Positions 1-64,000 of a stretch of DNA of 64,000 nucleotides are shown piece after piece. The notes under the pieces are model-generated. The model saw only the letters and a list, made by a program, of their open reading frames with translations, searched no databases and was not told the DNA's origin. A program made the translations under genes and the position numbers. The first letter of the stretch is position 1. The number at the start of each line of letters is the position of its first letter. Source of the DNA: a virus; the IMG/VR virus record IMGVR_UViG_3300046642_000296, positions 1-64,000 of that record, one strand, 5' to 3'.

Positions 1-2
1 TG

Positions 3-896
3 TGGCACGTCGCCAAGCTGCACTCGCTGCGACTCGGCGACAAGTGTCCGGACGTGTGGAACTACGCGTGTGACCACAACATCAACATCCCCCTGAAGGA
101 TGAGGGCTACTCGTTCGAAGGGACACAACCGTGTCTCGATGAGCAGTACCGCGGCATGGCCGAGGAAGACATCTACGACGCCATGCAGAAGAACGGCGGA
201 GGGGGCTTCACCGGCGCATTCGGTCCCGGTACCGGCCAGGACATCGTGCCCCTGACCCAGGACCAGAAGCACCAGGTAATCAACACGGTGGTCACTGCCG
301 TGCACCAGGCGAAGATCGCGGGGGCAGGGAACCTGCCGGGCGGCATCGAGCAGATCATCGACCAGTTCCTGGCGCCAGTGATCCCCTGGCAGACGCTGCT
401 GCACCGCTTCTTCACGCAGCTGCTCGATGAGGATTACACCTGGCGGCGGCCGAACCGCCGATACAGCGACATGTACCTGCCGAGCCGCTTCACCGATGAC
501 GGCCGGCTGGAGAACCTGCGCTACTACCTGGACGTGTCCGGCTCCATCTCGGATGCCGAGATCGTGCGTTTCAATTCCGAACTCAAGTTTGTGAAAGAAA
601 CGTACAACCCGGAAAAGCTGTCGATGGTCCTTTTCGACACCAGAATCCAGAAAACATACGATTTTGGGCCGGAAGATCCGTTCGATCGCGTGGTAGTGGT
701 CGGTCGTGGCGGCACCTCGCTTGACTGCGTACGTGCAGATATCTTGGAGGAGAAACCAACCGCTGCTATCATCTTCACCGACATGCAGTGCAGGGCAATG
801 CTGCCGCTCGGTCTCGACATTCCGGTGATCTGGATCGTGACGGGCTCAGGCGGCCACAAGCCGGCATTCGGCGAAGTGATTCACATTCGGGGGTAG
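3..896 (+). CDS. VWA-like / putative metallopeptidase protein (N4 gp25-like), 5' end outside window
   Basis: The reading frame is open from the first bases, so the true start lies upstream; 297 residues are visible. Near the left edge HVAKLH looks like part of a zinc-peptidase HxxxH helix, followed by a WNYACD segment typical of the DUF2201 N-terminal metallopeptidase domain. The C-terminal third carries a MIDAS-type VWA signature: DVSGS (DxSxS), then RGGTS, then FTDMQ. In N4-like phages this gene follows a MoxR-type AAA ATPase gene, and MoxR/VWA pairs act as chaperone-like modules; the ATPase would lie just left of the window. The dCTP deaminase gene follows 6 nt after the stop codon. The family is clear, but its role in infection is not known. 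Confidence 0.85.
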   Translation, partial: WHVAKLHSLRLGDKCPDVWNYACDHNINIPLKDEGYSFEGTQPCLDEQYRGMAEEDIYDAMQKNGGGGFTGAFGPGTGQDIVPLTQDQKHQVINTVVTAVHQAKIAGAGNLPGGIEQIIDQFLAPVIPWQTLLHRFFTQLLDEDYTWRRPNRRYSDMYLPSRFTDDGRLENLRYYLDVSGSISDAEIVRFNSELKFVKETYNPEKLSMVLFDTRIQKTYDFGPEDPFDRVVVVGRGGTSLDCVRADILEEKPTAAIIFTDMQCRAMLPLGLDIPVIWIVTGSGGHKPAFGEVIHIRG

Positions 897-902
897 TTTC
901 AG

Positions 903-1439
903 ATGGTCGTCAATGGTTACAAGCTGTGGGGCTCACTGAGCCGTCAGGCACCCATCAAGGACATGTTTACCGGGAAACACAAGGCCCATGGCGTGAGCTA
1001 TGGGCTGAGCGAAGCCGGCTATGACATTCGCATCAAGCAGGAGATCCGCTTCGATGGGGACTACCGCGGCAGCCGTCGTGTGGCCGTCATCGAGCGCAAT
1101 GATGCTGGTCAGCTCTCGCACTTCACGCAGAGCGCGGGCAGCTTCACACTCGCCTCGGCCATGGAAGAGTTCGACATGCCCAGTGATCTGCTCGGCATCG
1201 TGCATGACAAGTCGAGCTGGGCACGTCGTGGCCTGTCCGTGTTCAACACCGTCATCGAGCCGGGATGGAAGGGATTCCTGACCCTCGAGCTCGTCTACCA
1301 CGGCAGCGACATCCTCGTGATTCCTGCCGGCGCTGGCATCGCCCAGGTGATCTTCCACCAGCTCTCTGAACACGCAGCCTACAACGGCAAATACCAGAAC
1401 CAGAAAGATGAGCCAGTCGCCGCTATTGCCTCTGTGTAA
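903..1439 (+). CDS. dcd: dCTP deaminase
   Basis: This enzyme converts dCTP to dUTP and so supplies dUMP for thymidylate synthesis. The protein has 178 residues, close to bacterial Dcd (about 190). The KSSWARRGL segment and the PGWKGFLTLEL segment match the two best conserved Dcd blocks; the glutamate in TLEL is the catalytic position of the family. The C-terminal IPAGAGIAQVIF strand is also typical. The start is the first ATG after the upstream stop. It works naturally with the ThyX gene at 5000-5908, giving the phage a complete route from dCTP towards dTMP once dUTP is hydrolysed. The last 32 bases overlap the next small gene. Confidence 0.9.
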   Translation: MVVNGYKLWGSLSRQAPIKDMFTGKHKAHGVSYGLSEAGYDIRIKQEIRFDGDYRGSRRVAVIERNDAGQLSHFTQSAGSFTLASAMEEFDMPSDLLGIVHDKSSWARRGLSVFNTVIEPGWKGFLTLELVYHGSDILVIPAGAGIAQVIFHQLSEHAAYNGKYQNQKDEPVAAIASV

Positions 1440-1620
1440 GGAATGCACGGAGCCCAACGCCTGGTCGCTGATGGGCAAGCGCTACCGGTTCATGTGTGGT
1501 GGCTGCTACCACAAGATCGAGGCCGATCTGCTGGCCTTCAAAGCCAGCTGTGGAAACAGCCTCGACACAGACCAGATCGACGTGATTGCTCGTCAGCTCA
1601 TAAGGCTCAACGCTGTATAG
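1408..1620 (+). CDS. Small Cys-rich (zinc-ribbon-like) protein
   Basis: This 70-residue protein has two CxxC pairs (CKEC near residue 10 and CGGC near residue 30) about 20 residues apart, the spacing of a small zinc ribbon. The rest is a short helical tail. The ATG lies inside the 3' end of the dCTP deaminase gene, so the two are probably translationally coupled. No specific family is recognised, and the function is unknown; zinc binding is an inference from the cysteines. Confidence 0.65.
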   Translation: MSQSPLLPLCKECTEPNAWSLMGKRYRFMCGGCYHKIEADLLAFKASCGNSLDTDQIDVIARQLIRLNAV

Positions 1621-1649
1621 CGCCCTTGATTCGTGTTTTGTTTGGGGTC

Positions 1650-1675
1650 TGTCTGTCAGAAAGTGTTGACAGACA
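1650..1675. other. Inverted repeat, 9-bp stem
   Basis: TGTCTGTCA and its exact reverse complement flank an 8-nt loop just upstream of the promoter-like element at 1693-1711. There is no T-run after it, so it is not a typical intrinsic terminator. It could form an RNA hairpin or be an operator-like palindrome. Confidence 0.55.
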
Positions 1676-1692
1676 AGATTCAGTCAGACAGA

Positions 1693-1711
1693 ATTAGAGT
1701 TATGTTTGAGG
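1693..1711 (+). promoter_or_regulatory. Putative middle promoter element (ATTAGAGTTATGTTTGAGG)
   Basis: This is one copy of the recurring element TTAGANATAAGTTTGAGG described in the findings. Its GAGG end runs straight into the ribosome binding site of the small gene at 1720. It is likely a start site for the phage's own RNA polymerase; the function is inferred from recurrence and position only. Confidence 0.6.
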
Positions 1712-1719
1712 GAGGCGAA

Positions 1720-1851
1720 ATGTATTCCATCTGGAAGATCATTCTGACCGTCGCCCTGATCACAGAGCATTGGTCCCGTGCAGTGGACCGTGTACGTCCT
1801 GCATCCCCATCGCAACCTCGGGAGAGGCCCGAGCAGGACGAGTATGGCTAG
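1720..1851 (+). CDS. Small hypothetical protein
   Basis: A 43-codon frame starts at an ATG placed 4 nt after GGGAGG, a strong ribosome binding site, and directly downstream of the promoter-like element. The first 15 residues (MYSIWKIILTVALIT) are hydrophobic and could form one membrane segment. The C-terminal half is polar and Pro/Arg/Glu-rich. No family is recognised. The start signals are the main support. Confidence 0.5.
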   Translation: MYSIWKIILTVALITEHWSRAVDRVRPASPSQPRERPEQDEYG

Positions 1852-2093
1852 GGCAGACCTGAACCAGTAACTGCACATGTGGGCATTCAGGAGTGCTTTG
1901 GATGCCGCCGCTGGAGATATGGCTGGGCCTCAAGGCCGAAGGCAGAGGTGAATGCGCTGCGGCGCACATCAGTCCACTGTCAACGCGGAACAAGCGGATT
2001 CGACCGGGAGCTAAAGCACTCCGCAATGCCCATCAACGAGAGGTGAAGATCGCAAGGTCTTCGCCTCTTTCCATTTGTAAACGAGGAGAACCC
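1852..2093. other. 240-bp stretch without a convincing gene
   Basis: The frame of the next gene stays open back to about 1893, but the strong GAGGAG site at 2082 and the ATG at 2094 make the upstream part an unlikely extension. A 24-codon ORF from 1877 has no ribosome binding site. A weak GAAGA...TCTTC inverted repeat lies near 2045-2062. I looked for a tRNA fold and found no convincing acceptor/T-arm pair. Confidence 0.4.
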
Positions 2094-2546
2094 ATGAACC
2101 AGAACAAATTGCTGGATGAAGTCGAGCATTGGCTCGAGCACCACCACACGATCCAGGGCCACCCGTTCAGCGAGGAAAGCCTGCTGGAGCGTATTCGCAA
2201 CGTGCGTGCGGACATCAAGCGCCAGGATGCGATCGCCGGCGTGGCCAAGCCGATGAACGGCAAGGATGTGATTCCGGAGATGACCGACCGGCTCGGTAAG
2301 CACTGGTCGCAACCGGATCGCCAGTACATATTCATCCGTGACGGCAAGGCGCACCTGTGCATGCAGGACTTCAGCAAGCTCAGCCAGTACGACACCACAT
2401 TCCCGTCGGGTGTCTACCCCGGCAAGATGTGGAAGCGCATCAACGGCGGCGTTGCGCACCTGTGCTGGTACGGCGAGGAAGTGAACGGCCGCTGTGAGAT
2501 CCACCACATGCAGATCGAGGTGGCTCAGGAAGCGGTGGCAGCGTGA
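2094..2546 (+). CDS. Hypothetical protein, 150 aa
   Basis: The start is fixed by GAGGAG seven bases before ATG. The N-terminal 60 residues are helical and His/Glu-rich (EHWLEHHHT near residue 13). The C-terminal 70 residues look like a small beta-rich domain with several Trp, Tyr and Cys residues. No known family is recognised. The gene begins a run of eleven short, tightly packed and mostly overlapping genes ending at ThyX, so it belongs to the middle-expressed accessory block. The next gene overlaps its stop codon (GTGA). Confidence 0.65.
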   Translation: MNQNKLLDEVEHWLEHHHTIQGHPFSEESLLERIRNVRADIKRQDAIAGVAKPMNGKDVIPEMTDRLGKHWSQPDRQYIFIRDGKAHLCMQDFSKLSQYDTTFPSGVYPGKMWKRINGGVAHLCWYGEEVNGRCEIHHMQIEVAQEAVAA

Positions 2547-2734
2547 GCCATAAATTCAGCGAAGAGCGCAACCAATGGGTTGTCCAGGAAATGGAGCGCC
2601 GACTGGCAGAACTGATCCGGACCGCAAATAGCCTTGGTGTGGTGCTCACCATCGAGACAGTACCGCAGCTGCCGCTGCCCATGGGCAACCACCAGATGGT
2701 AGGCCATGTCCGACCTGCGCGCGGCAACTACTGA
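2543..2734 (+). CDS. Small hypothetical phage protein, 63 aa
   Basis: It starts at a GTG overlapping the previous stop codon. The sequence has an N-terminal helix rich in Glu and Arg, then TIETVPQLPLPMGNHQ and a C-terminal VRPARGNY. A TIE...PLxMGN...VRPAR pattern is, as far as I recall, common in short uncharacterised phage proteins, which supports it as a real gene. Function is unknown. Confidence 0.65.
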   Translation: MSHKFSEERNQWVVQEMERRLAELIRTANSLGVVLTIETVPQLPLPMGNHQMVGHVRPARGNY

Positions 2735-2749
2735 ACCAAGGGGAAGGCG

Positions 2750-2875
2750 ATGAACATTTTCGAATTCATGCAGAACAATCCGGTCCTGACGACTGTCATC
2801 TTCGCGCTGGCTGTGTACGGAGTGGTGGGCATCGTCGAAGCACTCATGGGCACCAAGGGAGGAAAGCGGCCGTGA
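2750..2875 (+). CDS. Very small membrane protein, 41 aa
   Basis: ATG is preceded by GGGGAAGG at a good distance. The peptide has a short N-terminal amphipathic part (MNIFEFMQNN), one transmembrane segment (about residues 12-33, TTVIFALAVYGVVGIVEALM) and a basic tail (KGGKRP). The next gene begins with GTG overlapping its TGA. It resembles the 34-aa protein at 3603 in size and layout. Function is unknown; the start signals and overlap make it a likely real gene. Confidence 0.65.
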   Translation: MNIFEFMQNNPVLTTVIFALAVYGVVGIVEALMGTKGGKRP

Positions 2876-3111
2876 AACAGATGATTGCACCGAACGGCCT
2901 GCGCATTGTCGGCACAGCTGACACTGTGAATGCGACGGCCGAAGTGACCGCATGGAGTGATGACGGTGTGCCGGATTACGACGGCGCAAGCGGCAGCGTG
3001 GTGGACTGGAACAGCCAGCTCACCCGCACGAACGCCAATGGCGTGATGCTCGTGGTCGATGAAGACGGCGAGGTCTGGCCGAAAGACATGTGCAAGCTGG
3101 TGGACGAATGA
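2872..3111 (+). CDS. Hypothetical protein, 79 aa
   Basis: GTG at 2872 overlaps the previous TGA, and ATG at 2881 is an alternative start. The protein is acidic, contains alternating hydrophobic residues suggestive of a small beta domain, and ends with KDMCKLVDE. No family is recognised. The next gene overlaps its stop codon by ATGA, so translation is probably coupled through this cluster. Confidence 0.6.
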   Translation: MKQMIAPNGLRIVGTADTVNATAEVTAWSDDGVPDYDGASGSVVDWNSQLTRTNANGVMLVVDEDGEVWPKDMCKLVDE

Positions 3112-3602
3112 GCCAACTACCCAACGATATGGTGTCCTTCGTCGGTGCAATCACTGGGCTGGCGCCGTGGCAGAAAGGGCTCGTCGAGAAGCTGTCGAAG
3201 TCAAACTTCAGCAGCATCGAGCAGCGCATCCTGGCGCACATGCCTCACCCGCTGGACAGGTCCGGCCTAGATGATGTCATCCTGGGTGTGGACTGGGCCG
3301 ATGGTGTCGACCGCACTGCCATGGTTGCGGCTCAACTCCGCGGCGATGGCGTAATGGTCATCCTCGACGATCTGATGATGGTTGAGTACAAGACGGTCCC
3401 GGCCAGCGACATCTACAAGACCCGCTCGACACCGTTCCGTAATCCCGGCCTGATCGACGAGCTGCTGGCCATGGAAGCCCGTCTTCCTCCTCTGGCTCAG
3501 GAAGAACCGGAGCCAAGGGCAAGGAACGGCGCCAAGGCCAGCAAGAAAACCGAGCGGGCGAAAGCCAAGCTCCCCTTTTATCTGAAGAACCGGAGATTCT
3601 GA
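3108..3602 (+). CDS. Hypothetical protein, 164 aa, with an RNase H-like segment
   Basis: The ATG overlaps the previous stop codon. The middle contains DVILGVDWADGVDRTAMVAA, an Asp-rich strand pattern like the first strand of RNase H/RuvC-like folds, but the chain is short and I cannot identify a full active site. The last 40 residues are rich in Ala, Lys and Arg and end KLPFYLKNRRF, suggesting nucleic-acid contact. The function is unknown and the fold idea is tentative. Confidence 0.55.
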   Translation: MSQLPNDMVSFVGAITGLAPWQKGLVEKLSKSNFSSIEQRILAHMPHPLDRSGLDDVILGVDWADGVDRTAMVAAQLRGDGVMVILDDLMMVEYKTVPASDIYKTRSTPFRNPGLIDELLAMEARLPPLAQEEPEPRARNGAKASKKTERAKAKLPFYLKNRRF

Positions 3603-3707
3603 ATGACCTTCTTCCAGTATCTGAATGACAACAGCGTCACCGTGATCATCGTTACTGCGCTGATTGTGTTCGGCGCCGTCGAAATCACCAAGCTGCTGCG
3701 CAAGTGA
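3603..3707 (+). CDS. Very small membrane protein, 34 aa
   Basis: The ATG directly abuts the previous TGA. A polar start (MTFFQYLNDNS) is followed by one transmembrane segment (about residues 12-28) and a basic end (KLLRK). The layout matches the 41-aa protein at 2750: N-terminal aromatic and Asn residues, one membrane span, positive tail. They may be distant copies of one gene. Function is unknown. Confidence 0.55.
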   Translation: MTFFQYLNDNSVTVIIVTALIVFGAVEITKLLRK

Positions 3708-3712
3708 TCGCC

Positions 3713-3805
3713 ATGCGCAACTTCTTTCTCATTGGTAACTGTCCGAAGTGTGGCAAGCCGTGGCGTGACCACTACTTCGGCGTACCTGAGCCGGAATGTC
3801 CATAG
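3713..3805 (+). CDS. Tiny Cys-rich protein, 30 aa
   Basis: A 30-codon frame begins at ATG 3713. It contains CPKCGKPW, a typical zinc-knuckle half, then a third cysteine near the C terminus (PECP). It fills the gap between two genes with the next ribosome binding site (GGAGG) overlapping its end. It could bind one zinc, possibly as a dimer. Its small size keeps confidence modest. Confidence 0.45.
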   Translation: MRNFFLIGNCPKCGKPWRDHYFGVPEPECP

Positions 3806-3814
3806 GAGGTTCTG

Positions 3815-3976
3815 ATGCACCGCAACTGCAAGACGTACCGGGACGTGAAGGTCGCTCCCGGTTCGCAGCTCTACCAGGCGCTCGAAGACGGCGACAAAGC
3901 CAAGGCCGCAGCCATCTACGAGCAGTGCGAAAAGGATCTGGCCAAACTCGAAGGACGTAAAGATGGACAACCTTGA
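3815..3976 (+). CDS. Small hypothetical protein, 53 aa
   Basis: The start has a strong AGGAGG site at 3804-3809. The peptide is charged and helical, with DGDKAKAAAIYEQCEKDLAKLEG forming a probable amphipathic helix. The 3' end overlaps the next gene by 14 bases. No family is recognised. Confidence 0.55.
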   Translation: MHRNCKTYRDVKVAPGSQLYQALEDGDKAKAAAIYEQCEKDLAKLEGRKDGQP

Positions 3977-4181
3977 ACTGTTACGTGCGGCCGTCGCTGC
4001 ACGCATCGCGTACTGGAACGCAGTCGGTGCGCTTGAAAAGGCACTGTGCCCGGATGGCATCAGCGATCGGGCCAGCGACAAGCTGCACGACTTCCTGAAC
4101 GATCTGGCTGCAGCAGGAGAGCCGGAACAGGTAACGGAAGCTGAGCTCGCCCGTGTGATTGAAATCGCAGGGTGGGTATAG
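3963..4181 (+). CDS. Hypothetical helical protein, 72 aa
   Basis: The ATG lies inside the end of the preceding gene, with GAAGGA upstream. The sequence is almost entirely helical, acidic and Ala/Leu-rich, with no cysteine pairs or known motif. It sits in the run of short genes before ThyX. Function is unknown. Confidence 0.55.
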   Translation: MDNLELLRAAVAARIAYWNAVGALEKALCPDGISDRASDKLHDFLNDLAAAGEPEQVTEAELARVIEIAGWV

Positions 4182-4190
4182 GGGATTCTG

Positions 4191-4526
4191 ATGAACAGAG
4201 GCCAACAAGCACGGCTCCTCGCCATTGCGGAGTCGCTGGGCAAGAGCACCAACGTGCTGGACAGGGATGCAGCAGTTGCTATGCATGAGCTGCTGGCACC
4301 GAGGTGCACGCATCGCATCGTGGATGCCCGTAACAAGGTCGTGCAGTCAGGCTTCATGTGCATTGACTGCGGCGCGGTGTTTGCAGGTATCCATCCGGCG
4401 ACGCAGCCAGTGCTGATAGAAGCAGGCATTGCCGGTGCCATGCCAGGCACCGATGCCTGGACCATCACGGTCTGCTCAGCCGAAACCGTTCCGACTGGAA
4501 CGCAGCTTTACAAGAAAGGTGTGTAA
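4191..4526 (+). CDS. Hypothetical zinc-ribbon-like protein, 111 aa
   Basis: After a helical first 35 residues comes RCTHR and then CIDCGAVF, so three or four cysteine/histidine ligands may bind zinc. A glycine-rich C-terminal region follows. GGGGATTCTG precedes the ATG. No specific family is recognised; zinc binding is an inference from residue spacing. Confidence 0.55.
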   Translation: MNRGQQARLLAIAESLGKSTNVLDRDAAVAMHELLAPRCTHRIVDARNKVVQSGFMCIDCGAVFAGIHPATQPVLIEAGIAGAMPGTDAWTITVCSAETVPTGTQLYKKGV

Positions 4527-5003
4527 GTGTCCCGGACTCATTTTCATCGATCGGTTAAACGGCCGGTCAAGCTGCCCGCACTGTTCCGGCGCTCACAGCA
4601 AGCTGAACTCAGTCTGAAGCTGATCCCGCATGCCCACCTGCTATCCCTGACGGATGGCCGTGGAGATGAGGACAGCTTCCTCACGATTGTGTTCCGTGTG
4701 ATCGTCGGCACCACACTAGTCTGCTATGTCGATGATGCCGGCCGTGAAGAGCTCGAAAAGATCTTCAAGCCTGCAATCAACAGCCTCATTTCGATAGGTG
4801 ACCGTGCAAGCAAGCTCGGCAAGTTTGGTTGTGCAGGTGATGAGTTGCTGTCCATCAAGGAAGCGCTGAATCTCACCGACGATCTGCAGACAGTTTCCAC
4901 CCGTAGACAGCAGGCTGAGATGTGCGCGAAGGTCGAGAAGTTCGTGGGCGGCTTCGAGTACACCATGCGCAACCTCAAGACACTTCAAGGAAGGTATCAG
5001 TGA
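4527..5003 (+). CDS. Hypothetical protein, 158 aa
   Basis: GTG directly follows the previous TAA. The N terminus is very basic (Arg, His and Lys) and could touch nucleic acid. The middle is beta-rich (FLTIVFRVIVGTTLVCYVD), and the C-terminal half is helical. The stop overlaps the ThyX start (GTGA), suggesting coupled translation. No known family is recognised. Confidence 0.6.
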   Translation: MSRTHFHRSVKRPVKLPALFRRSQQAELSLKLIPHAHLLSLTDGRGDEDSFLTIVFRVIVGTTLVCYVDDAGREELEKIFKPAINSLISIGDRASKLGKFGCAGDELLSIKEALNLTDDLQTVSTRRQQAEMCAKVEKFVGGFEYTMRNLKTLQGRYQ

Positions 5004-5908
5004 CCATCACCGCATCCATCATCGCAGACAGTATCAGTCCGGCCGGCAAACGGCTCACCACGATGCAGCTGCGCTATCCCCGCTTCATTCACGCGGAGTT
5101 CATGACACACCGCGTGTTCAGCCGCAACGCATCGAGCAGCCGGGCCATCCCGGTGGCCAAGATGATCGAAGACCTTCGCCGTGATCCGGCCATGCCGGTC
5201 TACTGGGGCAGCAACAAGCCCGGCATGCAGGCAGGGGATTCACTTCATGGCATCGATCTGGACCATGTGAAAGCAACCTGGTTGCAAGGCATGGACCGGG
5301 CAATCGGATCCGCCGAACGCATGATGGAACTGGGTCTGCACAAGCAGATTGCCAACCGGGTGCTGGAGCCATGGGCGCATATCAACGTGGTCGTCACAGG
5401 CACCGAGTGGGCCAACTTCTTCAAGTTGCGCTGCCATGCGGATGCCCAACCCGAGATCAAGGTGCTGGCTGAAGCGATGGAGCAGGCCATGCAGCTGTCA
5501 CTCCCCCAACTGGTTCAGGAAGGTGAGTGGCACCTGCCCTATATTCAGTTTGACAGGGATTGGGCAGTCGCCTCGAAACATTGTCAGAAAGGCCGAATCA
5601 CCCGCGACATGCCCGGCAAGCACGAGATCTACGCCGTGCTGCGCAAGGTGTCGACCGCCCGTTGTGCCCGTGTCAGTTACCTGACCCATGACGGCCGGCA
5701 GACCACTGTGCAGGAAGACATCGACCTGTATCACCGGCTGGTCGTGGCCGAGCCACTGCATGCATCACCAGCTGAGCACCAGGCCACGCCAGACCGTTGG
5801 CTGGAAGGTGAGAAACACGGTTACTGGGAGCATGAAGAACTGCACGGCAACCTGGTTGGCTGGCAACAGCACAGAAAAATGTTGCCCGGCGAACATACTC
5901 CTGGTTAG
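5000..5908 (+). CDS. thyX: FAD-dependent thymidylate synthase
   Basis: ThyX makes dTMP from dUMP using methylene-tetrahydrofolate and FAD. The family signature RHRxxSxNxxSxR is present near residue 33 as THRVFSRNASSSR, with Thr in place of the first Arg. Downstream ANRVLEPW and NFFKLRCHADAQPE match conserved flavin- and dUMP-binding segments. The start is the GTG that overlaps the previous stop, with AAGGAAGG upstream; this gives 302 residues, within the range of phage ThyX proteins. Together with dCTP deaminase it redirects host nucleotides to phage DNA. A putative promoter element and a terminator follow directly. Confidence 0.93.
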   Translation: MTITASIIADSISPAGKRLTTMQLRYPRFIHAEFMTHRVFSRNASSSRAIPVAKMIEDLRRDPAMPVYWGSNKPGMQAGDSLHGIDLDHVKATWLQGMDRAIGSAERMMELGLHKQIANRVLEPWAHINVVVTGTEWANFFKLRCHADAQPEIKVLAEAMEQAMQLSLPQLVQEGEWHLPYIQFDRDWAVASKHCQKGRITRDMPGKHEIYAVLRKVSTARCARVSYLTHDGRQTTVQEDIDLYHRLVVAEPLHASPAEHQATPDRWLEGEKHGYWEHEELHGNLVGWQQHRKMLPGEHTPG

Positions 5909-5922
5909 AATTAAGTTTGTGG
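5905..5922 (+). promoter_or_regulatory. Putative middle promoter element (TTAGAATTAAGTTTGTGG)
   Basis: A copy of the recurring element lies between the ThyX stop and the terminator at 5964. It is slightly degenerate (GTGG instead of GAGG). Read rightward it would make a leader ending at the terminator unless read-through occurs. Confidence 0.5.
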
Positions 5923-5963
5923 AGACGTTTTCTGGGGTTAGCTATCCCTGAAAGCGCGTGTTT

Positions 5964-5994
5964 GAGGGCGGCATTCCGTGTCGCCCTCTTTTTT
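5964..5994 (+). terminator. Intrinsic terminator after thyX
   Basis: GAGGGCG and CGCCCTC form a 7-bp GC-rich stem around an 11-nt loop, followed by six T residues. It closes the small-gene/ThyX unit; a fresh promoter element follows at 6004. Confidence 0.85.
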
Positions 5995-6003
5995 ACTCCA
6001 TTG

Positions 6004-6021
6004 TTCGATATAAGTTTGAGG
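6004..6021 (+). promoter_or_regulatory. Putative middle promoter element (TTCGATATAAGTTTGAGG)
   Basis: This copy matches the core ATAAGTTTGAGG exactly. Its GAGG ends five bases before the ATG at 6027 and can also serve as the ribosome binding site. Confidence 0.65.
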
Positions 6022-6026
6022 TCGTC

Positions 6027-6350
6027 ATGTTGTCTGAAAAGCAGTACCGGGCAGCACTCGATGTCGTGCTGAACATACCGAAGGGCTTCGGAGCCAACTG
6101 GAACAACGACTTCATCCTGGGCCTGGCCATGAATGGCCTGTGCCTGCTGCCGATCACCGACCCACAGCCGCCGTTTGCGCATTACGTCATGGCGCCTTGG
6201 GCAGAGATGGAAGACAGAGATATCGCATTTCACCGACTCGGCGAGCCCCTGAAGGGCAGCGCCTGGTCCGATAGCTGGATCGTTGACCACGACTGGAAGG
6301 AACACGTCCGACCGGTTGCCATCTTCAACTTCACTCCACTTAAAAAATAA
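6027..6350 (+). CDS. Hypothetical protein, 107 aa
   Basis: The ATG directly follows the promoter-like element, whose GAGG provides the ribosome binding site. The protein has a mixed composition with NWNNDFILGLAMNGL and a Trp-rich C-terminal half. It precedes the rIIA-like gene by two bases and is probably co-transcribed with rIIA and rIIB. No family is recognised. Confidence 0.6.
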   Translation: MLSEKQYRAALDVVLNIPKGFGANWNNDFILGLAMNGLCLLPITDPQPPFAHYVMAPWAEMEDRDIAFHRLGEPLKGSAWSDSWIVDHDWKEHVRPVAIFNFTPLKK

Positions 6351-6352
6351 TC

Positions 6353-8848
6353 ATGCAAGTAGCTGACATTCAAGGCGCTGCCACCGCAGCCACACTCGGT
6401 GCACAGAAGACCACTGCAATGGGCATGGTCGAGGATGCTTCGTTCCTCATGATGCTCTCGACCAACCTGTATTCGAACCAGCAGCTGGCGTGCATCCGTG
6501 AAACGCTGTGCAACGCCTGGGATGCTCACATCGAAGCGGGCACGACCAATGTGCCGGTGAAGATCACGATCACCGAAGAGAACGAGCTGATCATCGAAGA
6601 CAGCGGCCTCGGTATTCCCGATGACCGGTTCGAGCAGATCTATGGCACGTTTGGCGGCTCGACCAAGCGCCAGAACAAGGCCGTCACCGGTGGCTTTGGT
6701 CTTGGCTGCAAGTCGCCCTGGGCTTACGCCGAATCCTTCCGGGTGATCTCCGAGAACCAGGGAAAGAAAGTGATCTACAACCTGGTCAAGGCCAGTGTTG
6801 AAGCCGAAGGCCTGCCGGCCATCACCCGTGTGCTGGAGACGGCTACTGATCGCACTGGCCTCACGGTTCGCTTCCAGCTTCAGGAAAGCGATGTGCGCCA
6901 GATGCGGCACTACATCGAGGCTGTGGCCTGCCACGGTGACATGCTGGTGGATCTGCATCACATGGGCCGCAAGGAAGCGGTGACCAACGAAGAGATAGGT
7001 GTCGAGCGTCTGCGCACGATCAACCTGGATCCGACACCAGGCAGCTACGACGTGAGCGACAGCTGGTATCACCACTACATGGGCAACCATCAGCTGTTCG
7101 TACGCTACGGTGCAGTCATCTATCCGATGCTGCAGACACCCGGCACACAGAAGGCAGTGGATCTGCTCAGGCAGTTCATGGAGATCGTCGGCTTCAAGCG
7201 CATGGTCGTGCAGGCGGCGCCCGGTACGCTGGCACTGACCCCGAACCGTGAAACGCTCTCGTCGAGCAAGATGACCGAGAACGGCATCACCGATTTGTGC
7301 GTGGCACTCGTCGCCCGCATCGAAGACGACATCATCAAGCAGATCCCGGCATCGATCCTGCAGGCAGCGGAGCGGCTGGCCAAGGGTGACCAGTTCCACA
7401 CGTCGCTGGAGCATTACGCCAGCCTCTCGGATGCGATCACACCGGTCCCGGTTCGCCGCTATCTAAGCTCGCAATTGGGCATGGCCAAGTACGCCAAGTA
7501 CCTGGCCATGCTGAAAGCGGCTGAGCACCGGGGCTTCAAGAACGCTCACGTGTTCCAGAAGAAGTCGTCGACGCATGAGTTTCACAAGCTGCGCCGGCGC
7601 ATGGTCGGCAAGCACTGGAAGGACAGGGACGCCGTGAAGTTTGCATTCCTCAAGCATCACGTCCTGCGACCAGTCTCGCGTGTGTTCCAGAAGCATGCTG
7701 AGCTGCTGAAGCTGAGCGAGTTCCACTGCTCGGAACATTTCTATCACGGCAATTCCAATCGGCATCCGTCGTTGCTCGTGGACCTTGATCTGGATAACTT
7801 TGCGCACATGCAGCAGCTGCTGGACACGCCCACCGTGTTCATCACTTCGCGCATCAAGCGGTTCAAGGACACCCTTGATTGCTGCCCGTGGATCACGCAC
7901 GGCGCGGCGTCGTGGACCTACCGGATTGTGCCGAACGACGTGCGTAAGCCCGCCATCATCAAGGCGTTCGAGGACGCTGGCATGAAGGTCATCGACATCA
8001 CGCTCAACCATGACTGGGATGACGTGGCAGCCGAGCTCGAGGAGGAGAAGCTGCGCCGTGCAGCAACCCGCCGTGCGCGGTCGGGCCAGCTGGATCTGCC
8101 CGTCGGCTTGAAGAAGACGCCCAACGCACTGATGTCGCTGTGCAACGTCTACGACGAGGCCGGTCGCCGCAAGATGGGCCACGACCGCATCAAGCTGATG
8201 AAGTCGGATCTGGAAACAACGGACACCCCGCTTTTCTTCGTGCCGCTCGAATCCGTCTCCTCTGGCTCGCTGGGCCGCTTTGGTTCCTACCTGGATCTCA
8301 CTGATGAAGAGCGCAAGCTCGGCGTCGTCGTGCGTACCGGGACGGAAAAGAACATGGCCATCAAGCGCGGTGCCGTGCACGTCGACAAGTTCCTCGCCCG
8401 GCGTTTGTGGGATCGGGTCCAGTCGAAGGAGTACCAGACCTACCGCACGAAACAGTGTAGGTCCGCAGTGTTCGACGACCATCACATCGACCCGGATCTG
8501 GTCACGCTGCTCGATTACCTCGGCATCAAGCTCGCAGGCTTTGACAAGCTCAGGGATGACCCGGACATGGATCGTGTCACGGATCGAATCAAGTCCCTGA
8601 CGGGCAATGACTTCATGTGGACCATCGAAAACCTGCCCACGGAGCAGCTGCAGCATTACTCCAACGTGCAGGGTTCCATGCTCGAAGAGTTGCCGTGCGT
8701 GAAGAAGCTCAAGGCATTGAAGGATGACTGGATGCTGTCCGGGCTGCTGTCCAACGTCAGCCATCCGCTGGACCGGATCAAGGAATCTCCCGAGCGCCAT
8801 GCCGCTCTCAAGTCGCTCGTCATGAGCGTATTCAAAAACGGAAACTGA
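6353..8848 (+). CDS. rIIA: rIIA-like protein with GHKL ATPase domain
   Basis: In T4, rIIA and rIIB protect infection from prophage exclusion and other host functions at the membrane; many N4-like phages carry homologues. Here the N-terminal 250 residues show the GHKL (Bergerat) ATP-binding motifs: CNAWDAH (N box, near residue 55), EDSGLGIPD (G1) and GGFGLGCKSPWAY (G2). The remaining 580 residues are not assignable by eye. At 831 residues it is slightly longer than T4 rIIA (about 725). It starts two bases after the preceding gene and is followed after one base by rIIB, so the pair is co-translated. Confidence 0.85.
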   Translation: MQVADIQGAATAATLGAQKTTAMGMVEDASFLMMLSTNLYSNQQLACIRETLCNAWDAHIEAGTTNVPVKITITEENELIIEDSGLGIPDDRFEQIYGTFGGSTKRQNKAVTGGFGLGCKSPWAYAESFRVISENQGKKVIYNLVKASVEAEGLPAITRVLETATDRTGLTVRFQLQESDVRQMRHYIEAVACHGDMLVDLHHMGRKEAVTNEEIGVERLRTINLDPTPGSYDVSDSWYHHYMGNHQLFVRYGAVIYPMLQTPGTQKAVDLLRQFMEIVGFKRMVVQAAPGTLALTPNRETLSSSKMTENGITDLCVALVARIEDDIIKQIPASILQAAERLAKGDQFHTSLEHYASLSDAITPVPVRRYLSSQLGMAKYAKYLAMLKAAEHRGFKNAHVFQKKSSTHEFHKLRRRMVGKHWKDRDAVKFAFLKHHVLRPVSRVFQKHAELLKLSEFHCSEHFYHGNSNRHPSLLVDLDLDNFAHMQQLLDTPTVFITSRIKRFKDTLDCCPWITHGAASWTYRIVPNDVRKPAIIKAFEDAGMKVIDITLNHDWDDVAAELEEEKLRRAATRRARSGQLDLPVGLKKTPNALMSLCNVYDEAGRRKMGHDRIKLMKSDLETTDTPLFFVPLESVSSGSLGRFGSYLDLTDEERKLGVVVRTGTEKNMAIKRGAVHVDKFLARRLWDRVQSKEYQTYRTKQCRSAVFDDHHIDPDLVTLLDYLGIKLAGFDKLRDDPDMDRVTDRIKSLTGNDFMWTIENLPTEQLQHYSNVQGSMLEELPCVKKLKALKDDWMLSGLLSNVSHPLDRIKESPERHAALKSLVMSVFKNGN

Positions 8849-8849
8849 A

Positions 8850-10901
8850 ATGCAAAAGACACTCGTGACCATCGCGGCCCTGTCGGTGGATACCCGTCAT
8901 GCCGTGCTGTATCTGATGGATGGTTCGACCATGACCATCGCTCAGGGAGACGCCCGTCTCCCGCGGATCGTGGCCGAATCGAGGACGGCACTCGAAGCCG
9001 GCCGGCTCGTCCAGGTGGATGTGGCGCCGGTGATCGTTCAACGCACCGAGTTTAACGATGCGGAGAAGGGCACCAAGGGCGTGGTCAAGTTCTTCCGGGT
9101 GGCGAAAGCCTTCCTGAAGAAACTGGTCGATACCGAGTCGCCGGAGAAAGTCGACGAGGCGGTGGCGCATGTGTCGCCGCTCGAGATCGGCGTATTTCCC
9201 GGCCAGGGAACCAAGGAAGAGGATGACACTGCAACTCAGGCGCCGGCTGTGGTTGATGCGGCTCCGATTGCGGAGAAGTCGCCGGCCGACATGACCACGG
9301 ACGAGCTCGCCGCCGAACTTCAAGAGTTCGCCCAACCCGTGCAAAACGCAACTACCCGTCAGACACCGGCAGCGCAGACCAATGACCAGAAGCTGGACGT
9401 AGCGCGAGAGCGCATGCTGCAGCTGGTCGGCAACAGTGTGGGCACCGACCGTGCCGAGTTCCATACACCGCTGGGCGATGGGGAAACGATCGTGGCGGTG
9501 CACGAAAAGACCGGCACGATCATCCCGGATGCACACAAGCTCGCCCGCCAGCTGCGTTCGGCCCAGAAGCTCCAGGACTACACCGGTTTCACCCGGTTCG
9601 TGGAACGGCTCTCGCTCATCATCAACGACCGCACCCACTCGGTTGAAGACTTGATGAAGTTCATCGAGAAGGGCGATCTGCCGATTGCCGATGATGGCTG
9701 CATCGTCATCTTCAAGCGACTGAACAAGCGGGGCGATCACTTCGTCGACGTGCACTCGGGCAACATCAAACAGAAGGTTGGCTCGTACGTGTTCATGAAG
9801 CCGGGCCTGGTGGATCCGAACCGTCGCAAGGATTGCTCCAATGGTCTGCATGTGGCATCGCTCAGCTATCTCGGCGGTTTCAGCGGCGATGTGACGGTGC
9901 TGGCCAAGGTCCGTCCCGAAGATGTGTTTGCGGTACCGGAGTACGCACACAACAAGATGCGGGTCTGCGGCTACCACATCCTGGCGAACCTTCCGGACAA
10001 GCTGCGCACCCTGGTCAACGGCGGTGGCTCGATCAGCAGTGATCCGGACGGCGCCCAGCTGCTGGCCAATGTGCTGCGTGGCAATCACGTGAGCATCACC
10101 CAGCACGTCGAGGTCGGCGGCCACCAGGGTTCCAACGTGACCTACACGGATGTGCAGGTGAACACGGTCGAGGAACTGCCGGTAAAACTGGCCCATGCCG
10201 AGACGCTGGACATGGTGGAGGAACTGACGGCCAAGGTTCCGGTGGCACCCGAAATCAAGGCTGCGGACCTGGTACCGATTCCGGTGATAAAAAACCTTAT
10301 GTCAAATTCGACGGAAAAGGAGGCAGAAGCCGACAGTTTCGAGCAGAAGCTGGCAGAAGAAATCGGCGGCACTGCCCCGGCAGATAACCCTGCTCCTGTC
10401 GTGGATTCGGCAACGAACACCGGCACTGTTGTCGCCGAACCACAGGAAAAAGCGGCCAAGCCTCAGACCCAGGCAGACCGGGCAAAGCAGCTTTACAACG
10501 CCTGGCACGATGCGATGACCTATCCCCAATCGGTCGCTGCTGCCCGTGAGCTGCGTGAGTTCAAGAAGCAGACGCGCAAAGGCTGGACTGCACTTGGCTT
10601 GGCGGCTGATACGGGAGACGCACTGGACAAGCAGCTCAATGCCAGTCCAGTTCCGGCCAAGACCAAGCCAGTCAAGGCTGCGCAGGCGGTGAAGTCCGTG
10701 AGCAAGCCTAAAGACAAGGCGTCAGCCAAGTCTCAACCTGACCCCCAAGTTAACCTGGGGAAAGGTACGGACCTGGAGGATCCAGTCAAGGCAGCCAACC
10801 GTCTGCTGAAGGAAGGCAAAAAGACTAACGTCGAAATTGCCCAAGCCACCGGCCTCTCCAAGGATCAGGTCTACCGCCTGAAGAAGAAACTGAAGTCTTA
10901 A
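8850..10901 (+). CDS. rIIB: rIIB-like protein with C-terminal HTH
   Basis: The central part (roughly residues 190-400) carries the rIIB-like block: a DLMKFIEKGDLPIADDGCIV segment, then VGSYVFMKPGLVDP, RKDCSNGLHVASLSYL and a CGYHIL region. The N terminus and an Ala/Lys/Pro-rich linker are phage-specific. The last 25 residues (NVEIAQATGLSKDQVYRLKK) read as a helix-turn-helix, suggesting DNA binding in addition to partnership with rIIA. At 683 residues it is about twice T4 rIIB (about 312), so it is a fusion or an expanded form. A terminator-like hairpin follows. Confidence 0.8.
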   Translation: MQKTLVTIAALSVDTRHAVLYLMDGSTMTIAQGDARLPRIVAESRTALEAGRLVQVDVAPVIVQRTEFNDAEKGTKGVVKFFRVAKAFLKKLVDTESPEKVDEAVAHVSPLEIGVFPGQGTKEEDDTATQAPAVVDAAPIAEKSPADMTTDELAAELQEFAQPVQNATTRQTPAAQTNDQKLDVARERMLQLVGNSVGTDRAEFHTPLGDGETIVAVHEKTGTIIPDAHKLARQLRSAQKLQDYTGFTRFVERLSLIINDRTHSVEDLMKFIEKGDLPIADDGCIVIFKRLNKRGDHFVDVHSGNIKQKVGSYVFMKPGLVDPNRRKDCSNGLHVASLSYLGGFSGDVTVLAKVRPEDVFAVPEYAHNKMRVCGYHILANLPDKLRTLVNGGGSISSDPDGAQLLANVLRGNHVSITQHVEVGGHQGSNVTYTDVQVNTVEELPVKLAHAETLDMVEELTAKVPVAPEIKAADLVPIPVIKNLMSNSTEKEAEADSFEQKLAEEIGGTAPADNPAPVVDSATNTGTVVAEPQEKAAKPQTQADRAKQLYNAWHDAMTYPQSVAAARELREFKKQTRKGWTALGLAADTGDALDKQLNASPVPAKTKPVKAAQAVKSVSKPKDKASAKSQPDPQVNLGKGTDLEDPVKAANRLLKEGKKTNVEIAQATGLSKDQVYRLKKKLKS

Positions 10902-10948
10902 GTGTCTGCTAACGCACACTAGGTAAGCTCCGTCTCCTTTCAAGTTAA

Positions 10949-10979
10949 CTCTAGGAATGGCAAACTAGAGGTTATTTTT
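10949..10979 (+). terminator. Terminator-like hairpin after rIIB
   Basis: CTCTAG and CTAGAG flank a 10-nt loop, followed by GTTATTTTTA. The stem is short and AT-containing, so termination may be partial. An outer CTCC/GGAG pairing is also possible. Confidence 0.55.
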
Positions 10980-10995
10980 AGGAGCGGAGTTTCCC

Positions 10996-11340
10996 ATGTC
11001 TTCAGTTTATCGGTCGAACCGTAAAGCCACGGACGACGACATCATCCGGTTAAACAGTGTCGGATTGTCCTTGTCCACCATTGCCAAGATCCTGGACTGT
11101 CACCCAACCACGATCACCCTACGTTTGAAGGCGCTCAACATTGCTCCTGCAGACACACGTCGAACCTTCATGGAAGACGTGTTCATGTCCTTGTCGCCTC
11201 AGCAACAGAAATGGTTAGCTGAGCAGCTTGGTCCCCATATTTCTATCAAGGATTACGTGAGAAACCTGCTGGTCAAGGAGTTTCTAACCAAGTCCAAGTC
11301 AAGTGGAACGAAAGATGAGCAGCAAAAAGAAACAGCATGA
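10996..11340 (+). CDS. Helix-turn-helix protein, 114 aa
   Basis: AGGAG lies upstream of the ATG. Residues 8-45 (ATDDDIIRLNSVGLSLSTIAKIL, then DCHPTTITLRLKAL) form a Hin/resolvase-type helix-turn-helix. The C-terminal half is helical and ends in a Lys/Ser/Gln-rich tail. The gene lies at the head of the replication block. A regulator or a DNA-structuring role is possible; the sequence only shows DNA-binding potential. Confidence 0.7.
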   Translation: MSSVYRSNRKATDDDIIRLNSVGLSLSTIAKILDCHPTTITLRLKALNIAPADTRRTFMEDVFMSLSPQQQKWLAEQLGPHISIKDYVRNLLVKEFLTKSKSSGTKDEQQKETA

Positions 11341-11815
11341 AGCTAATACCCTGAGTGCTACCTTTGCCTGGTTCGAAGAGGCAAGACCCACTCCTACCAG
11401 CAAGCAATTCAGCACCCAACTTGGGGTTCACTTTGAAGAAGTCAGTGAGATGGTTGAAGAACTCACGCCGACCAATCACAAAGCCGCTGTGCTACTGCAC
11501 GAAGCGAGGGTAGCCCTCAAGGCATTGGCAACATACCTCAAGGAAACAGACGGCGGAGTGACCGTCGATACGCCCGACCGTGCCAACTTCCTTGATGCCA
11601 TCTGTGACCAGATCGTGACTGGGACCGGTGTCGCTCATCACCTCGGCTTCCAGGTGGTCGACGCTATGGATGAAGTCAATGCATCCAACTGGTCAAAATT
11701 TGTCGACGGTAAAGCTATCGTCGACGCCAACGGCAAGATCATGAAGGGTCCGGGCTACTTCAAGCCCGATCTCTCGGCCTTCGTCCCCGCCCGCATCCCG
11801 GTCCTCTCGGACTGA
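11315..11815 (+). CDS. MazG/PRA-PH-like nucleotide pyrophosphohydrolase
   Basis: The all-alpha NTP pyrophosphohydrolase family hydrolyses (d)NTPs or alarmone-like nucleotides. Visible signatures are HFEEVSEMVEEL (the ExxE metal-binding helix) and LDAICDQIVTGTGVAHHLG (the second metal helix). The C-terminal DEVNASNWSKFVDGKAI...GKIMKGPGYFKPDLS stretch is typical of phage members. ATG 11315 lies inside the end of the HTH gene. It may adjust nucleotide pools or counter a nucleotide alarm response; the substrate cannot be told from sequence. Confidence 0.8.
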   Translation: MSSKKKQHEANTLSATFAWFEEARPTPTSKQFSTQLGVHFEEVSEMVEELTPTNHKAAVLLHEARVALKALATYLKETDGGVTVDTPDRANFLDAICDQIVTGTGVAHHLGFQVVDAMDEVNASNWSKFVDGKAIVDANGKIMKGPGYFKPDLSAFVPARIPVLSD

Positions 11816-11883
11816 CTCCCCTATTCCCGTTCCCTGGCTCTCCCCTCTTTTGGGCAGAGCCTGGCTCAACACGCCCGGAGGCA

Positions 11884-13185
11884 ATGTTGGAACAACTCAA
11901 AACCGTCCCGCTGAACCAGGGACAGCAGGCAGCGGCCGATGGTTTCTTCCAGTTCCTGTTCGGGACTGACAAGGAACTGATCATGTCCGGCCCCGGTGGC
12001 GTGGGCAAGACCTTCCTGATGGGTTACCTGATCGACCAGGTGATGCCGCAGTATCTGTCCACCTGCAAGATGATGGGCATTCCAGCCGAGTACACCGATG
12101 TCGTCATGACGGCGACGACCAACAAGGCAGCCGAAGTGCTGACTGAAGCGACCGGGCGCCCCTGCTCCACCATCCACTCGTTCCTGAATCTGACCATGCG
12201 GGAAGACTACAAGACGGGACGGGTGCACCTGACGAAGGGTGCGAAATGGAAAGTGCACCAGAGCACGATCCTCTTCATCGACGAATGTTCGATGATCGAC
12301 AGCGATCTGCGCCGGTATATCCTGGAAGGCACGGCCCGCTGCAAGATCGTCTACGTGGGTGATCACTGCCAGCTCGCACCGGTCACCGAAACACTCTCGC
12401 CGGTCTACCGGGACAAGCTGCCGTTCTTCGAGCTGACCGAGCAGATGCGCACGAACATCGGCGCACTGCAGGCGACCAACCTGCAACTGCGCCAGACGGT
12501 CGAGACCGGTGAATTCAAGCCGATCCGCATCATTCCTGGCGTCATCGATCTCCTGTCGGATGAGGAGATGGAGTATGAGATCGGCCGGCAGTTTGCCGAG
12601 CAGACGCATGACAAGCGCATTCTGGCGTATCGCAATGACCGTGTTATTGAGTACAACGAACATATCCGGGGTGTGCGGCAACTGCCGGAACAGTTCGTCA
12701 AGGGCGAGTTCCTGGTCAACAACAATGCGATCACGCTGAGCAACGGCATGATCCGCGTTGAGGAAGAGGTCGAGATCGAGAGGCAGGACGATCCGGAAAT
12801 GATGCCGGTCGATCACAACGTCGAGCTCGAGTACCGCCTGACCACGCTGAAGAATCGACGCGGCGAGATGTACTACAACGCCATGGTGCCGGTGGACCGC
12901 GAGCACCACCTGAAGCTCATCAAGTATTACGCCAAACAGAAGAACTGGGACCGTTACTTCTTCCTGAAGAACAACTTCCCGGACCTTCGCCAGCGTGATG
13001 CAGCGACCACGCACAAGGCACAGGGCTCCACTTACGACACGGTGTTTATCGACGTTGGCGACCTGTCCACCTGCCACAACCCGAACGTAGTGGCCCGGCT
13101 ACTGTATGTCGCGTTCACCCGTGCTCGCCAGCGGGTGATGCTTTACGGTACCCTGGCCGAAAAGTACGGCGGGCTCATCAACTAA
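11884..13185 (+). CDS. SF1 DNA helicase, RecD2/Dda-type (N4 gp37-like)
   Basis: It unwinds DNA at the phage replication fork. Motifs in order are GPGGVGKT (Walker A, K42), STIHSFL (Ia), LFIDECSMID (Walker B, II), GDHCQLAPV (III), LTEQMRT (IV), ATTHKAQGSTYDTVFID (V) and YVAFTRARQRV (VI). All are intact. At 433 residues it matches Dda-type helicases. It directly precedes the DNA polymerase operon with one small gene between, the same order as in N4. Confidence 0.93.
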   Translation: MLEQLKTVPLNQGQQAAADGFFQFLFGTDKELIMSGPGGVGKTFLMGYLIDQVMPQYLSTCKMMGIPAEYTDVVMTATTNKAAEVLTEATGRPCSTIHSFLNLTMREDYKTGRVHLTKGAKWKVHQSTILFIDECSMIDSDLRRYILEGTARCKIVYVGDHCQLAPVTETLSPVYRDKLPFFELTEQMRTNIGALQATNLQLRQTVETGEFKPIRIIPGVIDLLSDEEMEYEIGRQFAEQTHDKRILAYRNDRVIEYNEHIRGVRQLPEQFVKGEFLVNNNAITLSNGMIRVEEEVEIERQDDPEMMPVDHNVELEYRLTTLKNRRGEMYYNAMVPVDREHHLKLIKYYAKQKNWDRYFFLKNNFPDLRQRDAATTHKAQGSTYDTVFIDVGDLSTCHNPNVVARLLYVAFTRARQRVMLYGTLAEKYGGLIN

Positions 13186-13197
13186 AGGGCATTTCCC

Positions 13198-13704
13198 ATG
13201 GATCGTGACGACATTTACCCCCTGATTGAGGGGATTAAGGCGAAGCTCTTTGAGCCTGAAACTCGCCGGCTGGCGAAAGCCATCGATCACCTGGTCGAAC
13301 AGCACGACGAGATCAACCGGGATCACACCATGGGCTTCATGTTCGGCGGTGAGGTCTACCGCCACAGCCGCAGCAACACCATCTACAAGAGCTGGCCCAT
13401 GCTCGCCTGGGCACTGAACGAGGAGATGGAGAAATGGCTAAAGGACAGAAAGGCCGTCGAGCTCGACCGGGACCAGATCGGCCAGATGCTCTTCCGGCTG
13501 CAGTCAGCAGTGCTGACATCGGACACGGTGCAGGAAAAGCGGGATGCGCTGCCGGAGTGTCTGGTCTGTCTGGTTCCGCAGTTCCGGGGGCTGGAGCGCC
13601 GGTTCAACACGCGCTTTTTCCTGCGCACGGAGCGGGACATCCGGCAGTACAGCAAGATCCTGCCGAAGATCGAGATGTATGCAATGGCAAGCCTGATTTA
13701 CTGA
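13198..13704 (+). CDS. Hypothetical protein between helicase and polymerase, 168 aa
   Basis: The ATG lies 12 bases after the helicase stop. The protein is helical and charged, with an MFGGEVYRHSRSNT segment near residue 45 and a C-terminal half containing two cysteines. N4-like genomes commonly have a conserved small gene at this place (gp38 position), but I recognise no domain. Its position suggests a replication accessory role. Confidence 0.6.
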   Translation: MDRDDIYPLIEGIKAKLFEPETRRLAKAIDHLVEQHDEINRDHTMGFMFGGEVYRHSRSNTIYKSWPMLAWALNEEMEKWLKDRKAVELDRDQIGQMLFRLQSAVLTSDTVQEKRDALPECLVCLVPQFRGLERRFNTRFFLRTERDIRQYSKILPKIEMYAMASLIY

Positions 13705-13712
13705 GGAAGGAC

Positions 13713-16379
13713 ATGCGTTACCACTTTTACGCCGAGCAGCCGGAATACCCGCTCTGTCTGCTGGTCGGCCAGATTCGCAAGGACGACATCCGTCAGGCGT
13801 ACTTCACCGAGTCGGGTGTGGACGCCGATGACTGCATGGTGCTCGACCTGCATCTGACCGGCAAGAAGACGCCCGTGTCCGAGATCAAGCAGTACATCAC
13901 GGAATGTCTGCAGCCTGTGCTCGATGACTACAGGGTGCAGTATGTCCTGTGCACGGACAGCAGCTATTTCAAGGTGTTCACTGGTGTGGCCAAGGTCGAT
14001 GCCAATCTCGGGTACGTGCTGGACTCGAAGTTCGGAGACCAGAAGGTGATCTTCGCGCCGGGCTATCGTCAGATTTTCTACGACCCGGCCGGCATCAAGA
14101 CGAAGATCGCACGGGCCATGGAAGCGATCGTGGCTCACGCCACGAATGCCTACAAGGATCCGGGTCACGGCATCATCAAGTTCGCGGAGTATCCGCAGAC
14201 CGATGAAGCGATCGAGGCGTGGCTCACCAGGCTGCTGGAGATGGATTGCGCCCTGTCGATAGACATCGAGGCGTTCAGCCTCAAGCACTATGACGCCGGG
14301 ATTGGCACGATCAGCTTCGCCTGGAACCAGGGGGAAGGGATTGCGTTCCCCGTCGACTATGTGCCGATCGAGGGCGCCACCGAAGCCCCGTACGGTGTGC
14401 AGGTGCGAAACGAGCGCCGGCGTGCGATGTTGCGGGAGTTCTTCATCCAGATGGCCAGGAAGAAGCTCTTTCACAACATCGCGTACGACGCCTATGCGCT
14501 GATCTACCAGCTGTTCATGGATCACATCTGCGACACGGAAGGCCTTCTCTGGGGGCTGGAAGTGATGCTGGGCGAAGGCGAGTGGGACTGCACGAAGCTG
14601 ATCACCTATCTGGCGACCAACTCGTGCGCCGGCAATGAACTGGGCCTGAAGATCCAGGCTCAGGAGTTCGCCGGCAACTACGCCCAGACCGACATCGAAG
14701 ACATCTGCAAGATCCCGCTGCCGGTGCTGCTCAAGTACAACCTGGTTGACTCCCTGTCCACCTGGTATGTGCACGACAAGCACTACCAGACCATGGTGGC
14801 TGATCGGCAGTTAGGTGTCTATCAGACACTCTTCCAGCCGGCCACGCTCGACATTGTGCAAATGCAACTCACCGGTATGCCAGTGAGCATGGGACGGGTG
14901 CTGCAAGTCGAGGCAGCGCTGCAGGCTGTGTATGACGACGCCGTAGGTCGGATCAAGCAGACCCAGTGCATCCAGCGCTTCGAGTATCGTCTGAAGGAAA
15001 AGTACATCGAGAAGAAGCATGCTGAGTGGAAGGTAAAGCGCATCACATTGGCTGACGTACCGGCCGATGTGGTGTTCAACCCGCGCAGCTATCCGCAGAT
15101 GCAGGATCTGCTTTACGACATGCTGGGCCTGCCTGTCATTTCCTTCACGAAGACGAAGCAGCCTTCAGCCGATGGCGACACGCTGGAAATGTTGCGTAAC
15201 CACACGCAGGACCAGGACATTCTGGATCTGCTGAATGCGCTGATCGACCATGCGGCCGTTGACAAGATCCTGGGCACCTTCATCCCGGCGATGAAGAATG
15301 CACAGCTCGGTCCCGATGGCTGGCACTACCTGTTCGGCAACTACAACCTGGGCGGCACGGTCTCGGGCCGCCTGAGTTCGAACAACCCGAACATGCAGAA
15401 CCTGCCGGCCAATGTGGCGATGGTTATCTCGGCAGCGCTGCTGGCCATGTACCCCTTCCTGGCTCAGTTCACCAAGAAGGGCAAGCTGTCGCTCGGCAAG
15501 GTCATCAAGTACTGCTTCATGGCGCCACCCGGCTGGCTTTTCACCGGGCTCGACTTTGCCTCGCTCGAGGACCGGATCTCGGCACTCACCACCAGGGATC
15601 CGAACAAGCTGAAGGTCTACACCGACGGCTACGATGGTCACTGCCTGCGGTCCTACGCGTATTTCGGTGACCAGATGCCCGACATCGACGGCAACTCGGT
15701 GCCAAGCATCAACTCCATCGAGACGGCCTACAAGATGCTGCGGCAGGATTCGAAGGCGCCCACCTTTGCTCTGACCTATCAGGGCACCTGGAAGACGCTG
15801 ATGACCAACTGCGGCTTCCCGGAAGAGAAGGCGAAGATGGTGGAGGCCAAGTACAAGGCGCTCTACCAGGTGTCGATCGACTGGGTGCAGGCCAAGCTCG
15901 ACCAGGCCTCGAAGGATGGGTACGTTACCGCGGCGTTTGGTCTGCGCGTGCGCACTCCCCTTCTGGCTCAGGTCATCCGGGGCACGAGCAAGACGCCTCA
16001 CGAAGCGGAAGCCGAAGGCCGCACGGCCGGCAATGCGCTCGGGCAGAGCTGGTGTCTGCTGAACTCCCGCGCCAACATGGAGTTCATGCAGGGTGTACGC
16101 AAGTCGAAGTTCCGCACCGCCATCCGGCCCTGCGCACAGATCCACGATGCCGGGTATTTCCTGATCCGGGACGACATTGATGCCCTGCTCTACACCAATG
16201 AACATCTGGTGAAGGCCGTTCAATGGCAGGACCACCCGGACATTGCCCACCCTGATGTCAAGCTGGGCGGCGAACTGTCCATCTTCTACCCCGACTGGTC
16301 CCAGGAAATCACCATCCCCAATGGTGCGTCTGAAGCCGAGCTCGTCGAGGTCATCGAGTCGGCCATGGAACCCGCGTAA
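13713..16379 (+). CDS. Family A DNA polymerase with 3'-5' exonuclease (N4 gp39-like)
   Basis: This is the replicative polymerase. The start is ATG 13713 behind GAGGAAGG, giving 888 residues, close to the N4 enzyme. The exonuclease domain shows DIE (D184, E186), FHNIAYDAY (Exo II) and a NLVDSLSTWY-type Exo III. The polymerase domain shows FTGLDFASLEDR (motif A, D614), RQDSKAPTFALTYQG (motif B) and IHDAGYF (motif C, D812). All catalytic aspartates are present. The frame remains open upstream, overlapping the preceding gene, but that extension has no support. A hairpin and a promoter-like element follow the gene. Confidence 0.95.
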   Translation: MRYHFYAEQPEYPLCLLVGQIRKDDIRQAYFTESGVDADDCMVLDLHLTGKKTPVSEIKQYITECLQPVLDDYRVQYVLCTDSSYFKVFTGVAKVDANLGYVLDSKFGDQKVIFAPGYRQIFYDPAGIKTKIARAMEAIVAHATNAYKDPGHGIIKFAEYPQTDEAIEAWLTRLLEMDCALSIDIEAFSLKHYDAGIGTISFAWNQGEGIAFPVDYVPIEGATEAPYGVQVRNERRRAMLREFFIQMARKKLFHNIAYDAYALIYQLFMDHICDTEGLLWGLEVMLGEGEWDCTKLITYLATNSCAGNELGLKIQAQEFAGNYAQTDIEDICKIPLPVLLKYNLVDSLSTWYVHDKHYQTMVADRQLGVYQTLFQPATLDIVQMQLTGMPVSMGRVLQVEAALQAVYDDAVGRIKQTQCIQRFEYRLKEKYIEKKHAEWKVKRITLADVPADVVFNPRSYPQMQDLLYDMLGLPVISFTKTKQPSADGDTLEMLRNHTQDQDILDLLNALIDHAAVDKILGTFIPAMKNAQLGPDGWHYLFGNYNLGGTVSGRLSSNNPNMQNLPANVAMVISAALLAMYPFLAQFTKKGKLSLGKVIKYCFMAPPGWLFTGLDFASLEDRISALTTRDPNKLKVYTDGYDGHCLRSYAYFGDQMPDIDGNSVPSINSIETAYKMLRQDSKAPTFALTYQGTWKTLMTNCGFPEEKAKMVEAKYKALYQVSIDWVQAKLDQASKDGYVTAAFGLRVRTPLLAQVIRGTSKTPHEAEAEGRTAGNALGQSWCLLNSRANMEFMQGVRKSKFRTAIRPCAQIHDAGYFLIRDDIDALLYTNEHLVKAVQWQDHPDIAHPDVKLGGELSIFYPDWSQEITIPNGASEAELVEVIESAMEPA

Positions 16380-16393
16380 TAGAATTGTCTTTG

Positions 16394-16427
16394 GGTGTCT
16401 GGCTCGCTGAAAAGCCCGCTAGACACC
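16394..16427 (+). terminator. Stem-loop after DNA polymerase gene
   Basis: GGTGTCT and AGACACC form a 7-bp stem with an inner GGC/GCC pairing. No T-run follows, so it may be an mRNA 3'-end or processing hairpin and not an efficient intrinsic terminator. Confidence 0.45.
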
Positions 16428-16454
16428 GCCAGATTCCTGAAGTAACATCCGTTT

Positions 16455-16472
16455 TTAGAAATAAGTTTGAGG
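16455..16472 (+). promoter_or_regulatory. Putative middle promoter element (TTAGAAATAAGTTTGAGG)
   Basis: This is the best match to the consensus. It lies 52 bases before the ATG of the next gene, far enough that its role cannot be a ribosome binding site. It would drive the 16524-23857 block. Confidence 0.7.
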
Positions 16473-16523
16473 GGAGACGAACAGAATCCGGCTCCCTTTC
16501 CTATCTCTACCGGGACATTCCCA

Positions 16524-16967
16524 ATGAAAAAGCCTACTTCCACGACGCCGCCCGCCAATGCTGCCGGCCGCAAGTTCTATTTCATGGTCGCCGCTGAAGT
16601 CGTCTTCCAGCTGCCGGCCGGTGAAAACGAAGTCGCCCTGCACACCGCCAAGGTGAACGGCGTCATCACCCACACCAAGGACCAGATCCCGTCGAACCTG
16701 CTCGGCCAGGCGCAGAAGGTTGCCCAGATGCAGCTCTTCAAGAAGATGGGCGACGACTCCGTGACGGCGAACGTGCTCGACGTGGTGATCCTGAACGTCA
16801 TGCAACTCGGCTACATGACCGAGGAAGAATTCCAGGCCGTGCCGGAAGGCGTGAAGCAGCAGGAAGTGGCCAAGACCGTGCTGAGCGTGGTCAAGGGCGG
16901 CAAGCCGGCTAATGACGGTGACGTACTTGATCCGGCTGCTCTCGCTGCACAGGGCACGCTGCAATGA
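16524..16967 (+). CDS. Hypothetical protein, 147 aa
   Basis: First gene after the promoter element. It has a low-complexity N terminus (KKPTSTTPPANAAG), then a beta-rich part (FYFMVAAEVVFQLP) and a helical C-terminal half (DVVILNVMQLGYMTEEEF, then VAKTVLSVVKGGK). It overlaps the next gene by ATGA. It takes the place of conserved unknown genes between polymerase and nuclease in N4-like phages. Function is unknown. Confidence 0.65.
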   Translation: MKKPTSTTPPANAAGRKFYFMVAAEVVFQLPAGENEVALHTAKVNGVITHTKDQIPSNLLGQAQKVAQMQLFKKMGDDSVTANVLDVVILNVMQLGYMTEEEFQAVPEGVKQQEVAKTVLSVVKGGKPANDGDVLDPAALAAQGTLQ

Positions 16968-17332
16968 GCCAGGAGAAGGAAAACTCGGGCCTGCAGGTGA
17001 ACTACTACCTCGCGTATGTGTTCCATCCGCAGCGTGAAGAGCAGCTGCCCTACCAGGCAGAGTGCGAAGACCTGATCGACGCTCTGGGCCTGACCTTCGA
17101 CGAAGCCAACATGTTCAAGGAGATCTGGCGCACCGCGAACGAGCGCACCCACGGCAAAGGTAAGGTGGGTAACACCCCCCTACGTGCCGCCCAGAAGCTG
17201 GTGCACTACTCGGGCCGGATCCTGAGAAAGGCGACGCGGGAGACGTTCACTGTACCGACAGTGACGCTGAACGACCTGCCCATGCCCAACACGGCTGTGA
17301 TGGGTGGTCTAACCGCCAGCAAATTGTCCTGA
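16964..17332 (+). CDS. Hypothetical protein, 122 aa
   Basis: The ATG overlaps the previous stop codon. The first half is acidic and helical (ECEDLIDALGLTFDEANMF), and the middle is basic (RTANERTHGKGK). The C terminus carries TFTVPTVTLNDLP. No family is recognised. It is probably co-expressed with the replication genes on both sides. Confidence 0.6.
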   Translation: MSQEKENSGLQVNYYLAYVFHPQREEQLPYQAECEDLIDALGLTFDEANMFKEIWRTANERTHGKGKVGNTPLRAAQKLVHYSGRILRKATRETFTVPTVTLNDLPMPNTAVMGGLTASKLS

Positions 17333-17398
17333 TCGCCGAGGGCTGCTGATCCTTTCCCTGGTTCCAGCAACCCTCAACTCTCCCTGGCACTCCTCACC

Positions 17399-18373
17399 AT
17401 GAAAATCACGAACAACAGCGATATCTCGCTGGCACTGGCCGTCTGGCTGCTGCACGACGAGTACGACTACCAGAACGACGAGAACTACATCAGCGCCACC
17501 CGCCTGATGCGGCCGATCCGTCATCTGGTGCTGCCCCACCGCATTCCACCGGCCAAACGTCCGGCACCCGATGTCGAGGAATACATCGCATCAGCGCTCG
17601 GCAAGTCCCTGCATGACTCCATCGAAAAGGCATGGGTCAAGGGCGCAGACCGCTCGCTCAAGCTGCTCGGCTATCCGGAGGATGTGATCCAGCATGTGCG
17701 CATCAATCCGGAAACGGTCGATGCCGGCACGATCCCGATCTACCTGGAGCGGCGAGCCAAGCGGGAGATCAAGGTCACCGGGCGCGTCTACGTGGTCGGC
17801 GGCAAGTTCGACATGGTGATGGAAGGCATCGTGATGGACAACAAGTCCACCACCGTGTGGACCTGGGTCTATGGCGGCAAGGACGATGACTACCGCCTGC
17901 AGGGTTCGATCTACAAGTGGCTGAACCCGGACAAGATCACCGAGGACTTCATCCGCATCAACTTCATCTTCACGGACTGGAGTGCGGCTGATGCCCGGAA
18001 CAACCCGAAGTATCCGCAAAAGCGTGTCGCTCACAAGGACATTCCGCTGCTGTCGGTCGAGGAGACCGAGGCATGGATCCGCTGGAAGCTGGAGCAGGTG
18101 CAGAAGTATATGGACGCACCGGAAAGCCAGATCCCGGAGTGCACTGACGAAGAACTGTGGCGCTCGGCCCCGAAGTACAAGTATTACAGCGACCCGACCA
18201 AAACGGCCGGCAAGTCCACCAAGAATTTCGACACCCTGGCCGAAGCCAATGCGTTCCGTGCCGAGAAGGCCAAGGGCATCGTGATCACCGTGCCGGGCGA
18301 AGTGAAGCGCTGCAGCTACTGCGAAGGCTTCGAAGCCTGCACCCAGAAGAACAGGTATCTCAGTCATGATTGA
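17399..18373 (+). CDS. PD-(D/E)XK nuclease, RecB/Cas4-like (N4 gp42-like)
   Basis: A likely DNA exonuclease for recombination or host DNA breakdown. The core is GGKFDMV (D138), MDNKST (D147, K149; the D-x-K of the family) and YRLQGSIYKW, with the glutamine-tyrosine helix of RecB-type enzymes. The C terminus holds CSYCEGFEAC, which could bind a metal or an Fe-S cluster as in Cas4-like proteins. At 324 residues it fits the family. It overlaps the primase gene by 8 bases. Confidence 0.85.
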   Translation: MKITNNSDISLALAVWLLHDEYDYQNDENYISATRLMRPIRHLVLPHRIPPAKRPAPDVEEYIASALGKSLHDSIEKAWVKGADRSLKLLGYPEDVIQHVRINPETVDAGTIPIYLERRAKREIKVTGRVYVVGGKFDMVMEGIVMDNKSTTVWTWVYGGKDDDYRLQGSIYKWLNPDKITEDFIRINFIFTDWSAADARNNPKYPQKRVAHKDIPLLSVEETEAWIRWKLEQVQKYMDAPESQIPECTDEELWRSAPKYKYYSDPTKTAGKSTKNFDTLAEANAFRAEKAKGIVITVPGEVKRCSYCEGFEACTQKNRYLSHD

Positions 18374-20537
18374 CCTCACCGGAGTCACACACCATCCGGT
18401 ACTGGAAGAGATCGTGGACGTGCTCACTGCCAAGACGCAGAACACGGACCGCGGTTTCTTCCGTGCCGAAGTCGCCTACTTCCTCGGGAAGATGGCAAGC
18501 AACATGCGGGCGCTGATCGTCACGAAGGACCGCGGCGAAATTCCGGTGAATATCTATTCGCTGGCGCTCGCCACGTCCGGGTTCGGCAAGGGCCACTCGG
18601 TGCACGTGGTGGAAAACGAATTCATGCAGGGCTTCAAGAAGCGCTTCATGGAAGACACCCTGCCCGTGATGGCCGAGAAGAACCTGAACGAGATGGCCAA
18701 CCATCGTGCCGGCAAGAACGGCACCGATCCGGCCGAAGAGCTCGAAGGCCTCATGGGCGAATTCAAGCGTGCCGGCGCCTTCCCGTTCACCTTCGACAGC
18801 GGCACGGCGCCGGCCGTCAAGCAGCTGCGTCAGAAACTGCTGCTGGCCAAGTGCGGCTCGATCAACCTGCAGATCGACGAGATCGGCTCGAACCTGATCA
18901 GCGCCGTGGAAGTGCTCACGCTGTTCCTGGAGCTTTACGACCAGGGCATCGTCAAGCAGAAGCTCACGAAGAACACCGCCGAGAACCAGCGGGGCGAAGA
19001 GGTGGACGGCAAGACGCCCACCAACATGCTGCTGTTCGGCACGCCGTCGAAGCTGCTCGATGGCGGGCTCACCGAGGACCAGTTCTACTCGTTCCTCGAA
19101 ACGGGCTATGCACGCCGCTGCTTCTTTGGCTGGGGCCAGCAGGACCGCAAGGCATCCCATTCGCAAAGCGCGGAAGAGATCTTCGCCCGTCTGGTCCAGC
19201 CGACGAACAATGCCACGATCCAGAAATGGGCGGCGCATTTTCACAAGCTGGCCGATCCGGCCATGTTCGGCTGGAAGATGACGGTCGAGGACGACGTGGC
19301 CATTGCGCTGCTCAAGTACAAGATCGCCTGCGAACAGACGGCCGACGCCATGGCCGAGCACGAGGAGATCAAGAAGGCCGAGCTCGGGCACCGCTACTTC
19401 AAGGCACTGAAGCTGGCCGGCGCCTATGCGTTCATCGACGAGAGCAATGAAGTCGAGATGGAGCACCTGATGCAGGCGATCCTGCTCACCGAAGAGTCGG
19501 GTGCTGCGTTCCAGACGATCCTCAACCGTGAGAAGGCTTACGTGAAGCTGGCGAAGTACATCGCCACCTGCGGCACGGAAGTCACCCACGCGGATCTGCT
19601 CGAGGCGCTCCCCTTCTACAAGTCGGGCAATGCCGCACGCAACGAGATGATGAGCCTGGCAACCGCCTGGGGCTACAAGAAGCACATCATCATCAAGAAG
19701 TTCTTCGTCGACGGGATTGAATTCTTCAAAGGTGAGACTTTGCAGGAGACCGATCTCAACGAGCTGATCCTCTCGTACGGCGAGCACTGGGCCTACAACT
19801 ACCTGGGCGAGAAGGTGCCGTTCGACCAGCTCAGTCAGCTGACCCAGGCCGCCCAGGCCGACGGCCAGCCGATGCACTGGTGCAACCACTTCCTGAAGAA
19901 CGGCCACCGGGCGGAAGAGAACGTGCAGGCAGGCTTTAACGTGATCGTCATCGACGTGGACGAAGGCGTCTCGCTCGATGTCTGCCACGAGCTCATGCGC
20001 GAATACAAGTTCCTGACCTACACGACCAAGCGTCACCAGGTCGATGGGAACGGGGACCGCTTCCGCCTGATCCTGCCGATCAACTACGTGCTCGAACTGG
20101 ATTCCGACGAATTCAAGGAGTTCATGAACAACGTCATGGAGTGGCTGCCGTTCAAGACTGACGAATCGGCTAACCAGCGCAGCAAGAAGTGGGAAACCTT
20201 CGCTGGCGGCCAGTTCCACTACAACCACGACGGCGAGATCCTGGATGCGCTGCGCTTCATCCCGAAGACATCCAAGAACGAGCAGTACCGGGCCGAGCTG
20301 AAGAAGGTCGAGTCGATGGATAACCTGGAACGCTGGTTCGCCCAACGCATTGCGTCAGGCAACCGCAACAACCAGATGATCAAGTTCGCGCTCGCTCTGG
20401 TGGACACCGGCATGGATCTGCTGGCAGTCAGCAAGCTGGTGCATGCGTTCAACGGCAAGCTGAACAATCCCCTCTCCGAGGACGAGATCAACAGCACGAT
20501 CCTAGTCACCGTCGCCAAGAAGATCCAGCGTAACTGA
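18366..20537 (+). CDS. Primase/helicase-like replication protein (N4 gp43-like)
   Basis: The N-terminal half carries a P-loop, ATSGFGKGHS (residues 69-78), and resembles DUF3987-type helicases. The C-terminal half (from about residue 510) contains VIVIDVDEG near residue 528 and NGDRFRLILPINY, matching the DxD and basic catalytic strands of archaeo-eukaryotic-type primases. In N4 the gene at this position is needed for replication and acts as a primase. At 723 residues it fits. The start overlaps the nuclease gene. The domain assignment is good; the helicase activity is less sure. Confidence 0.78.
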   Translation: MIDLTGVTHHPVLEEIVDVLTAKTQNTDRGFFRAEVAYFLGKMASNMRALIVTKDRGEIPVNIYSLALATSGFGKGHSVHVVENEFMQGFKKRFMEDTLPVMAEKNLNEMANHRAGKNGTDPAEELEGLMGEFKRAGAFPFTFDSGTAPAVKQLRQKLLLAKCGSINLQIDEIGSNLISAVEVLTLFLELYDQGIVKQKLTKNTAENQRGEEVDGKTPTNMLLFGTPSKLLDGGLTEDQFYSFLETGYARRCFFGWGQQDRKASHSQSAEEIFARLVQPTNNATIQKWAAHFHKLADPAMFGWKMTVEDDVAIALLKYKIACEQTADAMAEHEEIKKAELGHRYFKALKLAGAYAFIDESNEVEMEHLMQAILLTEESGAAFQTILNREKAYVKLAKYIATCGTEVTHADLLEALPFYKSGNAARNEMMSLATAWGYKKHIIIKKFFVDGIEFFKGETLQETDLNELILSYGEHWAYNYLGEKVPFDQLSQLTQAAQADGQPMHWCNHFLKNGHRAEENVQAGFNVIVIDVDEGVSLDVCHELMREYKFLTYTTKRHQVDGNGDRFRLILPINYVLELDSDEFKEFMNNVMEWLPFKTDESANQRSKKWETFAGGQFHYNHDGEILDALRFIPKTSKNEQYRAELKKVESMDNLERWFAQRIASGNRNNQMIKFALALVDTGMDLLAVSKLVHAFNGKLNNPLSEDEINSTILVTVAKKIQRN

Positions 20538-20545
20538 GGACAACC

Positions 20546-20836
20546 ATGAAAGATCTGAGTTTCGGCGGCGCAGTCGAGTGCCTGAAGTTGGGTAAAGCCG
20601 TGGCCCGTGAGGGATGGAATGGTAAAGGCATGTTCATCTATTTGGTTCCCGGCAATGCCTATCCAGCACAAACAGGTGTCGCCAAACAGTTTTGGGGTGA
20701 TACCTCGATGGTCCCCTACTCACCCTATATCGCTATGAAAGCGGTGGACGGCATGGTGGATACCTGGTCCCCCTCAGTGCGTGATGTGTTGGCGGAAGAC
20801 TGGGAAGTCATCGAGATCGCACCGTATAGCAACTGA
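20546..20836 (+). CDS. Tad2-like (DUF2829) protein, putative anti-Thoeris factor
   Basis: DUF2829 proteins include Tad2, which sequesters the cyclic ADP-ribose-type signal of Thoeris defence. The family pattern is clear over all 96 residues: FGGAVECLKLGKAVAREGWNG at the N terminus, then KGMFIYLVPG, a PYSPYIAMKAVDG segment and a C-terminal DVLAEDWEVIEI. Length is normal (Tad2 is about 90 residues). TGAGGAC precedes the ATG. It is inserted between the primase and the RecA-like gene, a site usually reserved for replication genes. Family membership is strong; anti-Thoeris activity is an inference, since not all DUF2829 proteins have been tested. Confidence 0.85.
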   Translation: MKDLSFGGAVECLKLGKAVAREGWNGKGMFIYLVPGNAYPAQTGVAKQFWGDTSMVPYSPYIAMKAVDGMVDTWSPSVRDVLAEDWEVIEIAPYSN

Positions 20837-20889
20837 TTCTTTCCTTGGCTCAAGCCACGCTGAGCTAGGGGAGCAATAAGGAGAACTAC

Positions 20890-21657
20890 ATGAGTGAAGT
20901 ACAGGAAGAAGCTGAAGTCAACCTCGATGGGATCAACGACCAGTTGATTCTCGTGTCTGGCTTCTCCGGGGAAGGCAAGAGCGCATCGCTGCGCAACATC
21001 CGGAACCAGGAAAACTGGATGTATCTGAACTGCGAAGCCGGCAAGCGTCTGCCCTTTCGCAACCAGTTCCAGAGTTACCGGATCAACGACCCGTATCAGG
21101 TGCATGAGGCATTCGATGCGGCCACCCATGGCGACGTGGAGAACGTCGAGGGAATCATCATCGACTCGTCCACGTTCCTGATGGACATGTTCGAGACGCA
21201 GTACGTGCTCGGCGCGCACGACACGATGAAGGGCTGGAGCCAGTACGCCCAGTTCTTCAAGACGCTGATGCAGCAGAAGGTGACCACGTTTGGCAAGCCT
21301 GTCGTCGTGATCGCTCACCTGCTCGACGTGCTCGATGAAAAGAACATGGAAATGAAGACCAGTGTACCCGTGAAGGGGGCACTGAAGAACAACGGCATCG
21401 AGGCGTACTTCTCGACTGTCGTCGCTGCCAAGAAGGTTCCGATCAAGGAACTGGAGAAATTCGGCAGCAAGCTGCTGGTGATCACTGATGAGGAACGCGA
21501 GCTCGGCTTCAAGCACGTGTTCCAGACCCGCATCACCAAGCAGTCCACCGGCTACCGCATCCGTAGCCCGATGGGCATGTTTGACAAGGCAGAGACGTAC
21601 ATCGACAACGACTGCCAGAAGCTGCTGGACCACCTCAACGAGTTCTACGGAAACTGA
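20890..21657 (+). CDS. RecA/Sak4-like ATPase (N4 gp44-like)
   Basis: AAGGAG precedes the ATG. Walker A is GFSGEGKS (residues 24-31); a Walker B-like IIIDSS follows near residue 97, and KPVVVIAHLLDV fits the sensor strand of RecA-type folds such as Sak4. N4-like phages place this ATPase directly before the single-stranded DNA-binding protein, and Sak4-type ATPases promote single-strand annealing together with an SSB. At 255 residues it is typical. Confidence 0.82.
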   Translation: MSEVQEEAEVNLDGINDQLILVSGFSGEGKSASLRNIRNQENWMYLNCEAGKRLPFRNQFQSYRINDPYQVHEAFDAATHGDVENVEGIIIDSSTFLMDMFETQYVLGAHDTMKGWSQYAQFFKTLMQQKVTTFGKPVVVIAHLLDVLDEKNMEMKTSVPVKGALKNNGIEAYFSTVVAAKKVPIKELEKFGSKLLVITDEERELGFKHVFQTRITKQSTGYRIRSPMGMFDKAETYIDNDCQKLLDHLNEFYGN

Positions 21658-21724
21658 TCGGCCAACCCCCGTTAAGCAAAACATAGACCTCGACAACATT
21701 ACCTCGAACTGAAAGAGAACTCTC

Positions 21725-22501
21725 ATGAGCGCATTGTTTGGAAACCTCACCTCGAATGGCCTGGAAGAATCGCAGGACCGCCTGGGCGGCAACTTCGGCC
21801 CGGTCGAATCGGACATCTACAAGGCTGTGATCAAGGCCGCCTACGCCGGCCAGGCAGCGAGCGGCGCACGCTCGGTGTCGTTCATCTTCGACCTGAACGG
21901 CCGCGAGTTCCGCCCGACGATCTACATCACCAACAAGAAGGGCGAAAACTTCTTCATCAACAAGCAGGACGCAACGAAGAAGGTACCGCTGCCGGGCTTC
22001 ACGACCGTCGACGATATCTGCCTGGTCGCCACCGGCAAGCCGCTCGCCGAGCAGGATGCCGAGGACAAGGTGATCAAGCTGTACGACGCTGAAGCCGGCA
22101 AGGAACTGCCGAAGTCGGTCCCGATGCTCGTCGAGCTGCTGGAAAAGGAAGTGTCGCTCGCTATCCTGAAGCTGCTCGTGAACAAGAACGTGAAGAACGA
22201 CGCCACCGGCGACTACGAGCCGACGGCCGAAACGCGCGAGGAAAACAACATCGAGAAGGTGTTCGACACCGAGTCGCAGATGACCGTCAACGAAGCACGC
22301 CAGGGCGCCGAGAAGGCAGCGTTCTGGGACGGCTGGCTCGAGCGCAACAAGGGCAAGACGAAGGACAAGCGCACGCTGAAGGACGGCGAAACCGGTGCCG
22401 TGGGCGCGCCGCCGAAAGCCCGTGCAGCTGCCAACGGTGCACCGGCGCCAACCGCAGGTGCCGCTCCGAAGAAGTCGCTCTTCGGCAAGAAGGCTGCCTG
22501 A
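21725..22501 (+). CDS. Single-stranded DNA-binding protein (N4 gp45-like)
   Basis: Assigned by position after the RecA-like ATPase and by size (258 residues against about 265 in N4). The N-terminal 150 residues are mixed alpha/beta with many Lys and aromatic residues. The C terminus is Ala/Pro-rich and ends KKSLFGKKAA, a flexible tail typical of phage SSBs. In N4 this protein is also an activator of late transcription by host RNA polymerase. No sequence-diagnostic motif exists, so the call rests on context. Confidence 0.72.
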   Translation: MSALFGNLTSNGLEESQDRLGGNFGPVESDIYKAVIKAAYAGQAASGARSVSFIFDLNGREFRPTIYITNKKGENFFINKQDATKKVPLPGFTTVDDICLVATGKPLAEQDAEDKVIKLYDAEAGKELPKSVPMLVELLEKEVSLAILKLLVNKNVKNDATGDYEPTAETREENNIEKVFDTESQMTVNEARQGAEKAAFWDGWLERNKGKTKDKRTLKDGETGAVGAPPKARAAANGAPAPTAGAAPKKSLFGKKAA

Positions 22502-22533
22502 GCCAGCGAAAGCAAACGGAAAGGTAACCGATC

Positions 22534-23112
22534 TTGCGCATCCCCGTCGCCGGCATGGATCCCTCAATGAGAAACTGGGGGACCGCTGAAGCCATTCTCG
22601 ACCTGGATACTGGCGTCCTGACGACCCCTGTGCTGTCCCTGTGCTCGCCGCAGGACATCAAGGGCAAGCAGGTACGCCAGAACTCCAACGATCTGCATCT
22701 CGCCCGTGTGCTTTACGAGCATGCCCTGTGCGTCGCACGACGCAGCAAGGTCATCTTCGTGGAGTGTCCGGTAGGCTCCCAGTCCGCTTCTGGCATGAAA
22801 GCCTACGGAATTTGCGTCGGTATACTGGGTGCACTAAGGGCCGAAGGCCATGAGATCGTCGAGGTCACCGCATTCGAGGTGAAGGAATCTTTCACCGGCC
22901 TGAAGAATGCGTCAAAAGCTCAGATGATCGCACAGGGTGTGGCGGATTATCCGGATGCTAACTGGCCACGTCAGGAACGCAATGGAGCCAGGCACAGGAA
23001 AGGTGACCTGAAGAACGAGGCTGAGCACGTCGCCGATGCGCTTGCCGCCATACACGCCGGGGTGAGAACCCCGATGTTCCTAAATCTGATGCGACTCTTC
23101 GCAACTCTGTAG
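22534..23112 (+). CDS. RuvC-like Holliday junction resolvase
   Basis: The RNase H-like fold begins immediately (PVAGMDPSMRNWG, D9), so the TTG start with GGAAAGG upstream is preferred; ATG 22555 would cut off the first strand. The second acidic position is in VIFVECPVG (E77), and the last helix carries EAEHVADALAA (E164, D168). These match the catalytic residues of RuvC-type resolvases. It would resolve branched DNA before packaging. The neighbouring ATPase, SSB and nuclease make a recombination set. Confidence 0.8.
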   Translation: MRIPVAGMDPSMRNWGTAEAILDLDTGVLTTPVLSLCSPQDIKGKQVRQNSNDLHLARVLYEHALCVARRSKVIFVECPVGSQSASGMKAYGICVGILGALRAEGHEIVEVTAFEVKESFTGLKNASKAQMIAQGVADYPDANWPRQERNGARHRKGDLKNEAEHVADALAAIHAGVRTPMFLNLMRLFATL

Positions 23113-23121
23113 AGACACAAC

Positions 23122-23646
23122 ATGCAAATCATTATCGTCCAGTCTGAAATCGAACACGCCATCCGCAACTACATCAACAGCCAGTTGAATGTGAAGGACG
23201 GCATGCGTATCGACATCGACCTGTCAGCCACCCGTGGTGCTGACGGTTTCAAGGCCACGATCGACATCGTGCCGAACGAAGCGCCGAGCGCACCGAAGGC
23301 CGCGCAGGCGCCCGAACCCACCCCGACGCCTGCTCCGGCATCGGCCAAGACCGAAACGAAGGCTGAAGCCGCGGTGACCGCCTCGCGTGCATCGGTGCAG
23401 GTGGATCCCCCGAAGTTCACGCCGGAAGCCGAAGTCCCGATTGCCGGCGAGCAGGCGGCAGCATCGACCGCTGGTGCAGCTGCGGAAGCTGGTGCTGCGC
23501 CGAGTGCTTCGGCTGAACCGTCGTTGACGGAAGCCATGCCCTACAAGCCGGCTGAAGGTTCGCAGGTCGCTGCCGAGAATGCAGCAGCCCCGGCTGCACC
23601 GGCACGCAGCCTGTTTGCTGGTCTGAAGAAGCCGGTGAACGCGTAA
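23122..23646 (+). CDS. Hypothetical protein with Ala/Pro-rich C terminus
   Basis: The first 50 residues form a compact region (MQIIIVQSEIEHAIRNYINS, then a DIDLSATRG strand). The remaining 120 residues are Ala/Pro/Glu-rich and disordered. The last residues (RSLFAGLKKPVNA) resemble the SSB C terminus (KKSLFGKKAA), so both may use the same interaction motif. Function is unknown. Confidence 0.6.
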   Translation: MQIIIVQSEIEHAIRNYINSQLNVKDGMRIDIDLSATRGADGFKATIDIVPNEAPSAPKAAQAPEPTPTPAPASAKTETKAEAAVTASRASVQVDPPKFTPEAEVPIAGEQAAASTAGAAAEAGAAPSASAEPSLTEAMPYKPAEGSQVAAENAAAPAAPARSLFAGLKKPVNA

Positions 23647-23647
23647 C

Positions 23648-23857
23648 ATGAAGGCTTCCGGGTTCCTCATCGTGGGGATCCTGATTGTGGCGGCGATCCT
23701 GGCTATCACAGCCATGCTCGTCGTCGCAGCGCCCTACATCGCCGTGGTCGTCGTCATCGCCTTCCTCGCTTTCCTGGCTTCAAAAATACCGGAGCCAGAA
23801 AAGAAGAAGGAGGCGCCGCCGAAGTGGCCACACGACCCGAACGACTTCAGGCAGTAA
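23648..23857 (+). CDS. Small membrane protein, 69 aa
   Basis: Two hydrophobic stretches (about residues 4-27 and 28-45) form one or two membrane spans, followed by a basic, Pro-rich tail (KIPEPEKKKEAPPKWPHD). The ATG follows the previous stop by one base. It is the last gene of the rightward block, before the bidirectional terminator. No family is recognised. Confidence 0.6.
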   Translation: MKASGFLIVGILIVAAILAITAMLVVAAPYIAVVVVIAFLAFLASKIPEPEKKKEAPPKWPHDPNDFRQ

Positions 23858-23866
23858 CGCAGTAAT

Positions 23867-23900
23867 GAAAAACCCCCAGACTAATCTCTGGGGGTTTTTC
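23867..23900. terminator. Bidirectional intrinsic terminator between convergent blocks
   Basis: A perfect 14-bp palindrome (GAAAAACCCCCAGA and its complement) surrounds a 6-nt loop. Both strands end in T-runs, so it can stop rightward transcription after the replication genes and leftward transcription after the vRNAP gene. Confidence 0.93.
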
Positions 23901-23909
23901 TTTTTCTGG

Positions 23910-26900
23910 TTACCCGAAGATGTTCACCCAGGGGTTCATCATCGGTGCGTGGAACACCTGCCCGACACCAAAGCTGTGTGTCAGACCACCGTCCATGAGC
24001 TTCGTGAAGAAGTTGTCCCCGAGTGGCGTGCCAACCGAGCCGAACATATGCGGGATCGGTACCGATGCAGCCAGCAGTGAGTGCACCGGATTGTTACGCA
24101 CCATCGACATGGCCACCTTCGCCGCACGGATCTTGAAGTTGTAGAACCACAGAAGGCCCATCGACTCCAGGTAACCACGGAACCGGCCGGGCAGCTTGTC
24201 GTAGTTCACGAACTCTTCGGTCACCCGGCTGAGCGCATACGCCGACGACTTGTTCTGACGCTTGGTCAGATCATCGTAGAGCAGCGCCTTGGCGATGAAG
24301 TCCCCATACTCAACCGACTTCTGCAAGCCCTTGAAGAGTGCTGTGTCCTTCGTCACCAGTGCATAGCGGCCAGCGGTCTGCAAAGCCTTCGGCAACTTGT
24401 CGACCTGAGCTTCCAGATACGACTGAACCTTGCCTGAAGTCAGCGCAATGTCATCTGAACCCACACGCGACGCATCCGAGATACCAGTGAATTCCCCTGC
24501 CTGGATCAACGGATGGATTGAGAGCCGCTTGAAGCTGTCCTCAATCGACTGCCACTGTGCACTCAGTTTGCGCGTGGCCACCGGATCTTCAGTTGCTGTG
24601 CGCATCTGTGCTTCCAGCTGGATCTGCTGCTGACGACCCTTCACATAGAAGTTGGTCTCCGCGATCTTGCGCGGTGCGCCCATGGCGATGTGCTTGATGG
24701 GCACACCCCGACCGACGAGCTGGAGCATGTTGCCGAGCATGTTGGTCACCGGCACCACCACCGACTTCACGACGATCAGCGTCTTGGCGTCGCCAATGAA
24801 GTTCTGCAAGGTCTTCTCCGCATTGGTGAAATACTGGTAGGCCTTGTTGCCAAACATGCCGATCATCACCCGCTTCATGTATTCCTGGGTCTCGGGCGAC
24901 CAGCGGGAGTTGCCGGTAAACACATCACCCACCGACGCATTACGGTAGCCCATCGCATCGTGCAGCATGTCGCGCGACACATAGAAATGGTCCCCGAACA
25001 CTGCCTTGATCCGCTGGCGGGTTTCCGGCGTCATCAGCTTGACTGCATCGGCAATCACCGGATCCTTCGCCAGCTCACGCGGATCCGACAGGTTCACGTA
25101 TTCCTTCTGGTTCGAGGCCGACTCCCTGATGTCTGCCTCGTAGCGGGCGTGCAGGGCATCGATCAGCGCATTGTTGAATTCCTGCGCCTTGGCTTCCTCA
25201 ACCTGCCGGCCACGCCACACCCCGATCATCTGGGCCAGGTTCTGCTCAGACACCGCACGCTGCGCCTGCTGCGGATCGATCGAGCGCTCGAAGGCCACCG
25301 GCACGCCCTTCTCGTCGAAGACGGGCATCAGCGGTTCCATGCCCGACTCTCCGCGTGCGAGGTTCAGTGCCGTACGGGCCACTTCAGCACGATCCGTAAT
25401 CCGGCCGGCAATCATCGACGAGTTGTTGAACCCGCTGCCGATGTCCACGCCGTTGACCGACTGGCGCACGTTCTGGAAGATGCCCTGATTAAAGAGCGTA
25501 CGTGAGGAGACCGGCGCAAAGTAGTAGCCCATGCGGCCCTTCAGCCCGTCCGCGGAGCTGCCCTTGTAGTCGGCCACCCGTACGTAGGAACGCTCAGTGA
25601 GCGCCTGGTAGTTCGCATCGTCGGCCACCATCAGGTGCACACCGGTTTTCTGCTGCTCCGGGATGTAGCCCTTGAAACCGTTGATGCGACCCCGCGGCGA
25701 CTGCTCAGCCTTGCGCTGCTCTTCCGCACGCTGGCCAACCAGATAGTCCGTCGTGAACTTCAGGCCGGCACTTTCCTGCTGAACCAGGGAAGCGAGCATG
25801 CCCTTTTCCGTCGGGCTCAGTTGCTCCAGCGCGTAGAGCGAGGTGAGATGGTCGACCATGCGGATGAAGTCCGCATCCCGCTTGCCCGTCTTCTTCGCCG
25901 ACTTTTCGAGGAAGAGCCGGCTGATCGCTTCAGCATTACGCAGCAGGTTCGTGCCGACCTTGCCCGTCATCTGGAACTTCGCCAGCTGCTGCATCTTCTT
26001 CTGGTACAGGTTCCAGTTTGCCGGATCTGCCTGCTGGACCTTGCCCTCCAGATCGTTGATCGCCTTGTCGAGCGTCTTCGCATCACCGAGCATGCCCTGG
26101 ATGTCTTCATGACTGAAGTGGCTGCGCAGTGCGGCAATGTCCGTGCGACCGAGTGCACGATGCAGCATCGACCACTCGCTGTCCTCAAGCGGGCGGCTGA
26201 ACTGGTCAGCGATGATGCCCGGCACATGCTCACGATAGTTCTGGCGATCCTGCGAGATCTCCGCACGCACGGCCTTCGTCATGTCGTAGACCGGCGCATT
26301 CTCATCGGTGCGGCCCACGAAGTCATAGACGAGATCGTGCAGGGGCTGCCAGGCGTTGGCCCGGTTCATCAGCGCCACCACCGACTCCGCCACCTTGTTG
26401 CCGTTCTTCTCGGTGGCCATGCGTGCCGAGACCTGCGCATACTTGGCCAGGTTCTTCGAGAGCGGCGAGGCGGCCGGATCGTCGATCACCTGCTGCATGC
26501 TGTCGATGATCTTATCGGTCACCCGTTCGACGCCCTGCACGACCGTTGCATTAAGCGAGTCCACTGCATCACCGGCCCAGGTCTGGCGCATGAACGACTC
26601 ACGGTCGTGGGCGACATCCTGGACGTGACGCATCAGGCTATCGATCGAATCACGCACATTGCTGCTCTTCGTGTCACCGGCCATCAGGTCCGACAGGCGG
26701 CCCATCAGGCCCATGCCCAGGTTCTCCAGCATCGCATCGAGCCGGCTCTTGGCCGCGGACTTCTCGCCCTTGGGCAGATCCATCTTCTGGAGCACCGAGC
26801 GGAAGTCATCGTTGACCATGGCCAGACCCAGGAACACCGGCATCAGCGACGAGCGGCCTGCCTTGTCGGTAGACGTGCCGAAGTCACCCATCACCATGTT

Positions 26901-29900
26901 GTACTTCTGCTGGGCCTGGTAGCGGTCATTAGGGTCATCGAGCTGCGGATCGGTCTTCATGAAGTGCTCGACCATCAGGTTCTTCGTGACGTGCTGGTAG
27001 AGCTCCTGTGCGCGGGCCATCGACGAAGGATCGATATGCGCCTGCGTGCCGAGGGCTGCCGCAATCAGCGAGAAGGTGCTCGCTTCCTGCATACTCATCG
27101 GAAAGCCATGGGCCTGCACCTGCAGTGCGAGTCCGGCAGCCTGAACCTTGGCAAAGTTCGCCTGTGCCTGGCCTGTGCTCGCCACATCGGCCGGCATCGG
27201 CTGACGGGAGAACGAATCGAGCAGGCCGGCGAAGGACTTGTTCAGCTCAACGAGCCGGGGATTGGTGCCATAGTTGCTGTTCTGGTACAGCACCGTGCTG
27301 CGCAGTGCCTGGGCAACCGACGGCTGCGTGCGCATCAGCACGGCCGAGTTGAACAGCAGGTTGCTGAACATGTCCGCACCCGGCGTAACCGGTACCTGCT
27401 TGCGGCCATACACCAGCTGCCGGATCGCCTTGAACACGTCCTTGGCCATCTGAACCAGGGAAGAGACAACCGTCTTCTTCCCGAGCTCCGCCAGATCCTT
27501 GCTGGCCAGCGCCCAGGCCATGAACTCGTTCAGTGCCGAAGCCTTACCTTCCGCCGAGCTGTCCATCACCGAGTGGATCGCCGCCACCGCATCAGCGTGA
27601 GCCTGCTGCGCGGCCTCCGACTCCTTCGACACATCGAGCTCGAGGAACTGGCCCATCATCGTTTCGATGCGGCCGATCGTATCCTTGACCACTGCAGCAT
27701 TCGCGCCCAGGTCACTGCCCTGGTAGAACGCATGCACGGTCTCAAACGTCGAGGCGTGGATGAGCTCGTGCGTGAGCGTTTCCGCAGACGGATTGATCAG
27801 GTAGATCCGCTGCGACTGCGGCAGCGTCAGACCCTTCACACCAGGGCCGAACGCTGCGGCCGTGTCACTCTGGTTGAAAGCGAACTTCGCCAGCTGCTCG
27901 GGCGTGCCCGAGATCACCTTGTATCCCTTGGCTCCCAGCGAACGCGGGATCTCTTTCAGAATAGCGGCCTGGTGTTCCGGGATGCCTGCCTGAGTGCGGA
28001 TCTTGTTGACGGCCGTAGTCGAGAGGACACGTACACCAGTGGATTTGTCCACGCGTCCGAGGGAATTGACCTGTTTGGCGATGTCAGCCGACTCGGCCGC
28101 CTGGGTATTAGCCGCAGCCGCTTCCGGCTGTTCAACAGGAACGCCCTGCTGTACCGGTTCCTCAGTTTTCGCTTTTGCACGCAGTTTCTCCAGTTCCTCG
28201 GCGTACAGGTTGGCGAGCTGCGCCGCCTTCTCCTCATCGGTGCCGCTGATCTGGATCTTGCCATCGACGACGTGCGGGGCGCCGGCTGCTGCCATCTGGT
28301 CGACCGACAGGTTCACCCGGTCCATCACATTATGGCGCGCTTCGATCTGCAGGGCTGATTCCTGCAGTGCCTTCGACGTGGCTTCCATCTTCGAGACGAT
28401 GTCTGCAACGTCCACATCCTTGGCCGAGCTGCCCAGACCAAAGAGCGACTTGGCCAGCTGGTCGTGCAGCTCGGGATTGCTGGCGATGAACTTCGCCAGA
28501 TCGAGCTTGCTGGAAACCGACTTCATGAAGCCGCCCCAGGCCTCGGACACTGCCTGCATCGGGTTGCCCCGCCAGGAGTCGAGCACTGCTTCATTGGCTG
28601 CCTGGCTCTGCTCGGTGATCGAATCGAGCGGCATGTTCATACCATCAAAGATCTTCAGCGTGCGGCGCACCCGCGGATCGTTGGCCAGGTTCTGCATCAT
28701 CTTGCCGTCGCCCATGCCGATGTTCAGGAACGGGATACCGGCGACACCAGCGTTGGCCGGACCATAGACGAAGGCTGTCGCCCGGAACGAGCCATCCAGA
28801 GCCCGACCGAAGTCAGTCGTATCGACACCACTGTTTTGCGAACCGGCAACGAAGAAGGACTGATCCTTCGTCTGAACCAGGGGATGGAACACAGCCAGGG
28901 ATTCCATCACCTTGTTCAGCTCATTGCTCGACAGGAACTCATCCCGGCCAAAGTCAGGGTTCGCCTTTTCCTTGGCCTGCAGTGCCGACTCCACACCCTG
29001 GAGGAACAGGTGCTGCATGAAGATCGACTGGGTTTGCGTGGCCTGGCGGATCAGGTTCGTACTCTTCTCCAGATCACCCACTACATCCTTGATGGCACCA
29101 CGCAGCGGATCGACGAACAGCGTGCGCATGTTCGCGGACATGTTCTTCAGTTCCTGCGGTGTGAAGGTGAACTTCGTGAAGCCCTTGCTGACCGTGCTGT
29201 TCTCACCTGCCGGCGTGTCGATCAGGTAGTGCTGACCCTTCTTCGAGCTGTAGACCGCCGTGCTGTCGATCAGGGCATTGATACGCTGGTTGAACTTCGC
29301 CCACTTTTCCTCGGCGAGCGGATCATCCGGAAAGAAGGCTTCAGCCGGCGTGACCGACTGGTCAGCCTCTTCAGCATCAGCCATGCGCTGCGCGGCCGCA
29401 CTCATGCGCTCGTAGATCGCATCGACCATGCCACCCACCATCTTGGCGGCAATGCCGTTGGCACCCGAGCCGTAGATCGTGATCGTCAGCGGGTTCTTGG
29501 CGATGCCCCGGCCGATTTCGAGCTTGCCATCCTTGATGTCCAGATCAGGCAGGAACATGTCCATCAGGTTCATCAGGTGGCGTTGCTGCTGCAGCACCTT
29601 GTCATTGCCCTGGCTCTTCAGGGACTGGTTCAGGTCGGCGAGGTGGCTGCGCAGCCGGTCGGTCGTGGCCTGATACAGGTCAGCCGCACCGTCAGGCGTC
29701 GAGCGGATTGCCGATGAGGTATTGGCTGCCGTGCCGCCGATCTCCAGCCCACCACGGCGCATGTTCGATACCCAGTCAGCCGTGAATGGCCCGGTCGAGA
29801 GCAGCGCCATGGCATTGACCGGACCATTGGTCATGCCATCGGCCTCGAGGTACTTGGTCGTGGTGAACTTCGCACGCTCCTCCGCCGACGCATTCTGGAA

Positions 29901-32900
29901 GCGGGCGTACTCGGTCAGTGCATGCAGAGCCAGAGGAGAGATATCCTGGCCGGCTGCCGTGAACGCATCCTCCACCGTCTTCGTGGCCAGCGGTGCCTCA
30001 TCCTTCAGCCACTTCTGGAAGTGCTCGACTGCCGGCGCAAAGACGCCATTGAGCAGGCCATCGAGCTTGCTGTGGATGTCGGCGTAGGCGAGGTTGTGCA
30101 CCTTGATGCCAAGCGCCTGGGCCAGACCCAGTTCGAATGCCTGCATGTGCTTCGCATCGGTCAGATCGAGCGTGGCACGCGTGGGCAGCATCACTTCGCG
30201 GATGAGCTTCGTCGACTGCGGGTTGTACTTGCCGAGCATCTGCATGCGGCCCACCCGGCTCATGTTGTAGCCGTAGTGGTTGGGCACATCTTCGGGCGCA
30301 ACACCCTGCTCCTGCGCCGTAGCCTCAATGGCTGCGTGCAGGTTCTGGAACTCCCGGTAAGCGGCCCGGATGGTCATGTTCTGACCGGCGAGTGATGCCT
30401 TGTGGTTGTCGTTGAGCGCTCGGCCTTCCAGATCCCCTGCCCCGAACCAGCGAAGCGCAACAGCCTCGGTCATGTCGTGATAGAGGCTGGCCATCGTCGG
30501 ATTCAGAAAGTGCGGCGTGTCCTGCTCGTTCTTCAGTGCCGAGAGCTGGTCGCCCGTGTTCTTCACGTACTCATTGCGCATCTGGCGACGGGCCACGTCC
30601 GGACGCTGGTCATCGAAATAGTAGGTCGGCGTCGACTTCGTGAGCACCGACTTTTCAATGAGGTCCGGGAACTTGCGGATCGCGTCTTCCTTGTCGAGCT
30701 TCACCGGCAGGATCCGGTTGATCGACTTGACGTGCTCACTCTCCACCGTGTCTTTCGTGGGATCGATCAGACCGCCGTTCTCGGACGTGTCCACCCAGAT
30801 CTTGTCCGTGTCGATGAGACCGTGCTCCTGCAGCGCACGCAGCACTTCGGCCGCCATCGACAGCGGGATACCTTCGGTGTAGCCGATCGGTGCGTCACGG
30901 TTTGCACGCACACCCCAGTACTGCTGGATCTTCGCAGCGAGTGAGTCGAGTGCTTCGGTCGTGCCGATGCTGCCCTTCAGGCGGGTAACGAGCGTGTCAT
31001 CGACAGCACCCACCGGAACGCCGGTGAGCTCCGACGCATGCTGCGCATCGAACACATTGCCAAGCTGACCGGAGCCAAGAAACCAGGTCATGCCGGCGAG
31101 CGCTGCACCCTGCAGCAGCTGCTCGTTATACTGCAGCCGGCCGTCGACGTTTTCCGTCAGGTTCAGCAGCTTGCCATCGACCCAGCGGTGAGCATGAGCG
31201 GCCTTGCCTTCCTCATTGAGGAAGCGCTCGCCCACACGCTTGTCCGTGAGGAACTTGTCCAGGTTGTCACGCAGCGTGCCGAGGATCCGGTCAATGTCAC
31301 GGAAGGCCGTGGCATAACCCTTCCATACATCCTTGCTGAACTCTTCCGGCATTGCTCGGATCGCCTGCTTCACCGAGTCGGCAATGGCCTGCACCGGCTC
31401 TTCATGAAGCACGACATTGCTCGGCGGCGTGTTCTCGTCAGCACCCCTGGCCGGTCGGAAAGCCTGGGTGAACTGGTTGCCACCGGCTTTCGGTTCGATC
31501 AGTTGCGGATAGGCCGCGGCCAGTCCCTGCTTCTGTTCAGCAACAGGCGCAGCCCCAACCTTCTCTGCAGGCTTTGCTTCGGGTTTGACTACCGGCGCAG
31601 CATCTGCCTTCACTGGCTCAGTTGTCTTGACCTCTGCCTTAACTTCAACCGGAGCCTGTTCAACCGGCTTGCTGGTAGGTGCCGGTGCAGCTTCCCTGGT
31701 GGCGACCTTCGGCTCAGCAGGCGTAACAGTCTGTTGCGGCGCCTGGCTCTTTGCCTGGACCGGCGTAGACTTTGCTGAACGGGTACCATCCTTGAATTCA
31801 CGGACGACATCATCCAGTGAACCATCAGCCAGCCGGGAATCCAGAGGAGTCTGTGTCAGATGCTCAACATTCAGTTCGGGAAAAGCCGTACTCAGATGGT
31901 TGTGGAGGTCCGTCAGGAACTTCGCCTCACTGGCTACTCGCCGGGCCAGAGCAACACTGGTCTTGCTCGTCGGATTGACGAACACACCTTCCTTCGACTT
32001 GCCGAAGCTGCGGTCCGCGTTGGCGGAGAGCGTCTCGTAATGGACCGTGCTTCGTACACCATCCTTGGCCGTAGCCAGATGCCCGTTGATCGCCGCGAGC
32101 TTGTTCTGCTGGCTCTGGGCAAACTTCTGGAGGTCAAGCAGCTGGCTGCGGGCACCATCGAGATCACCCGAACGGTACGCCGAGCGAATCGTCTGCGCAT
32201 GGCCCAGCGCCGACTTCTGGAACGGGTTCGCCGCATCTTCCACAGCCACATTCTTCGCCACCAGATCCTGCGGGCTTAGCGGCTTGTCACCGTTGGCCGT
32301 CAGTTCATCGAAGTGCGTCTGGGCCGTCTTGAGCAATGCGGCCGCCGCCAGCAGGGCACGACGCTGCGGATCATTGAGCCCGATCGACGTAGCGTGTTTG
32401 AGCGCGATCTGCACCGACGGCAGATCCAGCTTCTGCGGCGCCACTTCAGCGAGGTTCGCAATCGTCTTCGCATCCGCCAGACCTTCCGGCGTCTGGACGC
32501 GTTGTTCGGTCAGCGGTTTGATGATGTCGGCTGCCCGGTCCACCAGGGTCTTCGCCGCACGGTCAGCGCGAGCCATCCCCGGAGTCGATTCCACACCCTT
32601 GGCGAATGTCGCCACGTCATCAGCGAATGCACGGGCTTCATGCCCCTGTGGGAGGTCATCAAGGGCATGCGGATTGGCATCGGCAAAGCGGCCAATGTCA
32701 GCCTTCTCCTGCTCGAGCTGCGCCGCCACTGCAAGGCGATCGGCTTCCGGATGCTCCGTATCCTGCAGGTAGGCCTGCATGTTCTGGATCGCCGTGAAGC
32801 GGTTGGTCGCATCGCCGACGGCCTGCTGGGCAGCCGGATGCCACTGCGCCACCTGCTCCGGTGAGAGCTCGGTGATCTTCGACGCCTGATCGAGGTAATC

Positions 32901-34778
32901 GTTGGCGCGAGCCTTCGCTTCCGGCGACAGGTCCGGCGTGTCGTTGACCGACTGCCTGAGTGCTTCCGCCTGGCTCGGTGCCGTGGCCTGCATGTCCTGT
33001 GCAGCCTGGGCAACCGTTTCATCGGCCACCGGCGAATCCTGCTCGTTCTGCTTCATGACTGCATCGCCACGATTGGCGAAATAGTCGGTCACCTTCGAGA
33101 CATAGGGCTTCGCCGTCTGAACCAGGGAACCCAATGCCGAGCCTGCTGCGCCAGCGAGACCCGTACCGGTTTCAGCGACAGCTGAGCCCGCATCCTTCAG
33201 GGTCGAGAGACCCGCACGGATCTGGTCGATGGCCGGGCTATTACGCGCAGCATCCACACCGGCACCGATGCCTTTGGCGGCGAGCGTAGCAGCACCGAGC
33301 GGCGCACGGATGGCTGCACCCAGCGCCACACCAGGAGCTGCCACATGGCCGGCAGCCGCCGCACCATAGAGCGCACCCTGGCCGAACTGCTGACCTACGG
33401 AGTCGAGCAGATCCTGGGCCGGATTCGATCCCTGGCTCTCAGCGTAGTTCTGCGCTACCTGGCCTGTGGCGTTCTGCGTACCCTCTTCGAGCGCTTCCTT
33501 GCCCACGTTCTGCAAGGCCGTGCGCACACCACCGAGCTTGAACGGATGGGCTTCGAACGGTGCCACCAGTGCGCCAGTGAGCACGCCGGCCGGTGCCTGC
33601 CACTTCGCAGCCGTTGCGCCTTCATTGCCGGCGAGCGTGGCCCGTGCATCTTCCGGTGTCATGCCGCCCGCCACCAGCTTATTGAAAGCTGGCGACTGCT
33701 GGGCGAGCGTAGCCGGGTCCGTGTTCATCACATCAGCGGCGGTCTGCTGGTAAGCACCCGCCCCTTCCATCGCACCGATGGCCAGCGAACCAGGGACGTA
33801 CTTCTCACCTGCCTGCACCGCGGCGTCGAGCAGCCGGGATGCGGAGTTCGTGCCGGTCGCACGGGCAATATCGGCTGACATGCCAAGACCGAGCCGGGCA
33901 GTTTCCGGCAGGATCGCCTTGCCGGTCGCACCGATCACCTTGGCGACCGGTCCCGTTGCAAGCAGCGATCCGACAGCATTCGAGGCGCCTTCTCCAAACG
34001 CTGTCGGATCTGCCACTTGATGGCCCACCGAGTCAAGGACATTACGGCCTTCACGGCGCAATGTAGCCACCACGTCATGGCTGGGAGACTTGTAGCCCAG
34101 CGCAGCATCGAGCGCATTCAGTGAAGTTTCAACACTGCCCGGACTGGCAGCCTTCTCTTTCTCGAACTGGGCCTGGTTGTCCCGGCTCGTGAGCGAGTCG
34201 AGTGCGGCCACCTGGCTGGCACTGTCCTGGGCAGTCTGCGACTTGTAGCCTTGTTGCGTGTTTTGCCAGTCACCCAGGCTCTGCGCAATCGAGGCGCCGA
34301 GCTTCGGATCGATCACATGCGCGCCCAGTGCACCGAAGGAACCAAGGGTGGAAGCGAGACCGGTACCCAGCGAGTTGGCAGAGTCACCCAGGATCTGGCC
34401 CAGATCACGCGAGCGGGCATCCTGATTGCCGACATCACGCGTGGCCGAGACATAGCGGTCCAGCATTTTCTGGCCTTCATCACCGTACTTGGCGACGAAC
34501 GACACGGGGTCCATCGTGCGCAGGTCATGTTCAACCGGACTGGCTGATGCCAGACCCGCATTGCTTTGACGGCTGGCGGCCACAGCCAGCGGGTAATACG
34601 ACTGCTGCGTGAGACCGGAGACTTTCTCGACGATCGAGGCCTGCTTGTCAGGCGTGAGGAAGGAGAGTTGCTGCTGGATCCGGGCGGAAGTCGCATCGAG
34701 CGACTGCGGAGCGTTGACCGGTGCCGGTGGTGCAGCTGCATTCGCAGCAGCGTCCAGCAGGGAATTCAGGTCTGCCAT
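23910..34778 (-). CDS. Virion RNA polymerase (vRNAP, N4 gp50-like)
   Basis: This giant protein (3,622 residues; N4 vRNAP is about 3,500) is packaged in the capsid and injected to transcribe early genes. The central region holds the single-subunit RNA polymerase motifs: motif A LEADGMTNGP (D1647), motif B RxxxKx7YG (R1757, K1761, YG 1769-1770) and motif C KIFDGMNM (D2045). This places the polymerase roughly at residues 1050-2200. The N-terminal third is Ala/Gln-rich with helices and a hydrophobic Ala/Gly region near residues 450-520, perhaps for membrane passage. The C-terminal 1,400 residues are helical and unassigned. The frame is intact. The early promoters at 60.8 and 61.8 kb are its expected targets. 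Confidence 0.96.
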   Translation of the reverse strand: MADLNSLLDAAANAAAPPAPVNAPQSLDATSARIQQQLSFLTPDKQASIVEKVSGLTQQSYYPLAVAASRQSNAGLASASPVEHDLRTMDPVSFVAKYGDEGQKMLDRYVSATRDVGNQDARSRDLGQILGDSANSLGTGLASTLGSFGALGAHVIDPKLGASIAQSLGDWQNTQQGYKSQTAQDSASQVAALDSLTSRDNQAQFEKEKAASPGSVETSLNALDAALGYKSPSHDVVATLRREGRNVLDSVGHQVADPTAFGEGASNAVGSLLATGPVAKVIGATGKAILPETARLGLGMSADIARATGTNSASRLLDAAVQAGEKYVPGSLAIGAMEGAGAYQQTAADVMNTDPATLAQQSPAFNKLVAGGMTPEDARATLAGNEGATAAKWQAPAGVLTGALVAPFEAHPFKLGGVRTALQNVGKEALEEGTQNATGQVAQNYAESQGSNPAQDLLDSVGQQFGQGALYGAAAAGHVAAPGVALGAAIRAPLGAATLAAKGIGAGVDAARNSPAIDQIRAGLSTLKDAGSAVAETGTGLAGAAGSALGSLVQTAKPYVSKVTDYFANRGDAVMKQNEQDSPVADETVAQAAQDMQATAPSQAEALRQSVNDTPDLSPEAKARANDYLDQASKITELSPEQVAQWHPAAQQAVGDATNRFTAIQNMQAYLQDTEHPEADRLAVAAQLEQEKADIGRFADANPHALDDLPQGHEARAFADDVATFAKGVESTPGMARADRAAKTLVDRAADIIKPLTEQRVQTPEGLADAKTIANLAEVAPQKLDLPSVQIALKHATSIGLNDPQRRALLAAAALLKTAQTHFDELTANGDKPLSPQDLVAKNVAVEDAANPFQKSALGHAQTIRSAYRSGDLDGARSQLLDLQKFAQSQQNKLAAINGHLATAKDGVRSTVHYETLSANADRSFGKSKEGVFVNPTSKTSVALARRVASEAKFLTDLHNHLSTAFPELNVEHLTQTPLDSRLADGSLDDVVREFKDGTRSAKSTPVQAKSQAPQQTVTPAEPKVATREAAPAPTSKPVEQAPVEVKAEVKTTEPVKADAAPVVKPEAKPAEKVGAAPVAEQKQGLAAAYPQLIEPKAGGNQFTQAFRPARGADENTPPSNVVLHEEPVQAIADSVKQAIRAMPEEFSKDVWKGYATAFRDIDRILGTLRDNLDKFLTDKRVGERFLNEEGKAAHAHRWVDGKLLNLTENVDGRLQYNEQLLQGAALAGMTWFLGSGQLGNVFDAQHASELTGVPVGAVDDTLVTRLKGSIGTTEALDSLAAKIQQYWGVRANRDAPIGYTEGIPLSMAAEVLRALQEHGLIDTDKIWVDTSENGGLIDPTKDTVESEHVKSINRILPVKLDKEDAIRKFPDLIEKSVLTKSTPTYYFDDQRPDVARRQMRNEYVKNTGDQLSALKNEQDTPHFLNPTMASLYHDMTEAVALRWFGAGDLEGRALNDNHKASLAGQNMTIRAAYREFQNLHAAIEATAQEQGVAPEDVPNHYGYNMSRVGRMQMLGKYNPQSTKLIREVMLPTRATLDLTDAKHMQAFELGLAQALGIKVHNLAYADIHSKLDGLLNGVFAPAVEHFQKWLKDEAPLATKTVEDAFTAAGQDISPLALHALTEYARFQNASAEERAKFTTTKYLEADGMTNGPVNAMALLSTGPFTADWVSNMRRGGLEIGGTAANTSSAIRSTPDGAADLYQATTDRLRSHLADLNQSLKSQGNDKVLQQQRHLMNLMDMFLPDLDIKDGKLEIGRGIAKNPLTITIYGSGANGIAAKMVGGMVDAIYERMSAAAQRMADAEEADQSVTPAEAFFPDDPLAEEKWAKFNQRINALIDSTAVYSSKKGQHYLIDTPAGENSTVSKGFTKFTFTPQELKNMSANMRTLFVDPLRGAIKDVVGDLEKSTNLIRQATQTQSIFMQHLFLQGVESALQAKEKANPDFGRDEFLSSNELNKVMESLAVFHPLVQTKDQSFFVAGSQNSGVDTTDFGRALDGSFRATAFVYGPANAGVAGIPFLNIGMGDGKMMQNLANDPRVRRTLKIFDGMNMPLDSITEQSQAANEAVLDSWRGNPMQAVSEAWGGFMKSVSSKLDLAKFIASNPELHDQLAKSLFGLGSSAKDVDVADIVSKMEATSKALQESALQIEARHNVMDRVNLSVDQMAAAGAPHVVDGKIQISGTDEEKAAQLANLYAEELEKLRAKAKTEEPVQQGVPVEQPEAAAANTQAAESADIAKQVNSLGRVDKSTGVRVLSTTAVNKIRTQAGIPEHQAAILKEIPRSLGAKGYKVISGTPEQLAKFAFNQSDTAAAFGPGVKGLTLPQSQRIYLINPSAETLTHELIHASTFETVHAFYQGSDLGANAAVVKDTIGRIETMMGQFLELDVSKESEAAQQAHADAVAAIHSVMDSSAEGKASALNEFMAWALASKDLAELGKKTVVSSLVQMAKDVFKAIRQLVYGRKQVPVTPGADMFSNLLFNSAVLMRTQPSVAQALRSTVLYQNSNYGTNPRLVELNKSFAGLLDSFSRQPMPADVASTGQAQANFAKVQAAGLALQVQAHGFPMSMQEASTFSLIAAALGTQAHIDPSSMARAQELYQHVTKNLMVEHFMKTDPQLDDPNDRYQAQQKYNMVMGDFGTSTDKAGRSSLMPVFLGLAMVNDDFRSVLQKMDLPKGEKSAAKSRLDAMLENLGMGLMGRLSDLMAGDTKSSNVRDSIDSLMRHVQDVAHDRESFMRQTWAGDAVDSLNATVVQGVERVTDKIIDSMQQVIDDPAASPLSKNLAKYAQVSARMATEKNGNKVAESVVALMNRANAWQPLHDLVYDFVGRTDENAPVYDMTKAVRAEISQDRQNYREHVPGIIADQFSRPLEDSEWSMLHRALGRTDIAALRSHFSHEDIQGMLGDAKTLDKAINDLEGKVQQADPANWNLYQKKMQQLAKFQMTGKVGTNLLRNAEAISRLFLEKSAKKTGKRDADFIRMVDHLTSLYALEQLSPTEKGMLASLVQQESAGLKFTTDYLVGQRAEEQRKAEQSPRGRINGFKGYIPEQQKTGVHLMVADDANYQALTERSYVRVADYKGSSADGLKGRMGYYFAPVSSRTLFNQGIFQNVRQSVNGVDIGSGFNNSSMIAGRITDRAEVARTALNLARGESGMEPLMPVFDEKGVPVAFERSIDPQQAQRAVSEQNLAQMIGVWRGRQVEEAKAQEFNNALIDALHARYEADIRESASNQKEYVNLSDPRELAKDPVIADAVKLMTPETRQRIKAVFGDHFYVSRDMLHDAMGYRNASVGDVFTGNSRWSPETQEYMKRVMIGMFGNKAYQYFTNAEKTLQNFIGDAKTLIVVKSVVVPVTNMLGNMLQLVGRGVPIKHIAMGAPRKIAETNFYVKGRQQQIQLEAQMRTATEDPVATRKLSAQWQSIEDSFKRLSIHPLIQAGEFTGISDASRVGSDDIALTSGKVQSYLEAQVDKLPKALQTAGRYALVTKDTALFKGLQKSVEYGDFIAKALLYDDLTKRQNKSSAYALSRVTEEFVNYDKLPGRFRGYLESMGLLWFYNFKIRAAKVAMSMVRNNPVHSLLAASVPIPHMFGSVGTPLGDNFFTKLMDGGLTHSFGVGQVFHAPMMNPWVNIFG

Positions 34779-34792
34779 TGACGGTCCCTGTA

Positions 34793-34810
34793 TAAGAGAT
34801 AAGTTTGAGG
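34793..34810 (+). promoter_or_regulatory. Middle-promoter-like element in antisense orientation
   Basis: TATAAGAGATAAGTTTGAGG carries the exact core at 34799-34810, on the plus strand, in the gap before the vRNAP start codon. Here all genes read leftward, so transcription from it would run antisense to the 675-aa virion gene. Activity is not proven. Confidence 0.5.
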
Positions 34811-34829
34811 TAGAAGTTTACGCCAGATA

Positions 34830-34859
34830 AAGAAAAAGCCCCACCATTTCTGGTGAGGC
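34830..34859 (-). terminator. Intrinsic terminator before vRNAP gene
   Basis: On the minus strand GCCTCACC pairs with GGTGGGGC (one G-U pair) around AGAAAT, followed by TTTTTCTTT. It follows the 675-aa gene and separates it from the vRNAP gene, so vRNAP levels may depend on read-through or on its own promoter. Confidence 0.85.
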
Positions 34860-34881
34860 TCTTCGTGAAGTCAGGTCAGTT

Positions 34882-36909
34882 TCAACCCGGTGCTTTGAAG
34901 CCTGCAGGGAAGTTTACAGAAGCATCGTTCACTGCGGTAGAGCGAAGCAGTGCTGCCTGTGCCATTGCTGCATCGTAGGCATCCTGGTAGCGCTGCAGAC
35001 CCGTGAACTGCGGATCACTCTTCGCCTTCTGGCGGGCATTGGCCAGTGCCGTAGCGGCCACCTGTACTGCCTGACCGGCCGCGGCAAGCTGTGCCTGCAG
35101 CTGGGCAGTATGCTGCGTCTGGTTGTACTTCAGCACACCCTTGCCGCCTGACGCCTGGCTGATTGCTGCAGTCACAGCATCATCATTGACCGAGGCACCA
35201 CTCGGCAGCGTATCCCCGAGCCAGGTGCGATCGGAGTCGATGCCGAAGTTGTGCACTGCATTCGTGATCGCAGTGACGATCTTGCCGTGCCGGTTCTGCA
35301 CATTGTTCGCCAGCAGCGTGGCGGCCGCCTTCGGGTTGATGCCCGCACCCTCCGTGATCTGATGGATCCTGGCGACGGTCTGCCCCAGATCCGCGCCCTT
35401 GAACGCAGCATTGCTGGCAATCAGGTTCGCCGCCTCATCCGTTTCCGAGGTAGTGGAGCCTGCGCCGGCAGCGATCGCCTTTTCTACTGGCGAGCTGCGG
35501 TTATAGTCAATCCGCCCCTGCATCAGGTTGTTCACATCCCCCAGTTGCGAGAGCAGCTGCGTGGCGTTGTTGCGCAGATCCTGGCCATTGGCTGCCTGCG
35601 CCGTGCCTTCCTGCTTCTGGATCAGCTGCTTCATCTGATCCCAGGAGATATTGGCGAAGGCGCCCTTCTGGTCCGCACCGGGAATGCCCTTCAGCGAAGA
35701 CCAGGTGCCCGTGAGGTCGCCGCTCTTGCGGGCATCGAAGATCGCCTTGCCAAGCTGGTCCTGCACAGCGGGCGTGAACGCCGTGCCGACCGGCAGATTG
35801 AGCTTGGCAGCAAAGTCCTTCAGCGTGTCCCGGTTGATCTGGTATGCACCGATGGGTGAGTTGCCCTTCGACTTCTGCAACTGGTCCTGCAGGCCGCCGT
35901 CCTTGGTGAGGTCGGCGATCGACATCGTGGTGATCGGCTGATCCGTCTTGCCGTAGCCGTAGGTGACGTTGTACACACCGCCATCCTTGGTTCCCGGCGT
36001 GCCGAGATCGAGTGGCGCCCCACCCATGGCGCCAACGTTGCCACCCGTCGCCGCGCTCAGTGCTGCCGTCACACCGCCTGCACCGGCTCCACTGCCTGCA
36101 CCAGCGGCCGGCACACCTGCTACCCCCGCCGCACCGGTGCCGTACTGGCGATCCAGTGCTGCGCGGACAATGGCCGATGCACCCGGCGACAGGTTGCTGA
36201 ACTCGGTGTTGAACCGGGTGCGGGCTTCGGTCTCGTCTCCCGCATGCGAGAGCGCAGACATGGCCGTCAACGCTGCCTGGGTGTCCTGATCGTTACGCTT
36301 AGCCGTCGACAGGTCAAAGGAGCGCTGACTGTTGTTGATGTTCGTGCCGGTCAGCGATGCGTCACCCTGTTCAAGACCCTGACCCTTTGCGGCAAAGGAG
36401 AGGATCTGGTCGGGTGTGAGCTTGGCAAATGCCGGATCCTGCATCGCCTGGGCGACACCGGCTTTGTCCTGCTTGCTCGCCGCCAGCGACAGCGCAGCGA
36501 TCGCCGGACTGGCTGCGGACAGCGCATCTGCCTGGCTGTTGCTGCGGGCATTGGTGATCGCCGTCTGGTCGAAGTTCTGCTTCGTCGTGGCCTCATTCAG
36601 CAGCGAACCCACCCGGTTCTGGATCGTGCCGAGTGTTGCTGCATCCACTCGCGACGGATCGACACCCCCCAGGGAGCCAAGGAGAGAACCGTTGGCCAGC
36701 GCAGCCTTCAGTGCATCCGGATCCTGGAAACGGGCCGCTGCCTGCGCCGCGGCATTGTCGGCGAGCTGCGTCTGCGCACGGCCGTAGTTGCCAAGCGCAT
36801 CGGACAGGCCATTCGTTCCATTGGTCAGCAACTGGGCGGCCGTGGCCAGCCCGTTGATGCCATCACTCATACGGGGCGAATCTACGTTTCGCCAGGTCAA
36901 TACAGCCAT
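34882..36909 (-). CDS. Internal virion protein with lytic-transglycosylase-like domain (N4 gp51 position)
   Basis: The N-terminal 300 residues are Ala/Gln-rich helices. Near the middle (roughly residues 330-440) KGNSPIGAYQINRDTLKDFA followed by QDQLGKAIF looks like the core of a lysozyme/transglycosylase-like domain of the kind that phages use to open peptidoglycan during DNA entry. The C-terminal part is again helical. It lies upstream of vRNAP in the late operon, as in N4, and both proteins are probably inside the capsid. The enzymatic role is an inference from the short motif. Confidence 0.7.
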   Translation of the reverse strand: MAVLTWRNVDSPRMSDGINGLATAAQLLTNGTNGLSDALGNYGRAQTQLADNAAAQAAARFQDPDALKAALANGSLLGSLGGVDPSRVDAATLGTIQNRVGSLLNEATTKQNFDQTAITNARSNSQADALSAASPAIAALSLAASKQDKAGVAQAMQDPAFAKLTPDQILSFAAKGQGLEQGDASLTGTNINNSQRSFDLSTAKRNDQDTQAALTAMSALSHAGDETEARTRFNTEFSNLSPGASAIVRAALDRQYGTGAAGVAGVPAAGAGSGAGAGGVTAALSAATGGNVGAMGGAPLDLGTPGTKDGGVYNVTYGYGKTDQPITTMSIADLTKDGGLQDQLQKSKGNSPIGAYQINRDTLKDFAAKLNLPVGTAFTPAVQDQLGKAIFDARKSGDLTGTWSSLKGIPGADQKGAFANISWDQMKQLIQKQEGTAQAANGQDLRNNATQLLSQLGDVNNLMQGRIDYNRSSPVEKAIAAGAGSTTSETDEAANLIASNAAFKGADLGQTVARIHQITEGAGINPKAAATLLANNVQNRHGKIVTAITNAVHNFGIDSDRTWLGDTLPSGASVNDDAVTAAISQASGGKGVLKYNQTQHTAQLQAQLAAAGQAVQVAATALANARQKAKSDPQFTGLQRYQDAYDAAMAQAALLRSTAVNDASVNFPAGFKAPG

Positions 36910-36918
36910 GATTCCCCC

Positions 36919-37365
36919 TTAAGTCGAGAGCTTGTTAGCCGCAATGTACGCATCACGCGTGGCATTCGACTGACCTTCAGTCACAGCACGGGCCGTGGCC
37001 TTGTCGGTGAGCGCCGTGTTGTAGCTCGTCACCGAATTGGCCAGGTTCGTGTTGGCCAGATTCTTCTGGAAGTTGAACTGGTCCTGTGCGAGGCCGAGTG
37101 ACTTCAATCCCGAGTAGAGGTTGGCCAGGGTTGAGAGTCCCGACAGTCCCAGCTGCATCGTGGGCACATTCAGGCCGAGACCTGAGGTGGCGCCTGCCGT
37201 CGAGCCAAGGGAAGCCGTACTCAGTCCGGAGTTCGCTCCATCAGTGGGCGAACCCAGGCCATAGCCGTTGAGCGAACTGTAGTCATACCCATTGCCGCCT
37301 ACCAGGCCAGTGGGCAGGGTGAAGTTGTACGGCGTGACGGTGCTTGCACCATAGTTGAGATCCAT
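36919..37365 (-). CDS. Small virion-associated protein, 148 aa (N4 gp52 position)
   Basis: The N-terminal half is Gly/Ser/Leu/Asn-rich, and the C-terminal half is a helical Ala/Asn/Thr-rich segment (FQKNLANTNLANSVTSYNTALTDK). Composition and position match the small structural proteins next to gp51-54 in N4-like phages. No domain is recognised. Confidence 0.6.
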   Translation of the reverse strand: MDLNYGASTVTPYNFTLPTGLVGGNGYDYSSLNGYGLGSPTDGANSGLSTASLGSTAGATSGLGLNVPTMQLGLSGLSTLANLYSGLKSLGLAQDQFNFQKNLANTNLANSVTSYNTALTDKATARAVTEGQSNATRDAYIAANKLST

Positions 37366-37378
37366 AGTGGAATCCTGA

Positions 37379-39958
37379 TCAGGTAACGAGATTCTGAGAA
37401 ATATCCAGAGTCAATGACGTAAATTCGGTGATCAGTGCGGTGTTGAGTTCCGCAATGTCGCTACCCGTCATCAGTGTTCTGTTGAGGAAGCTGTCCGGTG
37501 TTTCATAGGTATAACCCATGCCATCTGAACCAGACAGCGAAGCGGAGTCTGTGAGCTCCATCGGGTCGAACGTTGCCATGTCCGTACCAATCACAGAGGC
37601 GTACTTATCAGACACCGACTTCATCTCGGTATTGTACTGATCGAGCAGTTCAGTAGTCTGCTTAATTACGTCCTGTGTCTCTGCCCCGATGTACTCGCTG
37701 ACACCTTTGCCCACAGCCTCTGTGAGCTGGAGCAAGGTGGACGGGCTGGTGAGCTGGCTCAGTGATGTGGTCCACGTTGCCCCATTCAGCATGCTGCCGC
37801 CCACCACCATCACCACGACCGTGGCAATGGCGCCAACGATCGCACCCACCTTGTCACCGAAAATCTTCTTCGACACATAACCGATGATCTTCGAGACGAT
37901 CATGGCCGCGACCATGGTGATGGCAAAGCCAGCAACGATGGCGGCCACGCCCGATAAGCCAATAGCTGCGCCGATGCTGCCATACACGGCTGTGGCTGGC
38001 CCCGTACCTGTGCCAAAAGTGAAGTACGTGATGATGATGATGATCACGATCATCACAATCTGGAAGATCCCGGTCTGATACCACTTCTTCTTCACCACCT
38101 GGTAGCAGTTGAAGACGAGGTAAGTGCACGCTGTGGCCATCTGCGTGCTGTCCGGAAGGGACATCGCCGCAAAGATTCCCTCATGCAGCGGAATGATGAA
38201 GCCCGACTCTTCCGTGTCATTGATCGCATCAGTCAGGGCAATATCGACTGACTTGCCGCCGTAGATGTAGTTGCGATGCACGAGGCCATAGACCGTGACT
38301 GCCTTCCAGTTGTTGTCATCCACCTGCCAGTAGAGCGTGGCGTTGGCCACCTGGTAACTCGTCTGGACCGCAGCGGTATCCGGATCCTGGCTGGTTCGAA
38401 CAGTCTTCGAGAAGGTGTCGGCCCCATTGATCACCCACCAGAGGTCACCCACTGCGTGGGAGGAGTCCTTCATCCCGGCCCCGAACGAGGTCTCTATCCC
38501 GTTCCACGAGATCACCATGTCGAAGTTGATGTTCGACGTGCTGGAGGTCTTGATCTCGATCGACTGCGTGGGCAGCGTCGGATAGGCGAGCAGCGCCGGC
38601 TGGGAGGCAGAGTTTGAAGCCGATCCGCCATTGGCCAGCACCCAGGCGTTATACGCTTCCTGTGAGGCTTCGGCTGCCGCCCACTGGGTCTTGAACTGCC
38701 GGTAGGCGTGCGGCGTGAAGGATGTCGACTCCGTGATCGATTCAAAGAACGACCTGATGTACTGCTTGGCCGTCACCTCAGCCACATTGACCGACACCCC
38801 AAACACCACATAGGCGTAGTCGATATCGCCAATCGAGCTGTTGTCGTTGATCTTGTCCACCAGATCATCGAACTGTTTAGCCGTCGCCTTGTAGTAGGCC
38901 TTCTTCGCCGCAGCGTACACATCCGGCTTGTACGTGTCCGACACCATCTGGTTATCGATGCGGATAGGGATGTACGGAAAGAAGTTGCCCATCGTCGACG
39001 GGGCGTTGAACATCGCATCGAGCGTGGCGTTGCCGAAGCCAAGGGCATAAATGAACACCTGCAGCCCGCTCCGGGTCGAGTCCGTGATCTGCTGCGTGTC
39101 GAGCCGGTACCAGCGGGTGGTCACCGGAACACCGCCCACCGCAGCGATCGACTGTACCTGCGTCATCACCTGCCGCACCGAGTAGGTGCGCGCCGGATTG
39201 ACCGGATCGATCCCCATGTACGTGGTTTTCTCGTACACGGTCTGGGTGTTGATACCCGATGTCGTGACATTCGAGAGCACGAGCGTGACTGGTGTGAGCG
39301 TGTTGCTCGTGAGCGTCCAGCCACTGGTATCGGGGAAAGCGCCGGTCGCAGCAAGCGTCACCTGGCTACCCTGCACCAGGGTGCCTGCCACTGTCCCTGA
39401 GTTCAGGGTGTAGGTCGCAAAGAGGAACCGGGCATCGGCCACAAACCCGGCCGGACTGAACGCTGCCGTGGAACCATCGGCCCAGGTGATCGCGCCCAGG
39501 CCATTGAGGTAATCGCAGTGCCAGTTCGTGTCGATAAGCGTCGGGTGATTCTCCAGGATGTACTGCTCGGCCCACCAGGAAATGTCGGCATAGCCCAGAT
39601 CCGTCTCCTGGATCGAGACTGAGTAGCCATCCGGTGCACCCAGCGTAGCCAGGATCTGGTCAGCCAGCGAATCCGTGTCGATCGAATTGCCGGTGACCAG
39701 CGAGCCAGAGGTGAAACCCACCGCATCACTGTAGCCCGAGTTCGTGCCGGCCGCCCACCGGTAGAAGGTGCGCAGCGACATGCCCGGCCCACCCTGGTAG
39801 GCCGAGAGCACGGCGTCGCCAACCGAGGCTTCCCCGTCGCCAATGACCGCGGCGAGCACGGACGACTTCAGGAAGTTCGGACGGTCGTTGATGTCGCCCG
39901 CCAGGTTGTAGATGGACGATGCGACAACTGTGGTGGATCCACCCCCGAAGAAGCCCAT
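37379..39958 (-). CDS. Large virion protein with membrane segments (N4 gp53 position)
   Basis: At 859 residues, it has a beta-rich first 600 residues. Then a strongly hydrophobic region (about residues 625-740) contains a run of isoleucines, several Gly/Ala-rich spans and a VGAIVGAIATVVVMVVGG segment. Such spans in a structural protein suggest insertion into the host envelope when DNA and vRNAP are ejected. It starts three bases after the 286-aa gene. No enzymatic motif is seen. The assignment is by position and composition. Confidence 0.65.
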   Translation of the reverse strand: MGFFGGGSTTVVASSIYNLAGDINDRPNFLKSSVLAAVIGDGEASVGDAVLSAYQGGPGMSLRTFYRWAAGTNSGYSDAVGFTSGSLVTGNSIDTDSLADQILATLGAPDGYSVSIQETDLGYADISWWAEQYILENHPTLIDTNWHCDYLNGLGAITWADGSTAAFSPAGFVADARFLFATYTLNSGTVAGTLVQGSQVTLAATGAFPDTSGWTLTSNTLTPVTLVLSNVTTSGINTQTVYEKTTYMGIDPVNPARTYSVRQVMTQVQSIAAVGGVPVTTRWYRLDTQQITDSTRSGLQVFIYALGFGNATLDAMFNAPSTMGNFFPYIPIRIDNQMVSDTYKPDVYAAAKKAYYKATAKQFDDLVDKINDNSSIGDIDYAYVVFGVSVNVAEVTAKQYIRSFFESITESTSFTPHAYRQFKTQWAAAEASQEAYNAWVLANGGSASNSASQPALLAYPTLPTQSIEIKTSSTSNINFDMVISWNGIETSFGAGMKDSSHAVGDLWWVINGADTFSKTVRTSQDPDTAAVQTSYQVANATLYWQVDDNNWKAVTVYGLVHRNYIYGGKSVDIALTDAINDTEESGFIIPLHEGIFAAMSLPDSTQMATACTYLVFNCYQVVKKKWYQTGIFQIVMIVIIIIITYFTFGTGTGPATAVYGSIGAAIGLSGVAAIVAGFAITMVAAMIVSKIIGYVSKKIFGDKVGAIVGAIATVVVMVVGGSMLNGATWTTSLSQLTSPSTLLQLTEAVGKGVSEYIGAETQDVIKQTTELLDQYNTEMKSVSDKYASVIGTDMATFDPMELTDSASLSGSDGMGYTYETPDSFLNRTLMTGSDIAELNTALITEFTSLTLDISQNLVT

Positions 39959-39959
39959 A

Positions 39960-40820
39960 TCAGGTCAACCCGTTGTTGGTCTGAATCGCATTGAGCACGG
40001 TGTTGATCACATCGTTGGTGAAGGCAGTCGGTGCGGTCAGCCCTTCGTCCATCGTCTTCTGCACCGTCCACGCATCGGCATAGAGCTTGGCCGCCTTCTG
40101 CTCCGAGTCACGCTGGTAGCTCGTGACCTGCTGGGCGTAGAGCTTCTTCTGGGCGCCTACCGTGCCAACGACTGTGGTGCCATCAGAACGGGTGTCGAGC
40201 GTCTGCGAACGCTGCACTTCGACCTGTTCCTTGAGGAGAGCCAGCTGCTGTTGCGTCACCTGCAGCTGCACCGGCAGGATGTTGGCGAGCTGGTATGCGA
40301 GCTGGCCGAACTGGGCGTCTTCCGTGCCGATCTTGGCCTTGGTCAGCGCCAGGTTTGCCTTTTCCGTCTCAGCCTGCAGACGGGCGGTCGTCGCCTGATA
40401 CTTGGCGAGCGCCAGGTTCACCCGAGCCGTGACGGCCGCAATCTGTGCGTTGACCGACTGCCAGTAGGCCTGATCCCGGCCAAGCAGGTATTGCACGGCG
40501 TTCTGCATCGTGCCCTGCACCAGCGCCACGTAGGCCTTGGTGTACTCGGCGCCGGTGATACGCCCCTTGGAAAACTCTTCCTGCAGCTGGGCCTTGATGC
40601 CCTGCATCATCACGTCGAACGTGCCAGCGCCATCGACCGTACCTGTGGTGTAGTCGGCGTTCGTGAGCTTGGCGATCTCCTGATACGCCGCCGAGTCGGT
40701 GTCGGAGGCGATGTTGTAGAGGTCCGAAGTCAGGTCAACCGTATCGACCGTGATGGGTGTCGCCGCAAGCAGCAGGCTGTACGCCAGATTTGCGTCGACA
40801 TCAATTCCGTAAGTAGCCAT
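39960..40820 (-). CDS. Virion structural protein (N4 gp54-like)
   Basis: A 286-residue helical protein. Residues 100-230 are a long coiled coil rich in Ala, Gln, Lys and Glu (TARVNLALAKYQATTARLQA and similar). In N4 the 30-kDa gp54 at this position is a structural protein. A terminator lies just upstream of its start, so it may start a separate transcript that runs into gp53-gp51. Confidence 0.68.
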   Translation of the reverse strand: MATYGIDVDANLAYSLLLAATPITVDTVDLTSDLYNIASDTDSAAYQEIAKLTNADYTTGTVDGAGTFDVMMQGIKAQLQEEFSKGRITGAEYTKAYVALVQGTMQNAVQYLLGRDQAYWQSVNAQIAAVTARVNLALAKYQATTARLQAETEKANLALTKAKIGTEDAQFGQLAYQLANILPVQLQVTQQQLALLKEQVEVQRSQTLDTRSDGTTVVGTVGAQKKLYAQQVTSYQRDSEQKAAKLYADAWTVQKTMDEGLTAPTAFTNDVINTVLNAIQTNNGLT

Positions 40821-40842
40821 GTGTCTTTTCCTGGTTCAAAAC

Positions 40843-40874
40843 AAAAGGCCCGCCCAACTGCGGGACGGGCCTTT
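40843..40874 (-). terminator. Intrinsic terminator between gp55-like and gp54-like genes
   Basis: On the minus strand AAAGGCCCGTCCC pairs with GGGCGGGCCTTT with one bulge, followed by TGTTTTG. It marks the end of the capsid gene cluster transcript. Confidence 0.85.
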
Positions 40875-40899
40875 GTGCCATCAGCTAAGCGAACGCTGC

Positions 40900-41520
40900 T
40901 CAGGCCTGCGTGTCGATCGAGCCTGCGGCGATCTGAGCCGTGGCCAGTCGTTGCAGCTCTTCCTTCGTGAGCGGCGGCAGCACTTCGAGTGCGAATTCCT
41001 TGGCCCAGGTCGACTCGACACGGGGCACACCGGTGCGGCGATCCTTGATCGTGCGGATGTTGTGAAAACGTCGCGCTTCGAGCTGCTTGTAGATGATGTA
41101 CGGCACATGCCAGCCATCGTCGGTCTGCTCGCCGTAGGGGATGAACTTGCGCACCGTGCCCAGGTGCTCATTGGCCACCGTGAAGATTTCACCGGGCAGA
41201 TCCTTCTTCTTCGGATCCATGTTGGTGATGCGCACGCGCACGAGCTTCATCTGCTCATCCACCAGGTGCTGGCGCAGCGTCTTGCGCTTGATGGGCACGT
41301 CCTGGCCGATCAGCGGATTGGCCGGCTGCAGCTTGTCAGCCGCTTCGGCAGCAGGTTCAGCCTGCTCCTCGACGCCGTTCATCTTGTCCTCGATCTTCTT
41401 CTTCAGCGTTTCGAGGGAGATATTGTTGCTGTACCTGACGCCCATCAGGTCCGCACGGGACTTGAGCATCTGGAGTTCGGTCGGTTGCGGCAGGTCTGCC
41501 GGATCTTGCAATGCGCTCAT
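40900..41520 (-). CDS. Hypothetical virion-block protein with SAP/HeH-like motif (N4 gp55 position)
   Basis: Residues about 19-50 (LKSRADLMGVRYSNNISLET followed by LKKKIEDKM) look like a short SAP/HeH helix-extended loop-helix, a nucleic-acid or protein-binding motif. The rest is mixed and Lys/Arg-rich, and ends SIDTQA. It follows the major capsid gene, as in N4. Function is unknown. Confidence 0.62.
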   Translation of the reverse strand: MSALQDPADLPQPTELQMLKSRADLMGVRYSNNISLETLKKKIEDKMNGVEEQAEPAAEAADKLQPANPLIGQDVPIKRKTLRQHLVDEQMKLVRVRITNMDPKKKDLPGEIFTVANEHLGTVRKFIPYGEQTDDGWHVPYIIYKQLEARRFHNIRTIKDRRTGVPRVESTWAKEFALEVLPPLTKEELQRLATAQIAAGSIDTQA

Positions 41521-41544
41521 GCTGGTTCCTCTGAATTCAGTCAG

Positions 41545-41592
41545 GAGCCAAGAGGAAGGGAAGCTGCGTGCAACTCCCCTTCTCCTTGGTTC
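41545..41592 (-). terminator. Long stem-loop after the major capsid gene
   Basis: GAGCCAAGAGGAAGGG pairs imperfectly with CCCCTTCTCCTTGGTTC across an 11-15 nt loop. No T-run follows in the leftward direction, so it may act by mRNA stabilisation or partial termination. The arms match the dispersed GAACCAGGGAAG-type motif. Confidence 0.5.
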
Positions 41593-41601
41593 AGTCGGCT
41601 A

Positions 41602-42831
41602 TTACACCGGGGCGACGGTCTTGACCAGGCCGATACGTTCCGGGCGCTTGATCAGAATGCCGTAGTACCACTTGATCGAGCTGAAGCCCTGCTCGCCGTA
41701 CGGATCGTTGCGATCCGCCGTAGCGTTGCCCGGCATCTTCGTCAGGACCGAGAACTTCACGGTCTTGCCGTCGGTCTGGAAGCCGATCGTCGTGAACGAG
41801 TCGTCACCGATACAGATCATCGGATACACGTCGTAGTGCTCGGTGCCACCCACCGTCGTCGAACGGTAGCCGGGGTTCGTACCGACGGCCGCACCAGCGC
41901 CTGCCCAGTGCAGCATTTCCGGCACCTGGATCAGGCGGAACTTGTCGATCGAGCCGACTTCGCCGTTCAGGACCGTACCGGCATCCGCGTAATGCTGGAT
42001 CTCGATGAAGGCCTTGTTGCCGAACAGATCCTTCATCGCCTTCAACGCCGGCACGAGCTCCGAGCCGACATACAGCACGCGGGTAGCGCCGATCGTCTTC
42101 GTGTCCTGCAGGCGCGAGCCGGTGATGATGGTCGTCGAGGTCGGCGTGCGGTTGTCCGTCAGGATCTGATCGAGACGCATCAGGTTCTTGTACGAGACCA
42201 CCGATGCCGGGATTTCCGGAACAGCGCCTGCTGCCGGCGTATCCTCGCCCGTGATTTCCGCATCGGCCGTTGCAGCGCCGGCGAACAGCACGACACCCGC
42301 GGAGGCCAGCAGATCCTTCTGCAGCGCAGCTTCCGTGATCTGCACGGCGCCGTTCATCAGCTCGGTGGACAGGTGGTCCATCAGCTCCGAGTCGCTGTCG
42401 AAGTCGAGCGATTCCTGCGTGAACTCGGTGAAGAAACCGAACTTGTGGAACGAGCCTTCACGTTGCAGACGGGTGAAGCCGACACGGTTCACACGGCCGC
42501 CGTTTTCGGTCAGCGTCGGCAGCTTCGAGCTGATCGTGCCGATGTCCTTCGACGAGCCGTACAGGTTGCCGTTGGTGATCGTGGCGCCGGTGGCGTCGAT
42601 GCCCTGGTCGTTGATGTTGCGGTCGTCGAGCAGCGGAACGTATTCGTAGACCTTGATGGTCTTGCCGTAGTTCTTCGGCATGTTCGTCACGTTCGCCAGG
42701 GGCATGAAAAACTGCTCCTTGCGTGCCGTGATAATGGCCTTCTTCAGCCAGAAGAAGGTTTGCATCTGGTCCGAGCCGTTACCGTCGATGCTCGACTTGG
42801 TACCGTCAGCGGGTGCGTTGTAGTTCAACAT
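41602..42831 (-). CDS. Major capsid protein (N4 gp56-like)
   Basis: Builds the capsid shell. The 409-residue length agrees with N4 gp56 (about 400). The sequence is rich in Thr, Gly and Asp with an N-terminal arm ([17 protein letters not shown]), a [20 protein letters not shown] segment and late beta strands ([20 protein letters not shown]), consistent with an HK97-type fold. It is flanked by a scaffold-like gene upstream and a hairpin downstream, as is usual for an abundant product. Confidence 0.9.
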
Positions 42832-42844
42832 GGGTCAGGTTCCC

Positions 42845-44131
42845 TCAAACTCGGTTCTTCATCTGTTGCAAGAACTCGTCATCGCTCATGGCGAGCGGAT
42901 TGACGAACTTCTTGACCTCTCGGGGAGTGCTCCGCGTTGCCGCAGCGGCACTTGCCTGATCCCCGTTCGTCACAGCCGGTTTAGGTGCGACGACGCGAGT
43001 TGCAACAGGTTCTTTGGCGGCAGGAGTACCTGCATCGCCGGAACCAGAGAAGGAGGGAGTTTTCGCAGCCGGTGTAACCAGGTCGTTGAAAGCGCCCACC
43101 TTCTGCAGCTCGTCGCCCACAGCCTTGTAGGCCTGGATGAACGGCAGATCGGCTGGAATGACACCAAGCGTCTTCAGTCGATTCACCTCAGTGGAGATCC
43201 GGTCGTAGATACCGTTCTCACGCTGCTGGTGCATCGCCTGGAGAATCCCAGGGTCTTTCCACAGCACTTCCTTACTGGCCTGATCCCACGTCGAGTTGAC
43301 GACCTGAAGCGTCGCTTTACCCTCATCGTGACTACTCAAGTCACTCAGAGTGGAGCGGAAGTTCGCCTCTTCGTCACTGACCTTGTGATTTCCACCAAGG
43401 TAGTTTGAATCTTCGGTGGTATCGATCGACATCGGATCGATACCCTTGTCCTTCAGCAGCTTCTGGATTGCCTTGGGATCGCCGTTCTTCACGTCAATGA
43501 GGAACGAGAGCTGATCCGGGTCCGTCAGCTGGTTGTTTTCCAGCATCAGCAGCGTCTTGCGATGCGGCTGGATGTCCTGCATCTTGCGCGTGTAGTTGGC
43601 GCCCATCTGCATCAGCTGGATCGCTTCGTCCACAGAACGAAGTTCGATCATCTTGCCGTTTGCCTTGAACGGCGCCATCACGCGCTTGTAAAACGATTCG
43701 TAGTCGGCAGCAGCCGTCTGGGCAGCCGGCTTGGCCTCAGCGGAGGTATCCGCCTTATCCTTGCCCTGGGCGTCCTTGCCTGCCGCATCCGTCGATTTGG
43801 TGGCTGGGTCGCTTGCAGTTGCTGCGTCCGTCTTACTGTCCTGCTTGACTTCCGCATTGGCCGAAACATTACCACCATTCGTACCCTGTTTACCAGGGGT
43901 CTGCGGCTTGTCTGCAACGTCCGACGCATCTTCAACCTGGGTTGAAGCGGGATCGACCTTGGCGTCAGCACCGCTGACTTCCGTGTTGTTCTCAACAACC
44001 TCGCCGGCCTTGTCGTTGACGACTTCCTGAACCACCTCTGCTGCCTGTTCAGTCGAACCAGGGAGAGGCTGGTTCAGGAAGTCCTCATCTGACATGCCAA
44101 GCGGATTGGTATCCGTGGCAGCTGTCGTCAT
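42845..44131 (-). CDS. Scaffold-like protein (N4 gp57 position)
   Basis: 428 residues, directly upstream of the major capsid gene. It has an acidic, Ala/Lys/Asp-rich N-terminal 130 residues, a helical middle and a disordered C-terminal part, the composition of phage scaffolds. Remarkably, NPLGMSDEDFLNQPL near the N terminus recurs as NPLAMSDDEFLQQM near the C terminus, which suggests two equivalent docking peptides. The start codon overlaps the preceding stop (TAATG). The role in capsid assembly is an inference. Confidence 0.72.
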   Translation of the reverse strand: MTTAATDTNPLGMSDEDFLNQPLPGSTEQAAEVVQEVVNDKAGEVVENNTEVSGADAKVDPASTQVEDASDVADKPQTPGKQGTNGGNVSANAEVKQDSKTDAATASDPATKSTDAAGKDAQGKDKADTSAEAKPAAQTAAADYESFYKRVMAPFKANGKMIELRSVDEAIQLMQMGANYTRKMQDIQPHRKTLLMLENNQLTDPDQLSFLIDVKNGDPKAIQKLLKDKGIDPMSIDTTEDSNYLGGNHKVSDEEANFRSTLSDLSSHDEGKATLQVVNSTWDQASKEVLWKDPGILQAMHQQRENGIYDRISTEVNRLKTLGVIPADLPFIQAYKAVGDELQKVGAFNDLVTPAAKTPSFSGSGDAGTPAAKEPVATRVVAPKPAVTNGDQASAAAATRSTPREVKKFVNPLAMSDDEFLQQMKNRV

Positions 44132-44475
44132 TACTCGCTACCCTCCCCTGCGCGTTCTTCTTCGATCGCCTGCTCGATCTCACCGATCTGGGAGGCGGCC
44201 GAGTTGCCGATCATCACCTGGATGTGCAGCCAGCGCTTGAAGTGACCAGCAGCCTGGGCCATCGCCAGTGCGTCAGCACGCTGCGCATCGGTCAATGCCG
44301 GGTCGGCGGACTCACGCGCATAGCGTGCACATTCGCGCTCGAAGAACTCCTCGTGCACGACCTTGCGAAATTCCCGGTTGGCCGAGAGCTTCAGGATCAT
44401 GTCGCGCAGACCGGTGAGTTTCTTTGCTTCTTCCAGGCCTGCTTCGAGCTGCTGGAGTTGAGAGACTTCCTGCAT
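44131..44475 (-). CDS. Small helical protein between portal and scaffold genes (N4 gp58 position)
   Basis: This 114-residue protein is almost fully helical and charged. AAAGGACC precedes the ATG. The HFKRWLHIQVMIGNSAASQ segment lies near the C terminus. It resembles the conserved small gene between portal and capsid genes in N4-like phages. No biochemical function is recognised. Confidence 0.6.
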   Translation of the reverse strand: MQEVSQLQQLEAGLEEAKKLTGLRDMILKLSANREFRKVVHEEFFERECARYARESADPALTDAQRADALAMAQAAGHFKRWLHIQVMIGNSAASQIGEIEQAIEEERAGEGSE

Positions 44476-44504
44476 GGATTGGTCCTTTGACTATCAAGTT
44501 AGGT

Positions 44505-46799
44505 TTAGGTAAGTGGAACCGGATTGGCCATTTGCTGGCCGAATCCTTGCGGTACCGGGGGAACCGGTCCCCCAAAGTTAACTTGAGGGATTGTATTGTC
44601 CGGTATACCTGGCTGTCCAGTCCCGGACATGTTTTTCGACACCTGATTGAAGCCCACTGCAGCCGGCACATCCGGTTTGGACTCCGCACCGTTGGCGAGC
44701 TTGCGCTTGGCAAGCAGCGCCTTGGTGACTTCCAGGTTCTGGTTCCCTTCACTCTGGGCCTGCTGCTTCTCCATATCCCGTGCGTGCTTGGTTCCTGTCT
44801 CCTGCTCGACATAGTTGAGGTTGTTCAGGTCACCCTGCGTGCCAGTCGTACGCGCTTGTGCCTGATACAACTGGGCCTGAGCTTCATTACGATCGATCTC
44901 TGACTGTTCCTTCTTCAGCTGAAGCTGCTGCATCTGCTGGGCGAATGGATCAGGCTGCGGCTGGAAGGTGGCAATCTTGTGAGCCAGGTCAGGCATGCGC
45001 TTCAGGCGCGCAATCTCACTGAGAATGAGTGCGGTGAAGCTCCAGTCAGCTTTGGGTCCAAGGGTCTGCAACATGAATGCCAGATCCTGGGACTGCTGGT
45101 TATCGACTTCGGCTGTGCTGATGTCCACTTCCAGATCAAAGTTGCCGACCAGATCGTCACGCTGAACCTCAACGAACTGTTCATTGGTGACACGCACCAC
45201 TTCCTTGTCAGACAGGAAGACACCGTTCATTGAGATCACTTTCGTGCCGATCTCGGCCATCCCCTTGGCAAGACGCCGCAGGATCGCCATCTCACGCTTG
45301 GACGCTGCATCGAGCGCACCACGGATGCCGGCCGCCACATCCCCGTAAGCCTGGCCGGAGACACCACCGGAAAAGCTCTTCACGCCGGTGAGTGATTCCG
45401 CGTCCTGGTTCATGAGCTGAACCATGGCGAGTGCCGACTGCGGCAGCTCAGGATATTTGTGCTCGATAAGCCCCTGCTGGATGGGCACATTCGGGTTGAA
45501 CTCGTAGTCCTGCCCGTTCTCGTACCGGCGACGGTTCAGCGGGTCGAGCATGCCCTTGGCAAAGCCTTGCTGGCTATTGGCCGAGCGGCCCATCAGATCG
45601 ATCATGCCGCGGGTAACCGCACCGAGGATCTTCTGGTTGTCTTCCAGCATCTCGGCATCCGGCTCACCGTAGGCGGCCCGCTTGATCGGCAGGTACGGCA
45701 CGATGACGAACGGGATCTTCTGGTCGGGGAACGGGTTCTTCTCCATCCGGATCATCGTGTTGCCGATCCAGGTGGCCACGATCGGGACCAGCTCACCGTT
45801 GCCGTCGATATCGTAGTAGCCCCAGTATTCATAGGCCACGACCTTCTTGCGCGCAATATCCCGGAACTGGAAGTCCTGCGGTGTGCGGGTGGCGTGGTCG
45901 GGATCCTGCACGGTCGATGCACCTTCCCAGTCCACCTGGGCGATCTGTGCTGCCGGATACCGCTGGGGCTCTTTCTCCAGCTCCGCCTTGTTGGTCTCGA
46001 ACGAGACCACCGCGAAGAGTGCTTTCGAGGGATCACCGTTGCAGCTCGGATCCAGGAAGAAATTGCGGATGTCGATGACTTCGGCGGTCGGGTAGTTTTC
46101 CAGCAGCTGCTCGGTCATGACCGTCTGCGTGCCATTCTGCACGGCATAGGTCGGCTCACCCGTTTCCTGGTAGTGGGAGACAGCCGATTGCAGCTCAGGC
46201 GGCACCTGGGCGGCGTAGCTCTTCGGATCCTGCTGGTAGAGGGAAAGCGCCTGCTGCAGCTGCTGGGCCTGTGCCTCTGTCTCGATCTGGTAGTGCTGGA
46301 ACACCGGCACCTGCTGCTTGACCTTGGTGCTCACCCGCTTCCAGCCAAGACGTACGACCGAGGTGCCTTCATCGACCGTGCAGCGCACGAAGTCGTCGAT
46401 GAACTTCACCCGGTTCAGCTTGGTGCGGAACTGCCAGTTGAGCACGAGCTCGTTCTGGTTGGCCGCGGCCTTGTCTTCCCATGAGACGGGAGAGACCTTG
46501 AATAATTTGTTGGAGCCAAGGAAAGGCTCGGTGAGCGCAGCGTAGCGCCACTCGGCCTGACGCCGGATCAGCTTGGGCTGGACACTTGAGCGGCCCTTCA
46601 CCTTCGGTGGAGCGGCTTTGCCCTTCACATCCATCAGTTCGACCCAGTGATTGATCCGGGCGATCTGCGCATCATGGGACGGCTTGGCCGCTTCCAGGTC
46701 ACCCTTGAGCACCTGGAGAGACGGCTCGTTCTGCCACTTCGTCAGTTTCTGCTCGACAGCCGTCGACGGCAGCACCTGATCAGTGCTTGTGATCTTCAT
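44505..46799 (-). CDS. Portal protein (N4 gp59-like)
   Basis: Forms the dodecameric channel for DNA packaging and ejection. The ATG at 46799 gives 764 residues, very close to N4 gp59 (about 763); an upstream TTG at 46823 has no ribosome binding site. Features are a helical N terminus, a long middle with [20 protein letters not shown] and [12 protein letters not shown] followed by [13 protein letters not shown], and a C-terminal Gln-rich coiled coil ([20 protein letters not shown]). These agree with the portal/stem/barrel layout of podoviral portals. Confidence 0.88.
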
Positions 46800-46825
46800 T
46801 GGCGGTAATCCAGTGTGCCGCAAAA

Positions 46826-46867
46826 GACCAAGGAAGGGAGTTCGGCGGGAACTGCCTTCCTTGGTTC
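46826..46867 (-). terminator. Large terminator-like hairpin upstream of portal gene
   Basis: ACCAAGGAAGG pairs with CCTTCCTTGGT and AGTTC with GAACT, giving about 16 bp with one mismatch. In the leftward direction it is followed by TCTTTT. It would end the tail/lysis transcript before the portal gene. Confidence 0.75.
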
Positions 46868-46883
46868 TTCGCTAGGGTGACGC

Positions 46884-47210
46884 TCAGGCTGCTGCGGTCG
46901 TGCTCGAGCTCGAGAAGATATTGCTCACTGCGTTGTAGGCAGCCTTGGCCGCCGAGATGAACGTGGCGAGCGAGGCTTCCACGCCGTCGGACCAGGCCAC
47001 ACCAATGACACCGGCCACGGCTTTCACAGCAGCGAGCACCGAAGCGAGCTTCGTTGCGCCGGCGTTCGACTGGGCGGAGTATGCGGTCTCGGCCGTGTCC
47101 ATCATCTGCACGGCGAAGTCCTTGAGCTTGGTGAAGGCCAGGACAGCATCTTCTGTCACGGTGATAGCCGCAGCGACGGCCGAAGCCACGGAGGTAAGAG
47201 TCAGAGACAT
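46884..47210 (-). CDS. Hypothetical protein, 108 aa
   Basis: The ATG at 47210 has GAAAGGAAA upstream. The longer frame from 47423 overlaps the spanin gene and lacks a start signal. The sequence is Ala/Ser/Thr-rich and helical (ASAVAAAITVTEDAVLAFTK and later VLAAVKAVAGVIGVAW). One hydrophobic segment could touch a membrane, but there is no clear span. It is the last gene of the lysis cluster. Function is unknown. Confidence 0.62.
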   Translation of the reverse strand: MSLTLTSVASAVAAAITVTEDAVLAFTKLKDFAVQMMDTAETAYSAQSNAGATKLASVLAAVKAVAGVIGVAWSDGVEASLATFISAAKAAYNAVSNIFSSSSTTAAA

Positions 47211-47235
47211 CTGGATTTTCCTTTCGGTTGGTTCT

Positions 47236-47583
47236 TCAGTTGATGAGCCCTTGGGCTCGGAGGTTGGCAAGGCAGGTGGCGACAGCTCGGCGCTTTGTCT
47301 GCTCACGGGCAAGAACGGCGTCGGAATCGACTGCCCAGTCCTGCCACCGCTCGGCGTAGAGGGTGAGCTCACCGAGATCCAGCTCGTTAGCAGGAGCTGG
47401 CGGATACACCGGGTTATGTTCATACGGAGCGTTCTCCCCGCAGTTAACGTCCGGCACGAGAAGTCGCGTCTGCGCCACTTCCTTCGCCATCGTTGCGGGT
47501 TGCTTCGAGAACAGCTGCCCGAGCGCGCAGCCCGTGAGCAGCTGCGAGCTGATCATGACGGTCAGCAGCAGTTTCAGTCGCAT
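47236..47583 (-). CDS. Outer-membrane spanin-like lipoprotein (Rz1-like)
   Basis: Start at ATG 47583 behind AGGGAAATCAGG. The N terminus is a lipoprotein signal (MRLKLLLTVMISSQLLTGC) with a lipobox LTGC at residues 16-19. The mature part has about 95 residues. The gene overlaps the preceding membrane-anchored gene (47444-47788) in another frame, the usual Rz/Rz1 layout. It would join the outer membrane during lysis. The length and sequence are less typical of Rz1, which is often Pro-rich, so the pairing is inferred from the lipobox and overlap. Confidence 0.72.
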   Translation of the reverse strand: MRLKLLLTVMISSQLLTGCALGQLFSKQPATMAKEVAQTRLLVPDVNCGENAPYEHNPVYPPAPANELDLGELTLYAERWQDWAVDSDAVLAREQTKRRAVATCLANLRAQGLIN

Positions 47584-47788
47584 CCTGATTTCCCTTGTCG
47601 ATACTGGCCTGAGCCTGACGGGCCGTGTCGGTTTCAACCTTGCCCGTCCTGTTCAGCGTGGTCACGGCCTGAGTGTTGGCATCCTCGACGCCCGCAGTCG
47701 TGCTCGATGACGACTTGCCGAACATCGACTTGAAGAACGTCACCGCACCATTGAGTGCGGCGAAGACAGTCACGAGAGTGGCCCACAT
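47444..47788 (-). CDS. Inner-membrane spanin-like protein (Rz-like)
   Basis: The start ATG overlaps the endolysin stop (TAATG). The N terminus is one transmembrane segment (MWATLVTVFAALNGAVTFF), followed by about 90 periplasmic residues that are helical and charged (VTTLNRTGKVETDTARQAQ and onward). This signal-anchor plus coiled-coil layout is that of i-spanins. It overlaps the lipoprotein gene by 140 bases. Together they would fuse inner and outer membranes at the last lysis step. Confidence 0.72.
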   Translation of the reverse strand: MWATLVTVFAALNGAVTFFKSMFGKSSSSTTAGVEDANTQAVTTLNRTGKVETDTARQAQASIDKGNQDATETAADRHDQLAAAHGLRARAAVLEATRNDGEGSGADATSRAGR

Positions 47789-48219
47789 TACGGCACGTCC
47801 TTGTAAAAGATGTGGCTGCCAATCTGCACCGTACGGGTGGCTTCCTTCGTCCACGCCGGAGCTGCAATGCTCTTCGCGTAGTAGTGGGTTGCACCCAGCG
47901 TCAGGTCAGGCTGGAAGGAGGCGAGTACCAGGAGAGCCGCATCCTCACACTCCTGGTACTCGGACTTGGGAATCTCACGGGAACCAGAGAGGAAGGGGTA
48001 GTTCGGGTCGTTGGCGTTCCAGCAACTGAACTGGAACTTCGCCCGGCAGACGCTTGCGTAATCACTCCCCCACCATGTCTTTGGGGAAAGAACTCGGTTT
48101 TTGATTACCCAAGCGACCGCAATCTTCCCTTCCTTCGCCTCTCCTCGGGCTTCGCCCCAGAGAGTTCTGGTCACCGCATCCAAATCCCCATCAGTATATG
48201 TTGGGGGAGTAACAGACAT
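47788..48219 (-). CDS. Endolysin, SleB-like cell wall hydrolase
   Basis: Degrades peptidoglycan at lysis. The Hydrolase_2/SleB pattern is clear: TLWGEARGE with the catalytic-type glutamate, AVAWVIKNRV, then QFSCW and a C-terminal ATHYYAKSIAAPAW segment. ATG 48219 is preferred, with GGAGG ten bases upstream; a TTG one codon earlier is possible. The product has 143 residues and no signal peptide, so it needs the neighbouring holin for release. Confidence 0.9.
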   Translation of the reverse strand: MSVTPPTYTDGDLDAVTRTLWGEARGEAKEGKIAVAWVIKNRVLSPKTWWGSDYASVCRAKFQFSCWNANDPNYPFLSGSREIPKSEYQECEDAALLVLASFQPDLTLGATHYYAKSIAAPAWTKEATRTVQIGSHIFYKDVP

Positions 48220-48233
48220 CAAGCAATATCCTC

Positions 48234-48509
48234 CTATGGTTGTGGTGTTGCCTGGGAATCCTGAGCTTCACTGTTGTTTCCACTCACGCTGGCCTGCTTG
48301 ACCACCCGGCCAACAATGCCAGACAGGGCGACAGCAGGTGCCAAGGCCCAGAGCATCCATCTGCAGCTGTGCTGCCAGTCGGGTGACATCGAAGCCCAGG
48401 CCACCGGGATCGCTCCCGCAATACTCAGCGCATGCGTGGAGTACATCTTCCAGACTCGTTTCCATTCGGGGATCAGCCTGTTGGTCAATGTCAGCTTCTC
48501 GAGAGCCAT
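48234..48509 (-). CDS. Putative holin
   Basis: A 91-residue protein with two hydrophobic segments (about 25-42 and 50-68: ALSIAGAIPVAWASMSPDW and WMLWALAPAVALSGIVGRVV) and a polar C-terminal tail. It stands directly upstream of the endolysin, the usual holin place. Two spans fit a class II-type holin. Its 5' end overlaps the preceding membrane-anchored gene. Confidence 0.72.
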   Translation of the reverse strand: MALEKLTLTNRLIPEWKRVWKMYSTHALSIAGAIPVAWASMSPDWQHSCRWMLWALAPAVALSGIVGRVVKQASVSGNNSEAQDSQATPQP

Positions 48510-48826
48510 CGGAAAATCTCCATGCGAAATGAAGCAAGCAGTCCAACCAGTCCGGCCAGGATGATCCAGGTCCAGCGGCCAGCCAGCCCCGCCCCGACCA
48601 CCTTGTGTTTGATCGTGATGAACTCCTCGATCGTGGGCGCCTGGGATGCCAGGGACTCCTCAACCTTCTGCAGCCGGCTGGACACCTGGGTCAGTGTCTG
48701 TGACTGCTCTTCCATCTTTTCATACTGGCCTTTGCGTGCCGTCTTGGCTTCGGACAGTTCCTGCTGGATAAAGCCCATCTGCGTCACGAGGACAGCCAGC
48801 TGCACTTCAATCGACTCGTTCGGCAT
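48491..48826 (-). CDS. Coiled-coil protein with C-terminal membrane anchor, lysis cluster
   Basis: ATG 48826 gives 111 residues. Residues 15-65 form a coiled coil (FIQQELSEAKTARKGQYEKM and on), and residues 85-103 (WTWIILAGLVGLLASF) form a transmembrane segment near the C terminus. Overlap with the holin gene suggests co-expression. Such proteins in lysis cassettes may regulate holin activity, but no family is recognised. Confidence 0.6.
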   Translation of the reverse strand: MPNESIEVQLAVLVTQMGFIQQELSEAKTARKGQYEKMEEQSQTLTQVSSRLQKVEESLASQAPTIEEFITIKHKVVGAGLAGRWTWIILAGLVGLLASFRMEIFRWLSRS

Positions 48827-48849
48827 GTGTACGGTCCCGTAAACGAAAA

Positions 48850-48899
48850 AAGGGGGAAGCACAGGAGAATGGATTCACTCTCGCTTGTGCTTCCCCCTT
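48850..48899 (-). terminator. Intrinsic terminator upstream of lysis cassette
   Basis: A 14-bp stem with AAGGGGGAAGCACA as one arm surrounds a 22-nt loop; in the leftward direction it is followed by TTTTTTCG. It ends the tail-gene transcript just before the lysis genes. Confidence 0.88.
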
Positions 48900-48951
48900 G
48901 GTGACACCGCTCCGGGCGTCACTGGGTTAAGACCTGACGAATGATACTTGA

Positions 48952-49131
48952 TTAACCGCCTGAATTGGTTGCAGTCACATCAGGATTCACCGCAACTTCA
49001 ACTTCTGGATCGACCACCAGACGGCTTGAGTGGTTGAGCATATGCGGGTTGACGGCGAGGAACTGCGCCAGCGTCGGCGTCGTCCACTCCACCACCTCCA
49101 CACTGGTGGCCTGGGTCGTCGTGTCAGTCAT
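48952..49131 (-). CDS. Small hypothetical protein, 59 aa
   Basis: The ATG overlaps the stop of the preceding gene (ATGA). The protein is Thr/Val-rich (MTDTTTQATSVEVVEWTTPT) with VNPHMLNHSSRLVVDPEVEV later, perhaps a small beta structure. It closes the tail-gene operon before a terminator. No family is recognised. Confidence 0.55.
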   Translation of the reverse strand: MTDTTTQATSVEVVEWTTPTLAQFLAVNPHMLNHSSRLVVDPEVEVAVNPDVTATNSGG

Positions 49132-49331
49132 GTGTCTTTCTCCGGATTCAGGGCATACCGGGCTTTGACCGCCTTACAGTGTGCGATCCATGCCACTGTC
49201 TCGGCAGGCAGTACAAGGCCACTCTGCTGGAGTGCATCGAGCCCTTTCATCATCGCATCAAGCTGGTCGCCGATGTCCATGTAGGCCGCCTTCCGCAGCG
49301 GCCGGGGATCAGTCTTGTGGTGGATCTTCAT
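49128..49331 (-). CDS. Small hypothetical protein, 67 aa
   Basis: Helical, His- and Ala-rich, with MDIGDQLDAMMKGLDALQQS near residue 18. It overlaps both neighbours by four bases, so it belongs to a translationally coupled string. DUF-type tail assembly proteins often look like this; no specific assignment is possible. Confidence 0.55.
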   Translation of the reverse strand: MKIHHKTDPRPLRKAAYMDIGDQLDAMMKGLDALQQSGLVLPAETVAWIAHCKAVKARYALNPEKDT

Positions 49332-49753
49332 GTTTGGGTCACCGTGAAAGAAGCATCGAGCCAGGGAAAACAGGAAACCACCACGGTATACGTGCCCGCG
49401 TGCGAGAACGAGAGTTCGACCTCACCGTCGGTGACTGTGACCGGCTCATCGCCGCCGACCGTAACAGCAGAGGGGCTCGGCACATCGGAAATTGTCATCC
49501 CACGCAGAACGGCCGGGTTTTGCGGACGAGGCTTCAGAGTCCATGGAGTGGTGCTGCTATCGGCGTAGTCTGCATAGAAATCCGCGCTACCCGGTAGAAG
49601 ACGCCCGCCTTCAGGCACATGCGCATCCTGGTCAGCGAGCATCCATGCAGGCATGCTGCCGATCTGCTGCACCCTACCCGTCGAGTCCACGATCGTGTAG
49701 TCGGTCTGCGTCTCGTCCCGCTGAACTTCTGTGTCGATTGTCGTATCACTCAT
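49328..49753 (-). CDS. Tail-associated hypothetical protein with Ig-like C terminus
   Basis: A 141-residue protein with a polar N terminus ([18 protein letters not shown]) and a beta-rich C-terminal half ([20 protein letters not shown]) like a small Ig-like or fibre-accessory domain. It directly follows the long fibre-like gene in the same operon and overlaps it by four bases. Function is unknown. Confidence 0.58.
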
Positions 49754-51243
49754 CGTTTAGCCTCAAATACTGTCAGGGTGGTCACACCAAGCCCAAACCC
49801 GGAAGTAGCCAATGTCATGGTCCCATTAAACGAAGTCACTGCAGTGAGCGTGATGGTTGAGATAGTCGTCCCGCCGCCTGTACTGATCGTGCCGCTGGCG
49901 AGAATTCCACCGTTCAAGGTAATGCTCGCGTTGCTGGCCGAACTCATAGGCCCGCTGGCGAGAACAAGGATCATGCCGCCGCTGCCGGTGTACGACGTCG
50001 AGACGTTGTTGCCTGACGACACCGAAACCATCGTCGATACCGCATTGGAACCAATGAGGGCAGTGCTGATCTGGGCCGTGCCGATCTTGGCAGTCGTGAT
50101 CTGGGCATCCCCGATCTTGGCATTGGTAATCGATGCGTCAGCGATCTTGGCATTGGTGATAGCCGCATCGGCGATCTTGGCGTTCGTGATCGTCGCATCA
50201 CCAATGACCGCCGTGCTGATACTGACGGTCGGCACACCGTTGACCGTCTGCACGATGAACGGGACGACCCCCGCATACCCAGGCAGCGTGATCGAGAACG
50301 TATCGGCGCGGACCTTGAACGAACTGCCACCTGCTCCAGAGATAAGACTGAAGCCGGAGATTGAGCCGTTGTTATCGATCGTGACCGAATACTTGGCGTA
50401 GATCCCGTTGATCGAGGTCTGCTGTGTCTGGATCGTCGCGGTCTGGCCGTTGAGCGTCGTACTCAGTGCCACCATGGCCGCAGCATTACTCTGGTTGGCT
50501 GTGGCCAGTGCCGTCTGGACCGTGGTAATCAGCGCAGAGGTTGACGCTGTGCTTGCCTCAACCTGATCAATCCTTGAAGCCAGTGCCGAGTCAGCATCGG
50601 CATAGCCCTGCTCAACCGATGTGATGTCAGCTGTATTCCGTCCGACATTGGCCACAACCACGTCAATACGCTTGCCCAGTGCACTGTCTGCGTCAGCGTA
50701 GGCAATCTTGATGTCTTCAATGCCCACCGTATTGGCTGCAGTGGTGACCACCACCTGGTTGACCTGCTCGGCCAGTGCTTCTGTTGCGGTCGAGCGGGTG
50801 AGCGATTCTTCCTGGATAGCTGCCACATTGGCATCAATCCGGGAACCGATCGTCGTGATCTCGATGGCCACCGACTCCTCGGCCGTCTGCCGGGCAACCG
50901 ATTCCTCGGTGACGGAGGCCGTGATGATGCTGTCGGCAAGTTCGCGTGCATCCACCTCGGCCTGCAGTACCGCTCGTGCAGCTGTCTCGGATGCGGCCAC
51001 TGCCTTGGCAATAGCAGCATCGGAAACAGCTTTGGTCAGCAGATCGAGATCCGCCTGGCTCAGGACTGAACCGGGCAGATCATCAAAGAACGGATCCCCA
51101 GGCTCCGGCACCCCGCCCGGCTGGTAGAGCCGGAGAATCAGGTTATCGGTTTCCAGGTCCGCGAGAATGGGCTCATCCTCCAGCACCGCGGACAGGGTGC
51201 TGGACTGCAGGGTGAGCTGTGCATCGTCTAGAACGTCGCTCAT
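49750..51243 (-). CDS. Tail fibre-like protein with repeated coil and DUF1983-like region
   Basis: 497 residues. The first 300 are an Ala/Thr/Asp/Glu-rich helical stalk with many repeats of a DSALxxRIDxV type. Then [21 protein letters not shown] precedes several ITNAKIADA-type decapeptides and a Gly/Ser/Thr-rich beta C terminus. This order resembles the C-terminal part of host-specificity proteins with a DUF1983 region. It probably forms a trimeric fibre or appendage. It is one of two fibre-like proteins in the window. Confidence 0.72.
50095..50215 (-). repeat. Tandem 30-bp repeats inside the fibre-like gene
   Basis: At least four near-identical 30-bp units encode decapeptides of the form ITNAKIADA. 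They vary mainly at third codon positions, so the protein repeat is under selection. They probably form a short beta-helical or triple-beta shaft. Confidence 0.75.
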
Positions 51244-51566
51244 CAGGTCTCAGCCTCCGTCACTGTGTCGAGCACGTCGATCTCCACCGTGTTGGAGATC
51301 AGCACCTTGCCGGCCGGGTTGACCAGCCGCACATCGAGCAGGTGCGGCATGGCCAGCCATTTGGCCGTGTCAGCGGCCGAAGCGTAGATGTTCACGAGCG
51401 AGGTGGTCAGATCCGTGATCGAGCAGGTCATGTGCTGGACAAAGGCGAAGTTCGTCCGGCTGCGCAGATCCGCCGATAGCGTGCAGCCATCGAGCGGGTA
51501 CGCCACGCCCTTGTTCGTGAGCTGGCCACTGAAGTCAAACGTCTGACCGCGCTTGAATCTGATCAT
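51243..51566 (-). CDS. Small tail-associated protein, 107 aa
   Basis: ATG 51566 with GGAG eight bases upstream; the longer frame from 51653 runs into the neighbouring gene and is not supported. The sequence begins [20 protein letters not shown] and is beta-rich, with a [20 protein letters not shown] end. The RGxTF...G...G pattern resembles small neck/tail or fibre-adaptor proteins. It overlaps the fibre-like gene by one base. Confidence 0.6.
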
Positions 51567-51577
51567 GTCGGTCTCCG

Positions 51578-52030
51578 TCAGGCGGCCTGCTTCTGCATGG
51601 CCGCAATCACGCGCTTGAGCGCGTAGTAGAACGAGTTCGGGTCGAAGCGCCACGGCTGTTCAAAGCCGAGCGCTGCACCCACCGATTCGTTGCAGAAGAA
51701 GCTCTTCTCGCTCTGGCGCACGAAACCGATCACGAAGTGGGCGTCACCCCATACGTCGTACTTGGCTCCGTCATGCGCTTCGAACCAGGCGAGAGCAGCT
51801 GCCTCGTCAAAACCGGTGGCGTCCAGGAAATCCCAGTCGGCTTCATTGAAATCGATGGAACCAGCGGGAGCGATACGCACCCCACCCTCGAGGAACGTGC
51901 TGGAACAGGCCCGGCCGTCACTCAGGACCAGCTCGACGTGTGCATAGCTGCCAGCCATCCACTCGTGTACGCCGATGTCGAAGATGGCTGAGAGTCCTTT
52001 TTTGGTTCCCTTGAAAAACGCTACTTTCAT
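51578..52030 (-). CDS. Permuted papain-like (NlpC/P60, YiiX/YebB-type) protein
   Basis: A 150-residue protein. YAHVELVL near residue 29 carries the candidate catalytic His, and FFCNESVGAALG near residue 112 the candidate Cys; His-before-Cys is the order of circularly permuted NlpC/P60 (YiiX-type) proteins. Between them are GGVRI and WDFLDATGF segments typical of phage members. It may be a peptidase or amidase or a structural relative. Its place among tail fibre genes suggests a virion or receptor-side role rather than lysis. Confidence 0.7.
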   Translation of the reverse strand: MKVAFFKGTKKGLSAIFDIGVHEWMAGSYAHVELVLSDGRACSSTFLEGGVRIAPAGSIDFNEADWDFLDATGFDEAAALAWFEAHDGAKYDVWGDAHFVIGFVRQSEKSFFCNESVGAALGFEQPWRFDPNSFYYALKRVIAAMQKQAA

Positions 52031-52041
52031 GGCTTTCCCCG

Positions 52042-52560
52042 TTACTGGATGGTGGCTGCGACAGCATTGGTCTGCGCAACGATGTCGTCATAGACGGCCT
52101 GCGCCGTTATTGCGTTTGCTGCCTTGATTACCTCGTACTTGCGCATGCGTAGTGCGCCCAGACTCTTCAGGGCACCGTTCAGCATGGATGCCTGCGCAAG
52201 GATGGTGTCTGCCGCCGCCTGATTGGTGACACCGGCAGAAGTGGCGTAGGCCGAGACCCAGGTACCCGGATCCCCAGCGTAACCTGCGTCCTTGAATGCC
52301 TGCGCGGCCTGCTCACGCAGCAGGTATTCCTGCTGGAAGCGAGTCCAGTTGGAATAGATCGAGGCCACGAGCCCGTCAATGGCATCGGCGAGTTCCTGCG
52401 CGCTTAATTGCGATGTGACTACCGGGCAAGGTGTGGCTGTGTTGCCGGCCGCCACCCATGCGAGATATGTCGTGTAGTCGCTGTTCGCTGGATCGGACGG
52501 GATGAACGCACCATCTGAATCTCGGATAACAATACCGTTCTGAGTTACGGTGTACGTCAT
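52042..52560 (-). CDS. Tail fibre assembly-like protein, 172 aa
   Basis: The N terminus MTYTVTQNGIVIRDSDGAFI then DYTTYLAWVAAGNT is the typical start of fibre-assembly chaperones and short fibre accessories. The rest is helical and Ala-rich, with SNWTRFQQEYLLREQAAQAF in the middle. It follows the large fibre gene by three bases, the usual chaperone position. The call is by context and style. Confidence 0.65.
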   Translation of the reverse strand: MTYTVTQNGIVIRDSDGAFIPSDPANSDYTTYLAWVAAGNTATPCPVVTSQLSAQELADAIDGLVASIYSNWTRFQQEYLLREQAAQAFKDAGYAGDPGTWVSAYATSAGVTNQAAADTILAQASMLNGALKSLGALRMRKYEVIKAANAITAQAVYDDIVAQTNAVAATIQ

Positions 52561-52563
52561 GGC

Positions 52564-55500
52564 TTATAGCTCCGCATTGAATGTCAATAGACCGCCATAC
52601 CCAAATCCCATGCCTGTCGCAGTGACCACGACATTGAAGCGGGCTTTGTTAGGAGTTACGGTATTGAGGACGTACCCCGAGGCATTCGAGTAGGTAATAG
52701 ACCCGATCGTTACAGCAGGCGTCACCCGCATCGGCACGGGATAGGTAACATCGGCCCACGCCTGATTGCCCGCGTTGGTGTACCCCGCAACCATCTGGTC
52801 GGTGATGATCTGGTAATAACGCTGGCTCCGGGCAAACTCTTCTGCGTAGGAGCGACGCTCAAACGGTGTGGTAATGGCGCCAGACTCGAGCTGGATGTTC
52901 GTGGCGGCAATGTAGTTGCCTGCCGTCGCAGCCCAGTTCGTTGCACTTGCGTACGCCGCATAGGTGATACTCGCGGCGAGCTGCCATGTATTAAGCGTGG
53001 AAGTGCTATATGTGCCCGTCTGGAGCGCACCGATATAGACGATTGCCCCAATAGAAGTGCTGGCAGCAAAGGCCGCACCTGCGGGAGCGGCAGGCACGGC
53101 GAGCTGAACCGGCTGCACAGCACCGGCTGTTGCGTAATCGAACGTGGACGTATAGGTATAGGCTGACGTTCCGTTCAGGTACGCAACAGCAACGCTATAC
53201 GTACCCGCAATGGCCGCCTTGAACAGGAACGAGAGAGCAACCGACCTACCTGGCAGGTCATAGCTGTCATTTGCCTCAACGCGCTGCTGGATACCACTGA
53301 TCGATGTGGTACCGCCCAGACTAGTCGCAGCAACCGTGATGGTCTGCTGCACCGTTGGAATCGTGATCCCGTTATAGACAAGCGAACCCTGAGACTGGGT
53401 GAGCGTCGCACCCGTTGCACCGGTGTTATTGCAGAAGTACCGATCAGGGCCACCATACCCACCGTAGCCCGCAGCATAGGCGGTCGACGCACGTTGCGCG
53501 ACACGGCAGTCACCATTGATGATCCGGTTGCGCCCCGACAGGAACGAGCTCAGGTTGCCGGTATCGAACGGCGTATTGCCTGCAAAGGTCGGGCGCTGCG
53601 AGAGTGCAGCCACACCCGTCGCACGGTTGACTACGATCGGCTGGTCAATGAGTACACCTGCATCCGTGTAACGACCGAGAAGCCAGTTCGAGCCTGCATT
53701 GCTGCCGGATTCAGCAGAGTTGTCCACGCCTTCATACCAGCGTTGCGAGCCATTCGTCTGGTAGCCGATCCACCGCGTTTGCCCAGCGGCCGCTGCGTTG
53801 AGCGTGAGTGCTGGGTTAGCGTAGGCAAGCGACAATGCACCCGTCATTGCGCCGCCCGCCAGCGGAAGATAACTCGCCGGGTTGAGGTTGCCGCTATCCC
53901 ACGGGGTATTCGGGCCGAATACCGGGCGCTGCGTGAGCGTCGCCACACCTGCCGGGGAGAACGTCAGCGGCGAATCTGCATATGCGCCGGACGCGTACCG
54001 GTCAAGCGCGAGCCCACCGGAGGAACTGCCCGAGTGAAGATTCCATAGCGGCGTCCCGTTCGACTGGAAGAGGATGCGGGCCTGATTTGCAGCTGACGTA
54101 TCGTTGAGCGTGAGCGTTGGGGTCGAGTAGCTGACCGACAGCGTACCGGTCATCGTTCCGCCTGCGAGCGGCAGGTAGTTACCCGGCGTGAAGTTGGCCG
54201 AGTCCCATGGCGTGGCTGTGCCGAACACAGGACGCTGGGTGAGCGAGACAACGCCCGCCGTACTGATACTGAGGGGAATCTCGGCGAGCGAACCTGCGGC
54301 ATAGCGCACCACAGTGAAGTTCTGCGACGCGTCTTTATTGACCCGCCACATATTCACACCGGCATTCTTGAAGTACAGCGATGCCGACGCCGCACCACCG
54401 CTGTCATCAATGGAGACGGCAGCGTTGGCCACACTGACAGTCTGGTTCCCCGTGTACGAGTTCGCACCCGTCGAAGCAGCGCCCAGCGCTGTGCGTGCAT
54501 CGGCCGCTGTCGTCGAGCCCGTGCCCCCACTGGCCACCGGAATCGGCAAGGCGATAGCCGCTGCACTCGCTGCTGCCTGGGCCGCGTAATACTTCGCAGA
54601 GTAGCTGGTCCCATCGACCGTGCCGCCCATCTGGGCTGCCCAGTTCTGGGCCGTCGCTGCATAGCTGCCCGCCTGCGTGCTCGATGCGCTGGCATTGGAC
54701 TCAGCCGTCTCTGCTCCAGTGCGTGCCGTCTGGGCTGCCACAGCACTGCCCCCAGCATTGGCTTCCGAAGCCGCCGCCGCTACCTTCGAGTCGTTGGCCT
54801 CCGCGGCCGATGCAGCCGCATTCGTTTCACTCGTGCTGGCGCCCGATGCCGAAGCACCGGCTGCCGCTGCCGAACCTGCAGCCGCCGATGCGCTTGCCGT
54901 CGCATTGGCCGCCATCGTCTCGGCCGTTGCATCCTGATCCTGCCAGCCGGTGGACGTATACACCCGCAGCTGGTTGCTGGCGGTGTTGAAGTATTCGGCA
55001 CCGACAATGAGTGCATCACCGTTGTTGTCGACGGCCGGATCTGCTGACTTCGAGCCCAGGTACAGTGCGTTCATCGACCGGACAATGGCTTGCGCCTGAG
55101 CCAGGGAGGAAGAAGCACCGGCTGCCGAAATGCCTGCAGCTGTCTCACTCGCCTTCGAGTTTGTCTCGCTGGTCTTGGCTGCATCCTGCGAAGCCAATGC
55201 CGCCGCAGCCGAGGCAGAAGCATTGGTTTCGCTGGTTGCCGCGTTCGATTCTGCGAGCTCGGCTGCTGCACGATCGGTCGAAGCCGAACCTGCGCTCGCA
55301 GCGGCGGCCGTCTCCGAATGACCTGCGTTGGTCTCACTGGCGGCGGCTGCCTGGGCACTCGCCAATGCCGCAGCCTCACTGGCAGCAGCAGCAGATTCGC
55401 TTGCCCCAGCATTCGTTTCGGACAGGTGTGCGGCAGCCTCACTGGCCGCCGATGCCTGTGCCTGGGTCGTGGCCGTTGCGGCGCTTTCCGCAGCCGCGAC

Positions 55501-55797
55501 TTCACTTTGTGCAGCTGCCAGCTCCGAAGCGGAGGCCGCCTGTTCGCTGGCAGCCGCAGCCGTCTGGCTCACCAGTGCCTGGGCTGCCTGGGCGGTTGCC
55601 TCATGTTCAGCAGCAACGGCGACAGCCTCAGCACTCTGCATGTCCGCAACGACGCGATCGACGTTCTTTTCCAGATATTCGATCACCGGCAGCTTGTCGG
55701 CCACGGACTTCACAGCGTCATAGGCCGTGCCCAGTGCCTTGTCAATCGGTGGCGCTGCGCCACCTTCTTTCATGTCAAGCGTGTTACGCATACCCAT
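52564..55797 (-). CDS. Large tail fibre / receptor-binding protein
   Basis: About 1,077 residues from ATG 55797 (a GTG at 55809 is the longer option but overlaps the previous stop). Layout: a short N-terminal anchor, a 300-residue Ala/Ser/Glu coiled-coil stalk with ASETNAxxSExAAA repeats, a GGTGSTTAADARTALGA knob, three copies of a 100-residue module with QRPxFxxxTPxDxxN and LPLAGGxMTGxLS, then GRNRIINGDCRVAQRA followed by a C-terminal beta domain. The last part is a common receptor-binding module of fibres. The DNA of the stalk is low in complexity, which favours recombination. Confidence 0.88.
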   Translation of the reverse strand: MGMRNTLDMKEGGAAPPIDKALGTAYDAVKSVADKLPVIEYLEKNVDRVVADMQSAEAVAVAAEHEATAQAAQALVSQTAAAASEQAASASELAAAQSEVAAAESAATATTQAQASAASEAAAHLSETNAGASESAAAASEAAALASAQAAAASETNAGHSETAAAASAGSASTDRAAAELAESNAATSETNASASAAAALASQDAAKTSETNSKASETAAGISAAGASSSLAQAQAIVRSMNALYLGSKSADPAVDNNGDALIVGAEYFNTASNQLRVYTSTGWQDQDATAETMAANATASASAAAGSAAAAGASASGASTSETNAAASAAEANDSKVAAAASEANAGGSAVAAQTARTGAETAESNASASSTQAGSYAATAQNWAAQMGGTVDGTSYSAKYYAAQAAASAAAIALPIPVASGGTGSTTAADARTALGAASTGANSYTGNQTVSVANAAVSIDDSGGAASASLYFKNAGVNMWRVNKDASQNFTVVRYAAGSLAEIPLSISTAGVVSLTQRPVFGTATPWDSANFTPGNYLPLAGGTMTGTLSVSYSTPTLTLNDTSAANQARILFQSNGTPLWNLHSGSSSGGLALDRYASGAYADSPLTFSPAGVATLTQRPVFGPNTPWDSGNLNPASYLPLAGGAMTGALSLAYANPALTLNAAAAGQTRWIGYQTNGSQRWYEGVDNSAESGSNAGSNWLLGRYTDAGVLIDQPIVVNRATGVAALSQRPTFAGNTPFDTGNLSSFLSGRNRIINGDCRVAQRASTAYAAGYGGYGGPDRYFCNNTGATGATLTQSQGSLVYNGITIPTVQQTITVAATSLGGTTSISGIQQRVEANDSYDLPGRSVALSFLFKAAIAGTYSVAVAYLNGTSAYTYTSTFDYATAGAVQPVQLAVPAAPAGAAFAASTSIGAIVYIGALQTGTYSTSTLNTWQLAASITYAAYASATNWAATAGNYIAATNIQLESGAITTPFERRSYAEEFARSQRYYQIITDQMVAGYTNAGNQAWADVTYPVPMRVTPAVTIGSITYSNASGYVLNTVTPNKARFNVVVTATGMGFGYGGLLTFNAEL

Positions 55798-55799
55798 AA

Positions 55800-56504
55800 T
55801 CAGGTCCACCCGTTGCGTTGAAAGCGGTTATTGGTCTGGGACTGGCTCGTGCTCACCAGATCCAGTGCGACGGCCTCGCCACAGGTCGCCTTGAACGACT
55901 CCAGATGTCCAGCCGAAATCGCCTGGGATTCCTGAGTGTTGAGCTGACCAAAAGCCCGGTAGGCGATCCATGCACGTAGCGCCGGCACGAGGACATCGGG
56001 CAGGTCGATCTCCTGCGTGAGGTCTTCCAGCGTGAGCAGCGGATGCTTGGCCTGGTAACCGAGTGAGAGCGCGATGCCATCCTTTGGCCGGGGCACCTGC
56101 AAAACCCTGTTCTGCGGCGTGAACACCGAGTAGTCGTTCGTCTCGTCATTGAGTGGCAGCTCCCGGCCGCAGCTGTCAAAGACACTCAGGATCCGGATCA
56201 CGTCTTCCTGGAACGGCTCCTCGACCAGATCCCGGATGTAGAGATGCTGCTGGGTCGAGGTGCCCGCCTGCGACTGGGCGTATTTGAGCAGCAGGTGGTA
56301 GCTCGTGATCGACTCCACCAGATCGATGAGGACATCGTTCTGGCGAAGCACGAAGGTGGAGTGGAGCTTGAGCAACCCGTCGTTGGCGAAGCGGATGATC
56401 CGCTCCTTGCCATCGTCCGTGATGTAGCCTGCCCCCTCGTTGGCAAGGTTCAGGCTCGACAGCTCCCCGAAGGAGAGGTCGCTAAACAGTTGGGTAATGT
56501 CCAT
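55800..56504 (-). CDS. Head-tail connector-type protein (N4 gp67 position)
   Basis: ATG 56504 (MDITQLFSDLSFGELSSLNL) gives 234 residues; the longer frame from 56531 would overlap the terminase stop. The protein is mixed alpha/beta with a C-terminal RAWIAYRAFGQLNTQESQAI segment, resembling phage adaptor/connector proteins. N4 gp67, about 30 kDa, occupies this place and is a virion protein. Confidence 0.7.
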   Translation of the reverse strand: MDITQLFSDLSFGELSSLNLANEGAGYITDDGKERIIRFANDGLLKLHSTFVLRQNDVLIDLVESITSYHLLLKYAQSQAGTSTQQHLYIRDLVEEPFQEDVIRILSVFDSCGRELPLNDETNDYSVFTPQNRVLQVPRPKDGIALSLGYQAKHPLLTLEDLTQEIDLPDVLVPALRAWIAYRAFGQLNTQESQAISAGHLESFKATCGEAVALDLVSTSQSQTNNRFQRNGWT

Positions 56505-56511
56505 CTCGATC

Positions 56512-58101
56512 TCACACGATATATGCCGCAAGCCCGCTTGGTTCGCTGTGCTGTTCGTCTTCCTCGTAGATCGACACCTCGTGAGGCGTGACCGGCATCG
56601 AATCCGACGGACGGAACGGCTTCAGATAGCCAAGCATCGACACGGTGTCGATGAAGTCGTCTTTGCCTTTGATGCCGCTGGAAGTGACCAGCTTGAGCTG
56701 GCCCATTGCGATACCGAGCGTCTTCGACAGCTTCATCTCTTCCGGGAAGTAGAACTTGCCGGCCTTGAACCAAGGAACAACCAGATTGAAGCGGGAGAGC
56801 TTGTCGGTGATTGGGCGTATGCCAGGGGTTCCACTCTTCTCCGAGGAAGCGAAGTTGAACCAGATGTTGCGGTTCATCATCTCTGCCTGGAGCCAGGAAA
56901 TGAAAGCGCCCTGCTGTCCCGTGATCTCGATGCCTACCTGCTGCGGTTTGTACAGCTGTACCAGCCTGAACAGGTCGTCGACTGTCTTGTCCATCTTCTG
57001 GCGTTCGATGATCCCATCGACCCAGAGCCAGTCGCCGTTGGAATTGTACGCCCAGACACTGATGACTGAATAGTCGGCTGTCTGTTTTTCTGAGGTGGCG
57101 AAGTCGGTCGTGATGTAGAAGTTGAAACTGTTCCTGTTCTCCAGCAGATTGCGCCGGTTGTACCAGCGGATCTCCGCGTCCTGAACGAGGCGTTCCTCTT
57201 CCGAACTGATGCGCAGCATCAGTTCCTGCATGAAGGCCGCGAGCTTGCCGGTTTTCACCGCCATCTCGTATTGGTCCCTCACGTACTCGTAGGTGAAGCG
57301 ATCCTCCCATGCGCCGCAGAATTCTTCCTTCTCACAGGGAAAACGCTCGCACACCGGCCACACGTTCACGTCCCAGGCGCCCGACTCGACCGCTTCAATC
57401 AGGATGTCGTCCTTGTTGAACGGTGTGCCGTTGAAGATCACCTTGCGACGTGTCGGATCCAGGGCGTGGTTCACGCCCTTGTACACCGTGTCCTTGATCG
57501 CCTCCATGGCGGCCTTGGACTTCGAGTCATCATCCGAGATCAGGTCATCGAGCACGGCAACGACCGGCCGCTTGCCGAAGATCTTCGTGCCGCGCAGACC
57601 CGTCTTCGCACCGAACATCTTGATGCCGATGCGGTGCCCTTCCCGGTTCTGGAACTCGATGTAGTTGTCCGTGAAGGTGGCGTGCGGAATCCACTCCTTC
57701 AGGAACTCACTGTTGTTGTACCGGAACTCAATGTTCTTTCGGGCAGACTTAACGCCGTTGTCCATCGAGTCAGACACATAGATCATCCCCTCAACCTTAC
57801 CGAAGCCTGGGATATATCCAAACATGCCGAGGAACAGTGAGAAATACTCCATGAACAGAGTAGTTTTCGCTGCACCCCGGAAACAGAGGTTCGCAATATA
57901 GTCAGACTTCGATTCAACCACCTTGTCGAGCATCTTCAGATGCACTGGTGGGGTTTTGTGAGATTCGCCCTGTTCGCCGTTCGCCAACTTGATGAAGTTC
58001 ATGAACGTCAGGGCAAACACACTCGGGGCATAACTGGGCGAGTTCAGCTCCTTATAACTGACCTGATCAAGCCAGTTATCGAGCTCCTGTTTAATGAGCA
58101 T
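56512..58101 (-). CDS. Terminase large subunit (N4 gp68-like)
   Basis: The packaging motor, with ATPase and nuclease domains. The ATPase motif is CFRGAAKTT (residues 73-81, Walker A-like). Walker B is VVAVLDDLI (about 180-188). The nuclease domain begins at about residue 330 with ITTDFATSEKQTADYSVISV (D333), the RNase H-like first strand. 529 residues is the normal length. It is followed immediately by the gp67-like gene and preceded by a gp69-like gene, as in N4. Confidence 0.92.
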   Translation of the reverse strand: MLIKQELDNWLDQVSYKELNSPSYAPSVFALTFMNFIKLANGEQGESHKTPPVHLKMLDKVVESKSDYIANLCFRGAAKTTLFMEYFSLFLGMFGYIPGFGKVEGMIYVSDSMDNGVKSARKNIEFRYNNSEFLKEWIPHATFTDNYIEFQNREGHRIGIKMFGAKTGLRGTKIFGKRPVVAVLDDLISDDDSKSKAAMEAIKDTVYKGVNHALDPTRRKVIFNGTPFNKDDILIEAVESGAWDVNVWPVCERFPCEKEEFCGAWEDRFTYEYVRDQYEMAVKTGKLAAFMQELMLRISSEEERLVQDAEIRWYNRRNLLENRNSFNFYITTDFATSEKQTADYSVISVWAYNSNGDWLWVDGIIERQKMDKTVDDLFRLVQLYKPQQVGIEITGQQGAFISWLQAEMMNRNIWFNFASSEKSGTPGIRPITDKLSRFNLVVPWFKAGKFYFPEEMKLSKTLGIAMGQLKLVTSSGIKGKDDFIDTVSMLGYLKPFRPSDSMPVTPHEVSIYEEDEQHSEPSGLAAYIV

Positions 58102-58781
58102 CAGATCTCTTTTGCCTCCACATCAATGATTCGTTGGCCAGCAATCTCCCTGGCTGTAACGCCACCCGCGATGAGTTGCTGCTGCTGTTCGGCGAGCTTG
58201 CGCATCATCTCCTTCATCTCCGTCATGCCACTGGATTCCTTGACATCGATGTTGATGAGCGGGCCGGCTTCCTTCGGCTTGGTCAGGTGGGTAAGCAGGG
58301 AGTTGGCTGCATCCGATCGCACCTTTGGCGACACATCTGGATCGCTCATCAGCACAACCTGGACGTTGATTGCCCGCTGGTAGATGTCCTGGTTAAGCAC
58401 CCAGCTCGGCACCAGCGACTGCTCCAGAATCAGGTTGACCAGCTTGCCCTTGGCATAGGCCGACACGTACGCGCTGATGTCCTTCTCGCTGGTTCCCTTG
58501 GCCATGAGCGTCTGGTAGCGACCGGGGAACGTCTTGAAGTAGGCGTCCTTGTTCGAGTCGCCCATCAGCTTGTAGGAGACGAAGGCCACGGCATGCACGT
58601 AGTCCTCGGTCTTGAACTTGCCGTCCTTGAGCACGCCGGTGTAGCTGATGAAGTTGTTGCGCACCTGCTCGGCGATGAGCGGATCGGCGGCGATGTTATT
58701 CACCAGATCCACCAGCTGCGGCGTGATGGCGTTCTTCAGGTTGGCGGGTACCGCCCGCTCAACGATTTCCTTGGTCAGCAT
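58101..58781 (-). CDS. gp69-like protein, possible small terminase subunit
   Basis: ATG 58781 with GGGAGG eight bases upstream gives 226 residues; the open frame upstream is ignored. The N terminus MLTKEIVERAVPANLKNAIT then VDLVNNIAADPLIAEQVRNN is conserved in N4 gp69-like proteins, as far as I can recall. The protein is helical, with a Gln-rich end. It abuts the large terminase (stop/start overlap at 58101). A small terminase role is plausible from position, but no HTH is obvious. Confidence 0.72.
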   Translation of the reverse strand: MLTKEIVERAVPANLKNAITPQLVDLVNNIAADPLIAEQVRNNFISYTGVLKDGKFKTEDYVHAVAFVSYKLMGDSNKDAYFKTFPGRYQTLMAKGTSEKDISAYVSAYAKGKLVNLILEQSLVPSWVLNQDIYQRAINVQVVLMSDPDVSPKVRSDAANSLLTHLTKPKEAGPLINIDVKESSGMTEMKEMMRKLAEQQQQLIAGGVTAREIAGQRIIDVEAKEI

Positions 58782-58885
58782 CAGTGAATGCCTCCCTTGC
58801 CCAGGTAGTCGATCGACCAGACAAGCCATCCGGCAAACGCCACGAGACAGGCAAGCAGGCCCACCCCAAATACAGTCCAGAACAT
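58781..58885 (-). CDS. Tiny membrane protein, 34 aa
   Basis: A 34-codon frame with one transmembrane segment (MFWTVFGVGLLACLVAFAGW and on) and a short tail (SIDYLGKGGIH). Its TGA overlaps the ATG of the gp69-like gene, and its last codons carry that gene's GGGAGG site. Overlap and composition support a real gene. Confidence 0.55.
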   Translation of the reverse strand: MFWTVFGVGLLACLVAFAGWLVWSIDYLGKGGIH

Positions 58886-58950
58886 CTGATACCCCGTTAA
58901 CTGAGAAGGGCAGCGCGCTGGCTGCCCTGGATTGATTGCTGTGTGCCGGG

Positions 58951-59730
58951 TTACTCGGCGGCTGGCCCGCCAATACGGCAGCGAAGGATGTACAGGTAGT
59001 CCTCCATCGCACTCGCCTGCTTCACGAGCAGCCGGCGCTCGCGATCCGGCAGTGCTTCGAACGTCGGCGTCTTGCGGAAGATCTGCAGCTTCTCGAACTT
59101 CTCGCCAAGCTCCTGCTCCTCGAGCTTCAGCCGGTCCAGATAGGTGGTCTGACGGGGTTCAACACCGACCGTGTAGGCGTTCTCGAATACACCCTTGGGC
59201 GACCAGGAGATGTAGCCGGCAAAGCCTTCAACGTTCGGAGCACCGCCGTCCGTATACTCGACGAGGTAACCCTGTGTTTCCGGATCCTCATTGACCGGGA
59301 TCTCCCAGCCGCGCACTGCGTTGTAGGCACCCAGGTTCATCGGCACGGCCCGCACAACCTTTGTGCCGACATACGTCAGCGGCCGGGAGCCAAGGAGGGA
59401 AACAATCGCGCCAGTCGCCGGGCCTGCCTTGTCGATCAGTGCCAGCTTGCGGGCCAGCTCGAAACCGAGCAGCGGCCAGATCTGACCGACCGCGTCCTTC
59501 TTCGCAAACTCGCGGCCGATCTCCGGCTTGAAGTTTTCCTTGCTCACGCAGCTCGCCTTGCCCACAGCACTGAAGCGGCCATTGGCCATCGACAGCTGGG
59601 CAATCGTCGTGGTGCCGTCGGGCAGCAGCGTGTAGCTCTCCCCTTCGATCGTGGCCATCACCTGCTCAAGCGTCACCCGCGGGGCGACGGCAGCAGCGGC
59701 CAGTTGTGCTTCAGTAATCGGTGCGTTCAT
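58951..59730 (-). CDS. Gp49/Sf6 gp66-family protein fused to two further phage modules
   Basis: Residues 15-95 (VTLEQVMATIEGESYTLLPD, then AQLSMANGRFSAVG, ASCVSKENF and AKKDAVGQIW) match the N4 gp49/Sf6 gene 66 family. Residues about 125-180 (MNLGAYNAVRGWEIPVNEDP, then YLVEYTDGGAPN and GYISWSPKGVFENAY) match a second small phage domain. The C terminus (ALPDRERRLLVKQASAMEDY) is a third conserved phage segment. These modules often occur separately; here they form one 259-residue protein. It is the first leftward gene. Molecular function is unknown. Confidence 0.75.
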   Translation of the reverse strand: MNAPITEAQLAAAAVAPRVTLEQVMATIEGESYTLLPDGTTTIAQLSMANGRFSAVGKASCVSKENFKPEIGREFAKKDAVGQIWPLLGFELARKLALIDKAGPATGAIVSLLGSRPLTYVGTKVVRAVPMNLGAYNAVRGWEIPVNEDPETQGYLVEYTDGGAPNVEGFAGYISWSPKGVFENAYTVGVEPRQTTYLDRLKLEEQELGEKFEKLQIFRKTPTFEALPDRERRLLVKQASAMEDYLYILRCRIGGPAAE

Positions 59731-59802
59731 GGTTGTCCTTCATCTGTTGGATAGTCCACATATAGACTCAATATAGTTTAGGGTCCATTTAGAGATCCGT
59801 CT

Positions 59803-59820
59803 ATAGATATATGTTTGGGG
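59803..59820 (+). promoter_or_regulatory. Putative middle promoter element (ATAGATATATGTTTGGGG)
   Basis: A copy of the recurring element in AT-rich DNA between the divergent gp49-like and 62-aa genes. The adjoining 59750-59810 stretch contains further TATAGA repeats. Confidence 0.55.
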
Positions 59821-59867
59821 TTACAATGTGGCCAGTTAACAACAGACAACAACCGGGGGTTTGCCAT

Positions 59868-60056
59868 ATGAACTGGTATCAGAAGACAACAACCGCGCAG
59901 AAAATCTTCCTCTTTGCCCTGGCGATTCTTGCCATGGTCATTGGCGGGGCTGGGGGCTTCTCGGCAGAGCTCGAGATCGGTGGCCTGGTGGTCCTGCTTG
60001 TGCTGGTCTTCCTGCAGCTCGGCACGCTGAAGAAGAAGAAGCCCACCACCCTTTAA
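59868..60056 (+). CDS. Small membrane protein, 62 aa
   Basis: ATG 59868 follows a G-rich site (ACCGGGGG). Two transmembrane segments (about residues 13-30 and 37-52) are followed by KKKKPTTL. An upstream ATG at 59811 would start inside the promoter element and is not favoured. The gene reads rightward away from the late block, toward the terminator at 60375. Function is unknown. Confidence 0.6.
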   Translation: MNWYQKTTTAQKIFLFALAILAMVIGGAGGFSAELEIGGLVVLLVLVFLQLGTLKKKKPTTL

Positions 60057-60120
60057 TTTCCGGCAGGGCCGGCAGCTCGACACTCTATTTCTGTATGGGA
60101 ATGGGAGGGCTTCCCCTATG

Positions 60121-60133
60121 GTTGCTTCGCAAC
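60121..60133 (+). promoter_or_regulatory. Weak candidate for a vRNAP hairpin promoter
   Basis: GTTGC-TTC-GCAAC has the 5-bp stem and 3-nt loop geometry, and a G lies 11 nt from the loop centre (60138). The loop reads GAA on the template strand, not GGA, and the spacer is not AT-rich. It may be chance. Confidence 0.25.
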
Positions 60134-60374
60134 AGGAGGGAGGAAGCAGAACTATTCACTTCAAAAGAAGGCTGTGTTAACCTGGCCTGGCATCGGGTTT
60201 TTGCCAGCTTTTCCCCGATGTGGTTGAAGGGTTGACCGCGGACCTTTGCCTTCTCACCCCAGCAGAGAGTGGGGCTAATAACTTCTGCAGCTGAGGCCGT
60301 CGACCTCCTTCCCAGTTCCGGCTGGGCCTAGACGGTGACTCAACCCGGTGCCTGTATCGGTCAAGCAGGGAGCA

Positions 60375-60414
60375 GCCGAGAACATCTGACCCGCAGTGTT
60401 CTCGGCTTCTTTTT
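60375..60414 (+). terminator. Strong intrinsic terminator
   Basis: A perfect 10-bp stem (GCCGAGAACA and complement) with a 12-nt loop is followed by TTCTTTTT. It stops rightward transcription from the 59.8 kb promoter element before the early promoters. Confidence 0.93.
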
Positions 60415-60422
60415 ACCCGAGA

Positions 60423-60440
60423 CCTCAAAGTTATCTCTAG
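60423..60440 (-). promoter_or_regulatory. Middle-promoter-like element reading leftward
   Basis: On the minus strand it reads CTAGAGATAACTTTGAGG, a close match to the consensus, pointing toward the terminator and the late genes. Confidence 0.5.
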
Positions 60441-60584
60441 TCGGCCCGATTTATCCTGCAGACAATCCCGCAGTCTTCCTTCCCTGGTTCAAAGAATCAT
60501 GGTGCTCAGACGGTTAGTTGCTTATTCAGACTGACATGAGCCAGGGAAAAGAGATCGGAGCGGTTCACACACCGCCCTGCCCTA

Positions 60585-60602
60585 CCCCAAACTTATCCCT
60601 CG
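60585..60602 (-). promoter_or_regulatory. Middle-promoter-like element reading leftward
   Basis: On the minus strand ACGAGGGATAAGTTTGGGG contains the core with one change. It lies about 160 bp from the previous leftward copy. Confidence 0.5.
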
Positions 60603-60678
60603 TATAGAGAAAAATTCTCGCCAAATTTTTTGGCCGAGGGTTCGGGCATTTTTCATAGTTACTTCCCATTGCAGTATT

Positions 60679-60698
60679 GGGGCTCTCCGAGCCCCTGT
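60679..60698 (+). promoter_or_regulatory. Candidate vRNAP early promoter hairpin
   Basis: GGGGCTC-TCC-GAGCCCC is a 7-bp stem with a 3-nt loop that reads GGA on the template strand, as in N4 early promoters. The spacer is not AT-rich and position +1 by geometry is T (60698), so the match is weaker than at 60768. Confidence 0.5.
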
Positions 60699-60767
60699 AC
60701 ACAGTACACCCCCCCGGTATGTCCAATCCCTGTGGCATAGGGTACCCACCCTGTACACATCTACACC

Positions 60768-60785
60768 GGCGCTCCGCGCCTTATG
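60768..60785 (+). promoter_or_regulatory. vRNAP early promoter (N4 type)
   Basis: GGCGC-TCC-GCGCC is followed by TTAT and then GGATG. On the template strand this is CATCC-ATAA-GGCGC-GGA-GCGCC, the same layout as the N4 P2 promoter as I remember it: CATCC, four A/T, 5-bp stem, GGA loop. The loop centre (60774) is -11 relative to G60785. It lies 48 bp before the first early gene. Confidence 0.82.
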
Positions 60786-60832
60786 GATGATCACTCATGA
60801 TCGTCATCTCTTAACTTACTTGGAGTCTGACC

Positions 60833-61174
60833 ATGGCAAACCTTCGTGTAACGCTTGGTGCAGTGTTCGGTGCAGTCACTGGTGCTGCTGATGCTGTCAC
60901 CAATTCGTTGGGCGCAGCCAACATGGCAGTTGGCATGCTCAACCGTTCGGTCAATGACGCTGCACAGCGTCAGGTTGTCCGTTCGAACTACGACAACAAA
61001 GTCTTCGCTGCGACTGTGAAGCAGGAAAAGGCTAAGGAGTTGACGATGAGTCGACTCGAAATCAAGCAGTTCATTGCTCAGTCGGAGGATCACGCTGATC
61101 TATACGCGGCAGCCTTCGACGAACTCGATGCTGCTCCTGTATCTGCTGCATATCCGTCTGTTCGTGCTGCCTGA
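60833..61174 (+). CDS. Early protein, 113 aa
   Basis: First gene after the vRNAP promoter; TTGGAG precedes the ATG. The N-terminal half is Ala/Gly/Val-rich with a hydrophobic face (LGAVFGAVTGAADAVTNSLG), and the C-terminal half is helical and charged. Codon choice is similar to the other early genes. No family is recognised. As the first gene expressed after infection it may act on the host. Confidence 0.65.
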   Translation: MANLRVTLGAVFGAVTGAADAVTNSLGAANMAVGMLNRSVNDAAQRQVVRSNYDNKVFAATVKQEKAKELTMSRLEIKQFIAQSEDHADLYAAAFDELDAAPVSAAYPSVRAA

Positions 61175-61337
61175 TCGTATCTAAGCGCAGCCTAAACGCT
61201 GGCCACTTCGGTGGTCAGCAACACACATCGTAGATAGACATCCGTCTCACTCACACAGGACAGATTGGCAAGCTGGATTGAGTTGAACTCATGTTCACCA
61301 CAGTCTGCTTGTCCATCTGTCTTTTTTACATCAATCA

Positions 61338-61355
61338 TTAGACATATCTTTGAGG
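61338..61355 (+). promoter_or_regulatory. Putative middle promoter element (TTAGACATATCTTTGAGG)
   Basis: A copy that differs from the core by C for G. It ends eight bases before the ATG at 61363 and its GAGG can serve as ribosome binding site. It shares TTAGACATATCT with the copy at 61826. Confidence 0.6.
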
Positions 61356-61362
61356 TATACAC

Positions 61363-61686
61363 ATGGCACTCGCACAACTGAAAGTTGTTGAACCCGTCAG
61401 CCTGCTGGTAGAGGTTCAGCACCATGTTGAAAAGCTGCTCGAAACCCTGCGTGAGGCATTGCTTGAGGCACGTGATGCTACGGACGTGGCCTGGCTACGT
61501 GCTCGCTCCATCCGTGTACTGAACGCCATCTACGCGGACATTCCGGTGCTGCGTGATGAGTTCGTGCTGACTAAGCTCAATGCGCTGGAAGCCATTGAGC
61601 GTGAATCCATTGTCGGTTACGCACAGGCTGTCAGCCGCTCCAACAAATGGCGCAAAGCCTTGTGCAGCCGGTACTTCGGATCATGA
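61363..61686 (+). CDS. Early protein, 107 aa
   Basis: Helical and charged throughout, with VEVQHHVEKLLETLREALLE followed by ATDVAWLRARSIRVLNAIY. The C terminus is basic (SNKWRKALCSRYFG). It could bind nucleic acid or a host protein. No family is recognised. The stop overlaps the start of a 19-codon ORF. Confidence 0.62.
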   Translation: MALAQLKVVEPVSLLVEVQHHVEKLLETLREALLEARDATDVAWLRARSIRVLNAIYADIPVLRDEFVLTKLNALEAIERESIVGYAQAVSRSNKWRKALCSRYFGS

Positions 61687-61742
61687 GCATCGAAGAACTT
61701 CTGGACCAGCTTGAGCGGTTGATCAAACGCCAGGCTGGCTAA
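61683..61742 (+). CDS. Possible 19-codon peptide
   Basis: An ATG overlapping the previous stop (ATGA) opens a 19-codon frame ending RLIKRQAG. The peptide is an amphipathic helix. It lies just before the second early promoter. The overlap is suggestive, but the ORF may be a chance one. Confidence 0.3.
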   Translation: MSIEELLDQLERLIKRQAG

Positions 61743-61759
61743 CCATGCCTCACTGAATC

Positions 61760-61778
61760 AGCGGCTCCGCCGCTTTTG
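61760..61778 (+). promoter_or_regulatory. vRNAP early promoter (N4 type)
   Basis: AGCGGC-TCC-GCCGCT is followed by TTTT and GGTTGGG. The stem (5-6 bp), the GGA template loop, the AT-only spacer and G61778 exactly 11 nt from the loop centre all agree with N4 early promoters and with the site at 60768. It lies 74 bp before the 132-aa gene. Confidence 0.82.
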
Positions 61779-61825
61779 GTTGGGTGCTGACCTACGAGCA
61801 CCATTCTCTACTTCTCTCCCAGTAA

Positions 61826-61843
61826 TTAGACATATCTCTAAGG
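61826..61843 (+). promoter_or_regulatory. Putative middle promoter element (TTAGACATATCTCTAAGG)
   Basis: A divergent copy of the element (CTAAGG end) between the early promoter and the ATG at 61852, whose ribosome binding site is its AAGG. Early and middle control would then act on the same gene. Confidence 0.5.
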
Positions 61844-61851
61844 AAACTATC

Positions 61852-62250
61852 ATGGCAATCGATTTCGCAACCACGTTCGGCAGCAAGGGTGGCAGCAAGG
61901 CAGCGGCCAACGAAGCACCGCAGAAGGCCAAGTTCTGGCTGAACATCGGCTACGAAGCTGAAGATGCAGGCGCCGACGGCGGTCCGGCATTCGTCAGCCT
62001 GCCGATCGGCATTCCGCTGGACACGCAGGAAAAGCTCAAGACGAACTCCAGCAACAAGGAATTCGCGCAGTTGCAGGCAGCCCGCAACGACCTGCTCGAG
62101 CAGTTGATCGCCCATGCGAAGCAGGAACTGAAGCCGGGCGAGGACATGATCATCGGCTTGCAGATCCAGTTGCGCTGCGTGCGTGAAGAACAGGAAGTCA
62201 GCGTCGGCGCGGACAACAAGTTCGCTCGCAAGATCGCTTTTGCGGCGTAA
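61852..62250 (+). CDS. Early protein, 132 aa
   Basis: AAGGAAA precedes ATG 61852. The sequence has a Ser/Gly/Lys-rich start (TTFGSKGGSKAAANEAPQKA), then a compact alpha/beta part (KFWLNIGYEAEDAGADGGPA, then FVSLPIGIPLD) and a helix followed by MIIGLQIQLRCVREEQE. The pattern FWLNIGYE...FVSLPxGIPLD is, as far as I recall, recurrent in phage proteins of unknown function. Under both an early and a middle promoter element. Confidence 0.7.
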   Translation: MAIDFATTFGSKGGSKAAANEAPQKAKFWLNIGYEAEDAGADGGPAFVSLPIGIPLDTQEKLKTNSSNKEFAQLQAARNDLLEQLIAHAKQELKPGEDMIIGLQIQLRCVREEQEVSVGADNKFARKIAFAA

Positions 62251-62258
62251 ACCCCACA

Positions 62259-62276
62259 CGCGATATAACTTTGAGG
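62259..62276 (+). promoter_or_regulatory. Putative middle promoter element (CGCGATATAACTTTGAGG)
   Basis: The core is ATAACTTTGAGG. Its TTTGAGG end is also the left arm of the hairpin at 62270-62306. Confidence 0.5.
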
Positions 62277-62306
62277 AACCAGGCTACAATGCCTGCGTTC
62301 CTCAAA
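62270..62306 (+). terminator. Long hairpin, terminator-like
   Basis: TTTGAGGAAC-CAGGC and GCCTG-GTTCCTCAAA form a 15-bp stem with one bulged C and a 6-nt loop. The following sequence (TTTACTTCT) is only moderately T-rich. It separates the 132-aa gene from the SLOG gene. Confidence 0.6.
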
Positions 62307-62391
62307 TTTACTTCTAATGGATAGGCCACCAACCTAAATCCTAAGTTGGATAGCCACGTCCATTTTGACTAAGACAGCCTAAACACAAAAC

Positions 62392-62931
62392 GTGATCCAG
62401 AAACCACTCAAATATGCAGGCATTGGTCCTCGCCGGACTCCACTGGATGTCTGCGAACAGATAGTCAGTGTGAGCCGCCAGCTTTGTGAACAGGGATGGG
62501 TTGTGCGCTCTGGCCATGCCCAGGGAGCCGACCAGGCATGGGCCGTTGGCCACACTCCGGACAAGCGCGAGATCTACCTGCCATGGGCACGGTTCAACCT
62601 GCCTGGTGGCTTGCCGCAAGGATTCGCTGTCAGTCCAGTAACACCACAGCTTGAAGCTGTTGCACGCATCGCCCATCCAGCCTGGGACAGGCTAAACCAG
62701 GGCGGTCAGAAGCTCATGATGCGCAACGTCTCGATCATCCTCGGCCACGAGCTCGATGATCCCGTGCAGTTTGTCGCCTACTGGTCCGAGCAGCGCAAGG
62801 TCCAGGGCGGCACAGGCAACGCCGTCAATCTCGCATCACTCAATGGCATCCCGAGTTTCAACATCGCGTTCGAAGACGACCAGCTGGCCATGTCGGACTT
62901 CGTCGACTCGTTGCCACAGGGAGCTGCCTAG
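62392..62931 (+). CDS. DprA/SLOG-like nucleotide-binding protein
   Basis: A Rossmann-like SLOG protein: KYAGIGPRRTPLDV (first strand and loop), GWVVRSGHAQGADQAW (the GG-type phosphate-binding region), EIYLPWARFN, then LMMRNVSIILGHEL, VQFVAYW and GGTGNAVNLA followed by GIPSFNI. This order is the phage 'DprA-like' family. The fold begins immediately after the GTG start at 62392, so no upstream start fits. SLOG domains bind nucleotides or nucleotide-derived ligands, or DNA as in DprA. It lies in the early region, so a role in takeover or anti-defence is plausible. Confidence 0.8.
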   Translation: MIQKPLKYAGIGPRRTPLDVCEQIVSVSRQLCEQGWVVRSGHAQGADQAWAVGHTPDKREIYLPWARFNLPGGLPQGFAVSPVTPQLEAVARIAHPAWDRLNQGGQKLMMRNVSIILGHELDDPVQFVAYWSEQRKVQGGTGNAVNLASLNGIPSFNIAFEDDQLAMSDFVDSLPQGAA

Positions 62932-62952
62932 CAATAACAGACAGGAGCAGTC

Positions 62953-63282
62953 ATGTCCAACCCGAACCCGAAGACAGTGCTGACCGTACTGCGTATGACC
63001 GAAGCACAGATGAGAACGGTGGATCCCATCGCCCTGTATCAGGCCTTTTACGCATTACCGACCCACTATCCGCTTGCCATGTGTGATCTGAACACGGGCA
63101 AAGGGTTCGAGAGACTGAATAGCGCTGAGCGTGAAATTGCAGAACGCATCGTCCGTGTGATCCAGCAACGCTGCCCGATGCCGAAGGTCGAGCGCTGGAA
63201 GAAGTTCGAGGCACCGGCCGCCAATGACCCGGTGATTCCTGAATTACGCATTACCCACCATGGGGAGCCTGAAGAGGCGTAA
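62953..63282 (+). CDS. Early hypothetical protein, 109 aa
   Basis: AGGAG precedes the ATG. The protein is helical in the first two thirds (VLTVLRMTEAQMRTVDPIAL, then ERLNSAEREIAERIVRVIQQ), with a Pro-rich basic C terminus. No family is recognised. It follows the SLOG gene and is probably on the same transcript. Confidence 0.62.
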   Translation: MSNPNPKTVLTVLRMTEAQMRTVDPIALYQAFYALPTHYPLAMCDLNTGKGFERLNSAEREIAERIVRVIQQRCPMPKVERWKKFEAPAANDPVIPELRITHHGEPEEA

Positions 63283-63316
63283 CCCCGTTTATCCACTGCT
63301 GAAAAGGAGTTTCACC

Positions 63317-63601
63317 ATGAAGAAGATCGCATTTCTCATCACTCTCGTTACCGCTTCGGCCGCTCACGCCAATGGCGCCAGTGGTAACGGCACTGCGGGC
63401 TCGGGCGCACCGGGCACGGGCAACGCAGGCGCAGGTGTCGCTGTGCTCGGCTATGTCGATAACTGGCAGACCATGAACCCGGTGCAGCGCGAGAGCATCG
63501 TTGCAGCACAACCGACGCAGAAGTCCGTGCCTAGCGCGAAGGCTGAGTGGCCGTCATGGGTGAAGCTGAGCCCGCAGAGCAACCAGCTGGCCGGCAAGTA
63601 A
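63317..63601 (+). CDS. Small secreted early protein
   Basis: AAGGAG precedes ATG 63317. Residues 1-18 (MKKIAFLITLVTASAAHA) are a classical Sec signal peptide with an AHA cleavage site. The mature part has about 76 residues: a Gly/Ala/Asn-rich linker, then a region with VLGYVDNWQTMNPVQRESIV. A soluble periplasmic product is expected, which is unusual for a phage early gene. It could act on the periplasm or block superinfection; no family is recognised. Confidence 0.68.
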   Translation: MKKIAFLITLVTASAAHANGASGNGTAGSGAPGTGNAGAGVAVLGYVDNWQTMNPVQRESIVAAQPTQKSVPSAKAEWPSWVKLSPQSNQLAGK

Positions 63602-63635
63602 GGAAACCGCCAACCAAGTTTCAAAGGACAGAAGG

Positions 63636-63956
63636 ATGGCTACCGAAAAGAAAGTGGCATTCATTGCCCACGCACGCATCACACACATCGCTGATGCCGA
63701 TCCGAGCAAGCGCGAGGGTGAGGAATATTTCATCCTGCGCGCCATGATGATTGTCGATCGTCCTCAGCGTGATGGCCGGGTATTCAGCGTTGGCGATGAG
63801 GTCACCACCTCTCGCCTGCTACGCATCGACATCGAGAAGAACGAGTTCGAAACCAAGAACACGATCTATAAGATCATCCCGTCGCATCTGATCGAGGTCT
63901 ATCGAATGACTGACCCGAACAGCACGCCTAAGAACCCGAAGGTCAACTGGATCTGA
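63636..63956 (+). CDS. Early hypothetical protein, 106 aa
   Basis: AAAGGA precedes ATG 63636 with a spacing of seven bases. The protein is beta-rich (KKVAFIAHARITHIADADPS, then EEYFILRAMMIVDRPQRDGR and FSVGDEVTTSRLLRID), consistent with a small barrel. C-terminal residues are polar. No family is recognised. The stop codon overlaps a copy of the dispersed GAACCAGGGG motif. Confidence 0.62.
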   Translation: MATEKKVAFIAHARITHIADADPSKREGEEYFILRAMMIVDRPQRDGRVFSVGDEVTTSRLLRIDIEKNEFETKNTIYKIIPSHLIEVYRMTDPNSTPKNPKVNWI

Positions 63957-63972
63957 ACCAGGGGAAAGGGCA

Positions 63973-64000
63973 ATGACGCAATCGACGCTGCTCACACAGT
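63973..64000 (+). CDS. Start of the next early gene (truncated by window end)
   Basis: ATG at 63973 follows GGGGAAAGGG, a strong ribosome binding site. Only nine codons are visible (MTQSTLLTQ), so no function can be given. Confidence 0.5.

Follow-up and report, generated by a model that had tools for sequence, protein, structure and literature searches.

The locus analysed here raises the question of whether two short inverted repeats in the genome of an uncultured phage are early promoters read by a virion RNA polymerase (vRNAP), as in phage N4. In N4, three vRNAP start sites (P1 to P3) have been mapped in the leftmost 10% of the genome; the polymerase recognises -11A/G, -10G, -8G and +1C, and hairpin extrusion needs the closing base pair together with the 3' A and 5' G of the loop (PMC4496689). 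Hairpin promoters are an annotation already expected for the family, and the same kind has been predicted earlier in other N4-like phages. The window (the whole 64-kb stretch of DNA that was analysed) belongs to a virus record of 77,219 bp. Because the two contig ends share 127 identical bases, the assembly is circularly closed.

Judged by its genes, the contig is an N4-like phage of the Schitoviridae, with no close named phage in DNA comparison. It encodes the features by which the family is recognised, namely a giant vRNAP, a two-subunit RNAPII (matching PHROG 2166 and PHROG 2051) and an N4-type terminase, and the terminase region is about 69-74% identical in DNA to Schitoviridae phages. The vRNAP (3,622 aa; 23910..34778, minus strand) is the predicted reader of both hairpins. 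It matches PHROG 2206 "virion RNA polymerase" (E=0) with nearly its whole length aligned, and also the solved structures of N4 vRNAP (PDB, E=0). Its RNAP domain spans about residues 1080-2202. In alignment, the mini-vRNAP domain is 42% identical to that of N4, and the catalytic positions checked (424, 559, 666, 670, 678, 951) are all identical. Four of the five published N4 hairpin contacts (K114, R119, W129 and R904) are conserved; the fifth, D901, which touches -9C/-10G in N4, aligns with G.

The first hairpin, GGCGC-TCC-GCGCC, lies on the plus strand at 60768..60780 (stem 60768-60772/60776-60780, loop TCC 60773-60775) and reads GGCGC-GGA-GCGCC on the template strand. It is followed by a 4-nt A/T spacer, TTAT (60781..60784), the same as in N4 P1, and by a predicted +1 G (template C) at 60785. 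The second, (A)GCGGC-TCC-GCCGC(T), occupies 61760..61774 on the same strand, with a stem of 5-6 bp (61761-61765/61769-61773, plus a possible sixth pair, A-T, at 61760/61774) and the loop TCC at 61766-61768; its 4-nt spacer TTTT (61774..61777), the same as in N4 P2 and P3, leads to a predicted +1 G (template C) at 61778. Both starts are placed by N4 geometry. Each hairpin has a 3-nt loop, a stem of at least 5 bp and an inverted repeat centred at -11, and in each the template +1 C stands 11 nt from the loop centre. The template loop is GGA, i.e., 5'-G(A/G)A, with a C-G closing pair (-11G, -10G, -9C), and -8G is present in both stems (template GGCGC and GCGGC, read from -5 to -9). Both hairpins therefore carry every template base required in N4 (+1C, -8G, -9C, -10G and a purine at -11). 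The sequences and geometry given in the original prediction, from 60768 onward and with a start at 61778, proved exact.

Folding of the template strand as single-stranded DNA gave -5.8 kcal/mol for the P1-like and -6.8 kcal/mol for the P2-like hairpin, compared with -3.5 and -5.2 kcal/mol for N4 P1 and P2, and the P1-like hairpin had one dominant structure. An inverted repeat is expected to fold alike on both strands, and such folding is no proof of extrusion. Like N4 P1-P3 (NC_008720), the hairpins combine a stem of at least 5 bp, a GC-loop-GC core and a template GGA or GAA loop with a 4-nt A/T spacer (TTAT for P1, TTTT for P2) and a +1 G followed by G. They differ from N4 in the outer stem pairs, and the P1-like loop is GGA where N4 P1 has GAA. 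A published P1 oligonucleotide has the stem and loop of N4 P1 with the spacer AAAA (PMC12633501). The template segment CATCC-ATAA before the first hairpin had been likened to N4 P2. The CATCC is indeed shared with N4 P2 (CATCC-AAAA), but ATAA is that of N4 P1 (TGTCC-ATAA); the segment therefore combines the first transcribed bases of P2 with the spacer of P1. The suggestion of structure-specific recognition likewise holds in part: the hairpin geometry is shared with N4, but N4 also reads the loop and inner stem as sequence.

The positions of the hairpins agree with those of N4. Both occupy sites that correspond by synteny to those of N4 P1 and P2: as in N4, they precede gp1 and gp2 in the early region, on the early strand that is read rightward. 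The P1 start is 48 nt upstream of a gp1 homologue (113 aa; 60833..61174, plus strand; PHROG 5020, 2e-26; 30% identity to N4 gp1), and the P2 start is 74 nt upstream of a gp2 homologue (132 aa; 61852..62250, plus strand; PHROG 4099, 8e-37; 50% identity to N4 gp2). Unlike N4, an extra 107-aa ORF (61363..61686, plus strand) lies between the two; it had no family match and is absent at that position in N4 and Axy13. Comparison with N4 and Axy13, which have a C-rich tract before P1, places the physical left end of the genome probably near 60.69 kb (within 60679-60720), about 90-100 nt from P1. No sigma-70-like promoter was found in 60200-62400.

The whole 77,219-bp contig was scanned on both strands for a 5-bp stem, a TCC loop, four A/T and a G, a search that the original prediction had proposed. 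Exactly two matches were obtained, both at the named sites (loop starts 60773 and 61766); Markov-3 simulations gave a mean of 0.02 matches per genome, and none of 200 had two or more. Stricter forms with a GC-T(C/T)C-GC core gave 2 matches against 0.00-0.03 expected. Many equal hits inside coding regions had been named as the outcome that would speak against the prediction; there was no equal coding-region match, and with only two matches against the 0.02 expected the scan therefore does not refute it. Applied to N4, the same scan recovered P1 at 95 (GTTGC-TTC-GCAAC TTAT G), P2 at 564 (GAAGC-TCC-GCTTC TTTT G) and P3 at 4553 (GCTGC-TCC-GCAGC TTTT G), each at its place upstream of gp1, gp2 and gp15, respectively, along with a few weaker matches without the GC-loop-GC core. 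Two other hairpins were considered as promoters and rejected. One, at 60679-60695 (GGGGCTC-TCC-GAGCCCC), has a 7-bp stem but neither -8G nor an A/T spacer nor the +1 G. The other, at 60121-60133 (GTTGC-TTC-GCAAC), is an exact N4 P1 stem-loop but has the spacer AGGA; it lies beyond the inferred genome end, on the right-end side.

The closest relative found (G030) is 77% identical in the vRNAP domain. Its P1 stem is the same, and its P2 reads GCCGC-TCC-GCGGC TTTT GGTTGGG where the phage studied here has GCGGC-TCC-GCCGC TTTT GGTTGGG; the third stem pair is flipped from G-C to C-G, a compensatory change, and the flanks are unchanged. A wider survey took in the phage itself and 45 relatives, 46 genomes that all have a gp1 homologue. 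The rule was a 5-bp stem, a TNC loop, a 4-nt spacer including two or more A/T, and then G, within about 170 nt upstream of gp1. A hairpin was found in 33 of the 46 genomes; the opposite strand of these stretches gave 0/46, and random windows gave 54/6120. Many of the genomes are close to N4, so the 33 cannot be counted as independent cases; for 35 genomes both a hairpin and a vRNAP sequence were available, and these vRNAPs form 21 clusters at 60% identity. No such hairpin was found upstream of gp1 in seven surveyed genomes (G012, G024, G025, G042, G044, G047 and G048). Among 18 selected hairpins with a GC core, pairing holds in all 90 pair cells and both sides of the three outer pairs vary, which is an illustration, partly circular, and not independent proof, because the hairpins had been selected as paired.

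Many relatives obey the N4 promoter rule exactly. Upstream of gp1, others have the same geometry with TGC loops (G013, G016, G018, G034, G035 and G053), TAC loops (G015, G020, G037 and G039) or a TCT loop (G026), and the -11 purine of N4 is therefore not universal in the family. Across the family, the template loop centre at -11 is G, A, C or T (loops TCC, TTC, TGC and TAC). Coevolution of the loop base with vRNAP contacts (W129 and R904) looked striking in the raw table, but it was not significant in the 21 non-redundant clusters: W129 was present in 7/12 clusters with a purine at -11 versus 2/9 with a pyrimidine (p = 0.18), and -8G was found in 12/12 clusters with R904, whereas 3/9 without it had -8C (p = 0.06). 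The apparent coevolution also depends on an uncertain vRNAP alignment around residues 114-129. We lean somewhat toward the view that the Schitoviridae keep one constant geometry with diverged readable bases (any base at -11, and in some cases -8C where R904 was lost), which would mean a set of orthogonal vRNAP-promoter pairs.

Early hairpins with a stem of 4-5 nt and a 3-nt loop have been predicted from sequence in the Pseudomonas phages LUZ7, LIT1 and PEV2 (PMC3715699) and the Pectobacterium phages CB1, CB3 and CB4 (PMC6027278). By description these are like the hairpins reported here, with three promoters per genome versus two found here. For the N4-like roseophages RLP1 and RPP1, the authors could identify no promoter consensus sequences (PMC4193335); by extension from the 46 genomes surveyed here, relaxed loops may be the reason.

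GC-rich stems followed by T residues could also be short intrinsic terminators, a class defined by a stable GC stem running straight into a long T tract. The hairpin at 61760-61774 followed by TTT, one of the two, scored weakly as terminator-like, and the end of a short ORF is about 17 nt upstream. Against this, the stems are only 5-6 bp with 3-4 T, and the hairpin at 60768 is followed by TTAT and then GG. Terminators need no invariant TCC loop, GC inner stem or GG at a fixed distance, all of which are common to N4 P1-P3 and are found again in front of gp1 throughout the family. The region holds about as many terminator-like sites as chance would give (3, with 2.4 expected), and termination is a very unlikely function for these elements. 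Chance inverted repeats are scarcely conceivable: 5-bp stems are common in 58% GC DNA, but the two matches against an expectation of 0.02 both fall at syntenic promoter positions, and the compensatory change in the G030 orthologue and the conservation data contradict a chance origin.

The hairpins might instead be read by another factor, for example as a signal for replication or packaging close to the end of the genome, and merely resemble vRNAP promoters. The distance of P1 from the inferred left end would suit such a signal. The second hairpin, however, stands in front of gp2, 1 kb into the genome; promoters have been mapped at the corresponding N4 elements, and the strand and +1 context are conserved, so that this role is highly improbable. 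The promoter reading has points against it as well: the replacement of D901 by G, an N4-type P3 that was not found, a gp1 only 30% identical, and the weak terminator-like score of the P2-like hairpin. Nevertheless, the cognate vRNAP, the synteny, the required template bases and the family-wide recurrence support the original reading as N4-type vRNAP promoters, and the two hairpins are very probably, as predicted from sequence, the early promoters P1 and P2 of this N4-like phage.

Scans with other loops, other spacers and one stem mismatch gave no credible candidate for a third promoter, P3, which in N4 lies directly before the first RNAPII subunit gene. Barring a divergent promoter, transcription of the RNAPII genes here would have to come from P2. 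A relative with a 77.9-kb record (L007; vRNAP domain 54% identical) has up to five early-region GC-TCC-GC hairpins (at 4017, 4577, 5167, 5412 and 6505), and promoter number therefore varies in the lineage. The place of a further L007 hairpin is only 16 bp wide in the phage studied here (63957-63972).

The two RNAPII subunit genes are separated by 3.5 kb, versus 47 bp in N4, and between them, beyond the window end, lies a plasmid-type cassette (contig 67223-69102). It encodes a ParA ATPase (67223-67867) and a winged-helix replication-initiator-like (Rep-like) protein (68228-68839), and also holds a small gene, six 24-30-nt iteron-like repeats and a TTATCCACA DnaA box. ParA and Rep proteins were found in 3 of 35 other schitovirus records searched (G001, G015 and G030), and in G030 and G015 the Rep gene is followed by repeats and a DnaA box. 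A 75-kb circular plasmid of an A. baumannii clinical isolate, pRBH2-3 (NZ_CP110465.1), is a complete N4-like phage genome, with a 10.9-kb gene at the vRNAP position, an N4-gp56 family capsid protein and a terminase 57% identical to that of the phage studied here. It carries a ParA-small-HTH gene set, and its first early genes are preceded by hairpins that have TAG and TTG loops, a 4-nt spacer and GG. The ParA-Rep-iteron cassette and pRBH2-3 suggest a lineage of N4-like phage-plasmids. No description of N4-like phage-plasmids was found in the literature searched, which is no proof of absence.

Transcription from 60785 and 61778 is what we infer from N4. By analogy with the N4 pathway (PMC4496689), the vRNAP would be carried in the virion and ejected into the host with the left genome end. 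Supercoiling by host gyrase would extrude the short GC hairpins, and host SSB would melt the non-template copy. The vRNAP would bind the template GGA-loop hairpin and initiate at the C past the 4-nt spacer, at both sites, and this initiation would be resistant to rifampicin. The resulting mRNA would cover the genes for the gp1 and gp2 cofactors together with those further downstream, and transcription would also help to pull the genome in.

For this uncultured phage, sequence alone is enough to predict two early start sites and, with them, the probable left end and the order in which genes are expressed, and the N4 rules predict promoters even at 42% polymerase identity. The relaxed rule makes promoter finding in N4-like phages a simple scan. 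The survey also yields vRNAP-promoter pairs that could be tested, with loops not used by N4; if the family does hold orthogonal pairs, that of the present phage would be one of the N4-like kind.
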